The notes below the pieces were generated by a model. It saw only the letters and a program-made list of their open reading frames with translations. It was not told the DNA's origin and made no database searches. 36,325 nucleotides of DNA from Acidimicrobiia bacterium. Lineage in GTDB: Bacteria; Actinomycetota; Acidimicrobiia; IMCC26256; PALSA-610. Positions within the stretch are counted from its first letter, which is position 1; each line of letters starts with the position of its first letter. Location: contig JADGOO010000072.1 of NCBI GenBank assembly GCA_017882905.1, positions 1 through 36,325 on the forward strand, in the 5' to 3' direction. The translations under genes and the position numbers were made by a program. Below are positions 1 to 36,325 of this stretch, one piece after another.

Positions 1-23
1 CCGCACTCGGAAGGACGGGGCGC

Positions 24-1790
24 CTAAGGCACCAGGCCGCCGATGCCGCCAACCGCGTCGCACATCCACACGGAACCGAAGAGACCCGACGGCGCTCCCC
101 CGGTGACCTTGTTGTTGCTGATCTGGAAGTCACTCCCGCCGAGCGGACGGCACGTGATCGAGCTCCCGCCCTTGGGCGCGATCGTGAGCTTCGTCGGCGT
201 GGCACCAGATGGCGCCGTCCACTCGAACACGCCGGCAGTCGGCACGCCCAGCGTCACCGGTGCGCCCTTGGCGAGCTCCACGGTCACCGTGGCCGGCGTG
301 TAGGCGACGCCGACGAACGTCTCCCGACCCTTCGTGAGGTGGGCCAGCAGCGTCGAGATGGAGGAGCCCTGCACGCACATCGCTTGCTTGCCGTCGAGCT
401 GCGTGGGCATGCCGATCAAGACGCCGGCGCCGAACGGCGTGCCCGTCGTGTCGACCGCCGTTCCCGTGACGGCGAAACAGGTCCAGTCGTTGGCCGCGCC
501 TTGGTACACGCTCCACGAGCCGTCGCTGCTCTCGCCGATCCGCTGCCACGGCGTCGTGAGCTTCGTCGGAACCTGCGGCACCACCGGGTTCGACGAGGAG
601 GCGCTCATGGCCTTCTCGTAATCGGCCATCGACACGACCTCGCTCGGCGCGGGCGCCTGAATCATGACGGGCGTGCCGAAGTCGAAGAGGTCGGACTGCA
701 CGCGCATCGTGCCGGTGATCGCCGGCGGCGTCACACCCTTGGGCAGACTGTGCGCGATCGAGCCGTACATCGCCGCGAGGTCAAACGTCACGATCGAGCG
801 GCGGAGTCGGTTCTGTGCGTCGACATCGATCTCGATCGAGGCTGGGAACGACGACGGCTTCACCACGACCCGGTAGCGATGCACCGTCGTGCCGCGCACC
901 ACGCCCGCGCCCAGCAACGAGATGGTCGCGCCTTGCTTGCGAAGCTCGTCGAGCACAGCCGACGGATCGACCCCCGGACCGAAGCCCAGACCCGACAACG
1001 AGCCCATCAGCGAGGGGACTCCGCTCATCCCGGTGCTCTCCACGCACGCAGTTCCGAGGCTGGTTCCGACCAGGCCGCGTGTTGCGACTGATGTCGACGT
1101 CGATGGTGCCGGGGGCGACGATGTTGCACTCGACGTCTTGGAGCATCCAGCAGGACGGACCGGCATGTCGATGAGGAGCCAGTGCTTCCCCCGCAACGAA
1201 ACCGGCGTCGGCGCGATCCCAGCGAACGGCGCACTCGGGAGGCTCTGGTAGCGGTGGCCATCAGCGTAGAGCGCCACGATGTCGGCGCCACTCGTCGCGG
1301 CGTTCGGACCGGCACCGTAGTTCGTTCCCGGCCCAGTCACGTTGTCGTTGATGAAGAAGCTGCTGTGCGTCGTGAGCCGCGCCGCGTGGTGGGTGAAGTC
1401 GACGTCGCCGGAGCTGGTCGTGTCGAACGATCCGTTTCCGTCGGTGGGCCCACCACTGGTCATCGTCTCGTGGACCGTGGTTTCGATGTGCGCGGTGCCC
1501 GCCGTCGCCTTGCTGATGTCGGCGATCGTGGCCTTGCCGGTGTGCGTGCCACCGCGCACGACCGCGACGGCACCGACGAGCGCGGCCGCTGCGCCGATCG
1601 CCACGACCGCGCGCCAGCCGCGGGCGCGCCGACGGCGCGCCGCGTTCAGCTCCGCCTCGTCGGCCATCTCCACCGCGACCGTGCCGTGTGCCGCGGCACT
1701 GCGCAGCCGATCTTCGAGCGCGTCGGCGAACGCGTCATCGGGCAGGCCATCGCTGTCGCGGAACGCGTCGCGAAGCTGTTCGTCATCCAT
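24..1790 (-). CDS. Large membrane-anchored anti-sigma-like protein
   Basis: A 588-residue protein whose ATG overlaps the end of the sigma-factor gene (ATGGATGA), so the two are translationally coupled. The start follows a purine-rich AGAGGA. Residues 1-52 are an acidic cytoplasmic segment ending in an Arg cluster. One membrane helix follows at about 55-75 (rich in Ala, Val and Gly), then about 500 extracytoplasmic residues. Near residue 210 the exported part has a Ser/Thr/Pro-rich stretch flanked by cysteines, and several Cys lie in the C-terminal third. I recognise no catalytic motif and no zinc-binding anti-sigma HxxxCxxC motif. The position directly behind an ECF sigma gene is typical of a cognate regulator, so an anti-sigma or sensor role is inferred from context. 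It is much longer than usual anti-sigma factors (about 200-300 residues). Confidence 0.72.
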   Translation of the reverse strand: MDDEQLRDAFRDSDGLPDDAFADALEDRLRSAAAHGTVAVEMADEAELNAARRRRARGWRAVVAIGAAAALVGAVAVVRGGTHTGKATIADISKATAGTAHIETTVHETMTSGGPTDGNGSFDTTSSGDVDFTHHAARLTTHSSFFINDNVTGPGTNYGAGPNAATSGADIVALYADGHRYQSLPSAPFAGIAPTPVSLRGKHWLLIDMPVRPAGCSKTSSATSSPPAPSTSTSVATRGLVGTSLGTACVESTGMSGVPSLMGSLSGLGFGPGVDPSAVLDELRKQGATISLLGAGVVRGTTVHRYRVVVKPSSFPASIEIDVDAQNRLRRSIVTFDLAAMYGSIAHSLPKGVTPPAITGTMRVQSDLFDFGTPVMIQAPAPSEVVSMADYEKAMSASSSNPVVPQVPTKLTTPWQRIGESSDGSWSVYQGAANDWTCFAVTGTAVDTTGTPFGAGVLIGMPTQLDGKQAMCVQGSSISTLLAHLTKGRETFVGVAYTPATVTVELAKGAPVTLGVPTAGVFEWTAPSGATPTKLTIAPKGGSSITCRPLGGSDFQISNNKVTGGAPSGLFGSVWMCDAVGGIGGLVP

Positions 1791-2331
1791 CGTGGTCCTC
1801 TTCTCCTGCGAGCATCCGCCGCAGCCCGGCCCGGGCGCGGCGTAAGAGCGAATCGATCGCGGCCGTGTCACGATCGAGGCGGCGCGCGATCTCGGCCACC
1901 GCGAGATCGTCGCCGTAGCGCAAGGCGAGCACCGCTCGTTGCAACGGCGGGAGGCGTCGGGCACAGGCGAGCAGCTCGGCGCGGTCAACCGCGGCGAAGC
2001 CGTCGGGGGCTTCCTCGGGTTCACTCGAGTGCACCAGCGCGAGCTTGCGCTGCTCGCGCTCGGCACGGCGGAACGCGTCGATCATCTTGTGGCGTGCGAT
2101 GCCGGTGAACCACGCCGCCGACAGCGCGGGCGCGCGTCCTGCCCGCCACGCCGCGAGCGCATCGAGGTAGGTGTCGGCACACACGTCTTCGGCGAGCGGT
2201 CGATCGCCCCCGGTGGCGCGCAGCACGTAGCCGAAGACGGCCGGGAGCGTGGCGCGGTACGCCGCGACGAAGACCTCGACGTCGGCGGCGCTCGCTTCAG
2301 GCAACGGTGACGATGATCTGGAGCCCAGCAC
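1783..2331 (-). CDS. ECF-type RNA polymerase sigma factor
   Basis: A 182-residue sigma-70 family protein of the extracytoplasmic-function group. Region 2 spans about residues 20-90, with the segment AEDVCADTYLDAL and a conserved WFTGIARHKMIDAFRR-like region 2.4. Region 4 spans about 120-175, with LPPLQRAVLALRYGDDLAVAEIA forming the helix-turn-helix entry. I chose the GTG at 2331 because GGAGG lies five bases upstream and the length fits the family; the frame stays open further upstream as low-complexity sequence. It should direct transcription of its own operon and a small regulon, probably held off by the membrane protein encoded next. The divergent DUF4389 gene may share the 235-bp intergenic region. 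Confidence 0.88.
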   Translation of the reverse strand: MLGSRSSSPLPEASAADVEVFVAAYRATLPAVFGYVLRATGGDRPLAEDVCADTYLDALAAWRAGRAPALSAAWFTGIARHKMIDAFRRAEREQRKLALVHSSEPEEAPDGFAAVDRAELLACARRLPPLQRAVLALRYGDDLAVAEIARRLDRDTAAIDSLLRRARAGLRRMLAGEEDHDG

Positions 2332-2531
2332 CACGGCCTCCAGGTCGGCGAACGGATCGCCGATTGCACCGCCATCGCCGGCCGGGCTGTCCCCACCGTC
2401 CGGTGCCGTTTCGACCGGGTCCAACGCCTCCACACCAACTTGTCGTCCGGGCGACACCGAATCCGTCGCGATTGGCCGGCAGCGTGACAGAACCGGCGCC
2501 GGGAATCCACGCGTGCGGGCGCCGGGGCCCG

Positions 2532-2537
2532 TACGGT
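2532..2537 (+). promoter_or_regulatory. Candidate -10 hexamer TACGGT
   Basis: TACGGT lies 29 bases before the GTG at 2567. A transcript starting near 2543 would carry a leader of about 24 nt containing GGAGG. Inferred from sequence only; no convincing -35 was seen. Confidence 0.35.
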
Positions 2538-2566
2538 GGCCGATGCCACGCCCCTTGGAGGTGCCT

Positions 2567-3121
2567 GTGAGCCAGGTCCAGTACTCCTGCGCAGCCCCGG
2601 CCGAACGGGATCGACTCAACGTCGCTCTCCGGCTCCTCTTCGTGATCCCGCACGCGATCGTGCTCGTGGTGTTGCTGCTCGCCGCCTACGTCACCACCAT
2701 CGTGCAGTGGTTCACCATCGTGTTCACCGGCGCCCGCAACGACGGCATGTGGGAGTTCAGCAACAAGGTGCTCGGGTACCTGGCGCGCGTCTCGGCGTAC
2801 CAGCAGCTGCAGCACGATCAGTTCCCCGCGTTCGGTCTGGAGGACCCCACCAGTCCGGTGCAGTACTCGCTCGGCCTTGATCCCGCCGCCGATCGCCTCA
2901 CGAACGGCCTGCGCTTCATCTGGATCATCCCGGCCGCGGTGATCGCCTACTTCCTCAACTTGGCGGCCAACGCGTGCGCGACGGTGTCGTGGTTCATGAT
3001 CCTGTTCACGGGTGTCCAGCCGCCCGCGTTGCACGAGTTCATCGGCAAAGCAGTGCGCTACAACCTGCAGACCACCGCGTACGGGCTGCTGCTCACCGAC
3101 GAGTACCCGACGTTCGCCTGA
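2567..3121 (+). CDS. DUF4389 family membrane protein
   Basis: A 184-residue integral membrane protein built from two similar halves. Each half starts with a Tyr-Ser segment, then ERDRLN/ADRLTN and a hydrophobic stretch (LRLLFVIPHAIVLVVLLLAA, then LRFIWIIPAAVIAYFLN). Each half continues with a W-F-T/M-I-x-F-T-G motif and ends in a region rich in Phe and Tyr. This internal duplication with the IPH segment is characteristic of DUF4389, whose function is unknown. The GTG at 2567 is preferred because GGAGG lies five bases before it. An in-frame ATG at 2543 lacks a ribosome site but could be used by a leaderless transcript. Divergent from the ECF sigma operon. Confidence 0.8.
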   Translation: MSQVQYSCAAPAERDRLNVALRLLFVIPHAIVLVVLLLAAYVTTIVQWFTIVFTGARNDGMWEFSNKVLGYLARVSAYQQLQHDQFPAFGLEDPTSPVQYSLGLDPAADRLTNGLRFIWIIPAAVIAYFLNLAANACATVSWFMILFTGVQPPALHEFIGKAVRYNLQTTAYGLLLTDEYPTFA

Positions 3122-3176
3122 GCCCGCCGGTCGCCGTCGAGGCGTCAGCAGGCCAGGTTCGGGGTAGGACGTCGAG

Positions 3177-3656
3177 ATGCACATCCGACGGATTGCCACG
3201 TTCGCAGCCGGAGCCACCGCGATGTGGTTCCTCGATCCCGCGCAAGGTCACCGCCGCCGGGCCGTGGCGCGCGACAAGGTGCGGTCGCGAGCCAAGCGCA
3301 TCGAGCGCGCCGCCGAGCGCGCTGATCGCTACGAGGCCGGCGTCGTCGCGGGCGAGGAAGCCCGCGCTCGGGGCAAGGGCCGGTACCGCGAGCATGGCTT
3401 CGTTGACCTGCGCGAGCACTTGCGCGGCGAGATCCACCGACAGGGGGTCGTCGATGTGAACGTCGACGTCGACGCCGAGGGGCGCGTCACACTGCGCGGT
3501 GAGGTCGACCGCCGGCACCACGACGACGTCGTGCGCACCGTGACGACGACCGATGGCGTGTCCGAGCTGATCGACCTCACGCACGGTCCGGGCGAACCGG
3601 CGCCCAACAAGGCACCCGCCATCGCCGCGAGCACGATCGCCGCTCGGCGCGTCTAG
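3177..3656 (+). CDS. BON domain protein with N-terminal membrane segment
   Basis: A 159-residue protein. Residues 1-22 are hydrophobic and run into WFLDPAQGHRRRA, a motif seen at the start of many actinobacterial YtxH/BON proteins. A strongly basic, probably helical region follows (about 25-60). Residues about 75-140 match a BON domain, with VNVDVDAEGRVTLRGEVDR and a following helix. BON domains bind membranes or other envelope components; a stress or envelope role is likely but not shown here. AGGA precedes the ATG by nine bases. Its TAG stop overlaps the stop of the convergent isomerase gene within one CTAG. Confidence 0.78.
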   Translation: MHIRRIATFAAGATAMWFLDPAQGHRRRAVARDKVRSRAKRIERAAERADRYEAGVVAGEEARARGKGRYREHGFVDLREHLRGEIHRQGVVDVNVDVDAEGRVTLRGEVDRRHHDDVVRTVTTTDGVSELIDLTHGPGEPAPNKAPAIAASTIAARRV

Positions 3657-4306
3657 CTCGACTGCACCACGCCGAGCGCGCGCAGGCGCCCGGCGAGATC
3701 GAGCGCCCACGCGCGCGGGTCGTCGAGGCCCCACCCCTGTTCGGGGAGGTCGAAGTACTCCACGCTGAGCCGGCCTCGGTAGTCGATGTCGTCGAGGCGC
3801 CTGAAGAGGGCGGCGAAGTCGACCACGCCCGCCGGGTCGTCGACATGCACTTGTGTGTGGCCGGGACGGCCCTGGCGGACCTGCACGTGGTCGGCCCACT
3901 CGAGCAGCTCGAGCGGATCACCACCCCAGTCGCTCACATGGCCGGTGTCGATGAGGAACCGCACGCCAGGCACCGCCGCGGCGAAGGCTCGGATCGTCTC
4001 GGCCGAGTGCACCACCGCGCCCGCCCACGGTTCGCAGAGCGCGCCGGGCGCGGCCCGCCACCAGCGCACCGCACGGTCCCACATGTCGTCGCGCACGCCG
4101 TCGGCCGGCGCCGGCGTGGAGCACCAACCGGGCAGTGGCTTCGGGAAGGCGGTCGGGCAACCGATCGGCAACGCGAGCGTGGCGGGATCGACGCCGACAA
4201 GCGGGTCGATGTGCGCGAAGCCGTCGGCCGCGGCGCGCGCGGCACGCGCCACGACGTCGCCTTCTCGTGCGTAGGTGACGTCGACGACACCGAGCGGGCG
4301 ACTCAC
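3653..4306 (-). CDS. Sugar phosphate isomerase/epimerase-like TIM-barrel protein
   Basis: A 217-residue protein of the xylose isomerase-like / AP endonuclease 2 TIM-barrel superfamily. Candidate metal ligands are the Glu in CEPWAGAVVHS, the Asp and His in FLIDTGHVSDWGGDP, the His in HVQVRQGRPGHTQ and the Glu in RLSVEYFDLPEQG. It is somewhat short for the superfamily (about 250-290). The start is a GTG preceded by GAGGG. It is the third gene of a minus-strand group behind the MaoC and dehydrogenase genes, 44 bases after the latter. The substrate cannot be told; isomerisation or hydrolysis of a catabolic intermediate is possible. Confidence 0.75.
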   Translation of the reverse strand: MSRPLGVVDVTYAREGDVVARAARAAADGFAHIDPLVGVDPATLALPIGCPTAFPKPLPGWCSTPAPADGVRDDMWDRAVRWWRAAPGALCEPWAGAVVHSAETIRAFAAAVPGVRFLIDTGHVSDWGGDPLELLEWADHVQVRQGRPGHTQVHVDDPAGVVDFAALFRRLDDIDYRGRLSVEYFDLPEQGWGLDDPRAWALDLAGRLRALGVVQSS

Positions 4307-4350
4307 GCGAGCCCTCGTGTCGCGGTCGCCGTCACGATGCCGACGTCATG

Positions 4351-5241
4351 TCAGCTCGACATCGACTTCGGCATCACCATGCCGACCTGCTGCAGGTGCT
4401 GTCCGAGGCAGGCATCGAACTTGTCGGCCACGAGCTGCGGCGTCCAGGGGCCGTCGCGCCACATCCAGGCGATCTGCTTCGGCTGCTGGAACAACGTGTA
4501 CGAGTACTCGGTGCGACCGAGGATCTGTCCGTTCACGTGGGCGGCCTGCTCGGAGGCGAGGAATGCCACGAGCGGCGCGTTGAGCGACGGGTCTTCCTCG
4601 GGCGGAACTTCCTTGCCGCTGCGCTCGTACAGCGACGCGGTCATGCGCGTAGCACCGGCCGGCGCGACCGCGTTGACGGTGATGCCATAGCGACCGAGCT
4701 CCAAGGCCCACACGAACGTCATGCCCATGATCGCAGCCTTGGCGGCGCCGTAGTTCGTCTGGCCGAAGTTGCCGCGCAATCCCGCCGACGACGTGATGTT
4801 CACGATGCGGCCATAGCCCTGATCCTTCATCAGCGCGGCCGCGTGGCGCGTCACGTTGAACGTGCCCTTCTGGTGCACGGCGACGACGGCGTCGTAGTCG
4901 CTCTCGTCCATCTTGAGCAGCGACTTGTCGCGCACGATGCCGGCATTGTTGACCACGATGTCGAGGCGGCCGAACGCGTCGACGGCCGTCTGCACGATCT
5001 CGCGGGCGGCGGCGAAGTCGCTCACCGAGCTGCCGTTCGCGACGGCCCGACCGCCGGCGTTCGTGATCTCGGCCACGACCTGGTCGGCAGGGGTCTCGCC
5101 GGTGGCGCTGCCGTCGAGCGCGGCGCCGACGTCGTTGATCACGACCGCGGCACCTTCGGCGGCGAGGCACAGCGCGAACTCGCGGCCGATGCCGCGACCC
5201 GAACCGGTGACGATCGCGACGCGTCCTTCGAGGAGGCCCAT
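4351..5241 (-). CDS. Short-chain dehydrogenase, (3R)-hydroxyacyl-CoA dehydrogenase type
   Basis: A 296-residue SDR. The cofactor motif TGSGRGIG is at residues 12-19, NNAG at about 98-101, and the catalytic Ser151, Tyr164 and Lys168 are present. The segment INDVGAALDG after the second beta strand, plus GNFGQTNYGAAK and APAGATRMT, closely recall the dehydrogenase part of peroxisomal multifunctional enzyme 2 (17-beta-HSD type 4) rather than ordinary FabG. It also has a C-terminal extension past residue 240. The expected reaction is NAD(P)-dependent oxidation of a (3R)-hydroxyacyl-CoA. It follows the MaoC hydratase gene by 14 bases, so the pair could carry out two consecutive beta-oxidation steps. 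The substrate (fatty acyl, sterol side chain or other) is unknown. Confidence 0.86.
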   Translation of the reverse strand: MGLLEGRVAIVTGSGRGIGREFALCLAAEGAAVVINDVGAALDGSATGETPADQVVAEITNAGGRAVANGSSVSDFAAAREIVQTAVDAFGRLDIVVNNAGIVRDKSLLKMDESDYDAVVAVHQKGTFNVTRHAAALMKDQGYGRIVNITSSAGLRGNFGQTNYGAAKAAIMGMTFVWALELGRYGITVNAVAPAGATRMTASLYERSGKEVPPEEDPSLNAPLVAFLASEQAAHVNGQILGRTEYSYTLFQQPKQIAWMWRDGPWTPQLVADKFDACLGQHLQQVGMVMPKSMSS

Positions 5242-5255
5242 CGGTGGCGCGACGC

Positions 5256-5654
5256 TCAGGCGACGACGCAGGTCGCGGCGCCGCGCACGGCCTCGCTGCC
5301 CTTGTCGCTCGTGACCACGAGGTCGACGTCGGCCAGCGTCTCGCCGCCTTCCTCGCGCACCGCGCTGACGACCGCCTTGGCCGTGAGCACATCTCCCGGC
5401 CAGACCTGCTTCGAGAAGCGCACCTGGAACCGGCGGATGCCCTCGGCTCCGAACCAGTCCTTCAGCAGCCGACCGGCGAGCCCCATGGTGAGCATGCCGT
5501 GGCCGAACACCGACGGGTTGCCCACCTGCGTGGCGATCGTGTCGTCGTGGTGCATCGGGTTGAAGTCGCCAGAGGCGCCCGCGTACCTCACGAACATCGT
5601 GCGGGTGAGCGCCGGGAACTCCATGCTGCGCTCCTCACCGACCGAAACCGTCAC
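5256..5654 (-). CDS. MaoC-like (R)-specific enoyl-CoA hydratase
   Basis: A 132-residue single hot-dog-fold protein. The hydratase-2 motif YAGASGDFNPMHHD is at residues 24-37, with catalytic Asp30 and His35; GHGMLTMGLAGRL follows as in (R)-hydratases. The family hydrates trans-2-enoyl-CoA to (3R)-hydroxyacyl-CoA, the substrate of the dehydrogenase encoded just downstream. The GTG start has GGAGGT six bases upstream. It is the first gene of the minus-strand operon facing the TetR gene, and its upstream region holds two TGAC-N6-GTCA inverted repeats. Many actinobacterial MaoC proteins of this size work with a second FAS1-like partner subunit; none is seen here. Confidence 0.86.
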   Translation of the reverse strand: MTVSVGEERSMEFPALTRTMFVRYAGASGDFNPMHHDDTIATQVGNPSVFGHGMLTMGLAGRLLKDWFGAEGIRRFQVRFSKQVWPGDVLTAKAVVSAVREEGGETLADVDLVVTSDKGSEAVRGAATCVVA

Positions 5655-5684
5655 CGGACTACCTCCACGCTGTGGCTCTGCTCA

Positions 5685-5700
5685 CTGACAGGAACGTCAG
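5685..5700. promoter_or_regulatory. Candidate TetR operator A (CTGAC-N6-GTCAG)
   Basis: Perfect 5-bp inverted repeat CTGAC/GTCAG around six bases, 31 bp upstream of the MaoC start. It shares TGAC-N6-GTCA and the right half GTCAGG with the sites at 5754 and 11475. Operator function for the neighbouring TetR protein is inferred. Confidence 0.6.
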
Positions 5701-5752
5701 GGATCGTAACGCAGTGCCCCACCGCCGCGCGAGTGCGGCACGCGCCGCAAAC

Positions 5753-5782
5753 ATGACGCGCCAGTCAGGTTCGGCCTAGCGT
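5753..5782 (+). promoter_or_regulatory. Candidate promoter of the TetR gene
   Basis: ATGACG (5753-5758) as -35, 18 bases, then TAGCGT (5777-5782) as -10. The hexamer ends six bases before the GTG start, suggesting a leaderless transcript. Operator B overlaps the -35, as expected for self-repression. Confidence 0.5.
5754..5767. promoter_or_regulatory. Candidate TetR operator B (TGAC-N6-GTCA)
   Basis: Inverted repeat TGAC/GTCA with a 6-base spacer, followed by GG. It is the second copy of this architecture in the 134-bp MaoC-TetR intergenic region and lies 21 bp before the TetR start. Confidence 0.6.
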
Positions 5783-5788
5783 GGACCC

Positions 5789-6448
5789 GTGCCGCCGAGG
5801 AACACCCCCAGCACGCGGCGGCGCGCCACGCGTCAGGCCCCCGAGCCGGCCACGGCCGGGCGCGAGCTGCGGGCCCGCGGACAGCGCACACAGCGACGCC
5901 TGCTCGACGCCGCGATCGACGTGTTCGCCGAACGTGGCTACCACGCAGCTCGCGTCGACGACATCGTGAAGGCCGCCGCCACGTCGCACGGCACCTTCTA
6001 CCTCTACTTCGCGAACAAAGAAGAGCTCTTCACGGCGCTGGCCGCCGAAGTCGCCGAGCAGATGCGCAGCCTCGCGGGTTCGTTGCCCACGGTGCCGCCG
6101 GGCCCCGAAGGTCTGGCCGTGCTGCGCCTCTGGCTCGAGCAGTTCACCGACCTCTACACGCGCTACGCGCCCGTCGTGCGGGCCTGGACAGAAGCCGAGA
6201 TCGCCGGCGACGGCGTGGGCCGCATCGGCGAAGAGCTGCTCGGCGGATTCTCCGCAACGCTCGGCGAACGCGTCGCGCAGGCCGCACCCACGCAGCTCAA
6301 CGCCGCTGTCGCCGGAGCGGCGCTGCTCGCGATGATCGAGCGCCTCTCGTACTACGTGCTCACCGACCAGATGAAGCTCCGGCGCGACGACGTGATCGAC
6401 ACCCTCGCACGCGTCACCCATGCCGCCCTGTACGGAACGGCCTCGTAG
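5789..6448 (+). CDS. TetR family transcriptional regulator
   Basis: A 219-residue regulator. The first 27 residues are a basic, Arg/Pro-rich extension. The TetR DNA-binding domain follows: RRLLDAAIDVFAERGYHAARVDDIVKAAATSHGTFYLYFANKEEL is the expected helix-turn-helix with its GTFYLYF signature (residues about 36-80). The C-terminal ligand domain is helical and ends with a hydrophobic segment near the dimer interface. The GTG start follows TAGCGT by six bases, so the mRNA may be leaderless. It is divergent from the hydratase-dehydrogenase operon and convergent with the livF end. The two TGAC-N6-GTCA repeats upstream, and a related palindrome before the transporter operon, suggest it represses itself, the oxidation genes and the importer. 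An acyl-CoA ligand is plausible but unproven. Confidence 0.9.
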   Translation: MPPRNTPSTRRRATRQAPEPATAGRELRARGQRTQRRLLDAAIDVFAERGYHAARVDDIVKAAATSHGTFYLYFANKEELFTALAAEVAEQMRSLAGSLPTVPPGPEGLAVLRLWLEQFTDLYTRYAPVVRAWTEAEIAGDGVGRIGEELLGGFSATLGERVAQAAPTQLNAAVAGAALLAMIERLSYYVLTDQMKLRRDDVIDTLARVTHAALYGTAS

Positions 6449-6458
6449 CGACCGGTTG

Positions 6459-7184
6459 CTATTGGTTGGTGAGCATGCGTTGCACGGCGGCGCGCATCTG
6501 CAGGGCGTCGCCCCGCTCGCTGATCTCGCCTTGCGCCAGGAGCAGCGCGTCGTCGGCAATTCCGAGCGCGTGGTCGACGTGCTGTTCGATGATGAGCAAC
6601 GTGGTCCCGGCGTCGCGGATCGTCGCGAGCGTGGCGTAGACCTCGTCGACGATGATCGGTGCGAGGCCGAGCGAGAGCTCGTCGGCGATGAGCAACCGCG
6701 GCTCGTCGACCATCACCCGCGACAGCGAGAGCATGCGCTGCTCGCCGCCCGAGAGCGTGCCCGCCAGCTGCCGGCGCCGTTCACCGAGCCGGGGAAACAG
6801 CTCATAGGCACGCGACACACGGCGCGCCACGTCGGCCTTGTCGCGCCCACGACCGAGCGCGAGGTGCAGGTTCTCCTCCACGCTGAGCGATGCGAAGACC
6901 GACCGGCCCTCCGGCGCGTGCACGATGCCGCGCCGGGCGTACACGTACGCCGGCTTACCGGCGAGCTCCTCGCCGGCGAAGCGCACCGATCCCTTCGTGG
7001 GCACGACCAGCCCTGAGCACACCCGGGCGATCGTGGTCTTCCCGGCGCCGTTCGCGCCGAGGAGCGTGAGCACCCGGCCCGCTTCCACGGCGAACGACAC
7101 GTCGAAGATGGCGTGGAACGGCCCGTAGCCGGCATCGACGTGCTCGAGCTCGAGCAACGGGGGCGGCGCAGGCGTGATGGTCAC
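6459..7184 (-). CDS. livF: Branched-chain amino acid-type ABC transporter ATPase (LivF-like)
   Basis: A 241-residue ABC ATPase. Walker A GANGAGKTT is at residues 43-51. The segment ARRGIVHAPEGRSVFASLSVEENL is the LivF hallmark (the usual form is VPEGR). The signature LSGGEQRMLSLSR, Walker B LLIADELSLGLAP and switch His (IIEQHVDHAL) are complete. The GTG start overlaps the livG stop (GTGA), so it is translationally coupled as the last gene of the operon. It should energise the fused permease together with LivG. The substrate may be an amino acid, a short amide/urea-like compound or a carboxylic acid; the sequence does not decide. Confidence 0.93.
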   Translation of the reverse strand: MTITPAPPPLLELEHVDAGYGPFHAIFDVSFAVEAGRVLTLLGANGAGKTTIARVCSGLVVPTKGSVRFAGEELAGKPAYVYARRGIVHAPEGRSVFASLSVEENLHLALGRGRDKADVARRVSRAYELFPRLGERRRQLAGTLSGGEQRMLSLSRVMVDEPRLLIADELSLGLAPIIVDEVYATLATIRDAGTTLLIIEQHVDHALGIADDALLLAQGEISERGDALQMRAAVQRMLTNQ

Positions 7185-7939
7185 ACCACATCTCCGATGT
7201 AGGCCTTGCGGACCGCGGCGTCGGCGAAGACGTCGTTGGTGCTCCCGGACGCGATGAGCCGACCGAAGTCGAGGACGAACACCCGCGTCACGAGCGCGCG
7301 CACCATCGGCACGTCGTGCTCCACGAGCAGGATCGCGCAGTGCCGCTCCCCGTTCACGTGTTGCAGGATCTGCGAGAGCTCGGCCGTCTCGTTGTGATCG
7401 AGACCCGACGAAGGCTCGTCGAGCAACAACAGCTTCGGGTTCGTCATGAGCGCCCGGCCGATCTCGACCACTCGGCCGCGGCCCAAGCTCAACGCCTCGA
7501 TCGGCCGGTCGGCATCGGCCGTCAGGCTCAACAGCTCGAGCGTCTCTTCGACGCGCGCGAGCTCGTCGGGCTTGGGGCGACCGAGACCGAGCAGATCCTT
7601 CCAGAGCCGGCCGTCGCCACGCCGGGCGCGCTCGGCGACGAACAGGTGCTCGCGCGGTGTCATCCCGGCGAAGAGCTCGATGCGCTGGAACGTGCGCCCG
7701 ATGCCGAGCCGCGCCCGCCGGTGCGTCGGGACGCGCGTGAGATCCTTGCCGTCGAAGCTGATGGTGCCGCCGTCGGGACGCAGCATCCCGAGCAGGCAGT
7801 TGAAGAACGTGGTCTTGCCCGCACCGTTCGGTCCGATCAGGCCGACCATCTCGCCGGCGTCCACATCGAGGGCCACGCCATCGAGTGCGGTGATCCCGGC
7901 GAACGACTTGGTGACGCCACGCGCGTCGAGGAGGGTCAT
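7181..7939 (-). CDS. livG: Branched-chain amino acid-type ABC transporter ATPase (LivG-like)
   Basis: A 252-residue ABC ATPase. Walker A GPNGAGKTT, the LivG-type segment GIGRTFQRIELFAGMTPREHL, Walker B LLLLDEPSSGLDHNE and switch His (LVEHDVPMV) are intact. The ABC signature reads LSLGRGRVVEIGRAL instead of LSGGQ; LivG proteins commonly deviate here, so it need not mean loss of activity. The ATG overlaps the permease stop (ATGA) and its own stop overlaps the livF start, giving tight coupling through the operon. A C-terminal VFADAAVRKAYIGD matches the usual LivG ending. Confidence 0.93.
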   Translation of the reverse strand: MTLLDARGVTKSFAGITALDGVALDVDAGEMVGLIGPNGAGKTTFFNCLLGMLRPDGGTISFDGKDLTRVPTHRRARLGIGRTFQRIELFAGMTPREHLFVAERARRGDGRLWKDLLGLGRPKPDELARVEETLELLSLTADADRPIEALSLGRGRVVEIGRALMTNPKLLLLDEPSSGLDHNETAELSQILQHVNGERHCAILLVEHDVPMVRALVTRVFVLDFGRLIASGSTNDVFADAAVRKAYIGDVV

Positions 7940-9957
7940 GCGGGTGCTGCTCCCGACGTCGCCGTTTCGGGCGGCTCGCCGGAGCTCCTGCGCCGGTCGA
8001 TGAGCGCTTGGATCTTCTGCATCGGCTTGCGCTTGTTCGCCTCGAGGATGCCTTCCGGGTGCTTGGCGTAGGTGACCGCACCCAACCCGAAGAAGATGTA
8101 CTGCACGGCGGCCGGCAGTGTGCCCACATGACCGAACGGCTGGATGTGGTTGATCAACCACGGCAACCAGACCGGGAGCACACGCTTGGCGAACAAGATG
8201 AAGCCGAACGCGGCCTGCAGCGCGCCTTCGATCGTGCGTGGACCGAGCGTCACCACGATCACGACCCAGAACAAGCCCACGAACGTGGCCCAGTTGGTCG
8301 GCGTGTAGTGACCTTCGTAGCTCGTGAGGAGCCCGCCACCGAGTCCCGCGATCGCCGCCGACAGCCCGAACGTGACGATGCGGGCGCGAGTCGCGCTGAT
8401 GCCGATCGACGCGGCGGCGACCTGGCTGCCGCGGACGGCGTCGAGGAAGCGTCCGGTCGTGCCGCCGCGCACGAGCACGACACCGGCCGAGACCAAGACG
8501 AGCACGACGAGGCACAGTGCGAGGAACGACTTGTTGTTCGCGAAGTCGACCGAGCCCAGCTGTGGTCGGGGCTCGGCTTCCGGGAAGATGCCGCCCGTGA
8601 TCCACCCGAACTTCAAGAACACGTTCTCGAACGCGAGCGCGAACGCAAACGTGAACAGCGTGAGGAAGATGCCGCCGAGCCGCAGCGCCGGGATCGACAC
8701 GACCATGCCCACGACGCCGGCGACCAGCGCGCCGATGAGGATCGTGAGGATCACCGACATGCCCTGTTGGGTGGCGAGCTGCGCGCTCACGGCGCCACCG
8801 ATGCCGGCGAAGGTGGCCTGCGCGAACGAGACCTGACCCGCAAGGCCGGTTGCCACCACGATCGAACAGAAGATGATCGCGTAGATGGCGATGCGGATGG
8901 CATCGTCGAGCACGCTGTCGTTGCCGTGGAAGAACACGTAGTACAGGTAGATCGCGCCGATGACGCACCAGAAGATGCGCGTTCCCCACGTGAGCTCGGA
9001 GCTGCGCGTTCCGGCCACTGGCGCCGGCGGCGGCGGATCCACGTTCGCGAGAGGGTCGGTCGTGCCGCGCCGATGTCGCAGTCGCGGATCGAGCGCGAGC
9101 ACGAGGAACAGCGCAATGAACGGCAGGCCGGGCCGGATGTTGCTCGCCACGACGCTGTTCGTGGGCAGGAAGCGGTTCAGCCACTCCTGGAGGACACCGA
9201 GCCCGATCCCTGCGGCGAGCGCGAGCGGCACGCTCGTGAGCGACGCGAGCACCGCCGCAACGATCGCGGCGGTGACCAAGGTCGTGTAGTACACGTCGAC
9301 GACCTGGTTGCCGGTGATCTGCGGCAACAGCACGCCGGCCAGGCCTGCGACGAAGCTCGTGAGCACCCACGAGAGCATGCTCACACGGTCGCTGTTCACG
9401 CCGTTGAGCTCGGCCATGCGTGAGCTCTCAACGACGGCGCGCATTCGGAGCCCGACCGCCGTGTAGCGGAAGAGCACGATGACCGCGAGCGCCACGATTG
9501 CCGTGGTGACAATGATGGCGAGCTGGTCACGGTTGAGCACGGCGGGCCCGATGTTGTACACGGTGTCGCCGTGCGGCACGATGCCCTGTGAGCTGATCGC
9601 CAAGGTCTGATCGAACTTCAGTTGCACGATGCCGGGAATCGCGACGAGCAGGCCGAGCGCGACCACCAGCCGACTCATCTCGGGCGCGCTGCGAAGGAAT
9701 CGGAACAGCAGTCGGTCGAGGATCACGCCGATGAGCGGCGCGAGGAGCACGACCGACACGATGAACGCCGGGATGATCGCGACATCGTGGGACGTGTGAA
9801 GCGTGTAGTACAGCGCGCCCGATGCATACGCCTGAACGCCGAACGCGATGTTGAACACGCCCGATGTCTTGTACGCGAGCACCAGACCGATCGCGAGCAG
9901 CGCGTAGACCGCGCCGTACGCGACACCATCGGTGAGTCCGCCGAAGAAGTTGTCCAC
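7936..9957 (-). CDS. Fused LivH-LivM ABC transporter permease
   Basis: A 673-residue permease joining both membrane subunits of a branched-chain amino acid-type importer. Residues 1-295 are LivH-like: GLTDGVAYGAVYALLAIGLVL at the start, FNIAFGVQAY, and RAVVESSRMAELNGVNSDRV, the coupling-helix region. A hydrophilic Pro-rich linker (about 300-325) follows. Residues 330-640 are LivM-like: ATGLAGQVSFAQATFAGIGG, GGIFLTLFTFAFALAFENV, and AVRGSQVAAASIGISATRARI as the second coupling region. The C-terminal tail is basic. It starts with GTG, 36 bases after the binding-protein stop, with no strong ribosome site. Fusion of the two permeases occurs in actinobacterial members of the family. Confidence 0.92.
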   Translation of the reverse strand: MDNFFGGLTDGVAYGAVYALLAIGLVLAYKTSGVFNIAFGVQAYASGALYYTLHTSHDVAIIPAFIVSVVLLAPLIGVILDRLLFRFLRSAPEMSRLVVALGLLVAIPGIVQLKFDQTLAISSQGIVPHGDTVYNIGPAVLNRDQLAIIVTTAIVALAVIVLFRYTAVGLRMRAVVESSRMAELNGVNSDRVSMLSWVLTSFVAGLAGVLLPQITGNQVVDVYYTTLVTAAIVAAVLASLTSVPLALAAGIGLGVLQEWLNRFLPTNSVVASNIRPGLPFIALFLVLALDPRLRHRRGTTDPLANVDPPPPAPVAGTRSSELTWGTRIFWCVIGAIYLYYVFFHGNDSVLDDAIRIAIYAIIFCSIVVATGLAGQVSFAQATFAGIGGAVSAQLATQQGMSVILTILIGALVAGVVGMVVSIPALRLGGIFLTLFTFAFALAFENVFLKFGWITGGIFPEAEPRPQLGSVDFANNKSFLALCLVVLVLVSAGVVLVRGGTTGRFLDAVRGSQVAAASIGISATRARIVTFGLSAAIAGLGGGLLTSYEGHYTPTNWATFVGLFWVVIVVTLGPRTIEGALQAAFGFILFAKRVLPVWLPWLINHIQPFGHVGTLPAAVQYIFFGLGAVTYAKHPEGILEANKRKPMQKIQALIDRRRSSGEPPETATSGAAPA

Positions 9958-9993
9958 GTTCTCAGCTGCCGTGCGAGGGCTTGCCTCGGCTGG

Positions 9994-11382
9994 CTACCCC
10001 TTTCCGCCGGGAGCGAATGACATGTGTTGCGGTTCCGTCGGTATCGGAGCCTTTGGGCTGGGATCGAAGCAGATCCACGGCTTGCCGGGCTCGGTGAACA
10101 ACGGGACGAACTTGCCTGCTTTGATCTGCGTCACCGTCGCGCACTCGTACTTGCCGCGCATGGCGAGGTTGCTCTGGGGGTCGTTGTGCTGCTTCGTCCA
10201 ATCGATCGGCACGATCAGGCCGTCGGCGCTGTACGCCGTCTGCGAGTTGAGGTAGGCGATCACCTTCTGCTTCGTGAACTCGGGGCCTGCACCCTTCAGG
10301 CCGTCGACGAACATCTTGGCCATGATCCAGCCCGACTCGGTGAGCTCGACGGGGTGAGTGGTGATCGCCTTGACCGCGGTGAGGTACTCCTGCGTCGCCG
10401 GCGATTGCGGCGTGTCTTCCCACGCCGAGTTCTGCGGCTCGACGAAGTCGTTCTCGAACAGCGCCGCCGTGGTCGGGTCGCCGAGCGAGTCATGGTCGTA
10501 CGCGTTCGGGAGGTTCTGCGTGGCGTTGAGACCTTGCTGCTTCATCTCCTTGGCCAGCTTGGCAACTTCGTTCGTGTCCATGCACGTGGTGACGAACTGC
10601 ACGCCGGCCGCCTTCATCTTCGCGACGTCGGCCGCAAGATCACCCGAGAACGGGATCGTGTCGTCGAAGAAGGCCACCTTCACGTTGGGCGTGAAGAGCT
10701 GGTAGCCCTTCTTCGTTCCTGCAGCACAGATCTTCGACGAAGCGGAGACGCCGTAGGCAAGGATCCCGACCTTCGTGTAGTGCTCCTTCGTGACGAGCCA
10801 GGGAAGGAAATGGCCGCCGCAGTTGAAGCAGAGGGCGCCGAGGCTTCCGAAGATGTTCGTGTGGGCCACCTGCGGGGTGCTCGCCATCTCCGGGTTGATG
10901 TTCCAGATGAAGGTGGGCTGGCCGGCCTTGGCGAGCGCGTCGGCCCCCGTGAACTGCAGGGTGGCGACGAAGGTCGCGAACGCGTTGTCATCGGAGAGGC
11001 TCGCGGTCACCTGCTGCGCGTTCTGCGTACCGATGATGTCGTCGCGCTCCTTGGCGATCACGAGCTTGCGGCCGTAGATGCCGCCGTGGTCGTTGATGAG
11101 CTTGAAGTAGGCCTTGACCCCGTCGGTGTACTGCACGTACTTGCCGCCGAGCGGGTTGGTCTTCGACGTGATGACGGCGACCCGGATCTCGCGCTTGGCA
11201 TCGTCGACGCCGGCCTGGTTGCTCGGTACGAACTTCGTGAGATTGGCCGCGCTCGCAGTGGTCTGGGGTGCGCCGCCCTGGCTCTGCGTGGTCGTGGAAC
11301 CCGACTGCGACTTGGAGTTGCCGCACGCCGCGGCGGCTAAGGCAAGCGCAACACTCGTCGCCAGGAGTCTCCCTGCACGCAT
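9994..11382 (-). CDS. ABC transporter substrate-binding lipoprotein (branched-chain amino acid type)
   Basis: A 462-residue periplasmic-binding-type protein, first gene of the importer operon. The signal peptide is MRAGRLLATSVALALAAAAC with the lipidated Cys at 20, followed by a Ser/Thr/Gln-rich linker to about residue 50. The mature part has the type I binding-protein fold: VITSKTNPLGGKYVQYTDGVKAYFKLIN, then INDHGGIYGRKLVIAKERDD, and a second lobe around GILAYGVSASS. The ATG at 11382 is preferred over longer options because it opens the signal peptide and follows a G-rich Shine-Dalgarno-like run. Two nearby Cys (ALCFNCGGH) and later Cys may form disulphides. A 32-bp palindrome lies 86 bp upstream. 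Ligand unknown. Confidence 0.9.
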   Translation of the reverse strand: MRAGRLLATSVALALAAAACGNSKSQSGSTTTQSQGGAPQTTASAANLTKFVPSNQAGVDDAKREIRVAVITSKTNPLGGKYVQYTDGVKAYFKLINDHGGIYGRKLVIAKERDDIIGTQNAQQVTASLSDDNAFATFVATLQFTGADALAKAGQPTFIWNINPEMASTPQVAHTNIFGSLGALCFNCGGHFLPWLVTKEHYTKVGILAYGVSASSKICAAGTKKGYQLFTPNVKVAFFDDTIPFSGDLAADVAKMKAAGVQFVTTCMDTNEVAKLAKEMKQQGLNATQNLPNAYDHDSLGDPTTAALFENDFVEPQNSAWEDTPQSPATQEYLTAVKAITTHPVELTESGWIMAKMFVDGLKGAGPEFTKQKVIAYLNSQTAYSADGLIVPIDWTKQHNDPQSNLAMRGKYECATVTQIKAGKFVPLFTEPGKPWICFDPSPKAPIPTEPQHMSFAPGGKG

Positions 11383-11467
11383 GTTGGTCCCCCCGGACGC
11401 GATCATCGTTGTGTGGGTCGTGTGATGTCCGCTGGCGCCTACGGGCACCCCACCCGCAGTCCCCTCT

Positions 11468-11499
11468 CGCGAAACCTAACGCTAACGTCAGGTTTCGCG
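11468..11499. promoter_or_regulatory. 32-bp palindrome with TetR-operator-like core
   Basis: Arms CGCGAAACCTAACG (11468-11481) and CGTCAGGTTTCGCG (11486-11499) match at 13 of 14 positions around a CTAA spacer. The centre reads TAAC-N6-GTCA (11477-11490), one base off the TGAC-N6-GTCA repeats at 5686 and 5754, and is followed by the same GGT. It sits between the binding-protein gene (86 bp away) and the PIG-L gene (63 bp away) and could control both. Confidence 0.65.
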
Positions 11500-11561
11500 G
11501 GGGACACTACCGATCGCCGCTCGCCCCGTCCACGCGGCGGACGTCGAGGAGGCACCACACC

Positions 11562-12383
11562 ATGCCCTACACACTCGTAGCCGTGCACGCGCACCCCGAC
11601 GACGAAGCGATCGCGACGAGCGGCACGATGGCATTGGCCAAAGCGCACGGGCATCGTGTCGTGCTCGTCGTGGCGACGCGCGGCGAGCTCGGCGAAGTAC
11701 CCGGCGATCTGCAGCCCGGCGAGTCACTCGCCGAACGTCGCACCGCCGAGACGCTCGCCGCCGCCGAAATCATCGGCATCGACCGAGTCGAGTTCCTCGG
11801 CTACAGGGACTCCGGCATGGAGGGTGATCCGCGCAACGCCGACCCCGACACCTTCGCCTCGGCCGACGTCGCCGAAGCCGCCGAACGCCTCGCGGCGATC
11901 CTGCGCGACGAACAGGTCGACGTGCTGCTCTCCTACGACGAGCTCGGGAACTACGGGCACCCTGACCACGTCCAGGTGCACCACGTGGCCAATCGTGCGG
12001 GTGAGCTCGCCGGCGTGCCGCTCGTGTACGAGGCAACGATGAACCGCGACCACATCTGGGAGCTCGTCACCTCGCGACCCGACGACATGCCCGCCGACAC
12101 CACCCCCGACCGGCCGGAGACGATCGAGGAGTTCAACCTCGGGATGCGCGACTGGACGATCACGCACCGCGTCGACGTCCGGGAGCACATCGCCACCAAG
12201 CGCGCGGCGATGGTGGCCCACGCCAGCCAGATCGCCGAGCAGTCGTTCTTCTTGCAGATGCCGCCCGACGTGTTCGCGGAGTCGTTCGGCTACGAGTGGT
12301 TCATCCGGGTCGGCGATGCACGGCCCGCCGGCGCGCCGTTCGCCGACGATCTCTTCGCTCCGCTCCGGTCCGCCGTACGCTGA
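11562..12383 (+). CDS. PIG-L/LmbE family zinc deacetylase (MshB/Mca-like)
   Basis: A 273-residue PIG-L family enzyme. The zinc motif AHAHPDDEA is at residues 9-16 (His11, Asp13, Asp14 and the acid/base area), with the second zinc site NYGHPDHVQVHH at 130-141. Length and motifs resemble MshB and Mca, which deacetylate or hydrolyse amide bonds on GlcN-Ins conjugates in mycothiol metabolism, but homologues act on varied N-acetyl sugars and conjugates. GAGGAGG stands ten bases before the ATG. It is divergent from the ABC importer, across the 32-bp palindrome, and six bases upstream of an exported hydrolase gene. A mycothiol-conjugate amidase role is possible, not established. Confidence 0.86.
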   Translation: MPYTLVAVHAHPDDEAIATSGTMALAKAHGHRVVLVVATRGELGEVPGDLQPGESLAERRTAETLAAAEIIGIDRVEFLGYRDSGMEGDPRNADPDTFASADVAEAAERLAAILRDEQVDVLLSYDELGNYGHPDHVQVHHVANRAGELAGVPLVYEATMNRDHIWELVTSRPDDMPADTTPDRPETIEEFNLGMRDWTITHRVDVREHIATKRAAMVAHASQIAEQSFFLQMPPDVFAESFGYEWFIRVGDARPAGAPFADDLFAPLRSAVR

Positions 12384-12388
12384 CCGCG

Positions 12389-13597
12389 ATGCGCTCAGGT
12401 CGTCGTCATACTCCCAGGATCGCGCTCGCGACGATCGTGGCGCTCGCCGCCTTGGCCGGCGCGTGCAGCAGCAGCGCCAAGAACCCGTCGGGCTCCCCGA
12501 CCACATCGGTCCAACCCGGACCGGTCGTGGCGATCGATGCCGCGACGGCCTACGAGGCCGCCGGTCCGAACCCGGTGGGCGTCACGACCCGCACGCTGCC
12601 CACCGGCAACAAGGTCGAGATCTGGTATCCGGCGGTCAAAGGCACGACCGGGACGGTCACCTACGACGTGCGCGACTTCCTGGCGCCGGCGATCAAGGCG
12701 CTGATCAAGGGCAACCTCAACGCCACGTTCTCGATCGCGGCCGGCCGCGACGCGCCGGTCGCTGCGGGCCGGTTCCCCATCGTGTTGTTCAGCCACGGGT
12801 TCTCCGGCATGCGCCTCCAGTCGTCGTACCTCACATCGCACCTCGCCTCGTGGGGCATGGTCGTCGCCGCACCCGACCATCCGTCACGCGATCTGTTCCA
12901 TGCGTTGCAGGGCCAGTTCGGCACTGCCGCGTCGGCCGTCGCCGATCTCAGCGCCACGCTGCAGCTCGTCGAGCACGACGCGCAGCTCGAGGGCCATGTC
13001 GATCCCGCGCGTGTCGCGGCCGTCGGCCACTCGGCGGGCGGGGCCACCGTGGCCGCGGCCGCCGCGCAGATCGCCGGCATCGACGGCTACGTCTCCCTCG
13101 CGTCGGGGACGTTCGCCAACCGAACCTCGTCGAGCTCGTCGACGGCAGCAACCACGTCCACCACCACCGCGCCGATTGCGCCGGTCCCGTCGCTGTTCGT
13201 CGCCGGCGCCGACGACCAGGTTGCGCCGCCCGCCACCGTCACTCGACCGGCGTTCGCGGCCGCGCACACGCCCACGGAGCTGTGGATCATCGACAAGTCG
13301 GGCCACAACGTCTTCGACGACTTCTGCACGCTCGGTGGCGGCAAGGGCATCATCGGCCTCGCCGAAGCATCGGGCCTCGGCGGCTTCCTCGACGCGCAAC
13401 CGCAGTTCCGCAAGCTCGGTCAAGACGGCTGCTTCCCGCCCGACGCGCCGGTGCGCACTGCATGGCCGATCATCCGCCACGTGGTCACCGCGTGGCTCCG
13501 GCATCTGTTCGGCGTCGACCGTGTTCCCGTAGGCCTGAGCGCCGGCGTCGCGACGCGCTACCCGCTGAAGGTCACGATCGAGGTGCGACCCGGTTGA
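12389..13597 (+). CDS. Exported alpha/beta-hydrolase lipoprotein (PAF-acetylhydrolase/cutinase-like)
   Basis: A 402-residue serine hydrolase. A basic N-terminus and hydrophobic stretch end in ALAGAC (Cys26), a loose lipobox, followed by a Ser/Thr/Pro linker. The oxyanion segment FSHGFSGMRLQS is at 135-146 and the nucleophile motif GHSAGG has Ser215. A candidate acid lies in AGADDQVAPP and the His in KSGHNVFDD. The overall plan recalls platelet-activating-factor acetylhydrolase II and PET-hydrolase-like enzymes; a lipase or esterase activity on the cell surface is likely. A Ser/Thr-rich insertion (about 245-260) interrupts the fold after the sixth strand. It begins six bases after the PIG-L stop, hence probably co-transcribed, and its end overlaps the convergent acyltransferase gene by 26 bases. 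Confidence 0.84.
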   Translation: MRSGRRHTPRIALATIVALAALAGACSSSAKNPSGSPTTSVQPGPVVAIDAATAYEAAGPNPVGVTTRTLPTGNKVEIWYPAVKGTTGTVTYDVRDFLAPAIKALIKGNLNATFSIAAGRDAPVAAGRFPIVLFSHGFSGMRLQSSYLTSHLASWGMVVAAPDHPSRDLFHALQGQFGTAASAVADLSATLQLVEHDAQLEGHVDPARVAAVGHSAGGATVAAAAAQIAGIDGYVSLASGTFANRTSSSSSTAATTSTTTAPIAPVPSLFVAGADDQVAPPATVTRPAFAAAHTPTELWIIDKSGHNVFDDFCTLGGGKGIIGLAEASGLGGFLDAQPQFRKLGQDGCFPPDAPVRTAWPIIRHVVTAWLRHLFGVDRVPVGLSAGVATRYPLKVTIEVRPG

Positions 13598-15065
13598 GCC
13601 CACCGCTCGCGGGCCGTGGCGTCGCTCGTTTCGCCCGATGCGGCGCAGCCGGTCCGTTGCGCGCGTCGACCGCCTTGGCCAGCTCGCGAAGCGCGTCGGG
13701 CACCGCGGCCGCGAGATCGTCGATGTCGGGCAGCAGCTCGCGGCAGCCGAGGAAGCCGAAGTCAAGGTGATCGAGGTAGCTGATGACCGTGAGGTTCAGC
13801 CCCGCGCCGTCGAAGATCGGCCCGAGCGGATGCATCGCCTCAAGCCGCGCGCCGGCCAGGTACAACGGGAACGGCGGGCCGGGAACGTTCGAGACCACGA
13901 GGTTGTGCACCGCGCTGCCGATGCGGTCGGTGAGCCGGAACGTGCTGACCAATCGCATCGCCGATCGCAGCATCGCCGGACTGGCCAGCGCGGCGAGCTC
14001 TTGCAGCGTGGTCGCGCCGATGTCGTCGTGGATGTCCTTGGCATCGATGGTGCTGAGCCTGATCGCCTCGACGCGCGCGATCGGGTCGTCGAGCTCGGTG
14101 GGCAGCTGCGCGAACATCGCCGACACGCGATTCCCCATCGTGTTGGCTTCGTCGACGGCTCGCACCGACGTGGGGATCGTGGCGACGAGCGACCGGTCGG
14201 GCAGCTCGTCGCGACCCACGAGGTAGCTGCGCAACGCGCCGGTTGCCACGGCGAGCACCACATCGTTGAGCTTGACGCCGAGTGCGTCCTTCAAGCGCTT
14301 CACCTCGGCAAGCGGGACCGAGGAGAACGCGATCGAACGATGCGGCGTGATCGTGCCGTTCATCGTGAGCTTCGGCGCGGTGAGCGGAACGCCCCCGTGG
14401 TTGTCGGCGCCGCGCACTCGCTGCACGACCCGCCACGCGGTTCCCACCACCTTGCTGGCCGTGCGCACCACGCGCACCGGGCGTCGCGCGGCCGTCACCA
14501 TCGCCTGCGCGAGCAGCTCCACGTCGCTCGGCACGCGCTCCGGCGACCAGTCGGGCGCGATCGCGATGGCGAGGCGCGGCTCGGGGGCAGCTTCGAGGTC
14601 GAAGAGGTGCGCCATGATGTCGACGCCCGACATGCCGTCGATCGCCGAGTGGTGGATCTTCGACACCAGCGCCACGCGGCCGTGCTCGAGACCCTCGACG
14701 AAGTACATCTCCCAGAGTGGGCGGGCGCGATCGAGCGGGCGACTGGCGATGTCGGCTGCGAGCGTCGCCAGCTCCTTTTGCCCGCCGGGCGCCGGTACCG
14801 CGACGCGCCGAAGGTGATAGTCGAGGTCGAAGGCGGGATCTTCGACCCACGCGGGATAGTCGAGACCGAACGGCACGGTCACGAGGCGCTGACGGAACGG
14901 AGGGATCAGCGGGAGCCGTTCGGCGAGATGCGCACAGAACCGGTCGAAGTCGAGCTCGGGCGACAGGTCGCGCGGATCGAGCACGGCAACGCCCATCACG
15001 TGCATGTGCGCCGACGGCGACTCGATCGACAGGAAAGCCGTGTCGAGACCCGACAAGCGCTGCAT
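13572..15065 (-). CDS. WS/DGAT wax-ester synthase / diacylglycerol acyltransferase
   Basis: A 497-residue acyltransferase. The N-terminus MQRLSGLDTAFLSIES is the usual opening of actinobacterial WS/DGAT proteins. The catalytic HHxxxDG motif is HHSAIDG at 138-144, and PLWEMYFVEGL precedes it. Later landmarks are KLNDVVLAVATGALR, NVPGPPFPLYLAGA and a C-terminal domain ending in LGFLGCRELLPD-like sequence. The enzyme esterifies long-chain alcohols or diacylglycerol with acyl-CoA for storage lipid. The ATG at 15065 is preceded by GGAGGG seven bases upstream, and TACGGT at 15091-15096 is a candidate -10. The last 25 residues are Pro/Arg-rich and run past the convergent hydrolase stop. Its presence suggests triacylglycerol or wax storage, in keeping with the acyl-CoA oxidation genes nearby. 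Confidence 0.93.
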   Translation of the reverse strand: MQRLSGLDTAFLSIESPSAHMHVMGVAVLDPRDLSPELDFDRFCAHLAERLPLIPPFRQRLVTVPFGLDYPAWVEDPAFDLDYHLRRVAVPAPGGQKELATLAADIASRPLDRARPLWEMYFVEGLEHGRVALVSKIHHSAIDGMSGVDIMAHLFDLEAAPEPRLAIAIAPDWSPERVPSDVELLAQAMVTAARRPVRVVRTASKVVGTAWRVVQRVRGADNHGGVPLTAPKLTMNGTITPHRSIAFSSVPLAEVKRLKDALGVKLNDVVLAVATGALRSYLVGRDELPDRSLVATIPTSVRAVDEANTMGNRVSAMFAQLPTELDDPIARVEAIRLSTIDAKDIHDDIGATTLQELAALASPAMLRSAMRLVSTFRLTDRIGSAVHNLVVSNVPGPPFPLYLAGARLEAMHPLGPIFDGAGLNLTVISYLDHLDFGFLGCRELLPDIDDLAAAVPDALRELAKAVDARNGPAAPHRAKRATPRPASGGLNRVAPRS

Positions 15066-15152
15066 TCCCACCCTCCTCGTCGCCGGTCCAACCGTACCGG
15101 CGCCCATCGACATTGTCCCACCTGGCGCGCACGCGAACCAGGCTCGGCATCA

Positions 15153-16256
15153 TCAACTCGACGACTTCGCTCGGTTTCTGCGCGTGCGGACGGGCGGGCG
15201 GTGCCGGATCGGCGGTGAGCGGTCGGATGACCACACCGCCGGGGGCGCGCTCACGAAGCCGGCGAGGGTGAGCAACACCGTGTCGTAGTTGACGCGCCAC
15301 CCACGGAAGTTGCGCCACGCCTCATCGAGATCGGCCTTCATCGGCACATCGGACTTCCGCAGCCGTGCGACGAGCTCGTCGAACTCCTCGCGGCCGATGC
15401 TGATCGGGTCGTCGGGCGCCGGATCCGCGTCGTGCGGGATCGAGAAGTAGTCGGCGATCTCGCGCAGCGTGACGGAACCGGCGCGGATGCACAGCGCGGG
15501 CCGCGGCGACCACGGCTGGTCGAGCAACGCGAGTCGCAGCCCCGCGGTGTCGAGCACCGCGCCGCTTGCGGTGATCCACGAACGGTCGACGTGCGGCGAC
15601 CGGAAGAAGTTGAGGATCGCGAAGGTGGTATGGGTCTCGCCGAGCTCGACGAACCAGCCTTCCCACTGCTCGAACAGGTTGTCGAGCTGGTCACTGAACT
15701 CGGCTCGGTACGCACGTTCGATCAGCTCGACGGCGCTCGGCGGCGTGCCCGCTCGCACCGACAGCTGCGACACCATCAGCTCGCGGCGACTGAACGTTCC
15801 GTAGATCGTGGGCAGGTAGGCGATCAACAGGGCGAGCAGCGCCAGACCGGCCGCGGCCTCGACGATGACGAGCCCGGTCGATGGCAGGTCGCCCGGCGTC
15901 GCGAACCCGAGCGTGAACAGCGCGCTGCCCGAGTCACGGATCGCAGCACGAGTGCCGACGTCGCCGAACGCGCCGTACAACAAGGCGAATCCGGTGAAGG
16001 ATCCCACCAGCCACACCGCCGGGAACAGCAGCAATGTGACCGGCCCGTAGAGCGCGAGCACGCGGTCGATGCGCTTGTAGTCGTCGATTCGACGAGTCAG
16101 AAGATCGAAGCACCAGCGCGACACTCGCGACACCAGGCGCGTCAACGGCACGGCCGCGCCGCGTGGCAGCACGAAAGTGCGCACGGCGGCGTCGATCACG
16201 ACCACGATCACGAGTGCGCCGGCGATACCGGCTACGACGCGCCCCGCGGTCTCCAT
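15153..16256 (-). CDS. Channel-like membrane protein (two-TM ion channel fold, atypical filter)
   Basis: A 367-residue membrane protein. Hydrophobic segments lie at about 8-30, 68-95 and 125-153. Between the last two is SALFTLGFATPGDLPSTG (112-128), placed like the pore helix and selectivity filter of two-TM potassium channels but reading T-L-G-F-A-T-P-G-D instead of TVGYGD. A soluble domain of about 200 residues follows, with YGTFSRRELMVSQLSVRAG at the membrane exit; it matches no family I know. The ATG at 16256 has no ribosome site; TATTGT ends nine bases upstream. Alternative: a non-channel membrane protein that only resembles the fold. Confidence 0.62.
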   Translation of the reverse strand: METAGRVVAGIAGALVIVVVIDAAVRTFVLPRGAAVPLTRLVSRVSRWCFDLLTRRIDDYKRIDRVLALYGPVTLLLFPAVWLVGSFTGFALLYGAFGDVGTRAAIRDSGSALFTLGFATPGDLPSTGLVIVEAAAGLALLALLIAYLPTIYGTFSRRELMVSQLSVRAGTPPSAVELIERAYRAEFSDQLDNLFEQWEGWFVELGETHTTFAILNFFRSPHVDRSWITASGAVLDTAGLRLALLDQPWSPRPALCIRAGSVTLREIADYFSIPHDADPAPDDPISIGREEFDELVARLRKSDVPMKADLDEAWRNFRGWRVNYDTVLLTLAGFVSAPPAVWSSDRSPPIRHRPPVRTRRNRAKSSS

Positions 16257-16265
16257 GAGCGTTGC

Positions 16266-16271
16266 ACAATA
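16266..16271 (-). promoter_or_regulatory. Candidate -10 TATTGT for the channel-like gene
   Basis: TATTGT on the minus strand ends nine bases before the ATG at 16256, inside the 21-bp gap to the divergent lipoprotein gene. The -35 would then lie inside that gene. Confidence 0.3.
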
Positions 16272-16277
16272 GGTGCG

Positions 16278-16751
16278 ATGCTCCGACGCCGAACCCGTTC
16301 CGCCACCCGACGCACGGCCGCCTTGCTGACCGTAGGATTGCTCGCCGCCGCTGCGCTGGCTGCCTGCTCGAGCTCGGGCACCAATGGTGACGCAACGACC
16401 GGCGCCGGATCGCCACACTCCACGGTGAGCAACCCGGGCCCGAACCTCACCGGCAGCACCGATCCCGGTCCGCACACCACGAGTGGCGGACCGCAGACGA
16501 TCAGCGGTGTGCTCGCAGTGGCCGACGCCCGGTGCGCCCGCCTCACACCTGCTTCGGGCGCCCGCACCTACCAGCTGGCCCTGCCGGCCGGCCTCGCCGT
16601 ATCGGCCGAAGGACTCGCCGACCACGGACGGCTCGTGGCTCGCCCGCGCGACCAGGTGTTCGTCGCGGGCCACACGACAGCAACCGCAGGAACGTGCGGG
16701 ACCGTCGTGTTCCAAGTGAGCCAGATCGTGAGCGTGCAGCCCGCGAGCTGA
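16278..16751 (+). CDS. Small Thr/Gly-rich lipoprotein of unknown function
   Basis: A 157-residue exported protein. A very basic N-terminus (MLRRRTRSATRRT) and hydrophobic core end at ALAAC (Cys30), a lipobox-like site. A low-complexity Ser/Thr/Gly/Pro segment reaches about residue 75. The remaining 80 residues form a small domain with two cysteines (DARCARL and AGTCGTVVF) that could pair, and ends in VFQVSQIVSVQP. I recognise no family. AGGTG precedes the ATG closely. Only 21 bases separate it from the divergent channel-like gene, so the two may be co-regulated. Confidence 0.68.
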   Translation: MLRRRTRSATRRTAALLTVGLLAAAALAACSSSGTNGDATTGAGSPHSTVSNPGPNLTGSTDPGPHTTSGGPQTISGVLAVADARCARLTPASGARTYQLALPAGLAVSAEGLADHGRLVARPRDQVFVAGHTTATAGTCGTVVFQVSQIVSVQPAS

Positions 16752-16759
16752 CGGGCGCG

Positions 16760-18436
16760 TCAGCGACTCAGTGGCTTGTAGTGGATCCGGTGCGGCTGGT
16801 CGGCATCGGTGCCGAGGCGCTTGTGGCGATCGATCTCGTAGTCGGAGAAGTTGCCCTCGAACCACCGCACCTCGCTGTCGCCCTCGAACGCGAGCACATG
16901 CGTGGCGATGCGATCGAGGAACCAACGATCGTGGGAGATCACCACAGCACAGCCCGGGAAGTCGATCAACGCGTCTTCGAGTGACCGCAACGTGTCGACG
17001 TCGAGGTCGTTGGTTGGTTCGTCGAGCAGCAGGACGTTGCCGCCCATCAGCAATGCCTTGGCGAGATGGAGCCGGTTGCGCTCACCACCCGAGAGATCGC
17101 CGACGGCCTTGCCCTGATCCGTGCCCTTGAAGTTGAAGCTCGCGCAGTACGCGCGCCCGTGCACGTCGCGACCGCCGACCTTCAGGTGGTCGACACCACC
17201 CGTGATCTCTTCGTAGACCGTCTTGGAGGCATCGAGCGACTCACGCGATTGATCGACGTACGCGAGCTGCACCGTGGTGCCGACCGTGAGGCGACCGGCG
17301 TCGGGCTGCTCGTCGCCGACCAGCATGCGAAAGAGCGTGGTCTTACCGGCACCGTTGGGGCCGATCACGCCGACGATCCCACCCGGCGGCAGTGTGAACG
17401 ACAGATCGTTGAACAGCAACGTGTCGCCGAACGCCTTCGTGAGCCCTTCGGCTTCCACGACGAGATCGCCCAGCCGGGGCCCGGGCGGGATCGTGATCTG
17501 CAGCTTCTCGGCGCGCCGCTCGGCCGACTCCGACTCGGCCACGAGTCGTTCGAACGCGGTGATGCGCGCCTTGCCCTTCGCCTGGCGCGCCTTGGGCGCC
17601 ATGCGGATCCACTCGAGCTCTCGTTCCAAAGTGCGCCGGCGGGCCTCGTCGCCCTTCTCCTCCTGCGCGAGGCGCTGCTCCTTCTGTTCGAGCCAGCTCG
17701 TGTAGTTGCCCTCCCACGGGATTCCTTGGCCGCGATCGAGCTCGAGGATCCAGCCCGCGACGTTGTCGAGGAAGTAACGATCGTGGGTGACCGCAATGAC
17801 GCAACCCGGGTAGTCGTGCAGGTAGCGCTCGAGCCACGCGACCGACTCGGCATCGAGGTGGTTGGTGGGCTCGTCGAGCATCAACAGGTCGGGGCGCGAG
17901 AGCAGCAGGCGACACAGCGCGACACGGCGACGCTCACCACCCGAGAGCTTGGTGACGTCGGCGTCGTCGGGCGGGAGGCGCAACGCGTCCATGGCGATGT
18001 CGAGCGTGCGATCGAGCTCCCAGCCACTGACCGTGTCAATGCGGTCCTGGAGATCGGACTGCTCCGCGAGCAGCTTGTCGAAGTCGGCGTCGGGCTCCCC
18101 CATCGCGTTGCAGACCTCGTCGAAGCGATCGAGGAGCGCCTTGATCTCGCCGACGCCCTCCATCACGTTGTCGCGCACGTTCTTGTCGGGATCGAGGAGC
18201 GGTTCCTGCGGCAGGTAGCCCACGCGGAAGCCGGGAGTGACGCGGCACTCACCTTGGTACCCGTCGTCCTCGCCGGCGATGATCCGCAGCAAGGTGCTCT
18301 TGCCCGCACCGTTCGCACCCAGCACGCCGATCTTGGCGTCGGGGTACATCGAAAGGCTGATGTTGCGCAGCACTTCCTTGTCGGGCGGGTGCACCCGGCG
18401 CAGGTTCCGCATCGTGAGGATGAACTGATGAGCCAT
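16760..18436 (-). CDS. ettA: Energy-dependent translational throttle protein EttA (ABC-F)
   Basis: A 558-residue ABC-F protein, close to the E. coli EttA length (555). It opens MAHQFILTMRNLRRVHPPDKEVL, typical of EttA. Domain 1 has Walker A GANGAGKST, signature LSGGERRRVAL and Walker B LLMLDEPTNHLD. Between the domains lies the charged P-site tRNA interaction motif, including EEKGDEARRRTLEREL and IRMAPKARQAKGKARI. Domain 2 has GPNGAGKTT, LSGGERNRLHLAK and VLLLDEPTNDLD. There is no membrane domain. The family binds the ribosomal E site and couples initiation to ATP/ADP level. TAAGGT ends eight bases before the ATG, and no Shine-Dalgarno is seen. It is divergent from the DUF885 gene. Confidence 0.96.
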   Translation of the reverse strand: MAHQFILTMRNLRRVHPPDKEVLRNISLSMYPDAKIGVLGANGAGKSTLLRIIAGEDDGYQGECRVTPGFRVGYLPQEPLLDPDKNVRDNVMEGVGEIKALLDRFDEVCNAMGEPDADFDKLLAEQSDLQDRIDTVSGWELDRTLDIAMDALRLPPDDADVTKLSGGERRRVALCRLLLSRPDLLMLDEPTNHLDAESVAWLERYLHDYPGCVIAVTHDRYFLDNVAGWILELDRGQGIPWEGNYTSWLEQKEQRLAQEEKGDEARRRTLERELEWIRMAPKARQAKGKARITAFERLVAESESAERRAEKLQITIPPGPRLGDLVVEAEGLTKAFGDTLLFNDLSFTLPPGGIVGVIGPNGAGKTTLFRMLVGDEQPDAGRLTVGTTVQLAYVDQSRESLDASKTVYEEITGGVDHLKVGGRDVHGRAYCASFNFKGTDQGKAVGDLSGGERNRLHLAKALLMGGNVLLLDEPTNDLDVDTLRSLEDALIDFPGCAVVISHDRWFLDRIATHVLAFEGDSEVRWFEGNFSDYEIDRHKRLGTDADQPHRIHYKPLSR

Positions 18437-18444
18437 GTAGGGCG

Positions 18445-18450
18445 ACCTTA
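18445..18450 (-). promoter_or_regulatory. Candidate -10 TAAGGT for ettA
   Basis: Minus-strand TAAGGT ends eight bases before the ettA ATG, in a 38-bp divergent region. Consistent with leaderless mRNA; inferred. Confidence 0.42.
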
Positions 18451-18460
18451 GTGGTGCGAC

Positions 18461-18466
18461 TAGCGT
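18461..18466 (+). promoter_or_regulatory. Candidate -10 TAGCGT for the DUF885 gene
   Basis: TAGCGT ends eight bases before the ATG at 18475, with no ribosome site between. The identical hexamer precedes the TetR and nrdR genes. Confidence 0.45.
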
Positions 18467-18474
18467 CGCCTTCC

Positions 18475-20193
18475 ATGGCCGCGTCGCCTTCTCCCGTCTA
18501 CGCGATCGCCGACGGCTACATCGACGAGCTCGCCGCACTCGACCCGCTCGAGGCCACCGACATGGGCATCGCGGGCTACGACGACCGGCTGACGGATCTG
18601 TCACCCGACGGCCACGCCGCCGTCGACGCGCTCCGAGCCCGCACGATCGCCGACCTCGACGCGGCGCCGATCGAGAACGACCGCGACGAGGTCGCGCGGG
18701 CGTTCATGCGGGAACGACTCGGGGTTGCACGCGAGCGCTTCGCGGCGGGCGACTACATGCGCGACGTACGCGTGCTCGGCTCTGCGATGGGCGCCACCCG
18801 CTCCTGCTTCGATCTCATGGCCTTCGACGACGATGCGCAATGGGCCACCGCGGCGCGCCGCATGCGGGCCGTGCCCGACGCGCTCGACGGGTGGCGCCGA
18901 TCGCTCTCGGCCGGGATGGCGCAGCACCTCGTGGCAGCCCGTCGCCAAGCCCTCGCCTGCGCCCGCCAGGCGGCCACCTGGAGCGGCGAGGGCGCTCGCC
19001 CCTTCTTCCACGGCCTCGTCGACCGCTACGAGCAGCGGACCGACGCGTCAGCCGCGCTGCTCGGCGAGCTCCGCGCGGCCGCCGACGCGGCCACCGAAGG
19101 CTTCGCGGTCACGGCACGTTTCCTCACCGACGTGTACGCGCCGGCTGCGAGCGAGCGCGATGCGGTCGGTGCCGAGCGCTACGAGCGCGAAGCGCGGGCG
19201 TACCTCGGCGCCACCATCGACTTGAACGAGACCTACGACTGGGGCTGGGCGGAGCTCGGCCGCATCGAAGCGCGCATCGGCGAGGTGTGCGAGGCGATCC
19301 TCCCGGGCAGCGACTTCGCGGGCGCTGTCGCGCATCTGGAAGCCGACCCGGCGTACGTCGTCGACGGCGCCGACGCGTTCCTCGCTTGGAATCAAGACCT
19401 GATCGACCGCACGATCGAGGAGCTGGGCCGCACCCATTTCGACATCGCGCCACCGCTGCGGCGATGCCAGGCAATGATCTGCCCGCCGGGCGGCGCCGCG
19501 GCCATGTACTACACGCAGCCGAGCGAAGACTTCTCGCGCCCGGGCCGCACCTGGTATCCCACGCTCGGCAAGTCGCGCTTCCCACTCTGGGGCGAAGTCT
19601 CGATCTGCTACCACGAAGCGGTTCCCGGCCACCATCTGCAGATCGGCCGCACGGTGCTGCTCGCCGACACGCTCTCGCGATTCCAGCGCCTCGCCGGATT
19701 CGTGTCGGGCCACGGCGAAGGCTGGGCGCTCTACGCCGAACGGCTCATGGAGGAGCTCGGCTACCTGGAAGACCCCGCGTTCGAGCTCGGCATGCTGGCC
19801 GCGCAGGCCATGCGCGCGGTGCGCGTCATCGTCGACATCGGCATGCACCTCGAGCTCACGATCCCGGCGGCTTCCACGTACGAACCGGGCGCGCGTTGGA
19901 CTGCGGAGGTCGCGCTCCCGTTCGTGCTCGAGCGATCGCGGTTCCCCGAGGCGTTCATGCGCAGCGAGGTCGACCGTTACCTCGGCCTACCGGGCCAGGC
20001 GATCAGCTACAAGGTCGGCGAACGAGTGTGGCTCGACTGCCGGGCCGACGCGCAACGCCGTCACGGCGATCAGTTCGACCTCAAGGCGTGGCACTCGTTC
20101 GCGCTCGATCTCGGGGGCTTGGGCCTCGAGACGCTGCGCACGCAGCTCGCTCGCTTCTATCGCCTTAGGCTCCACCGCGATGACCGAACCTGA
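18475..20193 (+). CDS. DUF885 family zinc metallopeptidase-like protein
   Basis: A 572-residue protein of the DUF885 group. The zinc-site motif HEAVPGHH (residues 380-387, HExxxGH form) is followed by a downstream Glu in GHGEGWALYAERLMEELG. PPGGAAAMYYTQPSEDFSRPG and LGLPGQAISYKVG are further family landmarks. The fold is mostly helical and resembles M32-like or related carboxypeptidase families; substrates are largely unknown. No signal peptide is seen, so it is cytoplasmic. The ATG at 18475 is chosen because TAGCGT stands eight bases before it; an in-frame GTG eight codons upstream is possible. It is the first gene of a plus-strand operon, and its end overlaps the next gene by 14 bases. Confidence 0.88.
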   Translation: MAASPSPVYAIADGYIDELAALDPLEATDMGIAGYDDRLTDLSPDGHAAVDALRARTIADLDAAPIENDRDEVARAFMRERLGVARERFAAGDYMRDVRVLGSAMGATRSCFDLMAFDDDAQWATAARRMRAVPDALDGWRRSLSAGMAQHLVAARRQALACARQAATWSGEGARPFFHGLVDRYEQRTDASAALLGELRAAADAATEGFAVTARFLTDVYAPAASERDAVGAERYEREARAYLGATIDLNETYDWGWAELGRIEARIGEVCEAILPGSDFAGAVAHLEADPAYVVDGADAFLAWNQDLIDRTIEELGRTHFDIAPPLRRCQAMICPPGGAAAMYYTQPSEDFSRPGRTWYPTLGKSRFPLWGEVSICYHEAVPGHHLQIGRTVLLADTLSRFQRLAGFVSGHGEGWALYAERLMEELGYLEDPAFELGMLAAQAMRAVRVIVDIGMHLELTIPAASTYEPGARWTAEVALPFVLERSRFPEAFMRSEVDRYLGLPGQAISYKVGERVWLDCRADAQRRHGDQFDLKAWHSFALDLGGLGLETLRTQLARFYRLRLHRDDRT

Positions 20194-20977
20194 GCTCTCC
20201 GGCTGGCAGCGCGACACCTTCACGCACGGACGGGTCACGCGCACTGTCTACCGAGGCGGTTCGGGGCCTGGCGTCGTGGTGATCCACGAGGTCCCCGGCG
20301 TCACGCCGAAGGTCATGGAGTTCGCCCAACGTGTGGTCGATGCCGGGTTCACGGTGGTGATGCCGTCACTCTTCGGCACTCCCGGTAAGCCGATGGGCAT
20401 GCCCTACGTGCTGCGCAGCATCACGGGCGCCTGCGTTTCGCGCGAGTTCCACGCGCTCGCACTGCGGTCCACCTCTCCCATGACCGAGTACTGCCGCGCG
20501 CTCGCGGCCGACCTGCACGAGCGCTGCGGTGGTCCGGGCGTCGGCGCGGTCGGCATGTGCTTCACCGGCAACTTCGCGCTCGCCATGATGGTCGACGACC
20601 GGATGCTCGCGCCGGTGCTGTCGCAACCGTCGTTGCCGTTCCCCGTGAGCGCGGCGCACAAACGCGACCTCAACCTCTCCGAGGTCGACCTCGCGCGCGT
20701 CAAGGAACGAGCCGAGGCCGGCCAGTGCCTGCTCGGCTTGCGGTTCACCAACGACCCGGCAGTGCCGCCGCAGCGCTTCGCACGTCTGCGCGAAGAGCTC
20801 GGCGACCGCTTCATCTCGGTAGAGATCGATTCCTCGAAGGGCAACCCGTGGGGCTTCCCCCGAAGCGCGCACTCGGTGCTCACCGAGCACCTCGTCGACG
20901 AGCCCGGCAACCCCACCCGCGACGCGCTCGAGACCGTGTTGCAGTTCTTCGCCGACCGCTTGCGCCCCGCGGCGTGA
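20180..20977 (+). CDS. Dienelactone hydrolase family protein
   Basis: A 265-residue alpha/beta hydrolase of the dienelactone hydrolase type. Glu37 sits in VVVIHEVPG, the Cys nucleophile is Cys127 in AVGMCFTGNFAL, and candidate acid and base are Asp192 (RFTNDPAVPPQRF) and His231 (PRSAHSVL). The Cys-His-Asp triad and the IHEVPG/GxCxGG-like elbow (here GMCFTG) define the family. Such enzymes open lactones or esters in aromatic degradation, but many relatives have other ester substrates. The start overlaps the DUF885 gene by 14 bases and the end overlaps the methyltransferase start (GTGA), so all three are coupled. Confidence 0.87.
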   Translation: MTEPELSGWQRDTFTHGRVTRTVYRGGSGPGVVVIHEVPGVTPKVMEFAQRVVDAGFTVVMPSLFGTPGKPMGMPYVLRSITGACVSREFHALALRSTSPMTEYCRALAADLHERCGGPGVGAVGMCFTGNFALAMMVDDRMLAPVLSQPSLPFPVSAAHKRDLNLSEVDLARVKERAEAGQCLLGLRFTNDPAVPPQRFARLREELGDRFISVEIDSSKGNPWGFPRSAHSVLTEHLVDEPGNPTRDALETVLQFFADRLRPAA

Positions 20978-22170
20978 CCGACGACGCCGACGTCCTGCCG
21001 GGCGCACCGCAGCCCGCCGAGACCATCGAGATCGACGCCGAGCGGGTGGTCGCGGGTGGTGCCGCGCTGGGCCACCTCGACGACGGGCGCGTCGTGCTCA
21101 TCGCGGGCGCACTCCCCGGCGAGCGCGTGGTCGCGACCGTCACGCGCACGCGACGCGATGTGGTGTTCGCCGACACGGTCGACGTGCTGAGCGCATCGGG
21201 TGACCGGATCGCACCCCCGTGCCCGTTCGTGGCCGCCGGCTGCGGAGGCTGCGACTGGCAACACGTGCAGCCGGATGCGCAGAGCCGACTCAAGCGCGAC
21301 ATCGTGATCGACGCACTGCGCCGGCTCGGCCGCGTGCCCGACGCCGAAGCGCGGGTGGCCGCGCCGATCGGTCTCTCCGCCACCGGCTACCGCACCACAC
21401 TGCGCGGCCTCGTCGACGGCGAAGGCCGCGTCGCGTTGCGCCGTGCCGCATCGCACGAACCCGTCACGATCTCGAGCTGTCTGGTCGCGCACCCGCTCGT
21501 CGACGACGTGATCCTTCACGCGCGCTTTCCCGGCGCACGCGAGGTGACGATTCGAGCCGGCGCGCGCACCGGCGAGCGCCTGGTCGCGATCGACGGCGGC
21601 CGAGCGCGCGCCCGCGGCCTCGCCGCCGACGTGCGCCGCGACGAGTACCACGAGATCGTCGATGGCGTGCACTTCCGCATCTCGGCGCGCGCCTTCTTCC
21701 AACCGCATGCCGACGCACCCGCCGCGCTGGCACGCATCGTGCGCCAGTACGCGGGGACGCCCGGCGCGCTCGCCGACCTCTACTGCGGTGTCGGCTTGTT
21801 CGCGGCGCTCGTGCCCGCCGGGCGGGTGGTAGCGATCGAGTCGAACACGACGTCGGCGCGTGATGCGCAACACAACCTCGCCGCGCACCCCAACGCACAG
21901 GTGCGTGCCGTCGCCGTCGAGGGTGCGCGGCTGCGGGGCATCGACGTAGTGATCGCCGATCCGGCGCGGGCCGGCCTCGGCGCGCAAGCAGTCGAGGTGA
22001 TCGCCGCGAGTGGCGCGCAGACCGTCGTGCTCGTGAGCTGTGACGTGGCCGCGGCCGGTCGCGACATCCGCCTGCTCAGCGACGCAGGGTTCGCACTCGA
22101 ACAGGCGACGCCACTCGATCAGCTTCCCAACACATCACACGTGGAAGTGGTCAGCGCGCTCCGGCGTTGA
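20974..22170 (+). CDS. TrmA/RlmD-family RNA m5U methyltransferase with 4Fe-4S motif
   Basis: A 398-residue class I SAM-dependent RNA methyltransferase. An N-terminal TRAM-like OB region (about 15-75) is followed by four Cys at 83, 90, 93 and 169, spaced as in the 4Fe-4S cluster of RlmD/RumA. The SAM motif is DLYCGVGLFA (268-277), then DPARAG (329-334), catalytic Cys356 in VLVSCDVAAAGRD, and the general base Glu391 in NTSHVEVV. It should methylate C5 of a uridine, most likely in 23S rRNA; a tRNA target cannot be excluded. The GTG start overlaps the preceding stop. Convergent with carD, 16 bases apart. Confidence 0.92.
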   Translation: MTDDADVLPGAPQPAETIEIDAERVVAGGAALGHLDDGRVVLIAGALPGERVVATVTRTRRDVVFADTVDVLSASGDRIAPPCPFVAAGCGGCDWQHVQPDAQSRLKRDIVIDALRRLGRVPDAEARVAAPIGLSATGYRTTLRGLVDGEGRVALRRAASHEPVTISSCLVAHPLVDDVILHARFPGAREVTIRAGARTGERLVAIDGGRARARGLAADVRRDEYHEIVDGVHFRISARAFFQPHADAPAALARIVRQYAGTPGALADLYCGVGLFAALVPAGRVVAIESNTTSARDAQHNLAAHPNAQVRAVAVEGARLRGIDVVIADPARAGLGAQAVEVIAASGAQTVVLVSCDVAAAGRDIRLLSDAGFALEQATPLDQLPNTSHVEVVSALRR

Positions 22171-22186
22171 CCCGCGCGGTCTGCGA

Positions 22187-22666
22187 TCAGGTGAGCGCGG
22201 CGGAGAGCTTCGCGAGCGCTTCGTCTTCGCTCACGTCGAGCGCGAACGACAGCTCGGAGACGAGCACCTGACGGGCCTTCATCAGCATTGACTTCTCGCC
22301 GGCCGACAAGCCCTTCGAGAGCTCGCGCAATGCCAAGTTCCGCACGACTTCGGCGACCTGGTACACGTCGCCCGACTTGAGCTTCTCCTGGTGGTTCTTG
22401 AACCGTCGGCTCCAGTTCGTGGGCTCGCGCACGTCCTTCTTGCCGAGCAGCTGGAACAGATCGTCGACGTCTTCGGCGGAGATCGGCGGACGCATGCCGA
22501 CCTCTTCCGCCTTGGTGATCGGGACCTTGATCACGAGGTCGCTGCTCGCGACCCGCAACACGAACACCTCGGTGTTCGTGCCGTTGATCGGGAGCTTTTC
22601 CTTCTTCTCGATCACCGCAGCACCGTGATGCGGGTACACGACGCGGTCGCCGACCTTGAAACCCAT
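22187..22666 (-). CDS. carD: CarD family transcriptional regulator
   Basis: A 159-residue CarD/CdnL protein, close to the mycobacterial length. It begins MGFKVGDRVVYPHHGAAVI, the RNA-polymerase-interacting Tudor-like domain (about 1-55). The DNA-binding helical domain follows, with KKDVREPTNWSRRFKNHQEK including the conserved Trp that wedges into the -10 upstream edge. It binds the polymerase beta subunit and stabilises open complexes, notably at rRNA promoters. GGGAGAG precedes the ATG by about three bases. In mycobacteria ispD follows carD; here a methyltransferase gene converges instead. Confidence 0.95.
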   Translation of the reverse strand: MGFKVGDRVVYPHHGAAVIEKKEKLPINGTNTEVFVLRVASSDLVIKVPITKAEEVGMRPPISAEDVDDLFQLLGKKDVREPTNWSRRFKNHQEKLKSGDVYQVAEVVRNLALRELSKGLSAGEKSMLMKARQVLVSELSFALDVSEDEALAKLSAALT

Positions 22667-22764
22667 GACTCTCCCGAAACGTGCCGCAAGACGGCGGAAC
22701 CAGCCATGATACCAGCCGCGAACGCACCCTCTCGCAGGGGCCCGCTCCCCGCCGCCGAAGCGAA

Positions 22765-23217
22765 TCAGCCGCCGTGCGCGCGCTTGGCCTCGACCCATGC
22801 CGTCACGACCGGAGCGAAGTTCGCCGGGTTGTAGGCGTCCTCCTCGTACGACCACTGGTGGTCGCCCGCGTAGTGCAGCACGGTGATGTTCGCGGCTTCG
22901 TACACCTGACCGTCGCCCGGGTCGTCGAAGCGGTTCTCGATCTGGCAGATCCACCAGCCGCGCTCCTCGTCGCACACGCACCAGTCGTGGGGGAACGCGC
23001 GCATCTCGGAGTTGGGCCACTGCGCCATCGTCTCGCTGATCCACGTCGCGATCTGCTCGCGGCCGTGCATCAACCCGTAGTGGTGCTCGTTGTAGTCGGC
23101 GTCCTCGGTGAACTGGTCGGCCCACAGCTGCCAGTTCCCCGTGCGCGCCGCCTCTTGGGCCGTCGCGACGTAGCGATCGTGTGCCTCCTGCAGCTCTTCA
23201 CGCGTCCACTTGCCCAT
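22765..23217 (-). CDS. SnoaL-like (NTF2-fold) protein
   Basis: A 150-residue protein with the pattern of the SnoaL/NTF2-like cone fold. An N-terminal helix (EELQEAHDRYVATAQEAARTGNWQLWADQF) leads into FTEDADYNEHHYGLMHGREQIATWI, then strands with WWICQIENRF and ANITVLHYAG, and a C-terminal YNPANFAPVVTAWVEAKRAHG. Homologues include isomerases, cyclases and ligand-binding proteins. The catalytic residues are not diagnostic. It lies 27 bases behind the amine oxidase gene on the same strand, so the two are probably one transcript; a role in processing the aldehyde product is conceivable but unproven. AAAGG precedes the start. Confidence 0.78.
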   Translation of the reverse strand: MGKWTREELQEAHDRYVATAQEAARTGNWQLWADQFTEDADYNEHHYGLMHGREQIATWISETMAQWPNSEMRAFPHDWCVCDEERGWWICQIENRFDDPGDGQVYEAANITVLHYAGDHQWSYEEDAYNPANFAPVVTAWVEAKRAHGG

Positions 23218-23244
23218 CTCGAAAGCCTTTCGTCGGGAGTGCGA

Positions 23245-25137
23245 TCAGTCGTGACAATGCCCGGCCGGGCTCGGTGGCACGTCGAGCGCCGGGTTGCGGT
23301 CGAAGAAGCCGACCGGCTGCAACAAGAAGCCCGTGTACTCCACGGGCATCACCGGCCAGTCTTCAGGCCGGGGAAAGTGCGTGACACCGAAGCTGTACCA
23401 GAGCACGATGTCTTCGTCGACGAGCTCGCGATCGGCCGCGATCCAGCTCGGCAGGCCGTCACCACCGGAGCTCTGGTTCGGGTACTCGCCGGCGCCGCGC
23501 CGTTCCTCGCGGTCGTACTTGGTGACCCACAGGTTGTGCTGCGAGAACGCCGCGCGTCGGCCGACCGACGACTCCTCGTGGGCCAGCATCGTGGGCGTGC
23601 TCATCGTGGGCACGAGCTTGTAGCCGACGGGTTGCCCGAGACCGTTGCGCACCGACTCGTTGACGACCCGCCACGTGCGCGACATCGGCGGGTTCACCTC
23701 GCGCACGGCCGTGGATTCGCGTTCGAGCAGCGTGCGCTTGGCGCGAAACGCGTTGCGCCACGGGTTGTCGGGGCCTTCGGGGAGCGGCTCCGCTTCGACC
23801 TCGTACACGCGGTTCGCGGTGCCCTCCACGTCGAGGTCGAGGCGCACGTTGAACAGATGCTGATGGTTCGGCGCGTACACGCCGGGCGCGACCTCGACGC
23901 CGAACTCGCAGACGCCGCCGGGAGGGATCGCGCCGACCGACATGATGCCGGTGAGCTTCACCTCGAGCTGGACGTTGCCATCGAGGTAGAGGTACCAGAA
24001 GAACCCGTACTCGTAGTTGCCGACCGTGGCGAAGTTCGAGATCACGAGCCGGCGACTTCTGCGGACCTCGCTCGTACCGCCCATGAGGTCGACGTGCTTC
24101 CACAGCACGCCGTAATCCTCTTCGTGCATGCAGATCGCGTTCTTGATCACCCAGGCGTGCCCGTGCTCCGACGCGAGCGTGCCGTCGAAGTAGTGGATCT
24201 CGCCGAGGCAGTCGCAGCCGAGCTGGAGGGACTGCGTCATGCGACCGAGACCCCACTCCCCGGCGTCGAACGCGTTCTTCCAGCCGTGGAGCTCGCCCGG
24301 GTCGCCGTACGGCACGACCATCTCGGTGACCGACGCGCGGTGCAGGATCGACCGACCGTCGTAGCAGACCTGGTGCAGCACAAGGCCTTCGTACGGGTCG
24401 AAGGCCACGCGCACCGACCACTTCTGCCATTCGACGAGGTTGCCGGTGACGGTGAAGCTCGGGCCTTCGGGTTGGGTGATGTCGATCGGCTTGAGGTCGG
24501 CGCGCAACGGCTGGTGGTCGGCGGCGAAGTAGCGCGCGTGCTGTTGCGGCATCGCCACGACGCCGTGGTCGATGACCTCGATCACCTCGTTGCGCCCCAT
24601 GTCGAAGTGCACGATCAATCCCTCGACGGGTCGCGCGTAGCCGTTGTCGGTGGCGTACTCGCGCACGAACGAGATGCAGCGAGAGATGCGGCGATTGTCC
24701 TCGGCCGGATAGTCGAACGTGCCCGCCGGCCAGGGGTCGATCTGCACGGTGTCGAGGTCGGTGATGCCCCGACGCGCGAGCGCGGCGATGTACTCCGGGT
24801 GCTGCTTCGTGGTGAAGATCGCGTTCGCCGCTTCGTGCATGAGCAGAGCGGGCCGAACGCCTTCGACCACACGCCATTCGCGCACGTCGCCCTTGCTCAC
24901 CGAGACCACCGCTTCGACCACACCGAGCTCGGGGCCGGGCACGATCTGGGCCCGCACCTCGCGGTCGATCGGATCCCCCGTTCGCCACGCGGCAAGCACG
25001 GCCTTGTCGGGTTCGTGCAACACGATGTGCGCGAACAGCGCACCCTTCGGGACGTCGCCGGTCGCCTTCAGGATCTCGACGGCGCGGGTGATCTCATCGC
25101 CCGTGAGCATGGCCAACGGATGGTCGATTGCTCCCAT
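23245..25137 (-). CDS. Copper-containing primary amine oxidase
   Basis: A 630-residue quinoprotein, normal length for bacterial copper amine oxidases. The topaquinone precursor is Tyr375 in TVGNYEYG (371-378). The catalytic base is Asp291 in NAFDAGEWGLG. Copper ligands are His425 and His427 in PNHQHLFN and His587 in GVTHFPRPEDWP. N-terminal N2/N3-like domains occupy about 1-200. The enzyme oxidises a primary amine to aldehyde, ammonia and hydrogen peroxide; aromatic monoamines or histamine are usual substrates in actinobacteria. No signal peptide is visible. TACAGT ends seven bases before the ATG at 25137 and no ribosome site is seen. The SnoaL-like gene follows. Confidence 0.95.
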   Translation of the reverse strand: MGAIDHPLAMLTGDEITRAVEILKATGDVPKGALFAHIVLHEPDKAVLAAWRTGDPIDREVRAQIVPGPELGVVEAVVSVSKGDVREWRVVEGVRPALLMHEAANAIFTTKQHPEYIAALARRGITDLDTVQIDPWPAGTFDYPAEDNRRISRCISFVREYATDNGYARPVEGLIVHFDMGRNEVIEVIDHGVVAMPQQHARYFAADHQPLRADLKPIDITQPEGPSFTVTGNLVEWQKWSVRVAFDPYEGLVLHQVCYDGRSILHRASVTEMVVPYGDPGELHGWKNAFDAGEWGLGRMTQSLQLGCDCLGEIHYFDGTLASEHGHAWVIKNAICMHEEDYGVLWKHVDLMGGTSEVRRSRRLVISNFATVGNYEYGFFWYLYLDGNVQLEVKLTGIMSVGAIPPGGVCEFGVEVAPGVYAPNHQHLFNVRLDLDVEGTANRVYEVEAEPLPEGPDNPWRNAFRAKRTLLERESTAVREVNPPMSRTWRVVNESVRNGLGQPVGYKLVPTMSTPTMLAHEESSVGRRAAFSQHNLWVTKYDREERRGAGEYPNQSSGGDGLPSWIAADRELVDEDIVLWYSFGVTHFPRPEDWPVMPVEYTGFLLQPVGFFDRNPALDVPPSPAGHCHD

Positions 25138-25144
25138 GCCGACG

Positions 25145-25150
25145 ACTGTA
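25145..25150 (-). promoter_or_regulatory. Candidate -10 TACAGT for the amine oxidase gene
   Basis: Minus-strand TACAGT with a 7-base gap to the ATG; the same hexamer precedes the gene starting at 28622. Leaderless transcription inferred. Confidence 0.42.
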
Positions 25151-25195
25151 GATGGGCCGGTCGACACTGCGCAGATGCGCGCGCCGAAGCGGCGC

Positions 25196-25918
25196 TCAGG
25201 CGGTGTCGATGCGCTGGAAGCCTTCGGCGTAGCGACCCGCCGGCAAGCCCGCCGTGTCGGCGATCGCAGCCGACCACGACCGGATCATCTCGGGCAGCGC
25301 CGACTCCCGGCCGACCATCTGGCTACGGTGGCAGAGCAGCGCCTCGATCTTGCGATCGATCACCGCGGTGGTGTCGACGAACCGATCGAGCGACTCACGC
25401 GCCATCAGCCACGTCTCGGGCACCGCATGCGGTTCGAGACCTTCTTCGTCGAGGAGCTCCGGGAACGCCCACGCGTTGCGGGCATCGGGGTACACCGCGC
25501 AGATCGCCGCCTCCCCCGCCGCGAGATGGTCCGGATGGCTCGCGTAGATGCGGGTGAGGACACGATCGGGCGACTGCGTGACCACGCGATCGGGCCGCAC
25601 GGAACGGATCACCCGCGTGATCGCCTTGCGCAGGTCGAGAGTCGCTTCGAGGCGCCCGTCGGGGAACCCGAGCCAGTGCAGGTCGGTGACGCCGACGACC
25701 GCAGCAGCCTTCGCCTGCTCGTCACGGCGAATCTCCGGCATGCGCTCCCGAGGGATGCCCGTGTCGGCGCCGCCGGCGTCGCCGTCGGTGGCGATGCAGT
25801 ACGTGACCTCGATGCCACGGGAGGTCCAGGCCGCCACGCTGCCCGCCGCGCCGAAGTCGACATCATCGGGGTGGGCCGTCACGACCAGGATGCGGCTCAC
25901 GTCGGCGTCATCGAGCAT
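25196..25918 (-). CDS. PIG-L family deacetylase (BshB1/LmbE-like)
   Basis: A 240-residue zinc-dependent PIG-L enzyme. Motif 1 is TAHPDDVDF with His16, Asp18 and Asp19; motif 2 is YASHPDHLAAG with His128 and His131. Between them GDAGG and RRDEQAKAAAVVGV match the family. It is distinct from the PIG-L protein at 11562, being shorter and having HPDDVD rather than HPDDEA. Expected activity is removal of an N-acyl group from an amino sugar or conjugate; the substrate is unknown. TACATT followed by six G precedes the ATG, so either a leaderless start or a G-rich ribosome site is possible. It ends 58 bases upstream of the amine oxidase start on the same strand. Confidence 0.86.
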   Translation of the reverse strand: MLDDADVSRILVVTAHPDDVDFGAAGSVAAWTSRGIEVTYCIATDGDAGGADTGIPRERMPEIRRDEQAKAAAVVGVTDLHWLGFPDGRLEATLDLRKAITRVIRSVRPDRVVTQSPDRVLTRIYASHPDHLAAGEAAICAVYPDARNAWAFPELLDEEGLEPHAVPETWLMARESLDRFVDTTAVIDRKIEALLCHRSQMVGRESALPEMIRSWSAAIADTAGLPAGRYAEGFQRIDTA

Positions 25919-25924
25919 CCCCCC

Positions 25925-25930
25925 AATGTA
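25925..25930 (-). promoter_or_regulatory. Candidate -10 TACATT for the second PIG-L gene
   Basis: Minus-strand TACATT, six bases (all G) before the ATG at 25918, within the 35-bp gap to the divergent regulator gene. Confidence 0.4.
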
Positions 25931-25953
25931 CCGGCGCGCGATGATCGTCGGGC

Positions 25954-26550
25954 ATGCCCGACAACGAGCCGTCTCCTTTGCTCGAGGCGAGCGAGCTCGT
26001 CGGGCTCCTCGCCGACTCCGACCGGCTCCGCGCGGTCAGCGCACTCGTGCTCGGCGCCGACGACGTCGCAACAGTGCGCGAAGCGACCGGCCTCGACGCG
26101 CGGGGCGCGTCACGCGCGCTCACGCGTCTCATCGACGCCGGGCTGGTGGAACGCTCGACCGATGGCACGCACCTCGTGCTGCTCGCGTCGGCGTTCAACG
26201 TCGCGGCGCGCGCGTCTGCTGTGCGCGCCCACGACGCGCCCGCCGAACACGACGACGTGTCACGTGACGAGGCAAGAGTGCTGCGCACGTTCGTGCGCGA
26301 CGGTCGCATCGTGCAGATCCCTGCCCAACACGCCAAGCGAATCATCGTGCTCGAGTGGCTCGTGCAGCACTTCGAACCGGGCGAGCGCTACAGCGAGCGC
26401 ATGGTGAACCTCATCATCGGCCGCGTGCATCCCGACACCGCCGCGTTGCGTCGCTACCTCGTCGACAACGACTTCCTCGCGCGCGAACACGGCGAGTACT
26501 GGCGCATCGGCGGACGCGTCCCGTTGGAAGACACTCCGACCGATGCCTGA
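25954..26550 (+). CDS. DUF2087 protein with N-terminal winged-helix domain
   Basis: A 198-residue putative regulator. Residues about 10-75 form an ArsR-like helix-turn-helix: LADSDRLRAVSALVLG, then TVREATGLDARGASRALTRLIDAGLVER. Residues about 105-185 match DUF2087, with LRTFVRDGRIVQIPAQ, YSERMVNLIIGRVHPDTAALRRYLVDNDFLAR and a final EYWRIGG. DUF2087 domains often occur with DNA-binding domains, and their ligand is not established. An ATG nine codons upstream in another frame is ignored. It is divergent from the PIG-L gene by 35 bases. Its stop codon is the beginning of a 12-bp tandem repeat. Confidence 0.8.
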   Translation: MPDNEPSPLLEASELVGLLADSDRLRAVSALVLGADDVATVREATGLDARGASRALTRLIDAGLVERSTDGTHLVLLASAFNVAARASAVRAHDAPAEHDDVSRDEARVLRTFVRDGRIVQIPAQHAKRIIVLEWLVQHFEPGERYSERMVNLIIGRVHPDTAALRRYLVDNDFLAREHGEYWRIGGRVPLEDTPTDA

Positions 26551-26626
26551 CTGGTGAAGCGACTGGTGAAGCGACTGGTGAAGCGACCGGTGAGCGACTG
26601 GTGAAGCGACCGGTGAGCGACTGGTG
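26549..26626 (+). repeat. Tandem repeat, 12-bp unit GACTGGTGAAGC
   Basis: Three perfect 12-bp units (26549-26584), then alternating 11-bp GACCGGTGAGC and 12-bp units (11, 12, 11), then a partial GACTGGTG, about seven units in 78 bp. The array begins inside the TGA stop of the DUF2087 gene. With mixed 11/12-bp units it does not keep one frame. Confidence 0.93.
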
Positions 26627-26746
26627 CCTCAACGGGCGCACACACCACGATCCGGGACTTGACGACGCCCGGCGAGAGGCGCAGAGTCGGTTCAGGCGCT
26701 GAGCGCCGACCACACCACCACTGCCGAACCCAACGAGGAGCGGCCA

Positions 26747-26881
26747 ATGGATCAGGACACTCCACCGGACCACGCAAACAGCGACCGCGACGACGCGGTG
26801 CGTGTGGGCTCCCAAACTCCGCGGGGATCACACGAACCCGAACGATTGAGCCACCGACGCAGGCGTTCGACCGCTCGCTGA
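26747..26881 (+). CDS. Small hypothetical protein, 44 residues
   Basis: ATG at 26747 with GAGGAG seven bases upstream opens 44 codons. The product is hydrophilic: an acidic first half (MDQDTPPDHANSDRDDAV) and an Arg-rich tail (LSHRRRRSTAR). There is no hydrophobic segment and no known family. A strong hairpin terminator lies 24 bases past the stop. TTGACG at 26659-26664 could be a -35, though the matching -10 is poor. The good ribosome site plus terminator make a real small gene or regulatory RNA plausible. This is the only candidate gene between 26551 and 26954. Confidence 0.42.
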   Translation: MDQDTPPDHANSDRDDAVRVGSQTPRGSHEPERLSHRRRRSTAR

Positions 26882-26905
26882 TCTCGTTTGGAACCATTCG
26901 ACAAC

Positions 26906-26935
26906 GGTGCGCCGTCCCTTCAGGGGCGGCGCACC
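26906..26935. terminator. Rho-independent-like terminator hairpin
   Basis: Left arm GGTGCGCCGTCCC (26906-26918), loop TTCA, right arm GGGGCGGCGCACC (26923-26935): 13 pairs with one G-T wobble, followed by CTTTC. It lies between the 44-codon ORF and the convergent dimethylformamidase-like gene and could serve both directions, though only a short T-run exists on the plus strand. Confidence 0.75.
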
Positions 26936-26954
26936 CTTTCGTCGTGCAGGTGGC

Positions 26955-28622
26955 TCACGGAGCAGGGAGCGGGAAGCTCGCAGGCATCACGGGCACCGGC
27001 GCGTGCGGTCCGGCGCCGAGACGCAGGAGCAAGTTCGCCGTGACGCGACGCACCGCATCGGCAACGCACGGCTGCTCGCCCTGCGGACACCCGAACACGA
27101 GCTTGCTCACCCACCAGTTCGTTCCGCTGTCGAACACGGTTGCGCCCGACGGCGCGACGTACGTCGTCGCGTCGGCGTAGCTCTGGCGCCCGCGACACAC
27201 GACGGGCGAGTGTGCGACCACGTCGACATGGTCGACGCCAGGTGGCATCGCCTCATTCGAGCTGTAGCGGTCGTACTCGGGCCCCACCGTCATCTGCAGG
27301 CGGTCGCCGCGACGCAATCCCGTGCCCGTGAAGATCCACGAGTCGGGCTGAGCGATCACCATCGATGCGTGCACCGTGTTGCACTCGTACTGCTCACCGA
27401 GCAACGTGCTCTCGGGGCGAGGGTCGGGCGCGTCGCGCCAGTTGACCGTGACGTTCTCGGGGTCGGTCGCACGCACCGGATCTTCGCCGGCCGACTTGTA
27501 GGCGATCTCGAACCGGTCGGGCCCTAGCGGCGACGACGCATACCGAATGCGCCGGTACACCGCGTTCGCGCCGAGGAACAGCAGACTCGTGCCGTGGTCG
27601 CGGGCGTGCTCCGCCGCGCTGCGCATGTTCACTGACCAGTACTCGTCGTGTCCGAGCGACACCATCAGACGGTGCGCCGAGGCCGACGCCGGACGCGCCT
27701 CGAGGTCGACGTCGGTCTCGTACGTGAGATCGAGCCCGAGCCGTTCTGCGAGCACGACGAACGGCAGCTCGTTGCCGAGGAAGTCGCCGGCGCCGCTGCC
27801 CTCCGCATACGGGCGGTCGAACGACACGACGCGGGCCCGGTACGAGAACCCGTGGTAGCCCGATCTGCTCACGCCGGTGTACAGGCTGTTGCCGCCCCAG
27901 TCGTTGTAGGCCTGCCACGTGGCCACGGCATTCACGACGAGGATCGAGGCACGACTGTGATCGTCGCGCACTGTCAGAGGCACGTACGACTGCTCGCCGC
28001 CGGAGCCCACCAGCTTCAACAGGTAGTCACCCGGGAACCAACGCGTCGTCAGGCGCAACGCGAGTGGATCCGGCCACGACGCTTCGACCATGTGCGTGGT
28101 GGCATCGACGCTCGGCGGCGCTCGCAACGCGCCGTGTTGCGGCGCCGAGCGCCACACCAGCCGTCCGACATGGCCGCCGTACCAACCAAGCCGGTATGCC
28201 TCGATGCGGAAGGTCGGCGCAGATGTCGACACGAAGAGCCGGACCGTGTCGCCTTGTCGCGCGCTCACCCGATCGGCGTAGCCCTCGATCGCGCCCGGCT
28301 GTTGCACGCCCGTGATGCGCCAGGCGTCGGTGCCCGGTAGCGTGTTCTCGATCTGCACCGCGCGCGAGTACGGCGCGGCGAGTGGCGGCAGCGTGGTCGT
28401 GGTGACGGCGCTCGTCGTGGTGCTGGTGGGCGCGATCATCGTGGTCGGCGCGAGACGCCTGCTGGTCGGTTCCGCGCCCGCCGGGCGCGCCGACGACTGC
28501 TCGTGACGCACGGCGGCGGCGGCCACGAGCGCGATGACTGCGACCGCGGCCGTCACCACGCTCACGCGTCGACGCGCCGCGCTCCCCCGTGCCGCTTGCT
28601 CACCGCGCCCTTCCCGCGCCAC
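26955..28622 (-). CDS. Exported protein with N,N-dimethylformamidase beta-subunit-like domain
   Basis: A 555-residue protein. A basic N-terminus is followed by one membrane helix (VSVVTAAVAVIALVAAAAV, about 22-40) and a Thr/Pro-rich spacer to about 85. The rest matches the C-terminal domain of the dimethylformamidase large subunit: an N-terminal beta region (GDTVRLFVSTSAPTFRIEAYRLGWYGG), FPGDYLLKL, then ASILVVNAVATWQAYNDWGGNSLY, LGHDEYWSVNMR and LFLGANAVYRRIRY. Relatives are widespread as secreted proteins of unknown substrate, so dimethylformamide hydrolysis itself is not implied. The GTG at 28622 follows TACAGT by eight bases; a GTG at 28628 is too close to that hexamer. A terminator lies just beyond its end. 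Confidence 0.83.
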   Translation of the reverse strand: MAREGRGEQAARGSAARRRVSVVTAAVAVIALVAAAAVRHEQSSARPAGAEPTSRRLAPTTMIAPTSTTTSAVTTTTLPPLAAPYSRAVQIENTLPGTDAWRITGVQQPGAIEGYADRVSARQGDTVRLFVSTSAPTFRIEAYRLGWYGGHVGRLVWRSAPQHGALRAPPSVDATTHMVEASWPDPLALRLTTRWFPGDYLLKLVGSGGEQSYVPLTVRDDHSRASILVVNAVATWQAYNDWGGNSLYTGVSRSGYHGFSYRARVVSFDRPYAEGSGAGDFLGNELPFVVLAERLGLDLTYETDVDLEARPASASAHRLMVSLGHDEYWSVNMRSAAEHARDHGTSLLFLGANAVYRRIRYASSPLGPDRFEIAYKSAGEDPVRATDPENVTVNWRDAPDPRPESTLLGEQYECNTVHASMVIAQPDSWIFTGTGLRRGDRLQMTVGPEYDRYSSNEAMPPGVDHVDVVAHSPVVCRGRQSYADATTYVAPSGATVFDSGTNWWVSKLVFGCPQGEQPCVADAVRRVTANLLLRLGAGPHAPVPVMPASFPLPAP

Positions 28623-28630
28623 CGCCACGC

Positions 28631-28636
28631 ACTGTA
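28631..28636 (-). promoter_or_regulatory. Candidate -10 TACAGT for the dimethylformamidase-like gene
   Basis: Minus-strand TACAGT ends eight bases before the GTG at 28622. It is identical to the hexamer before the amine oxidase gene. Confidence 0.4.
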
Positions 28637-28639
28637 CGG

Positions 28640-28807
28640 CTAGAGCACGCCGTCGCCGGTGACCCTCGGACGGTGCTCGACCGACTCCCACCGAGTAGCG
28701 ACGCCGCGCATCAGGAACGCCGAATCAGCAACGATCGCTCCGCGCGGAAAGCGCTTGGCGTCGTCCCAGAACGCGGACTCGAGTGCGCGCACTCGCAATG
28801 GCTCCAT
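28640..28807 (-). CDS. Small hypothetical protein, 55 residues
   Basis: ATG at 28807 opens a 55-codon frame with a protein-like composition (Trp, Phe and Met present, mixed charge): MEPLRVRALESAFWDDAK, then FPRGAIVADSAFLMRG. Third codon positions are mostly G or C. The same frame continues upstream, so the start is uncertain. It ends 17 bases before the GTG of the dimethylformamidase-like gene and may precede it in one transcript. Its start overlaps the divergent plus-strand gene by 10 bases. No family recognised. Confidence 0.35.
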   Translation of the reverse strand: MEPLRVRALESAFWDDAKRFPRGAIVADSAFLMRGVATRWESVEHRPRVTGDGVL

Positions 28808-29136
28808 CGACCATCGAGGCGCATCGAGGCGGACGGCTTCCAGACAGCCACGAGCACCTCGTGACCAGCCGATCGCACGCGGCGCTCGTCCATCTCGGGG
28901 TCCCTGCCGAGGTCGTTCTCGACGAATGGGAGCACCTCGCGGCAGTGACGCGTGAGATCGCGCAGCGGTTCGAGCGCGTGTACGACACGCACCTGTCGCA
29001 CGCAACGACGATCGACGAAGCGACCGCGATGCTCGCACGGCTGCAGTCGCTCGCGCGAACGGCAGTCGCGTCTGCGCTCGATGCCGCGCTCACCGACGCC
29101 GCGTCGCTACGCATCGGAACGATCGACGCCACCTGA
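28798..29136 (+). CDS. Hypothetical helical protein, 112 residues
   Basis: A cytoplasmic, probably all-helical protein. The stretch from VPAEVVLDEWEHLAAVTREIAQRFERVYD through IDEATAMLARLQSLARTAVASALDAALTDAA has heptad-like spacing of Leu, Val and Ala. The first 20 residues are low in structure and the true start may be later (a GTG at 28861 is in frame). No ribosome site or clear -10 was found. No family recognised. Convergent with the alpha/beta hydrolase gene, 30 bases apart. Confidence 0.5.
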   Translation: MAPSTIEAHRGGRLPDSHEHLVTSRSHAALVHLGVPAEVVLDEWEHLAAVTREIAQRFERVYDTHLSHATTIDEATAMLARLQSLARTAVASALDAALTDAASLRIGTIDAT

Positions 29137-29166
29137 CCAGCCGACATCGCGGCGAGCGCGCGACGT

Positions 29167-29907
29167 TCAGACGTGACGCGCCCAGAATCGTTCGAGCGCG
29201 GCCGCGCTGCCGGCCGGATCCTGGAGCGCCCACCAGTGGCCGAGACCTTCCAGCGTCTCCAGCTCGGCGCCGAGACGGTCGGCCATCTCCGCGGCCAACG
29301 TCGCGTCGCCGAACACATCGGCGGTCGCGTTCAGCACCAGACCAGGCGCGTGCGTCGGGCCAACCGCGTCGCCCCAATCGCTCGACACGTTGGGCACCGC
29401 CGACCGGTACAGGTCAAGGATGCAATCATCCATCTCCTTGTCGGCCGCCTCCCACATCGCCGCGGCGCGCGCCTCGGGCACGCCCATGCCCACGAACATC
29501 GCGACACCGTCGGCGAGCGGAACGGCTCGCGTCGCTTCCATCGCCGCTTCGCCGTCGGGGGTCTGCCACACCTGCGCGAAGTCGTGCCACACGTAGCGAT
29601 CGTGGAACACGTTCGCGCAGTCCACGGCCCAGCTGTGCAGTCGATCGCCGAACGCCGTGGCGACGCGCAGGCTGAGCAGCGCTCCCCAGTCGTGGCCGAC
29701 GAGATCCACCGGCTCACCGATCGCGTCGAGCTCGCCCACGAGCCAATCGCAGTAGGCCTCCTTCGTCGCCGAGAAGCCTGCGGGGCGCGGCTTGGCGAAA
29801 CCGGGAAGCGAGAGCGCGACCGACTCACGGCCGAGCAGCGCGCGCAGGTCGTCCCACTGCGCAGCGGTCTCGGGCACTCCATGCACGAACACGATCGGTG
29901 TGGCCAT
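29167..29907 (-). CDS. Alpha/beta hydrolase (haloalkane dehalogenase/epoxide hydrolase-like)
   Basis: A 246-residue alpha/beta hydrolase. The oxyanion region FVHGVPETAAQWDDL is at 7-21, and the nucleophile is Asp73 in LVGHDWGALLSL, the GHDWG elbow of haloalkane dehalogenases and epoxide hydrolases. His224 in EGLGHWWALQDP is the base and Asp197 (NATADVFGD) a candidate acid. The Asp nucleophile favours epoxide, haloalkane or haloacid substrates over esters. A GTG six codons upstream is an alternative start. It follows the SulP gene by 53 bases on the same strand; functional linkage is uncertain. Confidence 0.85.
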   Translation of the reverse strand: MATPIVFVHGVPETAAQWDDLRALLGRESVALSLPGFAKPRPAGFSATKEAYCDWLVGELDAIGEPVDLVGHDWGALLSLRVATAFGDRLHSWAVDCANVFHDRYVWHDFAQVWQTPDGEAAMEATRAVPLADGVAMFVGMGVPEARAAAMWEAADKEMDDCILDLYRSAVPNVSSDWGDAVGPTHAPGLVLNATADVFGDATLAAEMADRLGAELETLEGLGHWWALQDPAGSAAALERFWARHV

Positions 29908-29960
29908 GACCGCGGATTCGATCACCGATCGGCGAGCTCGGCAACTGCCGGTGTGCGGCG

Positions 29961-31595
29961 TTACGTGCAGGCGTGTCGGCGTGCGTGCTCGAGCGCGTCG
30001 TCGAGGTTGTCGAACAGGTGGTTCTCGTGCGCAAGACGGTCGAGGGCGCCGACCGCCGCGAGCGTCCGCCGATGGTCGGCGCGCGCGCCCTTCACCAAGA
30101 CGGTGATGCCACGCGCCTCGAGCTCTGACACGATCTCGCCGAGTGCCTGTGCGCCCGTGGCGTCGAGCACCTGCAGCTGCGGGAGCCGCAGCACTACGAC
30201 GCGCACATCCGATACGGCGGTCAGCTCGGTGAGGAAGCGCTGCGCGGCGCCGAAGAACAGCGCCCCGTCGAGTCGGTACGTGACGATGCGGCCGTGGCGC
30301 AGATGCGCGGCTTCATCTACACCGACTTCCATCGTGACCGGCTCGAGGTTCGTCGACGCGCTGCGAGCCACGTTGCGGAGCGCGAGCACGGCGGCCACGG
30401 CCATCCCGAGCTCGACCGCGAAGATGAGGTCGAACGCGACGGTTGCGAAGGCGGTGAGTGCGAACACGAGCGCATCGGAGCGTGTGGCGCGCACCACTGC
30501 ACGCACGTTGTGGGGCTCGACCATGCGCGCCGCGGTCACCATGAGCACACCGGCGAGCGCGGCGAGGGGCACACGCGCCACCAGGCTGCCGGCGAAGAGC
30601 ACTACGCCGAGCAGCACCACGGCGTGCACCAACGCGGCAACGCGGGTGCGCGCGCCGGCGCGCACGTTCACTGCCGTGCGCGCGATCGCGCCCGTTGCGG
30701 GCATACCGCCGAAGAACGCCGACGCGATGTTCGCGGCTCCCTGTCCGAACAGCTCACGGTCGGGGTCGTGGCGAGTGGTGTCGGCCATGCCGTCGGCGAC
30801 CTTCGCCGACAGCAGGCTCTCGAGCGCCGCCAACGCGGCCACGGCGAGGGCGGCCGAGAGCAGATCGCTCGTGGAGCCGACTGCGAGGTGCGGGAGCGAC
30901 GGCATCGGCAACGACGACGGCACCGCGCCGATGCGGCCGACGTGCATGTTCGTGACCTGCGCCACGACGGTGGCGACCACCACCGCGATCAGCGACGCCG
31001 GCAACGCGCGATGCAGGCGCGGCACCACGTACATCGTGGCGACCACGACCGCGACCGTGACCCACGCCGCGCCGTTGCCGTGTGAGAACGCGGCGCGCAC
31101 CGCCCGCCACGCGACGATCGCCGTGTTGTCGCCCTTCGGCTTGGTCACACCGAGCGCAGACGGCACTTGCTGCAAGAAGATCAGGACCGCGATCCCGACC
31201 GTGAAGCCTTCGATGACGGGCCAGGGCACGAACGCGAGATAGCGACCGAGACCCACGACACCTGCGACGAGCACGATCACGCCCGCGAGCAGCCCCACCA
31301 TGTACACGCTCGCCACGCCGTGGCGCGCCACCAGCGGCACGAGCACCACGGTCATTGCACCGGTCGGCCCCGACACCTGCACGTTCGAGCCACCGAGCAG
31401 GCCGGCGACGAAGCCGGCAATGATCGCGGTGACCAGCCCGGTCGTAGCGCCCATGCCGCTCGAGATGCCGAACGCGAGGGCGAGCGGGAGCGCCACCACG
31501 CCGACGGTCACTCCGGCGACCACGTCGGCGCGCCACGAGGTCGCCAGGCCCCGGTAGTCGTCGGCACGGGGCAGGAAGCGGCTGATCGTGCTCAC
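29961..31595 (-). CDS. SulP family anion transporter with STAS domain
   Basis: A 544-residue SLC26/SulP transporter. The N-terminal part starts WRADVVAGVTVGVVALPLALAFGISSG and GSNVQVSGPTGAMTVVL, matching the conserved SulP anion-site helices. About ten to fourteen membrane segments reach residue 425. The C-terminal STAS domain (about 430-540) includes LRLPQLQVLDATGAQALGEIVSELEARG. Substrates of bacterial members include sulphate, bicarbonate and dicarboxylates; none can be assigned. The GTG start overlaps the ArsR stop (GTGA), so the transporter is translationally coupled to its likely regulator. Confidence 0.92.
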   Translation of the reverse strand: MSTISRFLPRADDYRGLATSWRADVVAGVTVGVVALPLALAFGISSGMGATTGLVTAIIAGFVAGLLGGSNVQVSGPTGAMTVVLVPLVARHGVASVYMVGLLAGVIVLVAGVVGLGRYLAFVPWPVIEGFTVGIAVLIFLQQVPSALGVTKPKGDNTAIVAWRAVRAAFSHGNGAAWVTVAVVVATMYVVPRLHRALPASLIAVVVATVVAQVTNMHVGRIGAVPSSLPMPSLPHLAVGSTSDLLSAALAVAALAALESLLSAKVADGMADTTRHDPDRELFGQGAANIASAFFGGMPATGAIARTAVNVRAGARTRVAALVHAVVLLGVVLFAGSLVARVPLAALAGVLMVTAARMVEPHNVRAVVRATRSDALVFALTAFATVAFDLIFAVELGMAVAAVLALRNVARSASTNLEPVTMEVGVDEAAHLRHGRIVTYRLDGALFFGAAQRFLTELTAVSDVRVVVLRLPQLQVLDATGAQALGEIVSELEARGITVLVKGARADHRRTLAAVGALDRLAHENHLFDNLDDALEHARRHACT

Positions 31596-31948
31596 TCTCC
31601 CGCCGCACGGAGATCGGCGAGCAGATCCTCGGTGTGCGCCAGCGCGTCGAGCAGCACCCGGCGGGCGGCGGCGAGCAGCTCCGCGACGGCCGGGTTCGAG
31701 ATCGCATAGACGACCGACGTGCCCACCCGCCGGGTGGACACAAGCCCCGCCCGGCGCAATACAGCGAGCTGCTGGGAGAGGTGCGACGACTCGATGCCCA
31801 CGAGCGGCTGCATCTCGCTCACCGAGCGCTCGCCGTCGACGAGGACCTCGAGCGCACGGATGCGGGCCGGATGGGCGAGCGCCTTGAACAGCTCGGCCTT
31901 CACCTCCGACAGCGGTCGGTGCAGTCCAGCTACCTGACTATCTGACAT
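31592..31948 (-). CDS. ArsR family winged-helix regulator
   Basis: A 118-residue ArsR/SmtB-type repressor. AELFKALAHPARIRALEVL opens the domain, the recognition helix is in IESSHLSQQLAVLRRAGLV, and the wing is STRRVGTSVVYAIS. It contains no cysteine and lacks the ELCVCDL metal site, so it probably senses something other than arsenite or cadmium, or a redox-independent signal. ArsR next to SulP is a recurrent actinobacterial arrangement, as I recall. TACCTT ends six bases before the ATG. It likely represses its own operon. Confidence 0.9.
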   Translation of the reverse strand: MSDSQVAGLHRPLSEVKAELFKALAHPARIRALEVLVDGERSVSEMQPLVGIESSHLSQQLAVLRRAGLVSTRRVGTSVVYAISNPAVAELLAAARRVLLDALAHTEDLLADLRAAGE

Positions 31949-31954
31949 TCTTGT

Positions 31955-31960
31955 AAGGTA
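31955..31960 (-). promoter_or_regulatory. Candidate -10 TACCTT for the arsR-sulP operon
   Basis: Minus-strand TACCTT with a six-base gap to the ATG at 31948. Leaderless start inferred; no ribosome site is present. Confidence 0.42.
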
Positions 31961-32071
31961 GCAGATCTAGCAATCCAGCGGGTAGATCGGCGGGCGCGAG
32001 GCGACGATCTGACCCGACAGCATGACCTTCGCCCCTGGCACACATGCGGGGCCGACGCGCACGGTGAAGAT

Positions 32072-32305
32072 ATGAAGAAGCTGATCATCACCGTCGCCCT
32101 GTTCCTCGCACTCGGAGCCATCGCGCGTCGCGTTGCCTCCGAGCTCGGCAACGTCGATTGGGAACAGCGATTCAAGGCGTTGCCCGACAATGCGCCACCG
32201 AAGTGGATGTTCCGCAACATCTCGGAGATCCACGACAACACCGAGCGCATCCTCACGCTCGTCGAGAACCGCGAAGCCGTCCCCGCGGCCGGCGAGATGG
32301 TCTGA
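32072..32305 (+). CDS. Small membrane-anchored hypothetical protein, 77 residues
   Basis: Starts MKKLIITVALFLALGAIARRV, a single N-terminal membrane anchor or uncleaved signal. A hydrophilic region follows, with NVDWEQRFKALPDNAPPKWMFRNISEIHDNTERILTLVE. The PPKWMFRNI segment with Trp and a following helix looks conserved-type rather than random, but I know no family. GGTGAAGAT stands just before the ATG. It converges on nrdJ with nine bases between stops. Confidence 0.68.
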   Translation: MKKLIITVALFLALGAIARRVASELGNVDWEQRFKALPDNAPPKWMFRNISEIHDNTERILTLVENREAVPAAGEMV

Positions 32306-32314
32306 GCGCGATCG

Positions 32315-35098
32315 CTAGGAACAGCCGCTCGTGCTGCCGCAGCTCGGGCAGGCGTGGCAGGAGCCGGCGCGCTGCATGATGTCGCCGCAGTTGTGGCAGA
32401 GCACGACTTCGGCTTCACGGCTCGACGTGTACGTGGGCGTCGGGCGGGCCGGCGGCTGGTCGAGCACCGCCGACGGCGCACGATCTTCCATCGGCAGGTC
32501 GAGGCTCGCGCTGCTCGGCGTGGTTGCCTCGTCGACACCGGGCAGGGTGGGCTGCATCCGCTCGCCGATCGTGAGCACGCCGAGCTCGGCACGGTGGGCG
32601 GGCTCGAGGTACTCGACCGCGAGGCGGCGGAAGATGTAGTCGACGAGCGACGACGCGAAGCGGATGTCGGGGTCGTCGGTCATGCCTGCGGGCTCGAAGC
32701 GCATGTTGGTGAACATGCGCACGAACGCTTCGAGCGGCACGCCGTACTGCAGACCGTGGCTCACCGAGATGGCGAACGCGTCCATGATGCCGGCGAGCGT
32801 GGAGCCCTGCTTGGCCACCTGCAAGAACAGCTCGCCGGGTCGGCCGTCTTCGTACTCGCCCACCGTCACGTAGCCGTGGCAGTCGGCGACACGGAACGAG
32901 AACGTCTTGGCCGTGCGGGTGCGCGGCAGCTTCTGGCGGACGGGTTCCTGCACGATCACGTGCTCGACGATGCGCTCCACGATCGGTGCGCCGTCGGAGT
33001 CGGCCGCGCCGTCCTTCTTCTGGGTGGAGAGGGGCTGGGCCACCTTGCAGTTGTCGCGATAGATGGCGACCGCCTTCAGGCCGAGTCGCCACGACTCGAG
33101 GTGCAGCTGCTCGACGTCTTCGATGGTCGCGTCTTCGGGCATGTTGACCGTCTTGGAGATGGCACCCGAGAGGAACTTCTGCACGGCCGACATCATGAGC
33201 ACGTGGCCCATGTAGTGGATCGCGTTGTCCCCCATCGAGCAGGCGAACACCGGCAAGTGCTCGGCGCGCAGTGCCGGCGCACCGATGATCGTCTTGTGCT
33301 CGTCGATGTAGCCGACGATCGCGTCGACCTCAGCCGGCGAGTAGCCGAGGTTCTTCAGTGCACGCGGGATCGTCTGGTTGACGATGAACATCGTGCCGCC
33401 GCCGACGAGCTTCTTCGCTTTGGTGAGCGCGAGGTCGGGCTCGATGCCGGTGGTGTCGCAGTCCATCATCAAGCCGATGGTGCCGGTGGGCGCGAGCACG
33501 GTGGCCTGCGAGTTGCGCACGCCGTAGACCGCACCGAGCTCCACCGCGTCGTCCCAGGCCTGGCGCGCGGCAACGAGCAGGTCGTCGGGCACGGCCCGCT
33601 CGTCGATCGCACCGGCCGCCGTGCGGTGCTGGTCCAGCACGCGCAGCATCGGCTCGCGGTTGTGATCGAAGCCCGCGAACGGGCCCATGCGTGCCGCCGT
33701 GCGCGCACTCGTCGCGTAGGCGTGGCCGGTCATGAGCGACGTGAGCGCGGCCGCCCACGCGCGGCCCTGCTCGCTGTCGTAGGGCATGCCCTGGGCCATG
33801 AGCAGCGCACCGAGGTTGGCGTAGCCGAGGCCGAGCTGGCGGAACTGACGGCTCGTCTCGCCGATGCTCTCCGTGGGGTAGTCGGCGTTGCCGACGAGGA
33901 TCTCCTGCGCCGTGAACATCACCTCGATGGTGTGCTTGTACGCGTCGACGTCGAAGCGGTCTTCGTCGTCGAGGTACTTGAGCAGGTTGATGCTGGCGAG
34001 GTTGCACGCCGAGTTGTCGAGGTGCATGTACTCGCTGCAGGGGTTGCTGGCGTTGATGCGGCCGGTGTTCGACGCCGTGTGCCAGTGGTTGATCGTGGTG
34101 TCGAACTGCAGGCCCGGGTCGGCGCACTCCCAGCTGGCGGTGGCCATCTGACGCCACAGCTCGCGGGCGCGCACGGTCCTCACGGGATCGCCGGTCTTGA
34201 CGGCCCGGAAGGTCCATTCACGGTCTTCTGCGACGGCCTGCATGAACTCGTCGGTGACGCGCACCGAGTTGTTGGCGTTCTGGTACTGGATCGAGTGGCT
34301 GTCGATGCCGTCGAGGTCCATGTCGAAGCCGGCTTCGCGCAGCGCGCGCGCCTTGCGCTCCTCACGCGCCTTGCATCAGATGAAGTCCTCGACGTCGGGG
34401 TGGTCGACGTCGAGGATCACCATCTTGGCTGCGCGGCGCGTCTTGCCACCCGACTTGATCGTGCCCGCGCTGGCGTCCGCGCCGCGCATGAAGCTGACCG
34501 GACCGCTGGCGGTGCCGCCGCCCTTCAGGTGCTCCTTCGACGAGCGGATGCGGCTGAGGTTCACGCCGGCACCGGAGCCGCCCTTGAAGATCACGCCCTC
34601 TTCGCGGTACCAGTTGAGGATCGAGTCCATCGTGTCGTCGACGGCGAGGATGAAGCACGCGCTCGCCTGTTGCGGCACGCCCTTGACGCCGATGTTGAAC
34701 CACACCGGCGAGTTGAAGGCCGCGCGCTGGCTCACGAGGATGTACTTGAGCTCGTCACGGAAGGCTTCCGCTTCGTCGTCGTCGACGAAGTAGCCGTCGC
34801 GCCGGCCCCACGCAACGATTGTGTCGGCGACCCGGTCGATCACCTGGCGCAGCGAGCGCTCGCGCTCGGCCGTTCCGAGCGTGCCCCGGAAGTACTTCTG
34901 GGCGACGATGTTCGTGGCGTTCTGCGACCACGACCTCGGGAACTCGACCTCGGGCTGGAAGAAGGCGTCACCGCCATCTTTGAAGTTCGGGATCCGCGAA
35001 TCGCGGATCTCCCACTCCACCAGCTCGTAGGGATGGCGGTCGGCGGTGGTGAAGCGGCGCCGGATGCCGATGCCGAGCTGCTGGGGCGTCATCGCCAT
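32315..35098 (-). CDS. nrdJ: B12-dependent ribonucleotide reductase NrdJ, interrupted by an in-frame TGA
   Basis: 928 codons of one reading frame encode a class II ribonucleotide reductase, broken only by TGA at codon 241 (34376-34378). Before it: NSPVWFNIGV, QQASACFILAVDD (Cys148) and FKGGSGAGVNLSRIRSS. After it: NNSVRVTDEFM, the active-site NPCSEY (Asn352, Cys354, Glu356), NLASINLLKYL and a C-terminal Cys-rich tail (LCHNCGDIMQRAGSCHACPSCG) that delivers electrons. The enzyme reduces ribonucleotides with adenosylcobalamin, without oxygen. The ATG at 35098 follows a G-rich ribosome site. Every landmark lies in the same frame, so this is a nonsense change and not a frameshift. It may be a sequencing error, a recent mutation or readthrough. 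As written, the first product would be 240 residues and lack the active site. Confidence 0.9.
34376..34378 (-). other. In-frame TGA inside nrdJ (codon 241)
   Basis: The reading goes DVEDFI-TGA-CKAREERKARALREAGFD, with the family-like sequence continuing in frame. A single G-to-A change from TGG (Trp) would produce it. No readthrough signal is obvious. Confidence 0.9.
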
Positions 35099-35184
35099 GT
35101 CTAGGTCCCCCCGGGGATGTCGAAGCGCCCTGCTGGGGCGCGTGGTGTGGCTGGAGCTGGCTGGATGCTCTGTCGGCACGTGTA

Positions 35185-35200
35185 CCACAACATCTTGTGG
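35185..35200. promoter_or_regulatory. NrdR-box-like palindrome
   Basis: CCACAACATCTTGTGG matches the NrdR-box pattern (remembered as acaCwAtATaTwGtgt) at the key CA/TG positions. The palindrome extends to 9-bp arms, GTACCACAA (35182-35190) and TTGTGGTAC (35195-35203). It lies 86 bp before the nrdJ start and is the expected target of the NrdR encoded upstream. Confidence 0.72.
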
Positions 35201-35233
35201 TACGTGGCTGTTCCGACCGCGAGATAGAGGTGC

Positions 35234-35263
35234 ATTACAGCACCGGAATTACACCCGTGTCAA
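35234..35263 (-). promoter_or_regulatory. Candidate sigma-70-type promoter of nrdJ
   Basis: On the minus strand TTGACA (35258-35263) and TGTAAT (35234-35239) are spaced by 18 bases. This is the best consensus promoter in the window. The NrdR box lies about 30 bases past the expected start point. Confidence 0.65.
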
Positions 35264-35328
35264 CGGTTGTCGCCTCGCGTTGGTGCAGATGGGAGGCCGT
35301 TCGCGCGAATTCGCGTTCGTGAACGGGC

Positions 35329-35814
35329 TCACGAGGACCGCGGCTTGGGTGCCGTGGTCTTGTGGAGCTCCCGCGCGCGCAGCTCGCCCATCTCCCGTTC
35401 GAAGTCGGCCACGCCCTCGAAGCCCTTGTAGACCGAGGCGAAGCGAAGGTACGCGACCTGGTCGAGGGCCCGCAACCGCTCCATGACCGCGACGCCGATG
35501 GCGTCGGAGCGCACCTGGGGCGCCTCGGCCCGCACGACCTCCTCGACCTGGAGCGCGAGCTCGGCGACGACCTCCCGATCGAGACGACCCGACGCGGCCC
35601 GCTCGATACCGGCCACGAGCTTGGCGCGATCGAAGGGCACGATCTCGCCACTGCGCTTGACGACCAGGAGCGGCACGTCTTCCACCCGCTCGTAGGTGGT
35701 GAAGCGCCGCCCGCAGTGGAGGCACTCACGCCGGCGCCGGATGGCGTCGCCCTCGTCCGCGGTGCGCGAATCGACGACCTTGTCGTCGAGCGACCGACAG
35801 AAGGGACACCGCAC
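35329..35814 (-). CDS. nrdR: Transcriptional repressor NrdR
   Basis: A 161-residue NrdR. The zinc ribbon is CPFC (Cys3, Cys6) with CLHCGRRF (Cys31, Cys34), and SRTADEGDAIRRRREC lies between. An ATP-cone domain follows (about 48-140), beginning VVKRSGEIVPFDRAKLVAGI and containing VAYLRFASVYKGF. It senses ATP/dATP and represses ribonucleotide reductase genes; nrdJ is immediately downstream on the same strand. The GTG start is fixed by the invariant MRCPFC opening and follows TAGCGT by six bases. The 160-residue length is standard. Confidence 0.97.
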   Translation of the reverse strand: MRCPFCRSLDDKVVDSRTADEGDAIRRRRECLHCGRRFTTYERVEDVPLLVVKRSGEIVPFDRAKLVAGIERAASGRLDREVVAELALQVEEVVRAEAPQVRSDAIGVAVMERLRALDQVAYLRFASVYKGFEGVADFEREMGELRARELHKTTAPKPRSS

Positions 35815-35820
35815 ATCACC

Positions 35821-35826
35821 ACGCTA
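35821..35826 (-). promoter_or_regulatory. Candidate -10 TAGCGT for nrdR
   Basis: Minus-strand TAGCGT, six bases before the GTG at 35814. Same hexamer and spacing as at the TetR gene. Confidence 0.45.
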
Positions 35827-35873
35827 CCGAGGGCGCTCGCAACGGGCACGGCGCCGGCCTACGGCGATCGCGC

Positions 35874-36325
35874 TCACATGCCCGCCCAGTCGATCACCTC
35901 GCCCGGCACGACCACGGTGGTGTGGCGGGCGCCGGCGAGCAGATCGACGACCTCACGCGGGTCGCGTCTCGGCTCGAGGTGCCGAGCGATCGACCACAGC
36001 GTGTCGCCGGGTTGCACCGTGTAGCGCGTGATCACCGGGCTGCGAGCCAGCCCGTGCGTGGGGCCGCCGAACACTGCGCCCGCGCCGTTGGCGAGCCCGA
36101 CGAGCGCGGTCGCGCCGAGCAGCGTGGCGACCAGCCGCCGGCGCCAGTAGACGGCGCGGCGAGGGCGATCGTGGCGAGCAGGCGTGGCGCCACCGAGGCG
36201 CCGCGGTGGCGCAGGGGGCTGCGGCACCGGACGCCGCGGCGGCGACACGCGCAGCTGGGGCACGAACGGCGCGCCGAACCGGGCGCCGAGCGGGTCACCG
36301 AAGGTGGGGACGAGGTTGGGGGCGA
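35874..36325 (-). CDS. LysM domain protein (5' end outside window)
   Basis: The C-terminal part is clear: a membrane segment (LVATLLGATALVGLANGAGAVFGG) followed by a LysM domain, RYTVQPGDTLWSIARHLEPRRDPREVVDLL, and a C-terminal VVVPGEVIDW. The frame has no stop up to the window edge (PTFGDPLGARFGAPF and a Pro/Arg-rich segment), so it probably starts further on; a GTG at 36263 is an alternative. LysM binds peptidoglycan, and the short form is the type found next to lexA/nrdR in actinobacteria, as I recall. It ends 59 bases before the nrdR start. Confidence 0.8.
   Translation of the reverse strand, partial: APNLVPTFGDPLGARFGAPFVPQLRVSPPRRPVPQPPAPPRRLGGATPARHDRPRRAVYWRRRLVATLLGATALVGLANGAGAVFGGPTHGLARSPVITRYTVQPGDTLWSIARHLEPRRDPREVVDLLAGARHTTVVVPGEVIDWAGM

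Follow-up and report, generated by a model that had tools for sequence, protein, structure and literature searches.

A palindrome between a Liv-type importer operon and a PIG-L gene as a probable conserved TetR-type operator

A near-perfect 32-bp inverted repeat, CGCGAAACCTAACG-CTAA-CGTCAGGTTTCGCG, lies at 11468-11499 of the window, which is the whole 36,325-nucleotide stretch of DNA analysed. It occupies part of a 179-bp gap between the divergent start codons of a Liv-type binding-protein gene (ATG 11382, minus strand) and a PIG-L gene (ATG 11562, plus strand). The question is whether this repeat is a regulatory site, how much of it would work and which protein would bind it. The reading preferred here, with a probability of about 0.8 on sequence grounds, is a conserved TetR-type operator with a working part of 16–20 bp in the interior of the palindrome and the TetR-family product of 5789-6448 as its most likely binder.

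The arms are 14 bp long, the spacer has 4 bases and the single mismatch is A11478 against C11489, exactly the geometry that the preliminary description had given. Palindromes with arms of 14 bp, at most one mismatch and a spacer of 0–8 were found 14 times in 60 simulated first-order Markov windows, or about 0.23 per window, none of them with a spacer of 4. The real window contains two palindromes within these limits, the present one and that at 26906-26935 (spacer 2), the sole other of this quality. Because about 0.23 are expected per window and a second is present, the palindrome taken alone is mildly unusual and is weak evidence, and does not prove a function. Its meaning comes from the comparison of relatives.

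The surrounding genes and candidate sites are listed in the table. The TetR gene is convergent with the importer operon and lies at its far end. Gene order recurs in relatives (tblastn): PIG-L is divergent from SBP-LivHM-LivG-LivF (SBP, the binding-protein gene), which is convergent with TetR, which is divergent from HadB-like-SDR (SDR, the short-chain dehydrogenase gene). In two genomes, G016 and G031 (loci L146 and L147), PIG-L has the TetR gene instead of the binding-protein gene as its neighbour, at a distance of about 60–75 bp and in the same orientation. This adjacency links PIG-L and TetR independently of the palindrome. Elsewhere in the window, an in-frame TGA at 34376-34378 (minus strand) separates two ORFs that are presumably consecutive parts of a B12-type ribonucleotide reductase; it is possibly a sequence error or the mark of a broken gene.

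Table. Genes, candidate operators and predicted promoter elements of the importer/PIG-L cluster (positions in the window)
Feature	Position	Strand	Remarks
Short-chain dehydrogenase gene, downstream of HadB-like gene	4351..5241	-	adh_short E 2.6e-46
HadB/MaoC-like dehydratase gene, divergent from TetR	5256..5654	-	HadB 74.5 bits, below cut-off 203
Second candidate operator, TetR / HadB-like divergent gap	5685..5700	.	CTGACAGGAACGTCAG, exact match
Candidate operator upstream of TetR gene	5751..5770	.	ACATGACGCGCCAGTCAGGT
TetR-family regulator gene	5789..6448	+	TetR_N E 1.6e-17; EthR_C 26.6 bits against cut-off 27
LivF ATPase gene	6459..7181	-	ABC_tran E 2.6e-25; start inferred
LivG ATPase gene	7181..7930	-	ABC_tran E 3.2e-32; start inferred; extent fits relatives
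Fused LivH-LivM permease gene	7936..9957	-	two BPD_transp_2 stretches
Liv-type (Peripla_BP_6) substrate-binding protein gene	9994..11382	-	E 1.8e-29
Operator core (candidate)	11474..11493	.	ACCTAACG-CTAA-CGTCAGGT; core in 24/24 divergent PIG-L/SBP intergenic regions
Putative -10 box TAGCGT, binding-protein promoter, inside operator	11479..11484	-	predicted
Putative weak -35 box GTGTCC	11502..11507	-	17 bp from -10; 3/6 match; predicted
PIG-L / LmbE deacetylase gene	11562..12383	+	nearest curated family MshB, 164.9 bits, below cut-off 224.35

The divergent pair of PIG-L and Liv-binding-protein genes was found in 24 of the 58 genomes of the order examined, on the loci taken from them. A core of the CTGAC-N6-GTCAG type lies between the two genes in every one of these pairs. 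Such a conserved, dyad-symmetric inverted repeat in a promoter region is characteristic of TetR-family operators. The placement for joint control of both genes, proposed in the preliminary description, agrees with this retention of the core. In shuffle tests, 22 of the 24 cores were reached or exceeded in at most 8 of 400 Markov shuffles. The remaining two are those of G002 (9/400, or 3/200 in another run) and G053 (score 19, 0/200), the latter seen in one of two scans and outside the range of the other. The conserved part is (C)TGAC-N6-GTCA(G). Positions ±4, ±5 and right-side 4 to 7 are invariant among 21 aligned sequences, a conservation inflated by the choice of sites on the core; the outer arms played no part in that choice. 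The window site carries A for G at -6, the less common state (6/21 aligned sequences). Two close paralogues of the binding-protein gene in the source genome (C239, C132) have no neighbouring PIG-L match and no site. Upstream of the C132 copy (67% identical), at about 1129-1150 of locus L057, a different palindrome-like stretch runs from GTGTACCG to CGGTACAC, so these paralogues seem to be under other regulators than the binding-protein gene of the window.

On the importer strand, a TA...T box occupies the centre of the operator in 13 of the 24 gaps, and in G002, G008, G011 and G013 a TTGTGG or TTGTCA box stands 17 bp upstream of it. A sigma-70 consensus scan of the gap found no promoter. The candidate operator would overlie the putative -10 box and spacer of the binding-protein promoter. 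In the other 11 gaps the core persists without a TA...T box, which indicates retention of the operator irrespective of the putative promoter.

The same motif recurs upstream of the TetR_N regulator gene of the cluster, at the two sites given in the table. TGAC-N6-GTC is present in 27 of 31 upstream regions of the syntenic TetR, counted where TGAC and GTC are in register; from those of G006, G030, G031 and G054, which were dropped, the core is absent as tested. The level of at most 8 in 400 shuffles was reached by 19 of the 31 regions with relaxed start codons; a scan under strict projected starts, which hid some sites, gave 15 of 31. None of 15 regions upstream of paralogous TetR genes (42–49% identical) reached the 10-of-200 shuffle level. 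The TetR genes adjoining an SDR match in G024:C138 and G017:C196 gave 12 and 89 of 200 shuffles.

The exact core, CTGACRNNNNYGTCAG, occurs 29 times in the source genome and once in the reversed control, the palindrome of the window, with its A at -6, not being among the 29. A search for ACCTNACG-N4-CGTNAGGT with at most two mismatches gave 27 sites, the reversed control giving 3; several of the 27 lie inside ORFs and are not counted as operators, and the exact-core count is used instead. Twenty of the 29 exact sites are outside picked ORFs, mostly beside a start, and nine are flagged inside an ORF by a crude picker based on G+C at the third position; some of the enclosing ORFs are probably over-extended. 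One flagged exact core, at 16748-16763, lies near the 3' end of a long ORF, 16760-18604 (minus strand), presumably ABC-F-like, and may be a chance occurrence. Among 59 genomes, the 44 with a TetR match better than 1e-40 contain 2–29 exact cores and the 15 without such a match contain 0–1 (Fisher p 2.5e-14, treating related genomes as independent and counting a match to the syntenic TetR or to its paralogue).

Genes beside the sites, in the part of them scanned, encode CoA-transferase family III, acyl-CoA dehydrogenases, thiolase, a ChsH2-type OB-fold protein, enoyl-CoA hydratase, short-chain dehydrogenases, P450, amidohydrolases, hydantoinase B and MFS transporters. An FTR1-type gene adjoins a two-mismatch site, not an exact core. 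From these neighbours the regulon looks like an acyl-CoA or lipid catabolic one. At 2537-2569 of locus L189 (G000:C187), between divergent P450 and fumarase-like genes, two cores are spaced 17 bp start to start, a possible cooperative site.

The full length of the palindrome invites two other explanations. The preliminary description envisaged nested half-site pairs, outer (GCGAAACC/GGTTTCGC) and inner (TAAC/GTCA), bound by two dimers or by two regulators. QacR binds a 28-bp palindrome as a tetramer. The palindrome here is of comparable length to such a two-dimer operator, and its arms pair over 14 bp; binding of longer palindromes by two dimers is described for members of the TetR family (PMC4482099). 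The outer half, however, is not conserved here. Information at ±13 to ±16 is 0.02–0.40 bits among the 21 aligned sequences, and mean pairing at ±11 to ±16 over the 24 PIG-L/SBP sites is 1.83 of 6, where re-paired controls give 1.67 (P 0.27). Pairing did not differ significantly from re-pairing in 27 TetR sites (P 0.095) or in 9 sites of the own genome (P 0.10). All six outer pairs are formed in the window site alone, no other site reaches four, and the full form GCGAAACC..GGTTTCGC occurs once in the 4.36-Mb genome. Conservation of the outer arms, on which the preliminary description had let the nested arrangement depend, is thus lacking in the alignment, and nested binding is rejected as improbable. 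The sole extension past the core is a weak A/T preference near ±10/±11 (A at -10 in 16 of 19 sequences upstream of TetR), a point that could be read in favour of nested sites; by it the predicted operator is taken as about 20–22 bp, not 32. The long outer arms, including their outer CGCG, most likely arose by chance at this locus. An RNA hairpin that serves one of the two transcripts as a leader or attenuator element is a still more remote alternative. The repeat folds on both strands (z -3.4 and -3.9), but folding is expected of any DNA palindrome. The outer pairs of the stem are not kept in relatives, where they stand at chance level, and the palindrome encloses the putative importer start, which would leave that transcript without the full stem. 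The scan found no terminator-like site, and Rfam yielded a single match, to a miRNA model and below threshold (22.3 bits against 74). RNA hairpin, terminator and Rfam element were all rejected.

With the inner core as the probable operator, the choice of protein is the remaining point. The recognition-helix stretch SHGTFYLYF is common to the TetR orthologue and its paralogue. Because this stretch is identical in both, the clustered TetR, the paralogue or both may bind the core; two regulators might share one core, rather than occupy nested sites. A leading part for the paralogous TetR (G000:C80), or for another regulator with the same helix, is conceivable though unlikely; the clustered TetR would then have a lesser part at the core. 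Such an arrangement would agree with the identical helix and with at least five genomes (G018, G025, G034, G035, G053) that have 4–12 core sites and in which the paralogous TetR was the only one of the two found. A TetR gene was detected in none of 15 loci around sites of the two-mismatch search, so most sites would have to be read in trans. Against a leading part for the paralogue, the core stands in 27 of 31 syntenic TetR upstream regions, whereas none of the 15 paralogues cleared the shuffle test, and in G016 and G031 it is the syntenic TetR gene that PIG-L adjoins. The clustered TetR is retained as the most likely binder.

Among known systems, divergent TetR regulation in actinobacteria and streptomycetes, the TetR/tetO paradigm with its '200 bp rule', is the closest in kind (PMC3511530). 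An inverted repeat, a gap below 200 bp, a regulator gene nearby and a site also upstream of that gene are features in common; unlike the operators treated there, the regulator gene here is not the divergent neighbour and is found at the opposite end of the importer operon, a distance of about 5 kb. The mycobacterial MftR is a TetR-type repressor released by long-chain acyl-CoA, with the operator T-N2-GGCA-N5-TGCC-N2-A (PMC8728441). The layout here is similar, approximately A-N2-TGAC-N6-GTCA-N2-T, and so is the probable regulatory logic, but half-sites and target genes are other than those described for MftR. KstR and KstR2 control lipid-degradation regulons as TetR-type repressors (PMC1995591); a repressor of this type, a large regulon and candidate targets of lipid-catabolic type are shared features. 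The window TetR passes the general TetR_N cut-off but reaches none of the curated thresholds for named TetR subfamilies, with 39.1 bits against the MftR family (cut-off 224.9) and 27.4 bits against the KstR family (cut-off 280). Its core presumably differs from the KstR motif. A search of open-licence papers found none on this motif or cluster.

The mechanism proposed joins observed sequence, conservation, co-occurrence and synteny to predicted binding, repression, promoter positions and ligand. In the working part, the half-sites TGAC and GTCA would occupy ±4 to ±7, and weaker contacts would extend to about ±10. This core would be bound by a TetR-family dimer acting as repressor, most likely the product of 5789-6448. 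Since the operator overlies the putative -10 box and spacer, the bound repressor would block RNA polymerase at the binding-protein promoter. The same operator could also hold down PIG-L across the divergent gap. Further targets of the repressor would be the two sites in the gap between its own gene and the HadB-like/SDR operon, with other sites probable beside acyl-CoA catabolic genes. A ligand would release the repressor; this might be the imported compound itself or an acyl-CoA derived from that compound.

The case shows why a long palindrome seen in one sequence needs to be cut back by comparison before nested binding is put forward. The operator is ordinary in kind and is a useful entry to an undescribed regulon. 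For the importer/PIG-L cluster, which is conserved but uncharacterised, it offers an operator that can be tested and a candidate repressor. Its motif also predicts a wider catabolic regulon in this order, for which the genomes considered here are mainly drafts. There is about an even chance that this CTGAC-N6-GTCAG regulon is order-wide and is governed by one or two paralogous TetRs with the same helix, as a KstR-like switch for a lipid- or steroid-type substrate. If so, it would tie a Liv-type importer and an MshB-like deacetylase to CoA-transferases, acyl-CoA dehydrogenases and thiolase, and would also take in ChsH2-like, P450 and amidohydrolase genes, in uncultured actinobacteria.
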